Of a stretch of DNA of 64,000 nucleotides, positions 1 to 64,000 are shown piece by piece. Both the position numbers and the translations under genes were made by a program. Below the pieces are notes generated by a model. It made no database searches. It saw only the letters and a list, made by a program, of their open reading frames with translations, and was not told where the DNA came from. Source of the DNA: Phascolomyces articulosus (lineage: Eukaryota; Mucoromycota; Mucoromycetes; Mucorales; Lichtheimiaceae); NCBI GenBank assembly GCA_025677815.1, contig JAIXMP010000011.1:1054001-1118000 (forward strand). Reading direction: 5' to 3'. Positions within the stretch are counted from its first letter, which is position 1; every line of letters starts with the position of its first letter.

Positions 1-1815
1 TCTCCAATTCACTTGTATTTATATATATATATATATATATAGAATAGACAGATAGATAGGATAAATACGGTATTTGTCTTCTTTACTTCTTGTCAAAAAA
101 TATGAATAAAAAAAAGAAATTCAAAAGAAGATAAAACGGAAATAATAAAATAAAAAGATAGAAAAAGGAAAAGAAAGAAGAAAAAAAGAAACGCGAGAAG
201 CTGAGAACGAGTTTTTTTTATGTTACAAAGCAGACTTATGGGTAAACTAGTGTGTATAGTTACACTTACAATGCAACTACAATAATCAACAACAGCAAAT
301 AATAATAATAACAAGCTTCTTTTACATGTGACTACTACCTACTTTTTTTTTACACATTTTATATTGTAGTTACATGGTATTAATGACATGCAGGGATTAT
401 TCTTGCTGATCATTAATATTAGTAAGTCTCTATCCTCTTTATAAAATGAGAAAATCGATCTATATATCCGATGAACAACTACTTGTAAAACCATTTTTAG
501 GTTCCAAGTAACACAATAAAGTTGGAATATAATATATAAAAAAAAAAGAACGCCACAAGGTTGGGTATTTATACTATGATGATATATGTGTATGTGTGTG
601 TATGAGAAAGCGTGTGTGTGTGAGAGAGAAAGAGAGTATTTATCCTCCATCATCATCAGTATCCTCTTTCATCACATGCACATTACTGGAAAAACTATTT
701 AATGAACTTGGATCACTGAATCTTGTCTTTTTCATTATCTATCATTGTTTAATATACATATACTTGTTGAAGTGTCTCTAGATATATATATATATATATA
801 TAAGGAACCTATCTAAAATAACTCCGAAGAGTATATAATGCCACTACCATCCAACTTCTTTGTACGTAAATTGGTTGAGGTCTTTTTTTTTTTCCTGGTA
901 CAGCGTTCAAACGGAGATAACCAGGTTACACTGAGGCTTGATGCCAAGAAGTGTTTGTTTTTATATTATACAACAACAAAAAAAAAACACCTCATGCTTC
1001 TTTTTATTGTTTTGACTTTTGAGCCACTCTTTCAAATCATTCAATTATTTATTGACAAAAGACTAAGCAGAAAAAACAAACAAACAATCAGCCTCTTTTA
1101 TATATATATATATATATATATATTTAATCATTTGGTTCACCCTGCATATATATATAAATTAAATGAGGCATTTTTTAAATACATATATATATAGAGAGAG
1201 AGAGAAATGGGAAAAATGGAAAATGATATATAAAAGGAGATAATGAATGATACTTCATTGCTTATGTGAATGTATTGAAAAATAAATGATATTTTATATA
1301 AATTATCCAAATAAAGTACATATACCTGTACATAAAATAACACACCTTCACGGAAGGGAAAAGAGTATAATTTATTACGTAAGTTTTACCCTGGCTTTTT
1401 GTTTGTATATAGTCAAGATGTAATCGAGTAGTATAAATAATATACTAGCTTCTCTCTTATGAACTTGTTATGGGAGTTATCACTTTTTTTACTACTTTTT
1501 TTTTTTCACACATATATATCTCTCAATTTCCCAATCCTTTGTAATGGTTATACAAAACCCTCCCTAAAATATATCTTTTTTTTGTTCCTTAAGTACATGA
1601 CATTTAAGTACATGACATGTATTATGATCCCTTTTATCCATTTAGATATATATATATATATATATATGAATTACATATTATTATTAAAAATGATATTATA
1701 ATTTAAAAAAGAAAAAGAGTTACAATGCCAATAAACATATCTATGTACAATAAAATAATAAATAATAACTTTTTGTGTTTGAAAATATATAAAGAAAAAA
1801 AGGGTTATAATAATT
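1..1815. other. AT-rich intergenic DNA, no gene seen
   Basis: Only low-complexity sequence is seen: TA dinucleotide runs (about 22-40, 782-802, 1098-1122, 1650-1667), GA and GT runs near 590-640 and 1190-1206, and poly-A/T stretches. The open frames here are short, Phe/Tyr/Ile-rich and read through these repeats, which is the pattern of random AT-rich DNA. No splice-linked conserved peptide was recognised. Confidence 0.6.
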
Positions 1816-2551
1816 TCAAGTCAAAATATGATCTAACACTTTTTCCATGGTAATTTGAGCATTATCCAAAAAATGTCCTTCTTTTTTAATGAGACCGGTC
1901 TTTTCCATCCATTTTAAGCCTGTTTGTATCCCCGCATTGGAATCTGTATAGGATCGAAAATCAGCCATGACTGTCAAACATCGAATTCGAAGTAAATCTT
2001 CTAAAGGTTCCTTTTTTTTAATAGGTACCATGACTTGCTTATTTACATTGATGATACGTTGTCGATCATCCTTTTGTTGAATAGGTTGTTGTTGTTGTTG
2101 TTGTCGAGAGGTAGGAGTGACAAAGAAAAAGAGGGTATAAAGTAAAACATGAATCATATACGCCACCACATAACGGAATAAACTATGTCCATAATAATAA
2201 CAAGAAAAGTCATGGGGCCTAATGATACCAATGGATCGGTCGTTCTCCATTATTGTTACAGTAAATAATACAGGTTGATAATCTTCATCATCATCATCAT
2301 CATCATTGTTGTTGTTATCTACATCTTCATCTTTTTTATATTGCATAAGATGATGATCATAGCGCCATCGAAGGGATATTGTCATTTGTTGATAATGAGG
2401 TAGATGTTGGGTATAGATATTTTCTTGGTGATGTCGACGATATTTATAAAGTTGACTTAGTCGTCGACAAAAAAGTTCTACATCCTCTGGATGGATATGC
2501 CGCATCATTGGTTGATCTATCATAGGGTGCTTATTATTCGTATTACTGTTG

Positions 2552-2609
<58 letters not shown>

Positions 2610-2961
2610 GTATAAAGGTAGGATAAGCATGTTGAATAATACCATAAGGACTTAATCTTAAAATACTCGTTTTTTCATTCCCTTGTTGTTGTCGTTTTTG
2701 TTGTTGATGTTTTAATTCAAGACACCAATAATCAAAAGGTTCCAAAGGATCATGATGAATTTGAAATAAAACATCATGATATTTTAAATCATGAGAATGT
2801 CGACCTATAAGTTGATCGGGTGAAGTATAACCTAATAATTGAGATGCTTCTTCTGATGCTAATAAGATGATTTTGGTGGTTCTATGTACAATAATAATGA
2901 AAGAGGAGGATAAATAAGTTGATTGATGTTGTCGTTGTTGTTTGGTAGAAGTATAATACAT
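1816..2961 (-). CDS. PAS-domain protein with poly-Thr tract
   Basis: Single-exon gene of about 381 residues. I chose the Met at 2961 because the frame upstream of it (to 3114) translates only T/A-rich leader into poly-Phe and Tyr. Residues about 20-65 look like a PAS domain (IILLASEEASQLLGY followed by LIGRHSHDL). A second PAS-like unit follows with LSPYGIIQHAYP, then IHPEDVELFCRRL near residues 160-175, and TISLRWRYD. It is interrupted by about 19 consecutive Thr and an Asn/Asp-rich acidic run. Residues about 258-282 are hydrophobic (RYVVAYMIHVLLYTLFFFV) and could be a membrane segment or a buried strand. No GATA finger, kinase or HLH domain is seen, so this is not a complete White Collar 1. 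A small PAS sensor or adaptor is the best description; its ligand and partner are unknown. Confidence 0.7.
2552..2607. repeat. Trinucleotide repeat encoding poly-Thr
   Basis: About 19 tandem GTA/TAG units on the plus strand, read as ACT (Thr) codons on the minus strand inside the PAS-domain gene. The repeat is almost pure, so its length is likely to vary between strains. Confidence 0.9.
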
Positions 2962-3382
2962 TTTTTTTAAATAGAAATAAATAAATAAATAGTAAAAGTA
3001 ATTAGTTTTTATAAATGTATGTAAGAATAATATAGAAAAGAAAAAAAAGAAAAAGAAAGAAAATGTTTTATTTTCTTTTTCATTCAATGATGTGTATCTC
3101 TCTCTCTCCCCCATTCATCTTGCATACGCAAGTATTTTGTACATAATTAAGTGCACTAATTGCCCGACTCCACACAGACAGACAAGCATAGAGCAAGAGA
3201 TTCACATGTTTATACGGTGGTATAATATAAAAGCGTACTTTTTTTTCGATTGACAATTGTGGGCACCAATGAAATGTCTTGGATCCTTTTCCTTCCTCCT
3301 CCGCATACATAATACGTTACTCTCTTTCCCCCCATATATTATCATCATCATGATGAACCAATGACATTATTATACTTGTTAC

Positions 3383-3441
<59 letters not shown>

Positions 3442-4806
3442 TACTATTGAAAGTATTCCTTACCTTTTAATTCCAAATACTAATACTAATACTAATACTA
3501 ATAATAAAAGTAATATATAATAATAATACTAATACTAATATTAAACAAGAGAGTTCATGTTGCCCATATATTTATTTTATAATACTCGTCAATGAACCTG
3601 GAACATGCGTCATTCGTGTTACTTTCTTTCTATAATTGGAAACCAGACAACCCGGACCTTTTTTTTATATTTATTTTACCGATGATCGAAATTGGAGGCA
3701 AGTGCACGAAAATCTTAACCAGTGATTTTCTCTCTTGTTTCTATAGTTAGATTAGAAAACGACCGTTCCATAAAGGTTAAATACACAAATCCTGGCTTTT
3801 GTTGTCAAAAAAGATTATATATCTAATCGCACGACGATAACGAGAGATGAATATAAAACAAAGACATCTTTATTTTTATTTTTATTTTTTTACAAACAAA
3901 AAAAAAACCTGTCATGATTGTATTAAAACGATCGTTCTCACCCCCCGCTTCCCATCATGTCATTAAACTCGTCTTGAATAATGACTTCTACTAATTATTC
4001 TCTTTGTGTACCTGGGAATTTTGATAGATACGATTTGTTTCCCAAGGGAAGTAAAAAAGAGGGGGGGGGCAAAAAGGGTCATTCTAATTTAAAGTATAGA
4101 ATTCATCCGATTGATCATATAAAATAGATAACTTATATAATGACGACAAGTCTATTATTTACACTGAAAAAATAATACCTTATAACTTTTCCTGCAAAAT
4201 AAAACGTTTTTCCCGACTTTTTTATATGTGATACATAAACACATGTCCTGGTATCATCCTGCGTGAGAAAACGTGATACATCGAAAAGGAAAAAAAAAAG
4301 TTTAATAAATGCCTCTTTTGATAAGGGCATCGGATTTTGACATGTTTATTCTATATAGACAACAGATCATGGAAAAACATTCATTGTTTTTTTTTTATGA
4401 CAAAGTAAAAATGATTGATGTCCTATGTAGGTATAGGTTATTTTTTGTTGAAGGTTTATAAGAAGATAAGAAAAATATGTTTTTTGAGAAACGTTTAATA
4501 TCGTCTCTTTGTTCATCTACCAATGAAACTCTTAGATGCATGCATGATAAATCAAAGAAAGAATAAAAAAAAAGCACAATGATCCATTTAGGTTCTAATT
4601 GTATACATATTGATACATTTGGTGGTATTATGAACTGTTTATAGTTCATGAAAATTCTACAAATGTAACAATGAAATGAATTATGTTTAGCTATTATGAT
4701 AATATGAGTTGAAAAAATAATAATAATGATGATGGAGGGGATGTTTGATGATGATGAATAATAAAATGATAATAGTGTTTTATAAGGTGTAATATATATA
4801 TATTGA
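2962..4806. other. Intergenic, no gene seen
   Basis: AT-rich spacer between the PAS gene and the CK1-like gene. It contains a long ATT repeat, an imperfect ACTAAT repeat near 3476-3545, and poly-T/A runs. The 76- and 84-residue open frames here have no recognisable features and no splice-linked extension. Confidence 0.6.
3384..3436. repeat. ATT microsatellite
   Basis: About 17 tandem ATT/TTA units in intergenic DNA. Confidence 0.9.
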
Positions 4807-6566
4807 TTATATACGGCAAATATTCAATTCTTTTAATTGATGACGAGTGAATTTTTTTTGTGTTAACTATATAAAAAAAAGGTCAATTAGTAAAACATGT
4901 TTCAATAGAAGTGATGTATACAAAAAAAAAAAACCGATACTTACACCATGACGCACCCTTTCAGCTTTACAAACATATACGAGTTCTTGTTTGATGGGTT
5001 TACCAGCAGCTTTAGCTTCACGTTTTTTTTGTGATTTTGTCTTTCGCTTTCGTTTTTCTTGTAAATTTGTTCTGTTTTTTAATATTGGAGGTGGAGGAGG
5101 TGACATTTCGTTTCGAACTTTCATGATTCTTTGATACTTGCTTTTATTCTATATTTAATAAATAGAAGGGAGTGTGTGAGTTGATACGACAATAAAGTTC
5201 TTTTCTCTATCTCTCTCTCTCTCTGATACTTACTTGCCAATCGTATTGATGATCGAACACGAAACCATTCTCTTTCATCATAGTACGAAGTAATTCATGT
5301 AACATGGGATAATTAGGTTTTTCTGAAAATTTTAATTCATCCACATGTTTAAAAAATTCAAAGAATTGACTTGGTAATCCAGAACACATTGTTTTAATGG
5401 TAGTTTCTTCTTTTATATGAAGTACTTCAGAATTTCCATAGTATTTTCCCCATGGTAAGGTTCCGTTCGCCAAATAAAAAATGGTATAGCACATGGATTC
5501 TAAATCATCACGACGTGATTGTTCTATAGATAAAAAAGGTAATTGAACAAAATATATTAGGAATAAGTTTGATTTTGTTCCTTTTTTTTTTTTTTTTGAT
5601 GAATCAGCAATAAGAAAAGGAAAGAATGGATAATGATAATAAAGATGCTTTTTTTTTTACCTACGCCTTTGTGAGAGAAGATACTTGTATATCGCTGTGT
5701 GCCAATAACATATTCTATCCCATCAGCAAAAGGGATATGACAGTTTCCTTTTAATTTGACCTTGTTAGAAATACCGAAATCAAAGATGTGAAGAAGATTT
5801 TCTTTGTTGCCTAAGCCTATGCCGAAATTTGCTGGTTTGATATCTCGATGGATATAGTCTGCCTTGTGCATGGCTTCAATTAGGGTTAACTATATAGATA
5901 GCATTAAAAAAAAGACATGTAAGATGATCATCATTACTATGGAGACAAGAAAATGAATGAAGATTCATCCTACATCAAATTACACCAAAAAAAAAAAAAA
6001 CATCTTACCATTTGTTCAGTAATCTGTAATAATGTTTTTAAACTGAACTTTTTATCACACATTTCAAACAAATCATCTAAGGAAGCTATAAAGATTTATT
6101 AACCAAAACACACACACACACACAGAACCTGTTTGAAAATGATGATATGACAGCTTAAAGAAGGAAAAAAAAATAGACTTACGACCAAGAATATCCATCA
6201 CCATATATCTATAGTCACCCCAAAAGCCAAAACAATAGGCAACTGGAACATTTGTTTTATTGACCAACCATCGATTGATTGTGTATTCTGTTTGTAAACA
6301 TTCTTTCTTTCCATTGAAAAGGTATTCTAATTTTATGGCAAAGTTTTTTTGAGTTTTCATGTTTTCACCTAATCAATGAATTCAATGGAGTGTTGTAAAA
6401 AAAAAAGGGGGGTTAATGAATCAACGGATCGTGTTTTTTTTTAAAAAAAATAGAGTAGAGATAGTTATTTACCAACAAAGACTTCACCATGACCACCTTT
6501 TCCCAAATATTTTTTCAATTTGTACGTGTCGTTAATTATACTACCGATTAGTTTTTGACGATTCAT
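4807..6566 (-). CDS. Casein kinase 1-like Ser/Thr kinase (six introns)
   Basis: The spliced frame starts at Met 6566 (MNRQKLIGSIINDTYKLKKY). Kinase landmarks appear in order across exons: the glycine loop GKGGHGEV; the ATP-binding Lys in FAIKLEY; GPSLDDLFEMC, the CK1 hallmark, formed exactly at an exon junction near 6184/6086; the catalytic loop HRDIKPANF; DFGIS; GTQRYTSIFSHKG; then IEQSRRDDLESMCY after an intron. The last codons (IEQSRRDDLE, then YLANGTLPW) fit CK1, where most members read GTARYASINTH and SRRDDLES. A basic tail (KRKRKTKSQKKREAK) could be a nuclear signal. The final exon, about 19 codons ending at 4807, is inferred from a good acceptor at 4867-4868. The gene is divergent from canonical CK1 (Gln-Arg-Tyr-Thr in the activation segment). 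An upstream Met at 6729 is out of phase with the kinase frame and was not used. Confidence 0.85.
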
Positions 6567-7113
6567 GGAAGTAGATCTTTTTTTTAGAGTTTGAGATTTT
6601 ATTTTTTTTGCATAAAGAGGAACAATTAGGCATTTTTGAAACACCGTTTTTTTTTGGTGCCTTACCTGAGATTTTTCCATATTTGAATGCTAGGATAAGC
6701 TCATTTGTATGATTACAGCCGCGTGCCATCTGGTTTGTAATCCTCCATGGGATGCGCCGTGGTGTACCACCGGTTTTTATATGATACGCCTAGTCCCCCC
6801 CAACTTTATTTTTTTCTTTTAATATTTTTAACTCATCAATTATTTTTTTTCAATGAATACTCGATCTACTACTCAAAATCAAAAGCCCAATGGTGTTAGA
6901 AAGGTTTCGCGTTGGAACGCGTTAATTTTTTTTTGGTATTTGGGGGAGCATCTGAAGAGAAAACTAGTGTGTAGAAAGAATATTTAATATATCATGAACG
7001 ATAGTGGCTAACACAACCCACAAGTAGTAAATTTTAAATGACAGCTTATTATGTATTGTAATTTTTTTTTTTAAAAAAACACAGAACTATTTAGACTAAT
7101 TTTATTTTTCTGG
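6567..7113. other. Intergenic, probable divergent promoter region
   Basis: Lies between the minus-strand kinase and the plus-strand OTU/RTC4-like remnant. Mostly AT-rich; no gene is seen. A short minus-strand frame at 6666-6729 begins with ATG and ends at a GTAAGG donor-like site, but does not join the kinase frame. Confidence 0.5.
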
Positions 7114-9369
7114 TTGTTGTATAAATATGATATAATAGACAATATCCTCAAGGAATCACTTACTGAAGATATCGGAAATATTGATACTATTGCTGGCACT
7201 GATGGCTATCTACAAACATTTAATCGGTATCAAGAAACGAAAGAAAGAATTGCTACAACATACATGCCATGCCAAAATAACCAACAGCGTCAAGATTTAA
7301 TTGCAGCAGTTAATTCTGCATTGAAAAAGTTCTCCCCTGTTCCTGTTGAAAACCTTGTTTAACCCAAATCTGTCAAAACTAAAGGCCGTCCTCCAAAAAA
7401 AAATTGATTGGTTCAGGAATACCTTCAGGATGGGAACAACTCGAGGAAGAAGCTTAAAGAAAAAGAAGCCAAGCAATTGAAAGAAAAGAAACACCCTGTC
7501 ACCTTCAAACAAACCTCTCATTCCCCATCGAAACAAGCGACCGAAGAAGGATGAACCAAATACGAATGATGAACTACTCAAGAATGATAAGAATACAATG
7601 TAAGTCAAAAATATATATAAATAATTACTATCAAGATACAAAATATAAATTGGCTATATAATATATATTTGTATAACTCTAATAATATTTATAATATTCA
7701 ATATATATATATTTCTTCAACTTTAGCATTTTACACCCAGATATTCCTTTGGAAAACGCAATTGAAGCAGTCGAAATTATAGATGATGGATAGTGTGGCT
7801 TTCGTACTTTAGCTTACATTATTCACAAGGACCAAGACAAGTATTTGGGTATTAAGGAAAAAATGTATTCATATGTCAAGGAAAATGAAGACCTATGTAT
7901 ACGTATGTTTGCCAAGGACATGATACTGTATTTAATGACTTGCTTAAACGGTTGGCATATGGTATTGTACCAAGGTTACAAACTCGTTCTGTCTACTACA
8001 AGGAATATTGGTTTGATGCAGCTCAAGATGCTCAAATGGCAGCAAACGCTTTCAGTATACCTATCGCTGTTTATTCTGATGGTAGTGTTAATGAATCAAT
8101 ACTTTATCTTCCGTATGACTTACCTGATGGACAACCCTTACCAGAAATTATGCATTTTGTTAATGGAAATCATTTTCAAACCATCAAGACAAAACGGTTT
8201 TTACGGGTGACTTGGCCCCCGGTTTTCTCTCAATCCATGGCAATCTGGGAATCTCGTGGTCGGTATCAAAGTGAATACAAAGCAGCTTGGAAGTACATAC
8301 ATAGAAAGAAATATCCCAAAATTACAAGCACAAATGGATCTTCCAAGCAACCGATTTTTATAGAAGATGATGATGACAAAGCCTCTAGTAAAGATAAAGT
8401 TTTGGAAGAACTAAGAGAAAAGTTAAAGGCAAAATTGAAGTCATACCAGTTGAACGAGGTACGTACATTATAATAGAATAAAAAAAAAACCAAAGCATAA
8501 CTATTTTGAATTATTTTTTAATCTTTAATATTTATAATACTTTACTGTCAATATTAATAGTCATAAATCCATGCCCGTTTTGTGGAACTTCACTTGGTGA
8601 CCCTATGCCAGAGGCTATCAAGAAAGTGTACAACGAATACGCCCAAAAAAAAAGAACAATATCAGAAGGATAGAGAGAAGGAAGCTGTAGATAAAGATAC
8701 CCAATTTATTCAAATTCGCATAGTAACTCCGGACCTACAATTGACGTTTCAGGAACAAATGAAGTTTTGCCAAGTCCATAAGATTGAACTGATTTACAAG
8801 CCAGAGGCTATTGAAAAAGGCCATCCACAAGATATAAACTTCAAGGTATTGCCAGAGTGAATCTTGCCACCTCTGGAAACACTTGTTGAAATAGCCAAAG
8901 GAAAGCTTTACAGTCCTTTTCGTGATAATGAGGAAGCCTTTTTTAAGGAAAATAAAAGATTCATAAAAAGAAGTGCCATGGCAAGAATGTCTCGTATGGA
9001 GATGTATACGGTAATTATATTTTATATTGTTATAAATATTACTTTCTCTAACTTGTTTTATATATATAAATTAATGGAATAATGTTATAATTTTTTTAGA
9101 GCGGATATTATGGAATACGAAGTAGAGATGTCATGTTGCGAGTTCTATAACGTGAGTTACTCTTTACAAAGAAGATAACAAGTAAAAATACAAAACCATT
9201 GGACGAAATTACATTCATACAGACTATCCTTGTACCCGAATGTAGTACTCTCCTAATCCAGCAAGATTTGGATATATCATACTCTGAAGCATATGAAATA
9301 TTAATTGGCAGTCATCAGTATGGTAATTATATATATAATGATGTTGTGAATGAGGACTATGATGATTAA
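7114..9369 (+). pseudogene. Decayed OTU protease plus RTC4-like domain gene
   Basis: Reads as one broken gene. The first block (7114-7590) ends with a VKTKGRPPKK basic segment, like the tail of MULE-type transposase proteins. After an intron (about 7599-7725) comes an OTU domain: IIDDG, stop, CGFRTLAY, then LLKRLAYGIV, YWFDAAQDAQMAA, IPIAVYSDG, and MHFVNGNHFQTI with the expected His. After a second intron (about 8460-8561) comes NPCPFCGTSLGDPMPEAIKK and FCQVHKIEL, then SPFRDNEEAFF. A third intron (about 9009-9099) precedes SGYYGIRSRDVM and FIQTILVPE. This order matches the C-terminal domain of RTC4 (restriction of telomere capping 4). Breaks: in-frame stops at 7360, 7791, 8858 and 9148, and frameshifts near 7400, 7912 and in the A10 run at 8645-8654. 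Splice sites are still good, so decay looks recent. Confidence 0.75.
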
Positions 9370-10528
9370 AATGATGTACCCTTGAATAATATCATAGTAA
9401 TTATAATAAGATTATGATTATTTTCTCTCTCTCTTTCCCACCTCTCTTCCCATTTCTTTACTTTTTCGCTTTTCGATATTTCTTTCATTTTTTTCTTCTC
9501 TTTATATATGTCACCAATCCCATTAGTAATATTTTATTTTTAATGATGTACATTGACATCTTTTTTATTCATGTAATGGAAAAACTTACAATATATAATT
9601 ATTCTTCTAAAGAAATACTTTTATGTATCTTTTTCTTCTTTTATGTAGTTAAATGACCATTATTTTTGATATTTATTTTGTATTAGTTTTTGTTGCAACT
9701 ATATATCTTCTTATATTTCTGATTTATTGTAAATGGGAGAGACAACATACATATTAAGATTGAGAGTGAGACCGTGCGTGTAGTATGACATGGTGACACA
9801 AGTTGTATAATATTTGGAGTCAGACTACACGCGTGGGTTGGTCCTAAGATGACTAGTGTGTAACCTACGCGTGAATTCTCTTGTAATATAGCTACTCGAT
9901 TACTACTTGGTGTTTTGGACTTTCTACAATAACCGACGATATGATATCCATCCTTTTTTAATTGATTTATGTAGGCATGCTCTCTTGGTATTACATCTAT
10001 AATGTTTTTAGCAAGATCAACTAGAAAACTGAAGTTAATTTATTTGTTTATCTTGCAATTTTCATTTACGAGTTTTACCATAATATCCTTTAACTAAAAC
10101 ATTCAGGTGGCGCATTCTGATCTTATTGTTTTTTTGTGTTTCCTTTTTTAGTTTTTCGCACTGGCTCATCTCATAACAAATCGACGTCTTGCTTGTTCAA
10201 CCATCGGGTGAATGCCAAAGGTGTAGTATTGTCAAATTTTTTTTAGTGAAAGCCTAAACAATTCCTAAAATTTCTTTGTGATATACATATTTTAACTCGT
10301 ATGGAGAGTCTGGCGAAGATTCTATTTCTAGCCGATATACATAGTTTATGGAATCTACAATTTGCGCGTCATTGTCTATATGTTAAATGTTATTAGCAAC
10401 GATTTCGTTTCTCGCATTTATTTTTACTTATGAAACAGGATATCCTTCTTTTCATTTTTATCATTTTCAGATTCTTGGTGGTTTATTTCTATTTCCTTTT
10501 TTGATTTGTACAGGATGTAAAGACGTGG
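9370..10528. other. Intergenic with possible degenerate coding remnant
   Basis: No intact gene. On the minus strand, about 10380-10120 reads as a stop-riddled but protein-like peptide (QIVDSINYVYRLEIESSPDS, later SKTSICYEMSQC), perhaps an old transposon remnant. I cannot name the family. Confidence 0.3.
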
Positions 10529-11224
10529 CCTTGCCGTTTCTCATTTTTCCCGGACACGTGACCTGAAATTGAATTTCCCCGCCATATATTTTTCGAAAAA
10601 AATATCAAAATGTCAAAATATATAATATAAATATATAAAAGAAAGAGTATTACAAAAAAGGATGAAAGGAAATATAAGTATAGAAAAGAAAAAGAGGGAG
10701 TGAAATATAAAAAAGTTTTAGAGGTAACATAAATAAGGATGATCATCTTGCCAAGTTCTGTCTCATGTTAGTCGATTACGATATTGGCGAACAACATTAA
10801 GATAGTTGTCAACATGATTATCACGATTAACAACACCATTAAAGACTTCTTGTTGCTGAAGTACTACTGTGCTACGATAATTATCATATGCAGCATCAAA
10901 GGCTCGACGTAACTTCATAATACGCTCCTTTGCATCTATTGCGCTTGCCATTCTTCTCTTACTTCTACTTCATCTTCTTTTAAATTGGGAATAACGATAG
11001 GAAGGGAAGAGGGTACAATTACAATCAGAGCAACGTTTGGCGGCTTGGGTGTTGGTCGTGATAGCATTCATCTTGATAATAATAGTAATAAAAATGATAT
11101 TTTCAAAATACTTTTTCTTTCAGGTTACTATTTTTTTTCGGGAACTAATTTATCAGAAATTGAAAATCTAATGTTTTTCATCTTTCGCTGATCACGTGTC
11201 CGGGAAAAATGAGAAACTACAAGG
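10529..11224. mobile_element. Terminal-inverted-repeat element, about 0.7 kb
   Basis: Bases 10536-10561 (beginning GTTTCTCATTTTTCCCGG and ending ACACGTGA) recur as an exact 26-nt reverse complement at 11192-11217. The match extends outwards by CCTTG after a two-base mismatch, giving arms of about 33 nt at 10529-10561 and 11192-11224. Each arm carries a CACGTG palindrome. The interior has no transposase, so this would be non-autonomous. I see no clear target-site duplication. Confidence 0.6.
10763..10951 (-). CDS. Small hypothetical ORF inside the inverted-repeat element
   Basis: 62 residues starting MASAIDAKERIMKLRRAFDA, with an amphipathic, coiled-coil-like N-terminal half (basic/acidic heptads) and a normal amino-acid mix, unlike the low-complexity frames around it. 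It lies between the arms of the inverted repeat. A second protein-like frame (11192-11398, minus) runs through the right arm, so both could be exons of one small gene. The family was not recognised. Confidence 0.3.
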   Translation of the reverse strand: MASAIDAKERIMKLRRAFDAAYDNYRSTVVLQQQEVFNGVVNRDNHVDNYLNVVRQYRNRLT

Positions 11225-12708
11225 TAGTCGAGACGGTGGAGCACCATATATTCGTGCTTCACATACAATTTCTGGTTCATTTGAATTACTTCTGTAACAA
11301 ATTTCAACTTCTTCCATCTTTGCTACTCTTTCAGTACAGATTTGAGCATTTTCTTCGTTAATTTTTTTTACAATAAAAAATGCAGCATGCTTCTTCACGA
11401 GAGATAATGTTCATTTTAAGGTTAAAAAAATAAGAGTGAAAAAGGAGTAACGAATAAGCTGTGATTTTTTTAAGCAGTGAAATGGACCAGTCTTCTTAAG
11501 CTGGGGAATTTTCACTTCATGCCAATCATGAAATTAGTAAGTCCCCCAACGCCAAAATGAAAAAAAAGGTCCACCAATCATTAGGAAAAATCCTAAATTT
11601 TCTTTGGAGTGAAACAAATTCGTACCTGAGCTATTTCAGGAATGTCGATCAAATTATTATTGAAGCTCAATACATATGTATTATCAAACATGGATTTCTC
11701 GTGTTTTTTTTTCAGTTATATAAAAATCAGCTAACGGTTGAAAAAGAAGATAAGATGTCGCATATAATATAGATTCATAAAAATTATCTATATATGTCTA
11801 ATCAGCAGCGTCCTCATTATATTATCCATTGTTTACGTGATACACAGATCTTTGACTTTGTTCCAAATCGTAGTAAAAATGGGATATTTTATCTTCCTTC
11901 TTTTGATTATCTATATTATCACCATTCTTGGTAGATACTGGTTTATTTTAAAGTCATGTGGATATATCCGCGCATAAATAAAATGTCACCCTATTGTGAC
12001 CCCCCAATAGAACGAGCTGTCTAAATAGAGATATATAAGACGGGAAGAACCTATTATATATGATCATCCCAAACGTAAAAGATAACGATACAACCACCCT
12101 TTCCACTCTTGAGAACAGGGTGTTCGTTGAAGAAATAGGTACCTAAAGAGCATTACACCGCTTACGTATAAGACTAAAACTTCTCCATATCCATTGGGGA
12201 TGTTGTTGTGAGTTTACATGGTCCTATTTTGAAGGGTCACATATATACTATCACCAAATTTATGTAACTAGTTTAAAATGAACAAATGTATATATAGGGG
12301 ATGATAATAATAACAATTTTATTTTTATTTTTTGAAACGTTTATACTATAATAAACAAAGTAATGTACTACTATAAAGTATAAAGGTTAAATTACAACTC
12401 AATGTAATTATTGCTACGTATGGAGAAAAGGCGAAAAAAAAGTTGTGACCATCATCCTTTTTTTTATGGGTTGTTGTTGATATTGTAGTTTGTTGAGCAA
12501 GCAAATATAAAAATCTGGTGGTTTTTTTAGTAGTTTTTACAATTTTTTTTAAATGGCTTTTTTTATGAGTTTTTTGTAGATATATCATATATGTTAAAAA
12601 AAAAGGTTTGGCAAAGAAGAACAGAAGAAATAAACTTTTGTTGTTTGTTGAATGCATTGAAGAAGAAAGTGGGTTTCATTTTGATATGTTTTGTTGTACA
12701 GTGTTCAC
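11225..12708. other. Intergenic, no supported gene
   Basis: Contains a 68-residue minus-strand frame (11192-11398) reaching in from the inverted-repeat element and otherwise AT-rich spacer. The 103-residue minus-strand frame at 12346-12657 is low-complexity, with no support from splicing or motifs. Confidence 0.45.
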
Positions 12709-15700
12709 TTATTGAGATGAGCTTTGTTCATCCAAAGGTGATTCAAGATAATGGGTAAGATCTTCAGGGCAAGGGATTTCACTAGATAGAAAAGTGATAA
12801 TATTAGGTCATGTGGTTTTATTTTTTTTAAATGTTTTATATTTGAAAAAAACTTTTACCTTGAGGTAAGAATACCCTTCTTTTGATTGACAGTAAGACCA
12901 GGACATACTAAGGCTGTTCGAACCATGCGCATCATCAATGTGTTGTTAATTTGATGATAAGGTTTGTTCAAATGGAAACGTAAAGTAGCTAAATATTATT
13001 ATAATTATGTTTATTTTTATTAGTTTTGTTTTATTAGAGGGGGTTGTTATGATGGATAATATCCTTGGGTTTATTTGCACATAAGAGTTTGAATTTTATA
13101 CCTGTAGCCAATTTGTAATATTCATACAAATGATCGCGTTGCATTGTTGTAATGATTTCAGGTGTACTCCAAGGGAATTTGATCATCATTGAAATGTAAT
13201 TTTCAAATGGACGCTCAGGACATTTTCTCGAGTATCGCATCTGTTTTTTTTTAATAGAATGGGAGGGCCTCCCCCCCAATAAAAATTAGAAAACTTTTTA
13301 AATATCATCATAATAATGACTATCAATTGGAATGAAAGGAATTGAATATTTAAAATAACCTTATAATTTCGACAAATGTTTAAAAGGGATTCATATTCGA
13401 ATCCTTCAACAATGAATGGAGGTACAATGTCAGGATACCGTTGTTGCTGTTGGTTAAGAGAATCATCTTGATCATTTTCATCGTCTTGTTGACTTTCATC
13501 ATCATCGTCCATTATGGCTGGTTTCCCATTGATAAACACACCTTGCCATCGTGGAAAGATTTTTCGAAAGAGATGTTCAGGTGTACTTGGATAAACATTG
13601 ACTTTACGACCTTTCAATGTAGGATTACGTTTTAATTTTTTCGTGGTCTTTTCAAATGCTGCTACAGAATCAAATTCAATAAATGCTTCTTTTTGTGTTT
13701 TGCCTGTGGATTTTTCAAGCATAATCTAATAAATTAAAGGAAAAAAATAAAATAAAATGAGTCTCTGTTGTATGTGTATGTTTTATCGTCATGGATAGCA
13801 TAGGTTAATAGTGTGAAAAAGAACAAGAGATTGTACTTACGTGAATATATTGTCGATCTTTTTCTTGTGGATCAAGTGACAAGAAGTTTTCAATTTCTTT
13901 GATTGAAATGTTCCATGGGATCTATTTAAAAACAAAAATAAAATGGAATAGTTCAGAGAAAAAAACCCCTCATCGTTATTTAGATTTCATAATAGGTAAT
14001 AAAGAGAGAGCGAATACATACGTTGGAGATCATTAAAACAGGATAATACTTTGATGTTGCCGGAGGGTTGTTAATGGATGCCGCATTATAAGAAAGAGAA
14101 TCTGAAAGACGCTTAGTAGCGTTATTGTTAATCATATGATAATTATGTTTACCATTATTATTATTATGATTGGTATTATGAGCAGAGGTGGAAGCCCGTC
14201 GTGGTTGAGATCGTTTCACATCTTCATCTTGTTCATAATGATTATCGTTTGTGATCGACAATGACAACGACGACGAACCAGGCATTACAACAGCTGTAGC
14301 AGAATTAATTGCACGAGTAGGTTTTAATGGTGCTTGCAATTGAGGTTGTGTTTGTTGTTGTTCAAGGACCAAAGAAGCAGTCGTTGTACTTGTGGGTTTT
14401 GGTTGTTGATCCATGAAAGTCTTACTTGAATGATCTTCACCTACTACATTTGACCAAGTGCGTTGTTGAGAACTGCAACCAGCATTTGAACGTTTCTCGT
14501 TGTTGTAATGATGTTGTTGACTACTAGAAATAAGATTATTATTATCGACACCAAAAATCATATTATCGTTCATCACATCTGGTTGTTTTTGTTGCTGCTT
14601 TTGTTGTTTACTCTTGGAAGAAGATCCTGCAGAGAATGATTCCTTGGATGAAGAAACAACAGGTGGAGGAGGGGTATAATATTCATGTGCAAACATTGAT
14701 TGATCTTGTGGTTGATCTGTGGTATCATTCTTATTGTTAGTGTCATTGGAGGAGGAAAGATGGCCTCGAATCCCTTTTTTCCACATATTGATCCAATGTT
14801 CTTGATTATGATTGTTGGCATCATAGGAGGAGGAATGTCCTTGAACACCTGTGGTCCACATATTGATCCAATGTTCTTGAGTAGGAGTCAATTGGGTTGT
14901 TGCTGCAATATTGGTTCTGTTGTGATTATTATTGTTGTTGGTGGTGTCAGTCAAGTTATTAAAACCAACAGTAGCATTATTAGCAGAAGTGGCAAGAGTA
15001 TCATTCAATGATGTGTAGGGATGATGTTCTTGATGGTAATTTTGATGATAACTACGTTGATCATTGTATGGATACATCTTTTGTTTTCGATATACACGTG
15101 GATATGGATAACGAAAAGTGGAATGACCATAAAGAAGAGTGGTATTCACTTGAGGATGATGATAATAAGCTTCAAGCTCTTTTTCAGCTGATGCTGGACC
15201 AAGGAAATCAAAAAGACCATCGTCTTCTCTATGATTATGAGTATAATGGTGATCATTAGCCCAGGGATCAAGGGGTGGTTGTGTTTGTGTTGCACCTAAA
15301 AAATCTTGAGCAGTGTTGTTATTTTGCTTGCCAAAGTAGCTTTGATCGTAGCTTGTTGCTGATGCTGAGGTTTGTGCTGGTGCTTTGCTGAAACAACCTT
15401 GATTACTATTATAACGGCTACTGAAGCAACGTTGGTTGTAGCATGTTGTTGTGGGTGGTACTGGTGCAGTAGTACTCAATTGATATTGACGGTTACTAAG
15501 GTAACTTTGGTTGTAGTTTGTGGTTGTTGTAGCTGGTGCTGCATCCAAACAATCATGGTTGTAACTATGATTGTAGCTTGTGGAAGTGACTGTAGGTGAT
15601 GGTGGTGTTGTTGCTGTATCCACAAGTGGAGCAAGAACAGGTGATCGAAGATCAGCAGAAGTTACTATAGATTTAAAAAAAAGAAACAATAGAATGATGA

Positions 15701-16081
15701 GTTTGCGCGTATACTTTTTTTTATTTGAGTCACGTCGCGTTTATTTAAATAAGAAAGCATACATTGTTTTTTTGTTTCTTTCTTTACTGGCACAGCAGTA
15801 GTAGACGTGGCAGCAGTAAGATAAGAATAATCATTATTAAAACCATTATTATTATTATTTGATTCAAAAGAATGAGAACGAAGGTAACCTTGACGATTGG
15901 GTGCTGTTTTTAAAAAAAAGTTAAAAAAGTGAGTTGTTATGGTAAACAATAAATAAATAAGTAAATAAAAAAAGACGCGTTGTGCATAACAACCATCACG
16001 TCTTTTTTTTATTTATTGTTATTATTTACCTCCAAATAATTTGGAACTACCGCGTTGATTCGGACTAATAAATTGACTCAT
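12709..16081 (-). CDS. Q/N-rich RNA-binding protein with RRM domains
   Basis: Multi-exon gene. The start is Met 16081 (MSQFISPNQRGSSKLFG). Exon 2 is APNRQGYLRSHSFES and onward (about 15755-15904). A long exon follows (about 14030-15663): Tyr/Asn/Gln/His-rich, repeated NYNQSY-type motifs, no folded domain. The RRM is spliced across introns: YYPVLMISN joined to IPWNISIKEIENFLSL (RNP2 and helix 1), then KEAFIEFDS (RNP1) and KGRKVNVYPS. An acidic/Gln linker follows, then a probable second RRM with SRKCPERPFENYISMMIKFP and TLRFHLNKPYHQINN. The last exon ends DEQSSSQ at 12709. The IPWN signature recalls the quasi-RRMs of hnRNP F/H and ESRP. The protein should bind RNA, and the prion-like N-terminus suggests granule assembly (inference). 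Exon borders are read by eye. Confidence 0.75.
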
Positions 16082-17186
16082 TAGACAAGAATACAAGTAA
16101 GCAGAGCAAAGCAGCGAGAAAAAAAGAAGTAAAAGTAGAAAAAGTGAAAAGTAGAGAAGAAAGAAGGAAAAAAATGAAAAAGCTGGGAAGAAAAAAAAAG
16201 ACAGTGTTTAAATTTTTTTTTTTAAAAAAAACGCAGCACCAAAGCAGTAGTAGAAAAAAAAAAGGACAACACGTCTTTATAATGATCGTGAAAAAAAAAG
16301 AGGTTGTTACACCCGAGTTTTTGATTTGCATGACAACTGATCCTGTTGTCCCTGACAACACTGGGTTTTAATAACAAAGGCTTATTTACGTCCTGAAATG
16401 AAAATGAAGATTTAACATGGATGATTTTATTCATTGGAAACAAAAAAGATCATTATGCAATGGACCCAAAGTCAATGGGGGACAAAAAATAGAAAAGTCC
16501 ATTGTTAAAAGTTAACAATGGTATGTCTTTATTGTCAATACTACTTTTTTTTTATTAAAAAAAGGAAACGTATTGAATTAACAAAAAAACTATATAAAAA
16601 AACACTTAAAATCAAGTCAATTGAATGAAACAGGTACTACTTTTTTTATTGTTATTATGAATGAAATTGATTGACAGTATTATGCGCCGCTTTCATCATG
16701 TGTCAAAAATATGTTTATGCTGCGGATCTTTTTTTTTTGTTGGGATACTTTGGGAGCCAATCATCTATCAGGAAAGTTACACAGAAATTAAAACTACTTT
16801 TTTTTTGCTTTTGAATGACTTTTGGTACCACAACTTACTCCTTCGAAAGAGGTGATAATAGTGATGCAAATGTTATTTTTTTTTATTCTTTTTTTTTTTT
16901 AATATATCATTGTGTGTGTGTGTGTTTGTGAATGTTTGTATATACGAATGGTTGATAACAACAAATAGTAAAAACGTTTGTACAAGGAAAAAAAAAGAAC
17001 AATAAAAAAAAATAACTATCTTACAATCAGAAAAGGGGGGATGGGAAAGGTGAGTATTATATATAAGAAGAAACATAAGCAAAAGAGAGAGAGAAATGTA
17101 CTTTGTGAATAATGAGAAAAGAGGTCGTGATTTCTACATGTATGTGGTTTTTTTTATGTTAAAAAAAGAAAAAAGTGAACTCTTTT
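16082..17186. other. Intergenic, upstream of RRM gene
   Basis: Purine-rich and homopolymer-rich DNA, with a GT run near 16911-16925 and several frames of poly-Phe/Lys type. No gene is seen; the 5' region of the RRM gene lies next to 16081. Confidence 0.5.
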
Positions 17187-17840
17187 TTAATGATCGTCGT
17201 CATCACGATCATAATAGTAGTCACGACTATAATCATCAACATCATCCTCTTCATCATCACTACTGGTCATAATGTAATCGGTAGAGCCTGATTTTTTCAT
17301 AAAACTAAAATATTCTTCTTGCGGGACTAGATAGTCTTGTTCATCATCATCGTCGTCATCATCATCTTGCTCTTCTTCGTTATCATCTAAAATCTTGGAT
17401 AAAGGCCGTAGTTTATTATTGTTCGTAGGATGATGAGGTTGTTCTTCTTGGATATCAATTTGCATTTGACTCATGGTCATACTATAGTTTTTTTTTCATA
17501 AGCATAATTAGTTTATATTCTATTGTATATATGGTAATAATAATAAGTATAGTAAGTAGACACTTACCAAAGGGAATCGTCCATAGTGGCATTAGGTGGC
17601 GGAGTAGGGGGTAACACCACACTCTTGTTTTCCTGTTTTTATTATTATTTGTATTAGTTTTGCGATTGTAACAAAACATCACCTTATCAGAAAAAAAAAA
17701 AAAAAAAAAAAAAAAAACTATTATTTACTTCAATAAGTTTTGAACGATTCTCTTGTAATCGAACAGATTCATCCAAACTCATCATGCACACTTTGACCTA
17801 TATAATATATATAAAGTTGTTATTAATATATGTATATATA

Positions 17841-17871
<31 letters not shown>

Positions 17872-18637
17872 AAACAAGTATTACTCACCTGGAATTCTGC
17901 ATCATCTTCTTCCAATGGAGGGTATTCCTCAATAACCGAAGTACTAATCGAAGGTATACCATTATTTGTTGAAGAAGTATTAGTAGTCGTATGATTTTCA
18001 ACCATAGATGAAAAAGAACTATTTTGTCTTCTCATAAATAGACTACTACTGTTTCTTCGTTGTTTACAAATAAAAGGTTGTTGTGTAGCACGGGCATTGG
18101 CTAAAGCAATCCCTCGTTTTCTTGCTTCTTGTCTTGGAGTTAAAAAACTAAGATTGGCCAATTTGGAAGTAAGTGCACTTTCACAATCTTGAAAAGTGTT
18201 TTCCACAGTGATTTCATCATCCATCGTATTTAAAAGGAGTTCATCAATTTGACGAATACTTTGTTTGAGTTTGGCTCCTTTGTCAGGTAAAGTGTGTACC
18301 ACGGACCTAATTTTTTTTAATAATAATAATAATAAAAAGAGTATTGTATAGAGAGGGTTTAGTTTTTCTATTGCTTTATAAAAAAAAAAGTACATAAAGT
18401 AGTAAAAATAAAAATAATAAAAATACAATCTATAAGGAACAAACAACAATACCTATGACGAAGCATACGCTCATTTCTTTCTTTGAGTTCTAACAATTCA
18501 GCACGAGAACAGGACTCTAAATTCTTTCTTGAGATGGAAGAAGGAAAACCATCGGTAGAATGAACAGAACCACGTCGGGATCGTAATGGGTAACGAGAAG
18601 GATTATAGAGGCGATTGGGTGTAGAAAGGGTGTTCAT
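17187..18637 (-). CDS. Gdown1/POLR2M-like N-terminal motif protein
   Basis: Five exons. Exon 1 (from 18637) begins MNTLSTPNRLYNPSRYPLRS and ends ELLELKERNERMLRH. It joins in phase (CAT AG | G TCC) to SVVHTLPDKGAKLKQSIRQI. Together this is the arrangement at the N-terminus of Gdown1 (POLR2M/GRINL1A): an EL-x-E-x3-R-x-ER-x-LR helix, about eight residues, then LPDKG-x-K. Human Gdown1 binds RNA polymerase II and competes with TFIIF. Further exons give RQEARKRGIALANARA, a Ser-rich stretch, EEYPPLEEDDAEFQ, MMSLDESVRLQENRSKLIEE, ENKSVVLPPTPPPNATMDDS, and a very acidic C-terminus (poly-Asp at about 17340-17370, EEDDVDDYSRDYYYD). The family call rests on one motif read by eye. A generic coiled-coil protein is the alternative. 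Confidence 0.6.
17844..17872. repeat. GA microsatellite in an intron
   Basis: About 13 GA units in the intron that follows the exon ending EEDDAEFQ, close to its donor. Confidence 0.85.
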
Positions 18638-20068
18638 ATTGATAATATGTTTTCAGCATAGGTTTTTTTTTAATAAAAATAAAAAAAAGGTGATTTTATA
18701 AAAATGGGAGTTGAAAAAACGTCTGCATGCTCTGTTCTATAGAGTGTGTATATATGAGTTGTTGTTGTGTTATGTCTCACTTTCGGTTTGCATCACGTGT
18801 GCTGCGCATAATCATACAAAAAGGAAAAGCAGGGCGTTTAAAATCTCTTATATAGAGTGGTCAAGAAAAAAAAAGATATTAATATCAACAACAACAACTA
18901 TTTATTTGGTTTATACTATCATCATCACTCAATTCGTTAGAGATAATATATGTTAAAGAATAGACAACAGTTCGTTTGATCACAAAGCATATTAGCATTC
19001 CATGCTGTGGGGTTGCATATTAACATTGAAATAAAACTGGTTTATTTTTATACATATAATAAGGTTGCCCTTTTTTTTCATTAAAAAAGTTTATTATGTA
19101 GGATACGATACTATTTCTATATATACTAACACCCAACTACTTCTCACATCATCTTGTAATGGATTATTTACATGTATTTACAAAATATACTTCTTTGTTT
19201 ATGTAAAAAAATACAACAACATAACAACGACGAGTGGCCATGTCTTTTTTTCATATAGTGTGTAGGAAAAAAAAAAAAAGAAAGCACCCATTTCATGCTT
19301 ACAATATACTGAATGATGATGATGACACATATATGTATTCCATGCATCATCCAGTGGCTGCTGCTCAATAAGAAGATAAATTTTTATAATATCAAATATA
19401 GATAGCTAGGCAGATAATGTTTGTTGTTGTTGTTATTGATGGATACAGAAGTGTATTGAGAAAACATATAAATATATATATAAGATAATCATTCATAACC
19501 TCTTCTTTTTATCCAAGTGGTTTGTTCTTCTCATTTTGCTGTTGGTTGGATTTCGAGCTGCATCATAAAGTATAACTAACATTCTTTAAGTTTCTAAAAT
19601 ACTTACTATTACTTTATGGAGGAGGGGGAGGGGGAAGGAGTTGAATAGGCTTGTCTCTGATGGTTCATATCCTCCAAAAATAAAAAGACAGTACTTATTT
19701 ATGACAGATACCTTTCCCACAATCATTGATTGGTTCTTTTTCTATATCATGCTCATGAGCAACCTTAATTCATTCCTATTCTATATATAATACTACTACT
19801 ACCTATCTACCTACGAGTGGTTAGTTGGTGACATGAGAACATGATTTTCTATCCCAGAGAATAGATAAGTTTATAAGATAAACATTTATCCATTTGATTT
19901 TGAAAAAAAGCAATTCACTTTTTTTTTTTTTCCTCTGAAAGGTCTGTTCTTTAGTAAAAAAAATTCATATATGGATGGATCGGCATTGTTTCGGAGAGAC
20001 TTATAGACTGACCACAATTTTTTTTTTTTGCCACTTTTTATTTCTATCCATACATCAAGTAGCGATCA
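18638..20068. other. Intergenic between divergent genes
   Basis: Divergent promoter space between the Gdown1-like gene (minus) and Dus2 (plus). AT-rich with poly-T runs near 19919-19932 and 20020-20030, just upstream of the Dus2 start. No conserved frame is seen. Confidence 0.5.
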
Positions 20069-22043
<1,975 letters not shown>

Positions 22044-22702
22044 TAATAATAATAATAAAGTTTTTATTTTTATTTTATTTTTAGTATGTAAACATAATAG
22101 AACATCATGATGACAATCCTTTTGATAAGGGATTTGGAAAAATAGTTTAAAAAGGGTGCTAATCGGAATACGTAAATAGTTAGTGTACGTACTATAGAAT
22201 AGAATATGTTTTTACTGTGTTTATAAAAAATAATTTGTATACTAGTGAAACTTTCTTGGCAAAAAAAAAAAAATACAAATAAAAAAAAAAGAGGGACTCC
22301 TTTATTGATCATGGAAATTATATCAACCTTTGTTCTAGTTTCATGATAAGGATCGACGTGTTCCCTAGGATTAATACCCAAATTAGGAGAAATTACTTAT
22401 AAAAAAAGAAATTAATAAGAGATGGATGCACATGTTAATTTTTTTGATGCTATTACTAAACTATTATTGAATGCATAATTTTTTTTTTTTTTGCCTAGAC
22501 TTTTTGATATATTTCTATACAAAACTAAACAAATCTAACATCATGGTCTTCTTTTGACACACCATATTTTTATTTGTATTTAAAAAGAACGCTATCTAAT
22601 CCTTCTTTTTTTTTTTTTTTTGGTGTTCTTCTATTCTATTACATTTATATATACTATTATTTTATTATACCAACCATCCTCACTCTTTTTTATCTTTATA
22701 CT
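22044..22702. other. Intergenic, 3' end of Dus2 and 5' region of GT15 gene
   Basis: AT-rich. An AATAAAG-type signal just after the Dus2 stop (about 22053) may direct polyadenylation. A 24-nt T/pyrimidine-rich tract (22601-22621) lies upstream of the mannosyltransferase start. No gene is seen. Confidence 0.5.
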
Positions 22703-23932
22703 ATGCGATTTTGTTTCAAACTATGTGTTTTTACGTTAACAGGCACTTTATCCCTCTTTATTTCCCTTGTTACAAGAGAATATCTGGTAGCAAGTTATCT
22801 ACGTTATCGTAGTCTTAATAATCCAGCAGCACAACGTATCAATGCCATGGAAAATTATCAAAATGAAGATTATCCAGAATTACCACCTTCTGTCAGTGAT
22901 ACGGAATGTCCACCTCATCCATTATCCAATTTACCACGCCCTCCCATTCTTGCAACGGACGATGATATTTTACCCTCGAACAACAATCATCATCATGCTA
23001 AGGGTGCCATTGTTTACCTTTTAGAATTCATTGATCGACCCTTAAAAGAAAACCATCGTGAAATGATGAAATTCAACAAAAGTTTATGGCATCTTTGGGA
23101 AAATTTCAGTCAAGATTATCCTCATTACCCCGTCTACCTTTTTCACGAACCTGCGTTTACCAAGAAATACCGCGATCGTTATAGTAAAACATGGCCACCT
23201 GAATTAAAAATCCACTATCATGAAATCGAATTTCGTAACATTCCTTCATCGTTTTCGAACGGTGCTTCTTTGGAAAATTTGGGATTGAATCCTACCAATC
23301 GACGTGCATTTCCTGGTTATAACAATATGATTCGATTCTTTTGGAAAGATATAATGGATTTAGATATCATTGTACAATTGGATTATTTTTGGCGTTTGGA
23401 TCATGATTCAGTTCTTCAATCGCGTGTAGGTGTGGATGTGTTTCATTATATGATGAAACGTCAATTGAAATATGGGTATCGTACAGTGACAACAGATGTT
23501 CGCCATGTCACGAATGGAATGCTTGCTTTTTTCGATCAATATCGACGGGATCCTCAACATCAAAGTGTCACTAATGGTACGTCGTGTGCTGTCATGTCGC
23601 AACGCAATTGTCTTGAGATTCCAGAGACACAACAAGAACGCAACGAATATTTTCCCTTGATGTATTATAATAATTTTGAAATGGTTCATGTGCCTACATG
23701 GCGATCAAAACAAATGCGTCATTTGACGGATATGGTGGATGGAACAGATATGATTTATTGGAATCGATGGGGGGATGCTCCTCTAAGATATTATTCAATT
23801 AATATGATGTTGGATGTACAAAAAGAAGTCATGGAATGGTGTCATATACGATATTTTCATCATAAACAGTTTGAACCTTTATGTAATTTAGAATCTATCT
23901 CTTATCATCATAATCCCATATCCATAAGCTAA
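22703..23932 (+). CDS. GT15 alpha-1,2-mannosyltransferase (KRE2/KTR family)
   Basis: Intronless, 409 residues from Met 22703 (MRFCFKLCVFTLTGTLSLFI). The in-frame Met at 22574 would only add a translated poly-T leader. Type II Golgi topology: a short cytoplasmic N-terminus, one membrane anchor at about residues 8-25, a Pro-rich stem (ELPPSVSDTECPPHPLSNLP), and a luminal catalytic domain. Family landmarks: AIVYLLEFIDRPLKENHREM; YPVYLFHEPAF; YNNMIRFFWKDIMDLDII; YFWRLDHDS (the acidic nucleotide-sugar and metal site, usually YYWRVEPD); FEMVHVPTWRS; and YWNRWGDAPLRYYSINMML, close to the usual ERWGDAP signature with its catalytic region. It would extend O- and N-linked mannan on secreted proteins using GDP-mannose. 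The DHD in place of EPD is the main deviation. Confidence 0.92.
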   Translation: MRFCFKLCVFTLTGTLSLFISLVTREYLVASYLRYRSLNNPAAQRINAMENYQNEDYPELPPSVSDTECPPHPLSNLPRPPILATDDDILPSNNNHHHAKGAIVYLLEFIDRPLKENHREMMKFNKSLWHLWENFSQDYPHYPVYLFHEPAFTKKYRDRYSKTWPPELKIHYHEIEFRNIPSSFSNGASLENLGLNPTNRRAFPGYNNMIRFFWKDIMDLDIIVQLDYFWRLDHDSVLQSRVGVDVFHYMMKRQLKYGYRTVTTDVRHVTNGMLAFFDQYRRDPQHQSVTNGTSCAVMSQRNCLEIPETQQERNEYFPLMYYNNFEMVHVPTWRSKQMRHLTDMVDGTDMIYWNRWGDAPLRYYSINMMLDVQKEVMEWCHIRYFHHKQFEPLCNLESISYHHNPISIS

Positions 23933-25187
23933 ACCTCCCCCCCTCTCCCCTCTTTGTGTATGTATATTATTACTATTTTATGTATAAAAATTTTACAGTT
24001 AAATAAAAAGATAACCAATTCTGTTTATGTGTTTAAATCATTTTACTTGAAATAAAGTAAACCACTTTTTTTTTTGTGTTGTGTTTTACTTGATGATCCG
24101 TCGCCATAAATTTTACTATTCATTATAAATATAGATATCTTCTATTATAAAATAATAATAACATGGGTGTACAGAATCTCTAATCCTTTTTCATAATTAA
24201 TATGTAATTCATTACCATTGATATGCGTATTTGTCAACTAGTAAAATCAGAAATCAACAACTATTGGAAACATCATTTATTAGCATACTTTTGATCTTTC
24301 CATAAAAATATCACATGTAGTTACCTTTCACTTGGTACAATAGTAGTAATGTTCATTGCCATTCTCCTGTAATAGAAATAAGATGAATTGTTCCCATACT
24401 TGTCACTGACAGTTTCTTATTATCCATGTCATTTTTGTGTGCTATATATTATTGGTGATGGGCGCTATGTTTGTGTCGAGGTTTCATTTCAATCAATACG
24501 GCCCGCACTCCGTGTGTGTGTAACTATATTTTTGAGGCACTGGTCTTGTTTGCATAACAAAAGAACTTTTTTGCTTTGCATGTTAAATGATAGCCTATTC
24601 TTTTTTGTTTCTACACTGAAAAAAATGACATAATCGCATTCTATATAATGTAAAATAGAGAAAGAAGAAGACATATGAAAGTAATTGTATATGGAAAGAA
24701 AAGAAGTTCATCACGAGAACAAAGATTGAATACAACCACCACAACCATACTACTAACTAGTACTATTAATAATATAAGAAACTCTTTGTTGAGAAAAGTA
24801 ATAAATACATACATATATGGATGTTATAATGAATGGATAGGGTGACAGCAACACAGCAACAAACAAGAAAAAACGACCCCCATTTTTGTATTTGATATGA
24901 AGGATACAGCACTAAAATAGACAGGCTCAAATGTAACCGTTTCCATAAATAGTTAATAATCGCTTACAGAATTATGAACCATTATTTGTTGTTTAAAGTT
25001 TATAATTTTTGGAAAAATAAACAATAAGTGAGTGGGGAAGAGAGACAAAGAGAAAAGCTTACCCCACTTTTTTTTTTAATAAAAAGAGAAGTTAATAGGA
25101 TAACTTAGACCTTCTTTTCACATCATTTTTTTTTCTCTTTCATTCATCATTATTCTATATTATTCTTTAAAACAAGCAACAACGGGA
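23933..25187. other. Intergenic, no gene seen
   Basis: 3' region of the mannosyltransferase and 5' region of P450 copy 1. An AATAAA-like signal occurs near 24002. Short frames only; poly-T stretches and a CT-rich leader precede the P450 start codon. Confidence 0.5.
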
Positions 25188-27593
25188 ATGACATCTTTTA
25201 TCGACTCATTGTCTATTGCTCAATCTATAGCTCTTGTAGGTGCAACGACACTTGGATTATTATCAATAAAGTATCATGATCGTGCTTTATTTACGGAGAA
25301 GCGTCAAGGAATTCCATTTGTTGAAGGAGCGCCTATTGTCGGTGGATTAATTCATCAATTAAAGAATAAAGATGTATTATTGGATGATGTAGTGGAAGCT
25401 ATGCGTAAATATGATGCATTGACAGTGTATGTATATTTTATTATATAAACCACTATAATTTTATATTAATTTACAGAAAACTATTTAATTGAATAGTTAT
25501 GCTACAGCACTTGGACTTCCTTCTACAGTGATGACAACGGACCCTGACAACGTCGAATATTTATTGAAGGGTAAGTGTGGTCCTGTATTATTCCTCCATT
25601 GTATTAACAATATTTAATTATGATATATAACTGTTAGGTAACTTTTCAAACTATGTAAAAGGCCCACAAATGTTGTAAGTAGAGCTTGTCTGCTGCTTGT
25701 CTCGTGTCACAATTTTTAATACTCACGTTTTCTCTCTCTCACTCTCTCTCTCTCTCTCTCTTTTATATAGGTCAGCTATGGGTGATCTATTTGGTCATGG
25801 CATTTTTGTCGCAAGTGAGTGTAACCTTATTCCCACATTTTCATAAAAGCCTATAAATGTTTTTTTTCTAACAAGGAAAAACTTAAAAATACAGACGGTA
25901 CTCAATGGAAATGGCAACGTAAAGCTGCAAGTTTAATCTTTAACGTGGTCAATTTTCGAGATTATTTCTCTGGTAAGACAATATTATACCCTTTTTTGTA
26001 ATTACTACTGCTGAAATATATGTCATATTTACTAACCATTCTATTTTAACAATTTATTATAGAGTATGTTTATATATATATTAATACAACACAAATAGTC
26101 CCATACAAATAATATTAACAAGTAGTCAATGACTTTGTGTATCTTTTTTAAAAAAAAATTAGGGTCTTTATCAAAGAAGTCGATCTCATGTCCACAAGAA
26201 TTTTTGACAAAAAGGCTGAGAATGGTAGATCTATGGATTTCCATGATGTCATTTATAAATTTACTTTGGATTCCTTTGTCCTTATTGGTTTTGGCAAACA
26301 ATTGAACGCTTTACTTAGCAAAGACAAAGTGCCATTTGCTGCATCTTTTGATATTTGTCAAACCAATTGCTTTGAACGTTTTGTTGATCCATTCACTAAT
26401 TTGCGTGATATGCTGAAACCTATCTTACAACCTGGTTCCCTTCGTATCAAGCAACATTTGGAAATTATTGATGATTTCGCTTATACCTTGATTCGTGAAC
26501 GTCGTGAACAAATGAAGAGTGGAGGGGAATTCAAGGATCTTTTGTCTCGTTTCATGAATGCCAAGAATGAAAACAATGAAACATTATCGGATAAAGAATT
26601 ACGTGATACCGTATTGAATTTCATCATTGGTAAGTAATACGCATATGCATATATTATGATCGTCGTACGGATGACACGTAGAAAGGATTGTTAGTAATTC
26701 AATATATCTACTATACCTGTAGCTGGTCGTGACACAACCGCTCAAGCTTTGAGTTGGACATTTTATAATTTAATGTTACATCCCCGTGTCGAAGCAAAGT
26801 TACTTGATGAAATCAAGCAATATATCCCAGGTGAAATGCAATCATTGGATGCACCTGAAGTCTATGAAATTATTAAGAAAATGACTTATGCTCATGCAGT
26901 GTATGTATAATACATTCTGAAGATTATACCGTATGGTTGACTAACATATACATTTATTTTTATACAGGTTCTATGAGGCAGGTTCCTTGATGCATAACAA
27001 AATAAATGTATTAATACAGAACCTAAAAAGAAAAGAACAAATTAACGCGCTTTTATACATTTAAATTAAATATTTATAGGTACTTCGCCTGTATCCATCA
27101 GTACCCAATAATGTCAAGGTTGCTTTAGAAGATGACGTATTTCCTGATGGAACCATCATTAAAAAGGGAGATAGTGTGGGTTGGTCAACATATGCCATGG
27201 CAAGAAATGAAAAGCTTTGGGGATCCGATGCCAAGTCATTTAAACCTGAACGATGGTTATCAGAAGATGGTGAACTTAAGCGTGAATCTGCAGGTCAATG
27301 GCCTGTTTTCCATGCTGGACCACGTATTTGTAAGTTTTTATATATTAACAATCAATGTCAGTTTTTGAGTGGTATTTATTATTATGATAATATTAATTGA
27401 AAATCTTTTGCACTATATACAAAAAAAAATAGGCCTTGGTCAACATTTGGCTACACTCGAAGCATTGATTGCCATTGTGATGCTATTGAAACGATATAAA
27501 TTTTCTCTTGTTCCTTCACAAACCATTACCTATGATCTCTCATTGACTCATCCAATGAGATATGGTATGCATGTATTCATTGAACGACGTTAA
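25188..27593 (+). CDS. Cytochrome P450, copy 1
   Basis: Microsomal haem monooxygenase. Exons by eye: 25188-25426, 25497-25570, 25638-25674, 25771-25814, 25895-25972, 26063 (one nucleotide), 26163-26629, 26723-26900, 26968-26977, 27080-27329, 27433-27593. They sum to 1539 nt, giving 512 residues, the normal P450 length. Landmarks: N-terminal anchor (SIALVGATTLGLLSI); C-helix WKWQRKAASLIFN; FTLDSFVLIGFG; I-helix AGRDTTAQALSW; ExxR motif FYEVLRLYPSVP; PERF-type FKPERWLSEDG; and haem loop FHAGPRICLGQH with the Cys ligand. The style is that of fungal fatty-acid or xenobiotic CYPs (CYP509 or CYP704-like); the substrate is unknown. The single-base exon is required to keep frame between YFS and VFIKEVDLM. 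The intron after exon 9 uses a GC donor (GCAGGT). Confidence 0.93.
26063..26063 (+). other. Predicted single-nucleotide exon (A) of P450 copy 1
   Basis: The upstream exon ends TCTG at 25972 before GTAAGA, and the downstream exon starts GGTCTTTATC at 26163 after TTAG. Direct joining puts the rest of the enzyme out of frame by one base. The sequence TTATAG-A-GTATGT supplies exactly one base between a canonical acceptor and a canonical donor, restoring S-E-V-F-I-K. The same arrangement occurs at 30077 in copy 2 and 44929 in copy 3. Confidence 0.75.
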
Positions 27594-28539
27594 GATCACA
27601 CTCTCCTCTCTACTTTTTATTTTCGTTGTTGTTAAAATACCATTGTTATAGTATCAATCACTGACATATTGTTATTATTATACCAAGTATATATTATTGT
27701 TATTATTATATGTAAAACATATATATTCTATTATTACTATTTCTATTATTACTATTTTTCATATATATAAAACCAATACTTTTAATTTTTTTTGTTCTTA
27801 TAATTGTATTCATTGATATGAAAAAATGTGATCATTTCTTGTATTCAATTTTTCACGCTTGTTCTTTTTTGATTATTATAAAACAGCAAAAGAAGCATTA
27901 ATTACTTATTAAATAAGATAATAATACTATTCTTCTCCATCGTTATAAATGGTTATTGTGTAGTTTGAGCAATTCAATTATAAAAGTTATACATAAAGTG
28001 TTTAATAAAGTTACATTCGTTCGTTTATGCATAAAATGCCGAACGGAACGCCTTCTATTCCTGGTAAAATTGGCACAGAGAGATAGGCTTTAGGTGCCGG
28101 TCCTTGTGACCAAGGAAAACAAAAATAGGCACTGTTTATTACAGAGTGAGCCAGGTACAGTAATATGTTTTTATCTTATTGTTATAAGATATTCAAACAA
28201 TATAAGCAGTTATGATGTTTTACTTCATGATCATTTTCTTATTAATATAATTTTTATTGAGCTAATGTTTACACCCATTATTGACACGTTGTTGCTTTTG
28301 GTTGTAATTCTTCAAATAGAACAATACCAGAATATGAATCTATTCACTAGGAATAATGGTGGTTTTTGGCTTGTTGTGTCCTGGAGATATATATATGGAC
28401 AATGCATCGTTTATTGTCGATCGCGTTGTCAGAGCATATAAAAATCCAATAGAAGCTTCTCAAGATGCTTGAGTTTTTTTGTGTATCATGGTACAACCAA
28501 TATATAAAAAAGACTGCAGAACGATGTGTTATTATAATA
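27594..28539. other. Intergenic after P450 copy 1
   Basis: The first about 150 nt are nearly identical to the 3' flank of copy 2 (31609-31760), so the duplication carried the 3' UTR. The rest is AT-rich, without a recognised gene. Confidence 0.5.
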
Positions 28540-29181
28540 TACCATGTGAATATGAATATGCTTTTGCATGCTATGGGAATGGCTGCTGTTTTCAAATTCT
28601 GTGTAATGTAAGAGGATTCTTGAACCAATTCAAAAGAGATATGAACGTTTCAAGTATATGAAACAATGTATAACGATCTTCTTGATTGTACCAAGTTTAT
28701 GGTACACACTCCATACACATGTGTTTAAGTACTTATAGCAACGCATTATTTGACATGGAGAATGATTCAATTCATAATTCCACTACTATATAATTAAGGA
28801 GGTAAATAAAAATTACATAAGTATATCGTACTAATTAAACAAAATGACGGGCCGAATTAGATATTCACGAGGAAAACAAACATTCTATAATTTTTCTCCA
28901 CAATATATCAAAAGTAATATTGAAGATGAATTGGACGGATATGGTGACAGCAAAAAAGTAAATAAGAAAGAAAGTGCCTATTTATATAGAGCTGTGAATT
29001 TGGTAAACATGGAGCGAGTGATAACTTACCAAATAAAGTCAATTGTGGCTTACAGAATCCCAAACTATACTTTTGTGCGGGGGGAACATTCTTTAAAAAA
29101 TCTATATAAGGTGAAAAAAAAATAATTCCACGTTTTGATATAAGAAAAGGTCACTTTTTTTTCTTTCCTCCCTCAAACGAA
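28540..29181 (+). repeat. Duplicated upstream region of P450 copy 2
   Basis: Aligns by eye with 43280-44035 upstream of copy 3 (for example, shared AACCAATTCAAAAGAGATAT and TGGTGACAGCAAAAAAGTAA). It contains an open frame at 28844-29125, but the copy 3 counterpart has indels that break the frame, so it is promoter or leader DNA and not a gene. A TATATAAGG box-like stretch lies near 29101-29110, with a CT-rich leader just before the start codon. Confidence 0.7.
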
Positions 29182-31608
29182 ATGTCATCTTCCACTGATA
29201 CGTTATCTATTGCACGTACATTAGCCATTGCAGGTGCAGCCGCGCTTGGATTATTATCCGTCAAATACCATGATCGTGCTTTATTTACTGAAAAGCGTGA
29301 AGGTATCCCTTTTGCTTCGGGTGCACCTCTTGTGGGTGGATTAATTCGTCAATTGAGGAGCAAAGATGTAGTTTTGGATAATAGTTTGGAACTCATGCAA
29401 GAATACGATACCATGACAATGTAAGGGTTGTTTCGCTTATAACTCATCCATTTTTTTTTTTTTGGACGATGATGAATTAATTTGCATAATAAAAAATTAT
29501 AGTTACACCACAGCGCTTGGTCTTCCTCCGTCGATCATGACCATCGATGCTAATAATGTTGAATATTTGTTGAAGAGTAAGTGTATACCCCTTGAATACA
29601 TTGAAGTGTAAGCTATTATTTTGCTTGTTTCAATTAATCTGCTAAAAAAACAATAGCCAATTTCTCGAATTATGTAAAGGGTCCACAAATGCTGTAAGTG
29701 TTTCATTGTTTATATGTGTCTGTCTCGTGCTCCGAATTTATCAAAGTTTTTGTTTCCTTTTTAGGGATGCTATGGGAGATTTATTTGGCCATGGCATTTT
29801 TGTTGCAAGTAAGTCAGCCATTATGTATAAATGATTCATAAAAAATAAAAGAAAAGGGTTATTCTTATTAGAATATTTACAAATTATAGACGGAAGTCAA
29901 TGGAAATGGCAACGCAAGGCTGCTAGTTTGATCTTTAACGTTGTCAATTTCCGAGATTATTTCACCGGTACGTTTGATAATAATGACACAATTCTATATT
30001 GTGTCTTTTTATAATTACTACTAAAAAATATGTCACACTACGTATATGCTAACCTTTTTCTTTCAACAATTTATAGAGTATGTTGTGTTCTATATTGCAT
30101 TATCTAGTATACAAATAGTTTATTAAGAAATACCAACCCCTTGTCTTATTTCTGTTTTTTTTTAAAAAAAAGGGTATTTATCAAGGAAGTCGATCTCATG
30201 TCCACACGAATTTTTGACAAAAAGGCAGAGAGTGGCAAACCTGTTGATTTCCATGACGTCATTTATAAATTTACTTTGGATTCCTTTGTCCTTATTGGTT
30301 TTGGTAAACAATTGAACGCTTTACTTAGCAAAGACAAAGTGCCATTTGCTGCATCTTTTGATATCTGTCAAAGTAACTGTTTTGAACGATTCGTCGATCC
30401 ATTTACCAATTTGCGTGATATGCTTAAACCGATATTACATCCTGGATCCCTTCGTATCAAGCAACATTTGGAAATTATTGACGATTTCGCTTATACCTTG
30501 ATTCGTGAACGTCGTGAACAAATGAAGAGTGGAGGAGACTTCAAGGATCTTTTGTCTCGTTTCATGAATGCCAAGAATGAAAACAATGAAACATTATCGG
30601 ATAAAGAATTACGTGATACCGTATTGAATTTCATCATTGGTAAGTAATACGCATATGCATATATTATGATCGTCGTACGGATGACACGTAGAAAGGATTG
30701 TTAGTAATTCAATATATCTACTATACCTGTAGCTGGTCGTGACACAACCGCTCAAGCTTTGAGTTGGACATTTTATAATTTAATGTTGCATCCTCGAATC
30801 GAAGCAAAATTACTCGATGAAATCAAGGAACATATCCCAGGTGATGTTCAATCATTGGATGCACCTGAAGTCTATGAAATTATTAAGAAAATGACTTATG
30901 CTCATGCAGTGTATGTATAATACAATATAGTAATGGCTTTCTCTCTGTAGAATATATGTTTACTAACTAAATAGGTAATTATTTTATATAGATTCTATGA
31001 AGCAAGTTTCTTGATGATAAAATTGGATAAGAATAATAAAAAGAGGAAAGAAAATAGCATATACTTATACATATATATTTATAGGTACTTCGCCTTTATC
31101 CTTCAGTTCCCTCTAATGTCAAGGTTGCTTTGGAAGACGATGTGTTCCCAGATGGATCACCTATCAAAAAGGGAGACAGCATTTTTTGGTTTCCTTATAG
31201 TATGGGTAGATCTGAAAAGATTTGGGGATCGGATGCCAAGTCATTCAAACCTGAACGATGGTTATCTGAAGACGGTGAATTAAAACGCGAATCTGCAGGC
31301 CAATGGCCAGCCTTCCATGCTGGTCCACGCATTTGTAAGTTCATACTTTGTATATTGATGTTTATTATTTTTTTTTATTCTTCTTGAAATGTGTTTTTGC
31401 CGCTGATAATAATAACTGATATATATTTTTAATTAAAAAAAAAATAGGTCTTGGACAAAATTTAGCTACACTCGAAGCATTGATTGCCATTGTGATGCTA
31501 TTGAAACGATATAAATTTTCTCTTGTTCCTTCACAAACCATTACCTATGATCTCTCATTGACTCATCCCATGAGATATGGTATGCATGTATTCATTGAAC
31601 GACGTTAA
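29182..31608 (+). CDS. Cytochrome P450, copy 2
   Basis: Paralogue of the gene at 25188. Exons: 29182-29420, 29503-29576, 29657-29693, 29765-29808, 29890-29967, 30077, 30173-30639, 30733-30910, 30992-31001, 31085-31334, 31448-31608. Their sizes are the same as in copy 1 and total 1539 nt. Landmarks kept: membrane anchor TLAIAGAAALGLLSV, WKWQRKAASLIFN, AGRDTTAQALSW, FYEVLRLYPSVP, FKPERWLSEDG, FHAGPRICLGQN. It differs from copy 1 mainly in exon 1, parts of exon 2, and exon 10 (GDSIFWFPYSMGRSEK against GDSVGWSTYAMARNEK), the region that lines the substrate pocket. Intron 9 has a textbook GC donor (GCAAGT). Its 93-nt intron 7 is identical to that of copy 1, whereas other introns are unrelated. Confidence 0.93.
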
Positions 31609-32079
31609 GATCACACCCTCCTCGCTACTTTTTATTTTCGTTGTTGTTAAAATACCATTGTTATAGTATCAATCACTGACATATTGTTATCATTATACCA
31701 AGTATATGTATTGTTGTTATTATTATTATATGTAATACACATATATTCCATTATAGCGTACTATTACTATTTTTCATACATAAAACCAATACTTTATTTT
31801 TTTGTCCATATAATTATTATATTCAATGAAGTGAAGAAAAGTTATCATCTCTTGTAAAACTCGTACCGATTATGCTTAAAAGCTCGTACCGCAAGTATGA
31901 CCCATTATTAAAATAACATGGTATTTACGACTTACGTTTGCCCTCTACAAAAAAGGAAATTCCCCTCTTGCGGCGCGAACCTGTTAAGTGACGCGAAACG
32001 AGTTATTATTATAAAATTGGAAGCGTTTTTTTTTTTCATGTAAAACATTACACAACATCCAAAAAATGCTACTTTGGCT
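31609..32079. other. Intergenic after P450 copy 2
   Basis: The start is a duplicate of the copy 1 3' flank. Bases about 31907-31960 match 42682-42741, upstream of copy 3 (shared AACATGGTATTTACGA and ACAAAAAAGGAAAT). No gene is seen. Confidence 0.5.
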
Positions 32080-32094
32080 TAGCAATTAATTACG
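32080..32094. repeat. Target-site duplication, left copy
   Basis: The 15 bases TAGCAATTAATTACG recur exactly at 33670-33684, bracketing the LINE fragment. Confidence 0.8.
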
Positions 32095-33669
32095 TTTAAA
32101 ATTTTGGTTTTTATTTAAAGTCTCTGTTGAACACATAGTCCTTGTCGGACTTTTTTGTTCGAGACAGATAGTAAGAGAAAAAAGCGGATGAAAACCCTGC
32201 GCTCGTAAGCAGGGAAAAAGTAAGAGATAAAGGTTAAAAGGATATGTCATACAAGAGATGAGGGAGTTATAGAGAATCTGTTCATAGGAAGCAAGTGGCA
32301 TAAGGATGTAGCTGTATCTAACTAAGGAATAAAGTAAACTAGGGGAAAAAGGAAATAGAAAAGAAAGAAGAAAAATAAAACAAAATAAAATAAAAGAAAA
32401 GAAAAAAGAAAAGTAGTTATAAAGGAAGTATAAATAGTATACCTACTCAGCTTCAGAAGGAGGAGGAGTGATCCATTTGACAAAGCATGTCCAGGAGAAT
32501 CATCATAGTATTGTTGTAAATTGCTGCCAGGATGGTGATATGCGTCAAGTTCAGCAAGAATTTTACATACAATCGGCCAGACATCTGTAAGGTATTGTAT
32601 TCGACGTGGTGATGTTGGTTTCGACTTCGGGAGTTTGTTAATAACGTAAGAAAGAGGATCATCATACGTTTGTTGTGGCACTCGTAATCTATGATGCATG
32701 CGGAGGCAGACAATAGCATGTTTCTTGGTGAACGATTTGAGAGGACAATTTGAACATGCTTTAAGCCTTCCGCCTGGTAGCCATCCAAGTCTCCATCTAA
32801 TACAGCGGCTTCTTTCTTTATTTGTCATTGGAACCCACATTATAGGATTGACACCCAATTTCGGGAGGCAGCAAGATAAAAGTTTTGCACGGGTTGATGA
32901 GGATCGGGTTTTGTCAAGTGAGTCTGATAAGAATTGGCGTATAGTTGTTTTAAGTTCCGTGTTAGAGTTGTCACAGTACGGTTGCGGGAGGATTTTTACC
33001 ATGGGCGGTTTATTGCAGAGTTTACTCCAGTAGCTGCTTTTCTGTGCTTCAAGTCCTGGACGCAGTTGTGTGAAAAGTGCATCGTCAGGTAAAAACTGAG
33101 CTCAGTAAACATATTTAACTTGTAGCGTTGCTATTCGTTCGGACATACTTGGGAGTTTGGTGAGATGACGCATGATTTTTGTTTCAGATTTAGAATGAGC
33201 ACCATAAATCATACGTATGCATTGGTTTTGGGCTTCTCAATACTGGCTAATTGTGGTTTGGTGAATATCAGAATAGCCAGGCCATATTCAAGTTTTGGCC
33301 TTATAAATTGCGCATAGAGTTGGCTTGATAGGATTCGGGAGAAACCAGAAGGACTGAGACCAATGTTGTTGAGAATTCGCATGCTGTTAATAGCTGATAG
33401 TGAATTGCGTGAAATTAGCTGTTGAGCATCTAGGTATCCCTTGTTATTGATTGGTATACCAAGGTAGATAAATGATGTTTGGTTCGGTATTGGCGTATCA
33501 TAAAGATGATAAGTATACTCAGTATTTTCAGGTTGAACAATAGCACATTTCCCTGGGTTCCATCTATATCCTAGGTCAAAACTATGTTGTTGGCAGAGAT
33601 TAAGTAGTTGCTGCATGTTGTTTCCTGTACCAATGAGGACCACATCATCGGCATATAAGAGGCATTGAA
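32095..33669 (-). mobile_element. 5'-truncated LINE (non-LTR retrotransposon)
   Basis: On the minus strand the element starts inside the reverse transcriptase: SIQCLLYADDVVLIGTG at about 33665-33620, with the catalytic YADD box. It continues with WNPGKCAIV, SFIYLGIPINNKG and RPKLEYGLAIL, the usual palm-to-thumb order. After a one-base frameshift near 33215 it reads ACIRMIYGAH, LTKLPSMSERI and LRPGLEAQKSSYW with stops. The 32440-33002 frame then carries RWRLGWLPGG followed by CSNCPLKSFTKKHAIVC, the zinc-knuckle-like tail found at the end of LINE ORF2. No endonuclease domain is present. The 3' side, next to the left target duplication, is A-rich on the minus strand. It is dead: lacking the 5' half of ORF2, and frameshifted. 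Confidence 0.88.
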
Positions 33670-33684
33670 TAGCAATTAATTACG
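33670..33684. repeat. Target-site duplication, right copy
   Basis: Exact copy of the 15 bases at 32080-32094, directly abutting the truncated 5' end of the LINE. Confidence 0.8.
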
Positions 33685-33830
33685 GTTTTTTGCGTTTAAG
33701 TATATGAAAATTCGGGGGAGAAAATCCAGTTTTTGGTCCCATCAGATATAAAATTTCAGAGATCAATATAATTCATGGCGCTTGAGTGTAATTTTTGTTT
33801 GATCAGTGATAATTAGGAACCCATCCATCC

Positions 33831-33831
<1 letters not shown>

Positions 33832-33890
<59 letters not shown>
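33832..33890. repeat. 59-nt uninterrupted A tract
   Basis: 59 consecutive A on the plus strand after CCATCCATCCC. It could be the tail of a retroposed RNA whose body lies in 33685-33831, or an expanded homopolymer. No tRNA-like box or target duplication was found, so the origin is unproven. Confidence 0.9.
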
Positions 33891-33891
<1 letters not shown>

Positions 33892-34991
33892 AATGATGAA
33901 GAACATATGTAAATAATATAAATATTATTTGTGCTTAACAACTTTGCCAGAAAGAAAAGAAATATCAAGAAGGCTTTTATTTGTGCAGTTCAAAAATATG
34001 AGAGCATCCACAGCAGTCGTGCCAAATCTTATTCTAATTTTCGGGATACATAGCTACCATACCAAGACCACATAATTTACATGTTCGCTCAGCGAGCGTA
34101 CTATTTTATACTGTTTTACTTGTTTTATTATTTTAATTCTTAAATTCAACATAGCGTCACTACAAAAACTGAAGGAAATGCATGCTAAAGATGCTGAAGA
34201 GAGACGTAACCGTAATCGCAGAGTAGCGTGCTTAATTATGATGCTTGAAGACGCAACGACGAAGAACCCAAAGTAGAGGAGATTCTGTGCCTGGCTGAAA
34301 GACAATTGATTGTGGCCATAAGTATTTACCACGAGTCTTTTCAGTTGTAAAACAAGCGAATAGCCCAAATTTTGCACGACTTTAATCTAGCTGCTCTAGG
34401 TCACATAAGAGATACAGCCTATATTTCATTGCCGGAACAAGAAAAAAGTGACATAACAATCCATTGCCATAGGAACCGATGTCTCCGTGCGCTAACTTGG
34501 TTAGAAGATCACGTCAAGCATGCTGTTGCACAATTCTTTCACCATAGTGGTTGGCTTACACTGACTGATATTCATAGCCTTTTTACTTTACCACCTTAAT
34601 TTAGTCATCAAAATATCTATATCTTGCTACATTTTAACCCTCTTCTTCTCCTTTTGTTACAATAATCAACTATTCGCGTACAGAAACAGATTAATCTATT
34701 CCAACTTCACAATAATATATATTCATTTACAAGTCGGAAAAAAGGGGAGAATTATACATCTTTATATATACATTGTTTTATATATCCATAAGAGATAGTG
34801 ACCACTATTCCTTTTGTTTGACGTAATTTTTTACTACATGTCATTACTACTGCTGAATATTATTATATTTTTGAAATTATAATCGAGGAAAAGAGTATAC
34901 TGATGTTCTGTTTGTAATGGTGAAATAATAATGTATATATACACGAGTGAGTGGGTATGTGCGAATGAATGAATAGTGGAATATATGTGCT
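33891..34991. other. Spacer with degenerate coding remnant
   Basis: Plus-strand 34150-34599 reads, with stops and shifts, as a protein-like sequence: LQKLKEMHAKDAEERRNRNR, then LNLAALGHI-type text, HCHRNRCLRALTWLEDHVKH, VAQFFHHSGWLTLTDIHSLF, ending TLPP. The family is not recognised; probably the end of an old gene or transposon ORF. The rest is AT-rich. Confidence 0.4.
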
Positions 34992-36986
34992 TTATGAGGC
35001 ATAACAGCGTCGTTTGCTACTTTTACTACGAGACAAAATGATGTCAAATGCCCTATCTTCTAAGGTTTTTTGTTTTCTTGAACTTTCTTGGATAGGTATA
35101 GTACTTTTACGAAGACACCAATTATCGAAACAGTCAAGAATAGCGAACAGTTCATCCAAGTATCCAATAAAACCTTGTAATGATTGTAATGATGAAGGTA
35201 TTTCAATGGTACAAATTTCGAACATAGGGTACATTCCATCACATAATAAAGTAGTAATATAAAAGCTCATATTGAGTCCTATAGGTAGAAATATGTATAA
35301 GCATTGGTTAATTGCCGAGAAAAATCTTTTAATTTCAAATCATTCGTTCTGTTTATATATAGTTACCATTTACTTGTACACCAAGACAACCACGATTACC
35401 AGACACATCCAACGAATTCTTCGAAAGAACTCCAATGCGTGCCAAATCTTTAGATATAGCATATTTGTTTTTTGATTCTTTGATACTTTTGACCTCCACA
35501 TACCCCAACGTTGGTCCGAAGAATCGACCATCCAATTTCGTTACTACACTATCAGGTCTTCGTTTTGAAATCATTCCCGAACCATTCTTAGCTTCTTCGT
35601 TCATAACACTTGTCCTATATATAGGATTACATATAATTATATTTTATAAGTATTCGCCGTCGACATGCATTTATTGATACGACTTTAGATAAAAATTACC
35701 ATCGGAAAAGAATATTATGTTCGGGGTCATCAAAGAGACCAGAGAGTATTGGGTCGATAAATCTTTGACACAGTTCAAATTCTTGAACTTCGTCCTTTAA
35801 TTGATGTGTTGGGAGTTTTTCAATCCTGTAATGAAAGAGGAAAATGATCAAATATATATTTAGTTTTTGCCATTCCTCATAAATATCTGATCAATGAAGT
35901 ATCGGACTACTTACAGCTTAGCAACACATTTCATAAGCTTATTCAGGTTCTTGAGTGATGCCAAGAGGGGTAATTGTGGTGGTTGGTGTTGTGAAGACGA
36001 GGACGTTTGTTGCGATGATGACATAATCTGCGATGAAGATGATGATGGATCAATTGAAGATCGTGGTGGTACATTTATGACTTTTGGCATATGAGGTAGG
36101 TTTTGTGAATTTGATGATGATGATGATAATGATAAGGTATAAATTCTCACCATTCCTTCGGTTCTTGTGACCAATCCATTTTTGATATCCTAAATAAAAA
36201 ATTAAGAAGAGGGATAAAGTTAATTATCACATCCTAACTCATCTGGAATGTTGTATCCAACAACTACCATATACCTTTACGACATCGGAGATAATACTTG
36301 CTCCGTCCACCTTTCTTTTAATATATGCACCAGTTTCAAATCGCTTGGCTTGATCATCATATAATTCTTTCAATTTGTCTTCTGTAAAAATACCAATTAA
36401 ATCTGGACCCCACTTTTTATTCTGGACTAGTAATATCGACGATAAGGAACTAAATAGAAAAGTGTTAATACGTCAGTATTTTTTCTCTTCTCTTCTCGCT
36501 TATCTTTGTTTTCTCCACTCGATATGGCTTATTTTTACTTACAGAATATTTGAAACATTCGATTCAATGTAATGGGTATCAAAGTTACTTAATGATGCAA
36601 CTTGAAAAGCATAAAAAGCGACCGACACATCGTAGTTGTTGATAACATAACGATCACTTGGGGAAGACATGGAAATGTTCAAATTGATTTGATACTTTTC
36701 GGTTGCTGGTGTGTGCTGTTCTTCTAAGTTATCAATTTGGGACGAAGAAGAGGCAGTAGCGCAATCATTTGCTGCTGTTTCACTATTTGTTGCTGTTTCA
36801 TCATTGGTAGTCGATGCATGTCGTCTTTGATGGTTTTCTCTAACAATTGTAAAAGTACAAGCTGGGAACAGATATATAAATATTATTGCTATTTACTATT
36901 GTTCATAATTTACCATTGTTTATATCTTACTTTTTAACCTCCTGCTGCATCACGCGCAACATAAGATCTGCACTGATAGAACTCAT
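34992..36986 (-). CDS. Unknown protein with PD-(D/E)XK-like signature
   Basis: Multi-exon gene from Met 36986 (MSSISADLMLRVMQQEVK) to a stop at 34992. Exons in order: CTFTIVRENHQRRHAS with a Ser/Thr/Ala-rich stretch; INLNISMSSPSDRYVINNY; NKKWGPDLIGIFTEDKLKEL; YIKRKVDGASIISDVVK; a Ser-rich linker; LRIEKLPTHQLKDEVQEFEL; CQRFIDPILSGLFDDPEHN; SKRRPDSVVTKLDGRFFG; GYVEVKSIKESKNKYAISKD; GNRGCLGVQVNG; SFYITTLLCDGMYPMFE; and SLQGFIGYLDELFAILDCF. The PD...(17-18 residues)...EVK spacing (Asp codon near 35551, Glu 35494, Lys 35488) is that of the PD-(D/E)XK nuclease fold. From memory, related proteins of unknown role are multiplied in Mucoromycota genomes. The nuclease idea is an inference, and I see no break in the frame. 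Confidence 0.65.
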
Positions 36987-37050
36987 ATTCTTAAGAATCA
37001 TTATACTTTGTAATGCATAGGAGTCTTTTGTTAATCTCTACCAATATCAC

Positions 37051-37194
37051 CATAAAAAAATAATCCTGTAGAATACTGTGAAAAACTTTTAAAATACTGT
37101 GAAAAGCTCTAATTCACAGTATTTTACAGGATTGTAGAATTAGATTTAACAGTATTTCACAGTATTTTTCAGGATCCGCAGGATTTTTTTTATG
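37051..37194. mobile_element. Foldback repeat / MITE-like element
   Basis: Outer arms CATAAAAAAATAATCCTG and, reversed on the right, CATAAAAAAAATCCTG enclose further copies of ATACTGTGAAA (two forward, near 37073 and 37094) and its complement TTTCACAGTATT (near 37112 and 37155). The whole unit can fold into a nested hairpin. It has no coding capacity. Confidence 0.6.
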
Positions 37195-40020
37195 ATGTAT
37201 ATATAAAGTAAAAAAAAAGAAAAAAAAATATTATATTTATGTTATTGCTACTTGTTTAACATCACTATTACTTTTAACCTACTATTTGTTCAACCATAGC
37301 ATACAAACGAATCCAATAGTCGTCTTCAAAGTCAATCCTAAAGTTGGAAACAACCAAATCAACATATCAACCCAATCATTCCAACATAATCCTATTAATA
37401 AACAAGTTATTACCTTGCACAGCGATTTGTTTTGTTGTTATAATGGGAGCTCCACATGTCTTTAAATCGTTTTTTCCACACTGAAAAGAGATTCTTTGGA
37501 TCATTGCTGCTTGTGGTTGAAGACCAAATCACCATATTATCCTTATTGTCTCGTATAAAACCCTCAAATTTGGGAGAAGTGACACGGTTAAAGAAAGAAT
37601 CTAGCTCATCATACTGTAACTAAAATTCCACTTCACCAAATATCTTATTATTCTCTCTATTATTATTTCCCCATATATTCACCATTCTCTCTTATCCCTC
37701 ATATTACCATTTTGTAGATCCATATCATGTGGATCATCCAATTATTTGTTATTCCCCTATTTAGTATTATCACACCTTCTTATTATTATACATATTCTTA
37801 TTATCTTATACTGCGCAACATCTTTTAGTAACTGCGGTTACAAGATCAATTGATCTGTCAAATCAATAACAGTTACTGCGCAACTATTTCAAAAACATAT
37901 AAATACCCTTCAATTTTTGATTCAATAAATCTTTACCATATATTTACCTTATATTTACCTTTAAAATTGAATTATATTTTGGTCACTCAACGCCCACACG
38001 ATTGGCTTGTTTTAATTTCATATTATTCATTTCAGACTTATAAACTAAGAGACTTATCATAACATATATAACAAAACTGTTATTATTATTCTATTGAATT
38101 GATCCAAGACATCGATTCTCCTTTATATTCTTGATTATATTAAGACATAACGTTTTCATAATATCCCTGAGCCAGATCTGCTTACATATAAAAGCATTAT
38201 AACATCAAATATTATCTAAAACCTTTCTCCTTATAAATAATTATCTCAAACTACCGTTCACAATAAACGATATTATTGTTGGTGCTCACTAAATCATAAC
38301 CGAAACCTATCATAACCTATCTCTATACACACTTTTAATAAGTACAGACCTAAAGGTTACAATACCCAGGATATTTAAGCATGGTAACTTTAAAATCAAG
38401 ATATGGAAAAGAAAGAATAGGGTTTACTGCATAAAAATGTCGCTGGATTTGATTTTTAAACTTTCCAGGTATGGTAGGAGGATCTGGCAATTTTGAAATT
38501 TCATTGCGGTAGAGACATCATCCATAGATTCTTCTGTCAGAGACAAAAATAGCCATGCATCATCATACTATTAGCATTCGCCTTAAACTCAAATATCGAC
38601 ATTTTACAAGCAATCTAGTAGCCGATTAGCTCAGTTTCATTTATATATATATGTCTATATTATTCCTGTATGCAGCCATTTCAAAAGTATGAATAAATCA
38701 AATAACGGAATGTCACTCGGTTTATCGTCTTATATAATAAATTATATTCACAAAAGAAAGGAAGGGCAAGAGAAAAAAGAGACACACCATCAACCAACTG
38801 ATCTTCGAGCCACCTATAATAAACAATAACGAAAAAAAAAGTCGGTGAGTCAACATACAAAAACACAACAGATGGCCATAATTGTCCACTTACAATATCC
38901 ACCAAAGGCCATTCGCTCATTCGACATACGCAACTAATGGAGCTCTACTACCCGTAATACGGAAATGATCAGAATTCTTCATGTTCACTCGGAACAACTG
39001 AAGGACCGTCAGACGGACCAAGCAGAGTCCCTCGTCAGCACCCTAGTAAATAGCAAGAAAGAAAGAGTGAGCAAATCAAAACGGGGAATGCGTAAATTTT
39101 TATGGGGAGAAATAATGTTCAAAAGTATGATAACAAATCTTATTTGTCCAATTAGATTGGTCTAATTAAAAAAAAGTGCAAACAGTAGATATTCAGTTGT
39201 AAAACTTCAATAGGTCGTTTTCAAAGTAGAGTAGTAGGTTATGCTGAAAGTTGGTTTTACTTACAAGGAAGGTCATTAATTATGGAAAAGGATGAGTAAG
39301 GTTTCTTTTTTTTTTGTAAAAAACTAAAGAGTCATTTTAATTTAATCACAAATCGGGAATCAATAGAGGTATGAATAAGTTGAAATAGAAAAAGAAAAAG
39401 GAATACTAGATGTGGAAGTGAAGACGAAAGATAAATGAGAAAAAAGTAATAAGAAGAACCTAAAATAAAAAATTTTCTGACCCGTCTCTAATCATTACAA
39501 CAAAAAACTAATTTTGAAGAACCTCTTCGATTTTCCTACTTTAGTTGTATTCCTTCCACCCTCACTTTATTTTTCTAAATTATCATATTGAATGTTGAAA
39601 ATCCTCACTGGTCAAACAATAATTACACTAAAGCACCAAGAATTAGATTGATCTCTGAAATCTTATATCTGATGGTACTAAAAATTGGATTTTCTCTTCC
39701 GAATTTTTATATTCTTAAACGCAAAACACTTTATTTCCATCGCTCTTTTTTTTTTTTATCGTCCTTTCTTTTCTCTTTATATTTTTGTTCTCCATCAACG
39801 TCTTTTTTTTTTCTTATTCTTCATCAATCAAACTTTTTGTATATCATGAAACAACATTGAATAAACAGCGAAAACAAGGTAATCATCATCAAATTATTCT
39901 GTTAGGCTATATTCTTAATTTTTTTTCTCCAAAAAATGAAAACTCCAAAAAAGAAATATACATTATATTATGTACATTACCTATTGCCGCAACCAATGAT
40001 CACTAAATGTAAAGGATACT
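37195..40020. other. Long accessory spacer, no intact gene
   Basis: About 2.8 kb of AT-rich DNA. TACTGCGCAAC occurs twice (about 37808 and 37873) close to a CAGTTACTG/AGTAACTG inverted pair, which may mark a decayed element. 38240-38300 has an LTR-end-like look (AATAAACGATATTATTG then TTGGTGCTCAC), but no partner repeat was found. Short open frames are not supported. Confidence 0.4.
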
Positions 40021-41701
40021 ACACAGTATCGACGTGATGCCACTGCGGGAGAATATCGACCCACATACCTCATTCGTGTTTCAGACTGGAAGAAAGTCCC
40101 AGGCAAACAAGTAGAAACTGGTTATTGTGCCCTCTCCTATGTTTGGGAACAATCTGGAGATGTTGTACAAAAAGAAAACGGTGAATATGACTGCATCGAC
40201 AATGAAGGACGTTGTATTGTTGAAGGATATGATATGAACAAAGGGGACATTACCACCATGACACTTACAGAAGAAGAAAAGTACGAAGTCCAGTTTTTAC
40301 CATCCACTACGAGCAAGGCTACTATAAAACATGTGGCATACAAAGAGCTTCTTCAACAAATCTGCAAAGATTTCGAAATTGAATATTTGTGGTACGATAA
40401 AATATGCATTGATCAATCTGACGATGAAAACAAACTACGAGAAATCAAACAAATGCATAAGATCTACAGCAATGCGTGTTATACTGTGGCTATTGTACCT
40501 GAAGTCCATATTCATGATCCAAAAGTTATTAATACTATCATCCCAATAAATAACGACACAGAAGCAAGCTTAAGAGCTTGGATTGATATGGCACAAAAAT
40601 CACTTTGGTGGAAACGAAGTTGGACATTAGAAGAAACAATGTATTTTAGTGATTGGGATGGACACTCATTTTTGGCAACACAGCTTTCACACATGTGACA
40701 TACCTATGACATATGATCAATTTTCAGATTGGATGCTTGATTTTGCTAACCAACAACGAGGAGGAAGTGTCAATCAAGCACTTAGTGAAGCCCATTTTCG
40801 AACGAGTTCAAAGGAACATGACAAAATTTTTTCTTTGGCCAACATTTTCCCTGATATGTTTAAATATATGGAAATCAACAATAAAATCGATATTAAAACA
40901 ACCGTCAATCACTTTTATCGGACCATTGCAACACATGACCTATCCATTCTCTGTTTTGGTTCGAATCTCTTTTACAATAGTCGAGAAATTGGTGTCTATA
41001 CAATGAAGAATCACAATCTACCTTCATGGATTGGTGTTTCTGGGTGCCATCTCGGTGATCGTGTTACCACCACAACCACATGGCTTCAATCCCAGCATTC
41101 TATCTGTGATGATATGCTTCTTTACATTTCAACTGAATATTACAAGACACTATCGGTTGTACCGTTTGATTGTGGATGCTTCTCACCTTTATCTTACGAT
41201 GAACAACAATGGAACCAGAAGATTTATAAATTTGAAAAGCGGTGGATGGTGAAAGGTCTATCGATTCCAGTCGAAGAGGATACTGCTTTAATAGATTGGG
41301 CAATTAAAATGATAAGTATTTCAAGCTGTTATGCCACTCATTATTATCAACCACAAGATGCTCCCGTCATGCAAGCAAGACCACTCTCATTGACTGAAGA
41401 TTGTGATGAATGCATCATTTTGCCTATTTTACTCAAATCCTATAGTTTAATTGCTGAGAGGAGAGAGGAATCACCATCATTACACTTTTCTACTGGTTAT
41501 ACATATCACTATTTCCTCCCTGTTATCAAGATATACGTGGATGCTGCAAACGGCACAAAAGAATGGTACAAGGCCATTGGTATTTATTTTCTTGGGGGTG
41601 CGTTCCACAAGGATCATATTTCTGATGGTCCATATGAAATTTTAATATCGATTTTTGGAGATGATGACCATAGTGAAGCAAAAGAGTTTATTATTCAATA
41701 G
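40021..41701 (+). pseudogene. HET-domain-like protein gene with frameshift
   Basis: The first frame (to the stop near 40696) has the three blocks of the HET domain: VETGYCALSYVWEQSG, then EYLWYDKICIDQSDDENKLR with IYSNACYTVAIV, then SLWWKRSWTLEETMYF. In fungi, HET domains act in self/non-self cell death. The remainder continues in another frame from about 40690 (CDIPMTYDQFSDWMLDFANQ) to a stop at 41701, with LSEAHFRTSSKEHDKIFSLA and other soluble-protein text, about 330 residues. No intron fits the switch, so a one-base indel near 40680-40695 is the simplest reading. It could be a sequencing error, because both halves are otherwise clean. The 5' end is unclear: a stop lies just upstream of 40010 in this frame, so an upstream exon or alternative start is missing. 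Confidence 0.75.
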
Positions 41702-43279
41702 AGTTTTTTTTTTATTTAAAAACAAACAAAATGTAAATATCATAATAAACATATTATTACCTTCTGTTGTACTATCAAAGAAGACAAAGGGATAATGACA
41801 GTGAATAAGTGCAGATTAGATAATTAAGTAACAAGTAGCCAACACTTGATTTGTTTATAGATTCGTGGATTGTCTGGTTGAGTATATACATGTAAAAGGT
41901 TACGCTGATAGTGTTTTATACCATATACGCTGTTAATATATATAATATTCTAATTTACATGTCTATTTTTACATTTTATCCTATCATCTCTTATTACGTA
42001 CAACATCATGTATCTAATATATATATATATATTTGAAAAAGTAGCCAACAAATTATAAGAAGTTTTATTACTATCATAAAAACAATAAGAAAAATAATAG
42101 GAAAGAAAAATGATTTATACGTACATAATAATAATAATAATAAATAGCATCAGAGAAAGGCAGGAGACGAATTATTAGTATATATAAAAATATAGCGGTT
42201 CCTTTAGACTCTATAGTATTATGCTATATTAAAATAAAGTATTGGTAAAAAGAAGACCATCACCAGGAGGATGACACAGTAAAGATACGAACATCTTCAT
42301 TTACTATTAATATTATTAGCACACATAAACGTATACTGTGAACAAATAAAAAGAATGCACTACGTAGCATCCTTTTTTATGATATGAATATAGGTATGAT
42401 GGCGTTCTTTCTTCCAAGATAATTGTTCTTATTTTAGAATCGTAGATAAGTTAACTCTACTTTTTATAATATGAAATTTTTTCATTTTCTGCATGTGCTG
42501 CATAATTGCCGTGAGAGTAGTAAGTTTATAGAATAGCGATACGTGCCAAACAATTGAAAGAATAGTGTTTGAATCGTGTCGCGCATACCTGTACGAAGGA
42601 AGTAGAATAAGACATAATCACTACTACTACTACAACTACTACTGTTTATGTAAAAATACATTGTTCGACCTAGTCAATATTATTAAAGTAACATGGTATT
42701 TACGATTTACGTACGTTTGCTTTCTTACAAAAAAGGAAATAATCCGCTAACAATAAATCTATATTACTGTACGTATTCCCAAAACACCTGTACAACAATG
42801 GATCCCCAACACAAATATACAGCATTGAGTTCCCAAAATTATTATCCAGCCTGAAACAACATGTGGTGGAGGGGTCAAAGGGAGTTTGTCCTCTTTGTGA
42901 CGGAAGCCGTAGGTCTCACTAATAGTTATTAAAATAGTTTATTACTAATGTATGTTTTCATTATGGTACCACAATATATTATAACAAGCAATATTAAAAA
43001 AAAGGGAAAAAGGTTGAACATATATACTTACGATTCAGCACTATCGTTCCCAATAATTAACTATTACAGTTAAATTGGAAAGTGATGATACCTTTTAAAA
43101 TAACAAGAAATGGTTATGTAAATTGTACCTGACATACCGTGTAACAATTGATCGTAGATTATTCCCCAGGACCCTAGATTTCATGGATTCATTATTCTAC
43201 ATTGGTAGAAGAATAATCAATGATTACGTACATTTGCACGATCTGCCATTTCATTAAATTATGTATTTTCTATACTATT
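41702..43279. other. Intergenic upstream of P450 copy 3
   Basis: AT-rich, no gene. Bases 42682-42741 resemble 31907-31960 downstream of copy 2. Confidence 0.5.
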
Positions 43280-44035
43280 ATAATATGCCATGAGAATATA
43301 AATATACTTTTACATGCTATGTGAATGGCTGTTGCTTCTATTCTACATAACGTAAGAGGATTTTTGAACCAATTCAAAAGAGATATGAACGTTTTAAGTA
43401 TATAAAACATTGTATGACGGTCTTTTTGATTGTACCAAGTTTATGACATACACTCCATACACATGTGTTAAAGTATATACAGTGCTTCCGCTATCAATTG
43501 GACATTTTTTTTAAAAAAAATTCAGACCAATATTTTCAAAAAAAATTGTCCAATTGATAGTGGAAGCACTGTAAAGCAGCAAATTATTTGACAAGGAGAA
43601 TGATTCCACCACTATATAATTAAGAAGGTAAATAAAAAATTACATAAGTATATGATAAATGTATGGTACTCATTAAACAAAATGACTGATCGAATTAAAT
43701 ATTCACGAGGAAAAAAACGTTCAATAATTATTCTCCATAATATATCAAAAGTAATATTGAAGATGAATTGGACGGATATGGTGACAGCAAAAAAGTAAAT
43801 AAGAAAGAGCCTATTTATATAGAGCTGTGAATTTGGTAAATATGGAGCGAGTAATAACTTACCAAATAAAGTCAATAATGGCTTACAGAATCCCGAACAA
43901 TACTTTTGTGCGGGACACATTCTTTAAAAAATTTATATATCAAAAAATAATTTATATAAAAAAAGTCCAACTCTTTTTTTTTTCTTTCCTTCCTCCGCAT
44001 TTTTCTTTTTATCACGCAAAATATATTCAAACAAA
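43280..44035 (+). repeat. Duplicated upstream region of P450 copy 3
   Basis: Counterpart of 28540-29181, but interrupted by the 92-nt inverted-repeat element at 43480-43571. The frame seen in the copy 2 version is broken here by small indels. Confidence 0.7.
43480..43571. mobile_element. 92-nt Tc1/mariner-type MITE
   Basis: It begins CAGTGCTTCCGCTATCAA and ends with the complement (CAGTGCTTCCACTATCAA read on the other strand). The arms are about 34 nt with one mismatch in the first 25, separated by a short A/T-rich loop. It is flanked by TA on both sides, the target duplication of Tc1/mariner elements, whose ends typically start CAGTG. The duplicated region upstream of copy 2 lacks it (about 28730), showing insertion after duplication. 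Confidence 0.85.
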
Positions 44036-46451
44036 ATGTCATTTTCCACTGATGCTTTATCTATTGCACGTACATTAGCCATTGCAGGTGCAGCCACGGT
44101 TGGATTGTTATCCATCAAATACCATGACCGTGCTTTATTTACCGAAAAGCGTGAAGGTATCCCTTTTGCTCCAGGTGCACCTCTTGTGGGTGGATTAATT
44201 CATCAATTAAAGAGTAAAGATGTGTTTTTGGATAATTTTTTGGATCTCATGCAAAAACATGATACCATGACAATGTAAGGGTTGTTTTGTTTATAACTCA
44301 TCCTCTCGAATTTTTTTTTTCTGGACGATAATGTACTAATTTACCATAATTATAAAAAATAATAGCTACACCACAGCGCTTGGTCTTCTTCCGTCGATCA
44401 TGACCATCGATGCTAATAATGTTGAATATGTATTGAAGAGTAAGTAAGACATTGAAGCGTAAGTCTATTATTTTGCATGTTTTAATTAATCTGCTAAAAA
44501 AACAATAGCCAATTTCTCGAATTATGTAAAGGGTCCACAAATGCTGTAAGTGTTTCATTGTTTATATGTGTCTGTCTCGTGCTCCGAATTTATCAAAGTT
44601 TTTGTTTCCTTTTTAGGGATGCTATGGGAGATTTATTTGGCCATGGCATTTTTGTTGCAAGTAAGTCAGCCATTATGTATAAATGATTCATAAAAAATAA
44701 AAGAAAAGGGTTATTCTTATTAGAATATTTACAAATTATAGACGGAAGTCAATGGAAATGGCAACGCAAGGCCGCCAGTTTGATCTTTAACGTTGTCAAT
44801 TTCCGAGATTATTTCACCGGTACGTTTGATAATAATGACACAATTCTATATTGTGTCTTTTTATAATTACTACTAAAAAATATGTCACACTACGTATATG
44901 CTAACCTTTTTCTTTCAACAATTTATAGAGTATGTTGTGTTCTATATTGCATTATCTAGTATACAAATAGTTTATTAAGAAATACCAACCTCTTGTCTTA
45001 TTTCTGTTTTTTTTAAAAAAAGGGTATTTATCAAGGAAGTCGATCTCATGTCCACACGAATTTTTGACAAAAAGGCAGAGAGTGGCAAACCTGTTGATTT
45101 CCATGACGTCATTTATAAATTTACTTTGGATTCCTTTGTCCTTATTGGTTTTGGTAAACAATTGAACGCTTTACTTAGCAAAGACAAAGTGCCATTTGCT
45201 GCCTCTTTTGATATCTGTCAAAGTAACTGTTTTGAACGATTCGTCGATCCATTTACCAATTTGCGTGATATGCTTAAACCGATATTACATCCTGGATCCC
45301 TTCGTATCAAGCAACATTTGGAAATTATTGACGATTTCGCTTATACCTTGATTCGTGAACGTCGTGAACAAATGAAGAGTGGAGGAGACTTCAAGGATCT
45401 TTTGTCTCGTTTCATGAATGCCAAGAATGAAAACAATGAAACATTATCGGATAAAGAATTACGTGATACCGTATTGAATTTCATCATTGGTAAGTAATGC
45501 GCATATGTATATATTATGATCGTCGTACGGATGACACGTAAAAAGGATTGTTAGTAATTCAATATATCTACTATACCTGTAGCTGGTCGTGACACAACCG
45601 CTCAAGCTTTGAGTTGGACATTTTATAATTTAATGTTGCATCCTCGAATCGAAGCAAAATTACTCGATGAAATCAAGGAACATATTCCAGGTGATGTTCA
45701 ATCATTGGATGCACCTGAAGTCTATGAAATTATTAAGAAAATGACTTATGCTCATGCAGTGTATGTATAATACAATATAGTAATGGTTTTCTCTCTGTAG
45801 AATATATGTTTACTAACTAAAATATGTAATTATTTTATATAGATTCTATGAGGCAAGTTTCTTGATGATAGAATTGGCTAGGAATAATAAAAAGAGAAAA
45901 TAGCATATACTTATACATATATATTTATAGGTACTTCGCCTTTATCCTTCAGTTCCCTCTAATGTCAAGGTTGCTTTGGAAGACGATGTATTCCCAGATG
46001 GAACACCTATCAAAAAGGGAGACAGTATTTCTTGGTCACCTTATAGTATGGGTAGATCTGAAAAGATTTGGGGATCGGATGCCAAGTCATTCAAACCTGA
46101 ACGATGGTTATCTGAAGACGGTGAATTAAAACGCGAATCTGCAGGCCAATGGCCAGCCTTCCATGCTGGTCCACGCATTTGTAAGTTCATACTTTGTATA
46201 TTGATGTTTATTATTTTTTTTATTCTTCTTGAAATGTGTTTTTGCCGCTGATAATAATAACTGATATATATTTTTAATAAAAAAAAATAGGTCTTGGACA
46301 AAATTTAGCTACACTTGAAGCATTGATTGCCATTGTGATGTTATTGAAACGATATAAATTTTCTCTTGTTCCTTCACAAACCATTACCTATGATCTCTCA
46401 TTGACTCATCCAATGAGATATGGTATGCAAGTATTCATTGAGCGACGTTAA
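44036..46451 (+). CDS. Cytochrome P450, copy 3
   Basis: Closest to copy 2. Exons: 44036-44274, 44366-44439, 44509-44545, 44617-44660, 44742-44819, 44929, 45023-45489, 45583-45760, 45843-45852, 45931-46180, 46291-46451. Total 1539 nt, 512 residues. Haem loop FHAGPRICLGQN, I-helix AGRDTTAQALSW, ExxR FYEVLRLYPSVP and anchor TLAIAGAATVGLLSI are intact. It differs from copy 2 at a few residues, such as GDSISWSPYSMGRSEK in exon 10 and a final GMQVFIERR. Introns 3-6 are almost identical to copy 2, so the pair is recent. The 3' flank is unlike the other two copies. The single-base exon is at 44929, and intron 9 uses a GCAAGT donor. Confidence 0.93.
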
Positions 46452-48425
46452 AGCACCATTCTATATATATATTAGTTACGATTCATGCGGTTGTAACTTG
46501 TAGTACGATCCATCGATATATTGTAATCATTATACCACATCTCTTGTTAACATTTTTTTTTTGTTTATAAAATTTGTTATAAATATTAATTCCTTCGTTT
46601 TTAAATACAAGAAAAGTCAATGGTCTTTTCATTTTCAATTCTGATTATTAGCAGAAGATAATATGCGCTAATAAAACATTATGATAATGTCTGGCTTTTT
46701 GTGAGGTGGGGTTGTATAAGGTTTGATATTTCTTTTTGAGATCCTGATTGTTAACTCTATTAATATCAAGAGGGGAATGATACAAAATAATCTTCCATGG
46801 GATAAATACATTTTGACACTATTGTTTATATCTAATATTATTATAATTTATTGTATTTTCTCGAGCTATATATCTGTAAAATTGCAAAATGATGTACACT
46901 CGTTGTGTCCATGGCATAGAAAACAAAAACTGAGGATTCTCATTATTTTCAAGCTTTTATTTTTGTATTTGGGTGTTTTACGTGTAATTTCCAAGGTTTT
47001 TAACAACGAACACCTAGTTTGAAATCAATGAGGGGTTTCGTTAATACAATTAATCAAGAGCTCATATCATATCCAAAACATTGTGTCCATCTGTTGAAGG
47101 TATTGGCGAGCGGCGCCATGATATCCACAAGTAGTAAATAGCTTTTAAATGGTTAAAAAAATCTCTTTGAGTAATAGCTAAGCACACGAAATTCAGCGTG
47201 TTCACTTGTTTGACACCGAACGCTAAAAATCAATGTATCTAAAAAACAAAGGGTGCATTCTTGCCTTAAAGCAGTTTATACACCTGAGATTACCAATGAA
47301 TATTAAAACCGTAACGAACCAATTATTATTAGATAGTTAAGAAGGAAATCTTTATTTTTATCTAACTAGTTTGTATTTCATGTTTATATGTATGCTTCTT
47401 TATACGTAAGTAGCAAGTAAAAATAAGTTTGAGAGTGTACGCGAGAAATGGGAAATAAAGATCGATTCTTTAACTTACTACAATGACATATTATTTAATG
47501 ATCCTTTATGCTGCATCTATTATGTAGTAGTAAAATGTGAAATAATAAATCAGATATATACCTGCTAAGATGGGTAATGATTCGTTGATATCATTCACTC
47601 TACATTAATATCATTTCCATACTCATCATAACCATTGGTCAATTGCATGTTGATCGCATCATCAAGACAACACCACAACAACACTTGTCGTGTAATGATC
47701 TTATAGACTAAAAGAAAAATTGTAATATGGTGTTCAAATGATGATGATCTTTAGAATAACGTGAAAATATCTTTGTTTTATATTATGATAGTAGAGATAT
47801 GAAAGGTGATAAATCATGAACAAAATAATAGTAAAACTCATTGATCGCTAAATGACAATTCTTACTAATATTTTAGGTACATACTATACGTTGTGTGAAT
47901 TACATCTGTTGTGATTATTCATACAAGAGTTGGTTCAGATGGTTCAACAGAAGATGATGCATAATCCATCAATTCAATACGTGGATTGATAAAACATATG
48001 GAGATCATCTATATCAATGCGGTTCATATAAAGTATCCACTTTATTATATAAAACCATAACCAGTTATTCATTTATTGACGCACAGTTTGGATGAGGCGT
48101 AACAAAAGGATTACTTGAAGGTGGGCTTGACATTTGCCCGTAACATGTAACCCCGCACTTTAGCATGAGCATTTTATTCGTTGGGTCTTCCATACAACAC
48201 CAACCATCTCCGAGATTGCCTTTTATGGGGTTTCATCTGAGATATGAAGCATCTTGTCATAATCAAAAAGATGCTGTCAATAATCTATCCTAATCCAATT
48301 CAATCCTTAAACAACTGAAACTTATTTTTTCTCTTTCTTTCTTTTTTCTCTTTCTTTCTCTCTTCCTCTTACCTTCTTTATCCTTACCACCCATATAACC
48401 CCCAACTCTTTTTTTCGTTTAAACT
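46452..48425. other. Intergenic, no supported gene
   Basis: About 2 kb of AT-rich spacer. A 99-codon frame at 46723-47022 has a hydrophobic, unstructured composition and no splice support. A pyrimidine-rich leader (CTTTCTTTCT type, 48330-48420) lies just before the aconitase start. Confidence 0.5.
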
Positions 48426-51400
48426 ATGGTCAGTGCGTACCTTTCACAAAGCGTCCGGAGAGTAAGTAATATCTATTCTATAGCTCACAAAGTGACATAT
48501 GAAATTTTAATAGTTATAGTAATCTTTTTTTTTTTTTTTGCCTTGATCAGATTCCTCTCAAGCACGCCATTCGTGCTCCAATGACCCGATCGTTGGCAAC
48601 TGCTGTTAACCCGGTCGCTGAGAAAGATTGTCGCTCCATTACACCTCCTTATGCCAAACTCAACGAAAACCTTGCTACTGTTCGACGTATCTTGGACAAC
48701 CGCCCTTTGACACTTGCTGAAAAGATTGTTTATTCTCACTTGACTAATCCTGAAGAAACTGTCCCTGTTCGTGGTGAGACTTATCTTAAACTTTCACCTG
48801 GTAAGAAATCAAAAAAAGGAATAATCATTTATATTTATTATGGAAGTAAGCAAAGAGATCACTAATCATTATTTATCATTATTATTATATAGATCGTGTT
48901 GCTATGCAAGGTTTGTTTTTGATGGATATATATTATAATGATTGGGTTAAAAAAAAGAGAGGAGAGGGTGTCAAAAAAAAAAGAAAGAAAGAAAATAACG
49001 GCAATAGGGTTTGGTGATGGTAAATGAAATGGATGGGTATGATCATTGGTATTTATACAATATAAATAATAGACGCTTCTGCACAAATGGCTTTGCTTCA
49101 ATTCATGATTTCTGGTATGTCTACTACCGCTGTTCCTTCTTCGATCCATTGTGACCATTTGATCGAAGCTTATTCTGGTGCTGATAAGGATGTTGCTTCA
49201 TCCATTGTCACCAACAAGGAAATTTTCGACTTTTTGGAAAGTGCTGCAAAGAAATACGGTATTGCTTTCTGGAAGCCTGGAAGTGGTATTATCCATCAAA
49301 TTGTTTTGGAAAACTATGCCGCTCCTGGTGGTTTGATGCTTGGTACTGACAGTCATACTCCTAACGCTGGTAAGATTTTTTTTATGCATATTTGTTTATT
49401 ATATCTGGGAATCAAAAAAAAAAAATAGATAATTTTATTAAATAATATATATATAATAGGTGGTTTGGGTATGGTTGCTATTGGTGTTGGTGGTGCTGAT
49501 GCCGTTGATGCTATGGCTGCAATTCCTTGGGAATTGAAGGCACCTAATGTGATTGGTGTTAAGCTTACTGGTACTCTTGGTCCATGGGCAAGTCCTAAGG
49601 ATGTTATTCTCAAGTTGGCTGGTCAATTGACTGTTCGCGTAAGTTATATTTCATTTCTTTTTTTTTCTGGAAGAAAAATACAGAATGTTATATTACATAA
49701 AATAGATCATATAATTGACGTGTAAATTTATGTTGAATTTTTTTAGGGTGGTACTGGCCATATTATTGAATATTTCGGTGAAGGTGTTGATACTTTGTCC
49801 TGTACTGGTATGGCCACCATTACTAACATGGGTGCTGAAGTTGGTGCTACTACCTCATTGTTCCCTTACAACAAGAGCATGCGTTCTTACTTGGGTGCTA
49901 CTGGCCGTTCAGAAGTAGCGAAGGCTGCCGATGCCAATGCTAAGTTCCTGCGTGCCGATGAAGGCTCTGCTTATGACAAGGTGATCGAAATCAATCTTTC
50001 CGAAGTTGAGCCTCATATCAATGGTCCTTTCACACCCGATTTGAGCACACCTTTGAGCAAGTTTAAGGATATGGTAAAGGAAAACAACTGGAAGGATGAA
50101 CTTTCTGCTGGTTTGATTGGTAGCTGTACCAACTCGTCTTATCAAGATATGTCCCGTGCTGCTTCTATTGTCAAGCAAGCCGGTGATGCTGGAATTAAAC
50201 TTGAATCCAAGTTCTTGGTCACCCCTGGTTCTGAACAAATTCGTGCTACCATTGAACGTGATGGTCAAACAGCTATTTTCGAATCTGCTGGTGCTCAAGT
50301 CCTTGCTAATGCTTGTGGTCCCTGTATCGGTCAGGTAACAATTCATTTTCGATATAGTAATTTTTTAAAGAAGGGCTGGAAAAGGAGGGATTATTATATA
50401 TATGTGAAAGGAGCTTGGTATATCTAAATACTAATGTAAAATATTGATTTGTTGTTTGTTGGTCGGTTTATAGTGGAAGCGTACCGATATTGACAAGAGC
50501 AAGAAGGAAGATAATGCTATTTTGACCTCCTTCAACCGTAATTTCCGTAGCAGAAACGATGGTAATCCCAAGACCATGAACTTCCTTGCTGCTCCTGAGG
50601 TAAGAATAAATAATAATAGATAGAACGGGGACTGCAGTCTGTTAAAGAAAAAGAGGAAAATATATTAACAAATTGGATGGGGAATTATTTTACTGGATTA
50701 GATTGTCACTGCTATGGCTTTCTCTGGCAAACTTTCTTTCAACCCTATGGTCGATACATTGAAAGACAAGGATGGCAAGCCATTTAAATTCCAACCTCCG
50801 AGCGGTAATGACTTGCCTGGTGAAGGTTTCGAAACTGGTCGTGACACATACGAACCTCCATCCCCTACACCAACTCCCGATTCCTCTGTCAATGTTGTAG
50901 TTGAACCTACCTCCAACCGTTTGCAAGTTTTGGAACCTTTTGAACCATGGAATGGTGAAGAATTCAAGAATGTTCGTGTTCTCGTCAAGGTTCAAGGCAA
51001 ATGTACTACCGATCATATTTCTGCTGCCGGCCCATGGCTCAAGTACAAGGGTCACTTGGAAAACATCGCTGAAAACACCTTGATTGGTGCCATGAACGCT
51101 GACAACGGTCAAGTCAATGTTGTACGCGATATCACCAATGGTCAAGATGATAGTATCCCTGCTGTTGCCAAGAGTTACAAGAGTCAAAATATGCCATGGA
51201 TGGTCATTGCTGATCACAACTATGGTGAAGGTTCTGCTCGTGAACATGCTGCTTTGCAAGTCCGTTACTTGGGTTGTCCATTGATTATTTCTCGCTCATT
51301 TGCTCGTATTCACGAAACCAACTTGAAGAAGCAAGGTGTTCTTCCTTTGACTTTTGCCAACGAAAATGATTGGGAAAAGATCAATGGTGGTGATGTTGTT

Positions 51401-51577
51401 GAAACTGTCGGTGTAAAGGATTTAGCTCCTGGTAAACCTGTTCAATTGCTTGTCACCAAGGAAGATGGAAGTCAATTGACTATTGATGCTAAGCATACCA
51501 TGAGTGTGGATCAAATTGAATGGTTCCAAAAGGGTAGTGCTCTTAACCTTATCAAGGAAAAGGCTGAATCAGCTTAA
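48426..51577 (+). CDS. ACO1: Aconitate hydratase, mitochondrial
   Basis: Converts citrate to isocitrate in the TCA cycle through a [4Fe-4S] cluster. Eight exons: 48426-48461, 48551-48800, 48893-48910 (18 nt), 49073-49369, 49460-49638, 49747-50334, 50474-50599, 50702-51577. They sum to 2370 nt and give 789 residues, the usual size. The N-terminus ([12 protein letters not shown], then [19 protein letters not shown]) is basic and Ser/Arg-rich, a mitochondrial presequence. Landmarks: [54 protein letters not shown] (first cluster Cys); [14 protein letters not shown] (other two Cys); [39 protein letters not shown]; and [20 protein letters not shown]. All catalytic regions are intact. Codon use favours GCT/GGT/CCT, typical of a highly expressed gene. 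Confidence 0.97.
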
Positions 51578-52489
51578 GATAAAAAAAAACAAGTTTTCCA
51601 TATTGTACCATAGAATATTTTAGTAGCATTATTATTTTCTTTTTGAAAAAGTAGTTATTTCTCCCCTATACATTTCATTCCTTCCCAATCGATCATCCGC
51701 CTTTATTCATTCTTCTAAAACGTATTTCTCATTAAAAAAGTTATTCTTTTCTTTCTACCTCTTTACCTTCTTTTTACGATTTTAATGATTCATTTAGTTG
51801 AATAGTGTATAAATAATAAGTTTACTCAAGCATGTATAAAATAAGAACAACAATGTCGAAAAAATACTTAGTTGCTACACAGATGGTTGAATGATTTCAG
51901 TGGATTAGATATTTTTATATGAACCATGAATACACTAATAATAATGCATAGTTTGATAAAGACTTCTGTTTTAAAGTTTTATTTTGAGTTTTGTATTAAT
52001 AGTTTGTTTCATGACACCACCACCGATATAAAAAGTTTATGCAGCAAATAATTTTTTAGGACTAAAAAAGAGTACTACCTGATAATTCACACGGCTTAAT
52101 TATTATAAAGAAATATAGAAAACAATATAGTAACAGAAATAAAAATAGAAGTAGTGTTACAGCTATGAATAAATAATAATAATAATAATGTTCATTGTCA
52201 TTGGCAGCAAATACAAGTTGTCATGACAACCGTTCCTGAATTCTGACATTCTGAGTAATAGTAGCTGAGTGGGAATTTTCCAAAGAGAGTAAAAAATTGG
52301 CCCGCTCCTTTGATTTTTTTTTTCCTTACTTTCCCGCCTTTTTTTTTTCGTCATGCCTACCTTTTCTAAGCTGCTACGCGATGTCGGTTCAACACTTCCG
52401 TTGATTACCACAGTTACTGTTCTCCATGTTTGAATGTACGTTTCCGTTGTCGTCATCCACAAAATCATTGATTATTGCTGGTACAAGCA
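51578..52489. other. 3' region of aconitase and spacer
   Basis: Pyrimidine-rich 3' UTR-like DNA followed by AT-rich spacer, then a compositional change to more GC-rich DNA from about 52380. A 26-codon frame starts MPTFSKLLRDVGS at 52352 and stops at about 52431; it may be an upstream exon of the next locus. Confidence 0.4.
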
Positions 52490-52693
52490 CCCTGAACGGG
52501 CTGCTGTTGTTGCTTCTGGTGTCCTCTGGCCAATTCTGTCTTTTTCCGTCACGATGCTTCGGCTCGTACTGACCGTGTTCTTCACTTGGCCAAGTTCCTC
52601 GGTTTAGCTTTACCACTCCCTGTGTTGCCCGCACAATTAGGAACCTCTGTCCCTGTTGTTGAATCACGCGTTAAAGTTGTTACTCCTCGTCCC

Positions 52694-53800
52694 ATGACAC
52701 ATTGTCTGGACATTGAAGAAGGTCATGGCCTTGGTGAAGAGGTGCCTTTCTTTGTAAAGATTCGACAAGAAGGTTACGAGGCCCATCAAGCTCGGTTGGA
52801 ACGCCTTGCGTCGGTGCAATCCACTAAGGTGGTTGGCAGCATTGCGCCTGCTGTTGCACTTTTACCACGCCGTCATCGACGATTTCGAATGATGGCCAGT
52901 GTATTAAGACCAATGACTCCGCTCAACCGTGAGCTTCCTCAAACTAGTCGAGCAGTATTGGGTGATTCCGATGCTGTATATGGTCGTGTTCCTGAAGTTG
53001 CTCCTCCAACTGTGCGCGATACTGAAATGGAGGACCTTGTGAAACAATTTGAATCAATGCACTTGTGCTCTGATCCAGTTTCCCCTCAAGCAAGTGTCAT
53101 GTCGCTTGATTCTTCTGATGAAACGCCATTTATGGTGGAGCCTTTTGTTGAGGACACTTCTGCTGCTGCCGGTTTGGGTGATTCCAATGTCGTGCCTATT
53201 TATATGCCAGTTGAAGTTGAGGCAATCGCTGATGACGATGTGGATACGTTGGGAGGTGATTCTTCCACCTCATTCGTTGTCGTTGATGAGTACGCTCCTG
53301 GCAACGTACAACAAGAAGAAAACCCATTTAACCTCCAACATGTGGTTGAACCCTTAGTGGATCCTGCTGTTGTGTTGAATGTTCCTGCCTCTGGACTGGC
53401 TACGGCTTCCATGCGAATGATCTCTGGATTGGCGACGGCTTCCATGTCATCTTCACCAGCTGACGTGTCTGTAGTTGATCGTAGTGTCTCTACAACACAA
53501 AATGATAATCAAGATTTTGACTTTACTTTTTCTTTCTCGGCTCCGGCCACAACATCACATTCCGTTCCTGCATCATCAACACCAATGTCTTCCACTTCCT
53601 CTTCTGACGGGGACTATGTCCCGCGGCCACCTACACCAACCGCTCCATCATCATCAGCATCATTCGAATCAGGGGATTATATCCCTCGGTCACCATCACC
53701 ATCAGTTATAGTTGTATCTGAAGAAGATGAACAAGAGTTGCGTTATAGTAGTGAAGGAGAATTGCCACCAGATCATTTGGATATCTTGGATTTGATGTGA
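52694..53800 (+). CDS. Unrecognised Ser/Val/Pro-rich acidic protein
   Basis: An open frame runs without stops from about 52490 to 53800, but the first ATG in frame is at 52694 (MTHCLDIEEGHGLGEEVPFF). A TTG at 52586 is the only earlier candidate start. The true 5' end may be an upstream exon. The protein is mostly disordered: RRHRRFRMMASVLRPMTPLN is basic, then long acidic Ser/Val text (MSLDSSDETPFMVEPFVEDT), a doubled SGLATASM, and two tandem units SDGDYVPRPPTPTAPSSS and ESGDYIPRSPSPSVIV. It ends LPPDHLDILDLM. FDFTFSFSAP resembles FG-type text, but no domain is recognised. Base composition is clearly more GC-rich than the neighbours, and no intron is seen. It could be a lineage-specific gene or the ORF of an unknown mobile element. 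Confidence 0.5.
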   Translation: MTHCLDIEEGHGLGEEVPFFVKIRQEGYEAHQARLERLASVQSTKVVGSIAPAVALLPRRHRRFRMMASVLRPMTPLNRELPQTSRAVLGDSDAVYGRVPEVAPPTVRDTEMEDLVKQFESMHLCSDPVSPQASVMSLDSSDETPFMVEPFVEDTSAAAGLGDSNVVPIYMPVEVEAIADDDVDTLGGDSSTSFVVVDEYAPGNVQQEENPFNLQHVVEPLVDPAVVLNVPASGLATASMRMISGLATASMSSSPADVSVVDRSVSTTQNDNQDFDFTFSFSAPATTSHSVPASSTPMSSTSSSDGDYVPRPPTPTAPSSSASFESGDYIPRSPSPSVIVVSEEDEQELRYSSEGELPPDHLDILDLM

Positions 53801-54123
53801 GAGTTTATTCAAAGAAGGGCTCGGCACTTTGGATAAATAGGTAAATATTTCATACAATTTTTTTTTAGCATATTTTTTTTTATTCGAAATGGATCATGCT
53901 AATCAATTGCATTTTTTTACCTTTACTTCATGTAGGAATTGTGATTGAAAGGATCGTATTGTATTTGGGTGACGTTTTTCGTTTGTTCCTTTGCTTCCGT
54001 CAGGAACATTTGGTGTATTTTTTTTCTTGTCTTTCTTTGGCAAGTTTTTTTCTTATGTTTTGGCGAATATTTGTTTCGTGTGTGTCGTGCTCGTCCGTTG
54101 TTTCCGGTTCTAGTTTGTTTAGA

Positions 54124-54543
54124 TGGACTTTTGTGTGGTTCGTCTCTGTCGTCGTCTTGGTGTGGTTTGTCGCGCCTTTGGTGAATGGTTTGGGTGTTCC
54201 TTCGCCTAGGGGTCCGTGGATAAACCGTCTTGTGTTGGTTTCAAGGCAATGGGTTAATTGGTAAGAAAATGATATCATTATTATTCTTCTATAAATCAAG
54301 TGACAAATATATAATATTATCAGTCATCTAATCATTATTATACTAAATTGTTATGTTATATAAAATAATAATAGGTTTGGGTATTGTGTTTACCCTTTGG
54401 ATGAACTTGTCTGTGGTTCGTCTTCGTGGTCGTCTTGGCTTGGCTGTCGCGGCTTTGGTGTGGTTCTGGGTGTCTCCTCGCCGTTTGGGTCGTGGACAGG
54501 TTACCCTGTTGGTGTTACAAGGCAACGCGTCTGGTGGTAAGTA
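54124..54543 (+). repeat. Two copies of an exon-like 130-nt block
   Basis: 54124-54266 and 54408-54543 share an imperfect repeat (TGTGGTTCGTCT, then GTCGTCTTGG, GCTTTGGTG, and TTCAAGGCAA or TACAAGGCAA). Each ends directly at GGTAAG, a splice-donor-like site, and the second is preceded by TAATAG, an acceptor-like site. The blocks therefore look like duplicated exons of a spliced transcript that follows the long ORF. Translated, they give Val/Trp/Arg-rich text with no known motif. Confidence 0.5.
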
Positions 54544-56219
54544 AATCATATTTTATTATATTGACATATATAAAAAATAATATACCTTTACTAATCAATC
54601 ATTCACTTGGTCGTAAACAAAATATAAGTTTTAGGGGTTCGTCCCGTATCATGCTTTGGCGATGGTGGCGCGGTAGCAAGGCATACTAGCAGACGGTCTT
54701 TTCCAGGCTGAAGGTAATAGGTATTGGAGATATTACAACTAACGTCTTTATGATATGATGCGATCATCTATAGTCTATAGGAGTGAAGGGGTATCAACAG
54801 TTTGCACGCGGTCAGGACTCTGGTCTGAACACAATTGGATTGTGGATACCGCCCGACGGGAGTGGTGGATAGGAATCAGTTCACTGTGTGTTGTCGATAG
54901 TTTCAGGGATATGACGATCCAACGGAATAACAGAAAAGAAAAAATAAAGACGGCCCTATTGATACAAGTTTCTTTATGGTACGTATTTACGCGTTTGTTT
55001 CTTCTTTTTTTTGCGATTTAAATGGAATGAAAGAATAAATTAACTTTTTTTTTGAGTTTTTTTTTTATTTCCCCTTTGTAGCAACGGTGTTTTTTCTTTT
55101 ATGCAAAAATGAAAGAAATCTGTCGCGTTGTTATGAAGGGAGTAGATTATTTCTCTCACACACACGCAAGTCCGATCAATAGGATCTGTCTACTCTTTTC
55201 TTTTTCTTGCATACCCAAAGCGTATCTGTCATTGATTCAAAGGTCACTATTTGAATAATTACACGTAGCTGTTTTTCCTTGAAGACCAGATCCGTCGCAT
55301 GGGGTATATACAGTCCAAAGGGTTCTGATCAGACCCTGGCCAAGGACGTATACTCTGGATCTCCTTTGACTCGTAGAGTGGCCATTCTTTTTATCATGGA
55401 TCCCCTGCCACTCGTAATATCCTTACCCGGTTTGGAATTATGGGCCCTGTTAGTATGTCTTGTTTTCCCTTCTGGTGACGGTTTGCCATTGGGAAGGTGG
55501 TGTTTTGGGCACGCCCTTGCCGGTCTTCAGTTTAATTCTGGATTTTGGTGTGCCTGAGTGTGTTATTACTCACTTGCTTGCCGGTCTTCAGTTTAATTCT
55601 GAAATTTGGGAGTTCATTCGATTTTCTGCCCTGTCTTCTTCTTACTACTCGTTGCACAATCAAGATGTGTAATAATTTCTATGGGTATTGAATTGATGAA
55701 CAATGATTCTCCAACGTTTAACGATGATTCATTCCTTTCAACAAACATCTTTTATGGTTTGCCATCCAACAAGAATCATTTTACAAGCAAATAATGGTAA
55801 ATCCTTTGGAATGATCTCATCGGTTCGTCAAAGCAATTTTATTTTTCAAGACTTTATCTTCGATGTGAGGATCCTATTATCTCTCTTTCTCTCTCTATCA
55901 AGTCTGATCCAACAACATCTTTTTGTACAGGGTGTCATCATATATCGTCCTTTTATATATTTTGACATTGGTCATCATCTCATTATCAAAGTGCTGGCCA
56001 TTTACCACAAAAAAAAAAAGAATACAAACACAACTGTTGGAAATTCAAGTTCCTTGGGTTTTTCAACATAACGAGACGTAGGATAAATATACTCATATAT
56101 TCAACAACAACCAACATATTATCAAATCAAATCTCTCAAGGCAATAATGGGTATATGTTGGGTATATTTATTCGGGAGCGATTGGTTGTCAGATCAGGTA
56201 AACTCGACTTTCAGGGCTT
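54544..56219. other. Unexplained GC-richer spacer with short repeats
   Basis: CTTGCCGGTCTTCAGTTTAA occurs at about 55517 and again at about 55576, a 59-nt-period direct duplication. An 88-codon frame (54755-55021) contains WIVDTARREWWIGISSLCVV and has no recognised family. A spliced reading around 55770-56070 (QSNFIFQDFIFD, then GVIIYRPFIYFDIGHHLIIK) is protein-like but stops soon after. Confidence 0.35.
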
Positions 56220-56810
56220 TTGGGCTTTGCTTTTGTTGGGCTGCTACTACTCTGTTCGACACTGGCGATCAATAGCGGTATCGGCGGAATTTGTTGTCAT
56301 ACAAATATCAAGCAAAACAACAAATTCGTGTCCACTACAACTTTTACCATCTATTTATGTGGATATACGCTTAATGGAAGCAGTCATCTAAGACATTGTT
56401 TATCTTTTTCTCAATATTTTTTTTTTGGTTGTAACGAATCGACTGTAGTAACGTTTGATGGAAGCATATTTACACAAGCAAAAAAAAAAAGAAGAATTAT
56501 CGATATGAATCCGTGTACAGACACATTTTCTACAAAACTTCAACATACAACTTTACAGGATTCTCTTCTTTTTCGTAGTGTAAATATTTGATATGGTAAC
56601 GCATGCGTATACACCCTTTTCAACTTTTACGAATTGTGCAATATACAAGGCTATACTATTCAAGCTTTTCTAAATGGTGTTTCAGCCAACGTCAATGACG
56701 AAACTGAAACAGCATTTACTACTCAAGTTATGTACGTGGTTCCGGCAACAACAAAAGAAGCTCTAGATGCTGGGTATCGTACTATTGTTATTATATTTCG
56801 ACAACAATAG
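56220..56810 (+). pseudogene. Broken secreted-type Cys-containing ORF
   Basis: One frame runs from about 56202 to a stop at 56808, with a single internal TGA at 56589. It begins with a signal-peptide-like stretch (GFAFVGLLLLCSTLAIN), then SGIGGICCHTNIKQNNKFVS, IYLCGYTLNGSSHLRHC, GCNESTVVTFDGSIFTQA, MNPCTDTFSTKLQHT, and after the TGA YGNACVYTLFNFYELCNIQG, FLNGVSANVNDETETAFTTQ, ending FRQQ. Regular Cys and Asn-x-Ser/Thr sites suggest an exported protein. No ATG start is in frame, and no family was recognised. Confidence 0.45.
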
Positions 56811-57554
56811 CAACAACAAGAACGCTATAGCACACATCATCAACCCTCTGATTGTATGATAGCAACAACAAGAATGTCGAAAGAGAACCATGCTTTCCTA
56901 TATTTTCCGAATTAATTTGTTGTTGTTGTTGACTACAAACTCAAGTCAACAACAGAAAAAAAAAGGTCTGGTCGGTCAATTTGATTTTATTTCTGGAAAA
57001 ACGTGATTGCATTTGGAAGTATACCTTATATATGATTTTGGAGTTAGCAACAACCTAATCATCTGGGCAATATGGGGTACCAAATGTGATTTCATTTTCT
57101 AAGTTGTGGATCAAGACTCTTCTTTGAAATCATCTCTTATGTACGAACAAAATTACAATACTACTACAACGGCAATGTATATGCATATCAACAACACTGG
57201 CGAAATAAGGCGTTGTTCATACATCTCTGTCTTATTTTTGGAGATATATTCATATACGAAATCAATCATCGAATATTATAATGGAAAGGATGGTTCTCAG
57301 ATAATAACAAAACCAAACAGACGGATGCCATGAAGGATAGATAATACGAACAACATACATGCATCAAGTATATCTATTATTATATTCTATATTGTCTATC
57401 CTTCACCGTCTATATGCAACGAGAGCATTTACCTACCAGGTACGTAAATATACTAAATATAGTTTTTACAGCACTCTTCATTTAAACTTAAGAGATTAAC
57501 TCATAACTGTTTATATTATGTTTATTTATAGGGGTGTTGCAACTGATTAAGCGG

Positions 57555-57586
<32 letters not shown>

Positions 57587-59776
57587 CATCACTTCTTTTT
57601 TCTTCTTCTTTGTTATTGTAATATTATCACCGTGACAACGAAACAAGTAAAGAAGAAAAGAAGAGACATCCACACAATGGCCATTCTTCTATTTGGTCCA
57701 TTGACACTCCTGGTAGAGTTAACTCCCCGGTTATTTGCAATCCCGTACCCGAATTTCGCAACAACAAAAAATCGAACTTTCATGTCGAATCGAATCCTTG
57801 TTATTATCCACTCCCATTTGGTACAAGTCTATGTAATCTACAACAAATATTTGGAAATTCCTATGTTGCGAATGACGGGGGTTGACGGTAGTGAATGCTC
57901 TCACTTGGCAATTTACGGCTATTGACACATCCAACAACATCAAATAAGCAGATACACATGATTTCTCCGTATGAACTTCAAAACAATTCTATTTTTCAAA
58001 AGGTACGTTGTAAAGAGTTCATTTATGAAAATTCAGTATATTGTAATAGTTGGTAAGGTTATGTCTCTGTGATGATCATATTGATAAGAAAAAAATGAGT
58101 ATAAAAAAAAAAGAAAAAAAAACACACAATACTATCCAGAAATCTATTTAGTCTCCCACAAAAAAAAACAACAACCAAAAAGTATTTCATGGCGATGGTA
58201 TTTATCGACAATGGGAACAAGACCAACAAACAAGAACAAAAACATGAAAAGCAAGATATCAAAAAAAAAAAAAAAAATACACGACGGTTCTCATCAAAAG
58301 ACGAAGCTCTGTAACCAATGGAGCAGCAAAACAACAACCTTTCCATAACAATAAAATTCGTATCAACAACAACAAAAACATGAAATTATCCAACATATTA
58401 TATAAGTACAAAAAAAGTCTTTGCTATGGTAAGCTTACATATTCTATATATAATACATTGAAAACTATGTAAATAATATGGGAGATGGGATCAAGTCTAA
58501 TAAATAAAAACATCGATATCTACAGTCACATAGAATGTTGGCGAAGGAACATACAAATAAATACCAATGCATAAGAAAGTCATATCAAGACAGTAAGTTT
58601 ATGAGAAAATAATTATATGTAAATAACGATAATAAATAGCACAGAAAAGTTTATAATAGAATGTATAATATATGTATAGAAAACGGATCAAATAGAAACA
58701 AGAATCAAAACAATATACCTACATAGATCTTATACAGAGATTATTCGATCCAGTAAGTGATAGAATTGAATAAATAATAGAATGAAAATAGAGAAGAGAG
58801 TATTCTAATATAATTACGTATGTATATCATTTTGTATTATATATTATATTATAAATGAACAAGACTCGCTATACCTATTACTCTCATATCAACTTATCAA
58901 CTACCAATTATATAAAAGATAATCCGACTCATGAATTAATGTAAGTCTCTATTTTTAGTTGTGTATTTATACCTAAACATATCAAGAATATGTAGTATAT
59001 CATTTACATCAAGGAATTCTAATATACTTTACATATATGTATCTTTTAAAAAGACACCAGCTATTAGGCTCTCATCAGTTAATTACATCAAGCGACCTCC
59101 AAGAATCAAAACCAAAAAAAAAAAAAAATACTCCAGCGTCTAAATACCATCATCATGAAATGTCAAGATTCAACCTTCATTTAAAAGCTGATGGACCTCC
59201 ATATCTTATTTATCAGTGATGTATGCAACATATGGCGATACTGATTCCGTCCATCGACCTCTCTTCTCAAAAAAAAAAAGTAAAACAGAACAAAACAAAA
59301 AAGAACAACCAACATGATCATCACAGATGTACTAATCAAAATTACTAACTATTACAGGACTGCTTGAATTAGTAGTAGAAATTATTTGCAGCTGGTAATC
59401 CTTTTATTAGTATATTGTAAAAAATAGAATTTGGTGTCAATAGCCACTTCTCTTAATAAATAAATAAATTTATTTTTTTAAATATATATATATGATACTA
59501 CGTCTCTCTGTCAGAAAAAACTGATATCGCTCACTAATTGAATCAATATTCATACGTTATTAACCAGTATAATTTCTCGATACATATTTACTACATAGCA
59601 TTTGATTACCTATAAGTCCTCAACATGGTTATTAATATAGGAGAGATGTTGGATAATACCACCTTAGGAAAAAAAAATTCAGAATTTATTAAAGATTTAT
59701 GAAGTTATGTAATTATGCACTTTTGCATTATTTTCAATACTTTCTGAATAATAAAAAAAAAAACTAAATATATAAG
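56811..59776. other. Long spacer with degenerate frames
   Basis: Mostly AT-rich. Around 57690-57870 a plus-strand frame reads INSPVICNPVPEFRNN-type text, then SNPCYYPLPFGTSLC, with stops after 57870, a possible second secreted-protein remnant. 57555-57585 is a CA/TA microsatellite. 58350-59770 shows nothing but AT-rich low-complexity DNA. Confidence 0.4.
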
Positions 59777-60066
59777 TAATATCTATTCTATACCTCACAA
59801 GATGACATGAAATTTTAATAGTTATAGTAATAATAATCAAATATATACATATACATATATATATATATATACATATACATATGTTCTCTTGGTCAGATCT
59901 TCTCTAGCACGTCGTCTGTGCTCCAATGACCCGATCGTTGGAAACTGCTGTTAACATGGTCGCTGAGAAATATTATCATTCCATAACATCTCCTTATACC
60001 AAACTCAACGAAATCCTTACTACTGTTCGACGTATCTTGGGCAGCCGTTCTTTGACACTTATAACA
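59773..60066 (+). pseudogene. Aconitase gene fragment (intron 1 plus part of exon 2)
   Basis: 59773-59835 matches intron 1 of the aconitase gene (TAAGTAATATCTATTCTATA onward). 59895-60063 matches exon 2: CTCCAATGACCCGATCGTTG, and the translated frame MTRSLETAVNMVAEKYYHSI against [20 protein letters not shown] in the parent. The match stops at TTGACACTT near 60062. Because the intron is retained, the copy arose from DNA, not from spliced mRNA. Amino-acid changes fall at conserved positions and no downstream exons are present, so it is not functional. Confidence 0.9.
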
Positions 60067-60607
60067 TGGAACCAACAAAAAAAAAAGACATCGAAATTGA
60101 AGCCATCATTATAAAAGAAGAATGGTAAGACAATTTATTTGGCAACAACAACAATCCTTTCAAGCCTATTAGGAGATTGCATCCCATGGATTTTTTTTTC
60201 TGAATATGTACAAAAATGTACAGCCCATACAGTTACATTTCATGAGGATTTTTATATGTATCGCTGGTTATAAGATACAGAGTCTCTTCTGGAGCTGGTG
60301 AATCTTTATATAAATAGCAATATGAGAAATTTTTTTTTTTTTTCAAAAGAAAAAAAACGTATATATTTCTATGTAGAATTATTGTATAGTAAATATATTT
60401 GAATTAAAGTTTATTCTATTGAACATGGTTCTCTTTAGGACGATCATTCATGGATTACTCGCATTGTTGTAAAATCCAGGGCAATTGAATTTTGTTGTCA
60501 ATAACAAAATTTCGTTCCCAGCAAAAAAAAATACAGAAACACGGTTCTAAAAAAAAAACAAATATTCTTATTTGCTTTAACTACACATAACACATAGGGT
60601 AGAAAAT
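60067..60607. other. Intergenic upstream of TPR gene
   Basis: AT-rich promoter space with homopolymer runs; nothing else is seen. Confidence 0.5.
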
Positions 60608-61946
60608 ATGAACGCTTTACCACGATTATGTCTTAGACGTACACCTATTCGCATTCCACCATTGAGACAACAACAACAAACATTACTTCAACGACGATGG
60701 CTTCAGTCACAGCAACAACAACAACAATTACCACCAAAACCTTCCATGTCCAGCAATCCAACCGTCGCGGCATTCCAAGTCGTTGGGAAACAAGTCAAAG
60801 TAACACTGAAGTATACTGGCTTGACTGCCGTTTCCTTATTCCTTGCTACGGCCATTGCATGGCAATCCTATCATTTATACATTGAACATTACTTGGAATC
60901 CACACCGAATGAATTATCTTACCGAGCCCGGAATTTACTTCATGGCGCGCATGTACGTGAACATGTATCACCTGACTATGCCATAGCCGCTAAATATGTA
61001 CGTCAAGTCCTTGACATGACCTTGGAAGATCAACAACTCGAAGAATCTTCTGATATTATCCAACAGTTGCGTTTACGTTTGGCGGATGATGAAAACCGTG
61101 CAGGGCATATTTTGGAAGCCATTACAGAATATACCCGAGTATGGAAATTACAACCCAATGTATTTGTCGCTAAAAAATTAGGAGATCTTTATATGCGGAT
61201 TGGTGATCAGACGCAAGCGGAATATTTTTTGACGTGGGCGTTTCAACGTCTTGAACAACAAGGGTCTGAAGAGGATCAAGCATTGAAAATCACAACTTTA
61301 TGCTCTTTGGCTAGTTTATATGCATTACAACGACAATTCCAATTGGCTTTACCATTATTATTACAAGCATTAAAATCCATGCCACCACAAGAAATGGTGT
61401 GTTTGAAAGGCATTGTACAGAATCAATTATGTGAAGTCATGTATGGAATGGGAAAGATGGATGAAGCTCTTGGTTGGGCACAGGCTTCATTGGAATCATG
61501 TAGTCAAAAGGATGATCAAGATTGTCGTGAATGTGGTGGTGTTGTTTCAAATAATTTGGGACGATTACTTGAGGTAATATAAATATATATTTATGCATAA
61601 TCATGTTACAAGAGGTGGATCAAGTGGTTTATTTTTCTCACTCCCCCCCCCCAAAAAAAAATTATTAATAATAATAATAATATTGATTTAGATGAAAGGT
61701 GACTTTGACAAGGCATTGACACATTATAAACAAGCAGTAACTTTTGCTACTGTATCTCATGATGTGATGGGTCAAGAACAATATGAAATGAATGTTCAAC
61801 GATTAAATGAAAAATTATATCAAGAAAAGAATGAAGGTGCCACAGTACTTGGTGCTATTACTTCTGCTATTGAACCCACTCAATTACAACAACAAAAGAA
61901 AGAGACGACTGCTTCATGGTTAAATAGTTTATTTAACAAAAAATGA
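60608..61946 (+). CDS. Mitochondrial TPR protein, Mgr3/TTC19 type
   Basis: Two exons, 60608-61573 and 61692-61946, 406 residues. The N-terminus is Arg/Gln-rich (MNALPRLCLRRTPIRIPPLR, then RRWLQSQ), a mitochondrial presequence. One membrane segment follows at about residues 78-95 (TGLTAVSLFLATAIAW). The remainder is helical repeats: ILEAITEYTRVWKLQPNVFV, KLGDLYMRIGDQTQAEYFLT, LCSLASLYALQRQFQLALPL, LCEVMYGMGKMDEALGWAQA, VVSNNLGRLLEMKGDFDKAL, with the TPR spacing of small and aromatic residues. The fold and topology fit the fungal i-AAA protease adaptor Mgr3 and animal TTC19, both in the inner membrane. It would present substrates to a protease or guard a respiratory complex. Assignment between these is uncertain, as TPRs are degenerate. 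Confidence 0.75.
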
Positions 61947-62154
61947 TTTACAACATAAAAAAAAAAAGGAATTTTTTGGGGGGATGAGGGGAGCTTTTTT
62001 TTTTTTTTGGTTTGGATTATTTTTTTTCTGTCGATTCATACAAAAAAATAGAAAAATGGATTCATATAGGGAAAAAAAAGGGTATACAAATAATAATAAT
62101 AATAATAATAAAGAAGAAGAAAGAAATAGAGAACAGAAAAACTTTGTACAGAAA

Positions 62155-62193
<39 letters not shown>

Positions 62194-62502
62194 CAGTGCA
62201 ATAAGTAGAAGAAAGTGAATTGAAGTGGTGGTTTTTTTTACAAGTGGAAAAATGAATGAATGAATGTTACTGTGAATGATATATGCTGAGGATTGTGTTT
62301 ATATGTGGATGGGAGAGTGTGAATGTGAATTTAGGTGAAATATATGTTTTTGTGTACGTTATATATCTATATACAACAAGGTGTGAAATTGTATTTTAGG
62401 GTGTGAAATTGGCATATGAGATAAATAAAAAAAAGAATTAAAAAAAAGGTCTTGAAAAATGGGATGAAGAATGTGAAAGTGTACAAAAAGGAGGTTTTAC
62501 AA
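61947..62502. other. Spacer between convergent genes
   Basis: Homopolymers, an AAT run (62091-62111) and a GA run (62158-62190). It forms the facing 3' ends of the TPR gene and the minus-strand gene. No gene is seen. Confidence 0.6.
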
Positions 62503-64000
62503 TTATTGACGACCATTCATCTCGGAAAGGAAACGATTCTTAAATTCATTGGTTGAACGATCCAAATAATCGCGTTCTCCGTGAACTTGTCTATGTTTAC
62601 GTGCTAAAAAACTATCTAGATCAAAAACAGTTTGTTGTTGCTGTTGTTGTTGTTGTTGAGTAGTTTTCAAAGAAAGAGGTGATTGTAAAGAAGTAGAAGA
62701 ATGACTACCACTACCCATCATCATGGCTGTTGTAGAAGAAGTTCTTCGTTCTTGACGATATTGATGAATATGACTGAGTGACATTTTGATTTCTTCAAAA
62801 TCACGCTAATAATAAAAAGAACAATGAAAATGCATGAGTGAAAAAAAAAAGTAGAATAAGGTCTAGTCGTTTTCTATCAACAATAACAATCAAGGTTTTT
62901 CTTAATTTTTAATTTATACTTACACGGACATCATAACTGGGATCTTGTGCCGCTCGCTATTTTTTTTAAAAAAAGAGAGATGTTATTAGCCTTGTTGGAA
63001 AACAAAGCCGAAAAGAAAAAAAGCACGGCTCGTACTTGTTTTGGGAAAAATAAAAAGAAATAAAAAAAAAATCTTACCGAATGTGCCGAGCCAGCCAGGT
63101 GATTCACTTGCTTTTTTAACATGCGGCACTTGTCGTCAAACAAAGTGCTACGATTTCCGGATTCATTATTCCCGACCACGACAGATGACACGTCAAATCG
63201 ATTGGGTCGTTGTTCTTCATGTGTGTTAAACGGACTTGGTATATTATTGGCTGCAGTTCTTGGGGATGAATTATTATTATTATTCTTACTACTAACAGTA
63301 CTTAATAAATGTTGAATTCTACGTGAAAATTCATCTTTTGAATCATTCATTCTTGTAGAAGAAGGTGGAGGAGATGGAGAATGCTATATATATATATATA
63401 TATATTTATATAAAGTCAGTCAAAAGAATCCACCAAGTGATATATATATATATATATATTATATGATAAGTTTACCTTTGCCATTTCCAAATCTTCTAAA
63501 CTCAAGGAACTTCTTGTACTATGACTTGTCAATGAAACAGAATTTGAGAATGAACCATTAGAAACCGCGTGATTATTATTGAATGGGAAACTGGATGTGG
63601 ACGATCGTGTGCTGCTTCGGCTGGAAGGCCGCGAATCCGAATATTTATTCTAAAACAATTGTTTTTTTTTTTTTTGTGAGTTTATGAGTAATTTTATAAA
63701 CAATAAAGAGAGTGTCTTATTTTTATCTTTACCGGCATATCAAAATCGTCTTGAGGACTAGACACCATAGGGCGTTGAAACAAAATAGATTGTTCTGTAG
63801 GTAAACATAAAGAAGGAGGCAATGTTGTCCTACGTTGTTGTGTCGTTTTGTTATTATAATATTGTTTTTGTTGATCATAACCCACTGAAGTGGTAGAAGA
63901 AGATGTTGATTTTGTTAAACTCCTTGCTAATGTGCCGGATGAACTTGATGTCATACTACTTGAACGTGAACGCGATGAACTACTTTTACGACTAAAAGAT
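62503..64000 (-). CDS. C-terminal part of a Ser/Gln-rich protein, cut by window edge
   Basis: At least five exons on the minus strand, entering at 64000. Read in order: SRKSSSSRSRSSSMTSSSSG and onward to PMVSSPQDDFDMP (to about 63733); NKYSDSRPSSRSSTRSSTSS to SLSLEDLEMAK (about 63652-63475); HSPSPPPSSTRMNDSKDEFS, RRIQHLLSTVSSKN and FDDKCRMLKKQVNHLAGSAH (about 63383-63080); a short exon RAAQDPSYDV (near 62957-62924); then RDFEEIKMSLSHIHQYRQER, poly-Gln, FDLDSFLARKHRQVHGERDY and a stop at 62503. It is mostly disordered, Ser-rich text likely to be phosphorylated, with short helices near the C-terminus. The family was not recognised; the N-terminus is outside the window. Confidence 0.65.

Follow-up and report, generated by a model that had tools for sequence, protein, structure and literature searches.

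Four cytochrome P450 genes of Phascolomyces articulosus very probably contain an exon of a single nucleotide. In genes A, B and C of the window (the whole stretch of DNA analysed, 64,000 nt, C13:1054001–1118000) and in a more remote paralogue, L041, on another contig, two GT-AG introns of 86–109 nt would surround one exonic A that completes a glutamate codon, G-A-G in A, B and C and G-A-A in L041. The codon belongs to the motif FRDxF[ST]-[D/E]-VFxKE, which we take to be the start of helix D. Exactly one base was found between AG and GT in all four genes, with a complete intron of the above length on each side; the splicing of this base as an exon is itself predicted from the genomic sequence. 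A one-base exon is the extreme of gene structure and is known from few genes only. Gene A has the following features.

25188–27593, + strand: gene A, cytochrome P450, 11 exons, CDS of 1539 nt (512 aa), rebuilt from GT-AG introns and a single GC-AG intron; Pfam PF00067
25895–25972, + strand: exon 5, with a phase 1 end (TCT G), read from the sequence
25973–26062, + strand: intron 5, 90 nt, GTAAGA...TTATAG, donor 6.8 bits, acceptor 8.6 bits
26032–26036, + strand: CTAAC, likely branch site of intron 5 from a branch-site scan, branch A 27 nt from the intron end
26063, + strand: exon 6, a single A, the middle base of the Glu codon GAG, from the rebuilt gene and splice enumeration
26064–26162, + strand: intron 6, 99 nt, GTATGT...AATTAG, donor 8.8 bits, acceptor 8.6 bits
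26163–26629, + strand: exon 7 of the rebuilt gene; its first base is the last of the Glu codon, and VFIKEVDLM follows
26968–26977, + strand: exon 9 of the rebuilt gene, a 10-nt microexon, GTTCTATGAG; the intron after it, 26978–27079, is of the GC-AG type

The gene A protein scored 260.7 bits against PF00067 (cut-off 22.8) and carries the P450 signatures ExxR, as EVLR, and FxxGxRxCxG, as FHAGPRICLG. Among the matches listed, the closest ones bearing a family name were CYP5203 proteins of Phycomyces at 54–56% identity, which we give as a likeness only. The site of the one-base exon lies after WxxQRK and well before ExxR.

An earlier, sequence-only reading of this DNA had held that exons 5 and 7 of gene A cannot be joined in frame, and the rebuilt gene showed the same: exon 5, ending TTCTCTG at 25972, and exon 7, starting GGTCTT at 26163, are one base out of register. 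The frame is restored by the A at 26063, within TTATAGAGTATGT at 26057–26069, and with the one-base exon included the total of 11 exons and 1539 nt was reproduced. The two introns of 90 and 99 nt, described in that reading as of normal size, are ordinary beside the 33 other introns of A, B, C and L041 (67–124 nt, median 91). Its companion statement that a single intron of 190 nt would be large held for these four genes, since their other introns span the range just given; single introns at the same site measure 74–148 nt in eight paralogues.

For each of the four genes we enumerated single introns of the GT-AG, GC-AG and AT-AC types whose ends lay at most 45 bases within and at most 30 bases beyond the flanking exons, as well as microexons of the right length, up to 31 nt, lying between AG and GT. 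None of the stop-free single introns (8 in A and 11 each in B, C and L041) left exactly one residue before VF. The candidate microexons numbered one in A, four each in B and C and three in L041, and only the one-base A kept the family length. In L041 one alternative (1162/1339), with an acceptor two bases inside exon 7 scoring 4.5 bits, would lose only one residue. For gene A the one-base exon proposed earlier was thus the sole enumerated choice combining canonical sites, an open frame and the residue count of the family, which supports that reading at the level of sequence.

Splice sites were scored with a matrix built from the 33 other introns of the four genes, 30 of which provided GT donors. 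The one-base exon of gene A is bounded by an acceptor of 8.6 bits and a donor of 8.8 bits; the sites required by the alternatives scored −0.5, 3.4, −4.1 and −11.7 bits. A CTAAC or CTAAT lies 24–28 nt from the end of intron 5 in all four genes. The intron 5 donor of L041, GTTCGT, is weak at 1.7 bits, the minimum among the 30 training donors being 2.3, and intron 6 of B and C yielded no YTRAY branch site, a lack shared by 10 of the 33 training introns. The motif TATAGAGTATGT occurs three times in the window, against 0.01 expected, each time at the one-base exon site of A, B or C. The looser YAGAGTAYGT was found at the same three places only (0.40 expected), and three occurrences were reached in 2 of 100 shuffles. 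When each of the four gaps between exons 5 and 7 was subjected to 5000 dinucleotide shuffles, YAGAGTAnGT flanked on both sides by no less than 45 nt appeared in 0.06–0.12% of the shuffled gaps, and together with a YTAAY branch site in 0.02–0.06%. AGAGT appeared in 3–5% and the bare AG-N-GT in 19–23%, and the bare triplet would therefore carry little weight by itself.

The same layout was observed in two tandem paralogues of gene A, both rebuilt in the same way.

29182–31608, + strand: gene B, 11 exons of the same lengths as in gene A, CDS of 1539 nt
29968–30076, + strand: gene B intron 5, 109 nt
30077, + strand: gene B exon 6, a single A, also from splice enumeration
30078–30172, + strand: gene B intron 6, 95 nt
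44036–46451, + strand: gene C, 11 exons of the same lengths as in gene A, CDS of 1539 nt
44820–44928, + strand: gene C intron 5, 109 nt
44929, + strand: gene C exon 6, a single A, also from splice enumeration
44930–45022, + strand: gene C intron 6, 93 nt

Since B and C are identical at 202 of 203 positions of the gap, the two count as one witness. Genes A and B have a dS of about 1.2 upstream of the site, and their introns are identical at 63 of 87 aligned bases (intron 5) and 56 of 89 (intron 6); despite this divergence TTATAGAGTATGTT is intact between them. In the expected frames dN/dS between A and B was 0.12 before the site and 0.11 after it, so both sides look translated.

The protein family served as a ruler for the length of the product. 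Two protein searches (best 120 each) gave at least 138 different homologues. A count of residues at the site against other P450s, which the sequence-only reading had put forward as a check, gave exactly one residue in 126 of these 138 among the matches listed, with D or E in 97 of the 126. Two residues stand there in three proteins (P0012, P0023 and P0038), and nine are off the pattern, including P0001, P0003 and P0004, in which the VFxK stretch is missing, again among the matches listed. The same reading had argued that the one-base exon keeps the helix length expected of P450s. Taken as sequence spacing, this agrees with what we measured: all four genes have 47 residues between WxxQRK and the helix motif that follows it, and so do 113 of the 127 measurable homologues among the matches listed, 11 of the 138 being not measurable. 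On a family profile made from 129 of the 138 homologues (P0001–P0004, P0012, P0023, P0024, P0038 and P0053 left out), the form with the one-base exon was the top-scoring one in all four genes, a glycine at the site scoring about 2 bits lower. By enumeration, spacing and profile alike, the one-base exon was needed for both the frame and the conserved protein.

Public models of three of the four genes are among the homologues, and they agree with three different alternatives. P0002, the Phascolomyces articulosus model of gene C, reads TGVF, which is matched only by a non-canonical junction. This corresponds to a long single intron, of the type GT-TA in A and L041 or GT-AA in B and C, whose non-canonical acceptor would give S/T-G-V-F. 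Homology by itself would still be compatible with a glycine at the site, given a profile penalty of only about 2 bits; the splice sites appear to speak against it. The acceptor so required differs between the genes and scored −2.3 bits in A, −1.6 in B and −8.6 in L041, although the matrix punishes any end other than AG, and a long intron would leave the common TTATAG-A-GTAYGT and the branch site that precedes it without purpose. Glycine was found, among the matches listed, in only 2 of the 126 one-residue homologues, P0002 itself and P0024, and we conjecture that in P0002 it could have arisen from reads bearing the A, which an aligner placed on the genomic G. We consider the long intron very unlikely.

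The other two public models correspond to a single canonical intron in which the donor or the acceptor is displaced and the protein length changes. P0001 (Phascolomyces articulosus), 97% identical to gene A and its public model, uses an acceptor at 26177 and thereby loses VFIK; P0038, the public model of L041, gains one residue through a donor four bases further on, and the same donor shift would add one residue in B and C. These forms thus have public models on their side, but the shifted sites scored −0.5 bits in A, −4.1 in B and C and −11.7 in L041, and they lower the family profile score by 7 to 22 bits. They also change the spacing to 42 or 48 residues, against 47 in the large majority of measurable homologues; the six proteins with 42 or 48 among the matches listed are P0001, P0003, P0004, P0012, P0023 and P0038. 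A shifted site is therefore highly improbable. Models that are odd at the site were also seen in related species: P0012, P0023 and P0024 of Zychaea mexicana, P0003 of Circinella minor and P0026 of Lichtheimia hyalospora have one residue too many, a glycine or a missing stretch. The genes behind them may hold further one-base exons or other frame puzzles.

With two introns around a one-base exon, introns 5 and 6 would leave the transcript in succession, by intron definition. Sequential removal is most likely because the U1 site of intron 6 (AGA/GTATGT) overlaps the AG of intron 5, and since the intron 6 donor of gene A scored 8.8 bits before removal of intron 5 and 8.0 bits after it, either order could work. 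The mechanism as a whole we infer. Fungal stwintrons (nested twin introns), as described in the portions of that literature available, likewise consist of two adjoining introns removed one after the other, but leave no exon base between their parts, and in the genes studied here such a product is out of frame. The sequence does fit the layout of a [D1,2] stwintron, in which the internal intron would end at the second AG (TATAGAG) and the G of exon 5 with TATGT would re-form a donor, of 7.2 bits in A and 5.8 in B, with no exon base left. However, the product has a stop in all four genes, where a [D1,2] stwintron yields an in-frame mRNA, so we regard this explanation as extremely improbable; the route may be taken as a splicing error. 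A sequencing error or a decayed gene that needs no such exon is hardly credible, as nothing was found in its support (the long A and T runs of the gap lie inside introns), the frame need is common to four genes in two strongly diverged groups, each of the four genes has an intact reading frame between ATG and stop, and the dN/dS values speak against decay.

Genes with other arrangements at the same codon were found when the genome (47.4 Mb, 110 contigs) was surveyed and 20 further paralogous loci were fetched. The two-intron layout was present in one of the 20, L041 on contig C20, where the site reads ACAG/GTTCGT...TTATAG/A/GTACGT...ATAG/AGTATTC with introns of 87 and 86 nt. Eight loci (L039, L040, L042, L043, L044, L046, L053 and L054), read by eye, have a single phase-2 intron of 74–148 nt at the intron 6 position, that of L040 with an apparent GC donor (CA/GCAAGT). 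The intron is absent from the site in ten loci, and L055 is too partial to tell. The phase-2 intron would be the older of the two, since it is present alone in eight paralogues; a second intron would then have been gained one base upstream of it, with one base stranded as an exon. As the same genome has four copies as well as relatives that have a single intron or no intron at the codon, the birth of a one-base exon should be traceable if the exons are confirmed. It is possible, if somewhat doubtful, that one-base exons arose more than once at this codon by intron gain one base upstream, that the intron pairs are standing intermediates of one-base intron sliding, and that the Mucorales are rich in such exons unseen by annotation. 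If sliding is the true course, loss of the old intron would leave a phase-1 intron. A one-base intron shift is reportedly the subject of one published study. Alternatively, the loss of a base may have been rescued by a cryptic exon, the scenario given in the accessible part of the report on CYP621A (PMC12940212), but the gaps from exon 5 to exon 7 are 174–205 nt long in A, B, C and L041, against 74–148 nt for the intron of the eight single-intron paralogues, which intron gain fits better.

A quick tree built from 52 proteins placed A, B and C with P0003 of Circinella minor (support 99) and next with P0004 of Zychaea (94), and L041 with the Circinella umbellata protein P0053 and the Zychaea protein P0023 (support 100) in another clade that also has single-intron paralogues; the Circinella and Zychaea genes were judged by their protein models alone. 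A single clade for A, B and C plus L041 was rejected, with p-AU of 8e-8 for the four genes and 1e-89 for eight rows with presumed orthologues, in a test for which L046 and L053 were dropped as long branches and the groups were named after the tree had been seen. Counted by hand, a history of two gains and one loss is shorter by one step than one with a single gain and three losses. We therefore favour two origins, in separate clades of the P450 family; one early gain followed by three losses is possible. The model of P0053, which is nearest to L041, is regular, so its gene need not have a one-base exon, a point that we count against the one-base reading.

Two further comparisons of the gaps were made. 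Tandem duplication of one intron was rejected, as introns 5 and 6 are unlike: 98%, 15% and 90% of 500 shuffles scored as high in A, B and L041. Shared descent of the gaps of A, B and C with that of L041 was likewise not upheld, the intron-by-intron similarity being not significant (7% and 7%; 38% and 26%). Over the whole gap the similarity was suggestive, reached in 0 of 300 shuffles for A against L041 and in 1% for B against L041, a value that includes the common splice motif.

Exons of this kind are already known from APC11 and VPS55 of plants and from CYP621A of Fusarium, according to the portions of the reports available (PMC4674806, PMC8831610, PMC12940212); VPS55 and CYP621A are absent from the sequence-only reading. 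The nearest case is CYP621A, a fungal P450 with a one-nucleotide exon supported by 18 SRA reads (Nelson and Syed 2026, PMC12940212). As far as the accessible text of that report goes, CYP621A shares with the genes studied here a phase 1 upstream and a phase 2 downstream junction, an AG-N-GT in an over-long gap, a base that completes the codon of a conserved motif, and public models that are mostly wrong there. Its base, by the same text, is a G in the middle of a Gly codon, in a PKG motif between ExxR and PERF, whereas here it is an A in the codon of an acidic residue far upstream; with a site before ExxR, our genes are not of the CYP621A type. They also belong to another P450 family, come from the Mucorales, form a set of four paralogues in one genome and are known from sequence alone (compared with the available part of PMC12940212). 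The precedent cited in the sequence-only reading, APC11 of Arabidopsis, stands: in the part of the report accessible, its single-nucleotide exon is proven by cDNA and constructs (Guo and Liu 2015, PMC4674806). It is likewise a single A between two introns, constitutive in APC11, a plant gene whose protein is unrelated to these P450s. For VPS55 of land plants the available part of the report describes a 1-nt microexon with RNA-seq and RT-PCR support (PMC8831610). As in our genes, it is kept in a gene family in which some copies are without it, and it is missing from annotation; the gene is again a plant one with an unrelated protein. The title of a further report announces that the mitochondrial cox1 gene of Placozoa has an exon of one base.

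The literature searched for one-base exons, with most subscription journals outside its scope, contained no case from the Mucorales. If confirmed by RNA, the exons described here would add another P450 family to the short list and would be the first Mucorales case, as far as that literature goes. Confirmation would also mean that public gene models are wrong at the site in Phascolomyces, and perhaps in Circinella and Zychaea too.

Some other features of these genes were observed. Exon 7 (437 of 467 positions), exon 8 (167 of 178) and intron 7 (93 of 93) are far more alike between A and B (26163–26722 and 30173–30732) than are exons 1–5 and the other introns, and this likeness suggests that gene conversion has occurred between these two tandem genes. 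The 10-nt microexon of exon 9 (VFYE) is common to A, B and C and precedes a GC-AG intron whose donor is GCAGGT or GCAAGT (26968–27079, 30992–31084 and 45843–45930); the microexon is misread in the public model P0001 (FYEAGSLMHNKINV) and correct in P0002. L041 also has a very short exon, of 14 nt, at positions 2415–2428 of its locus.
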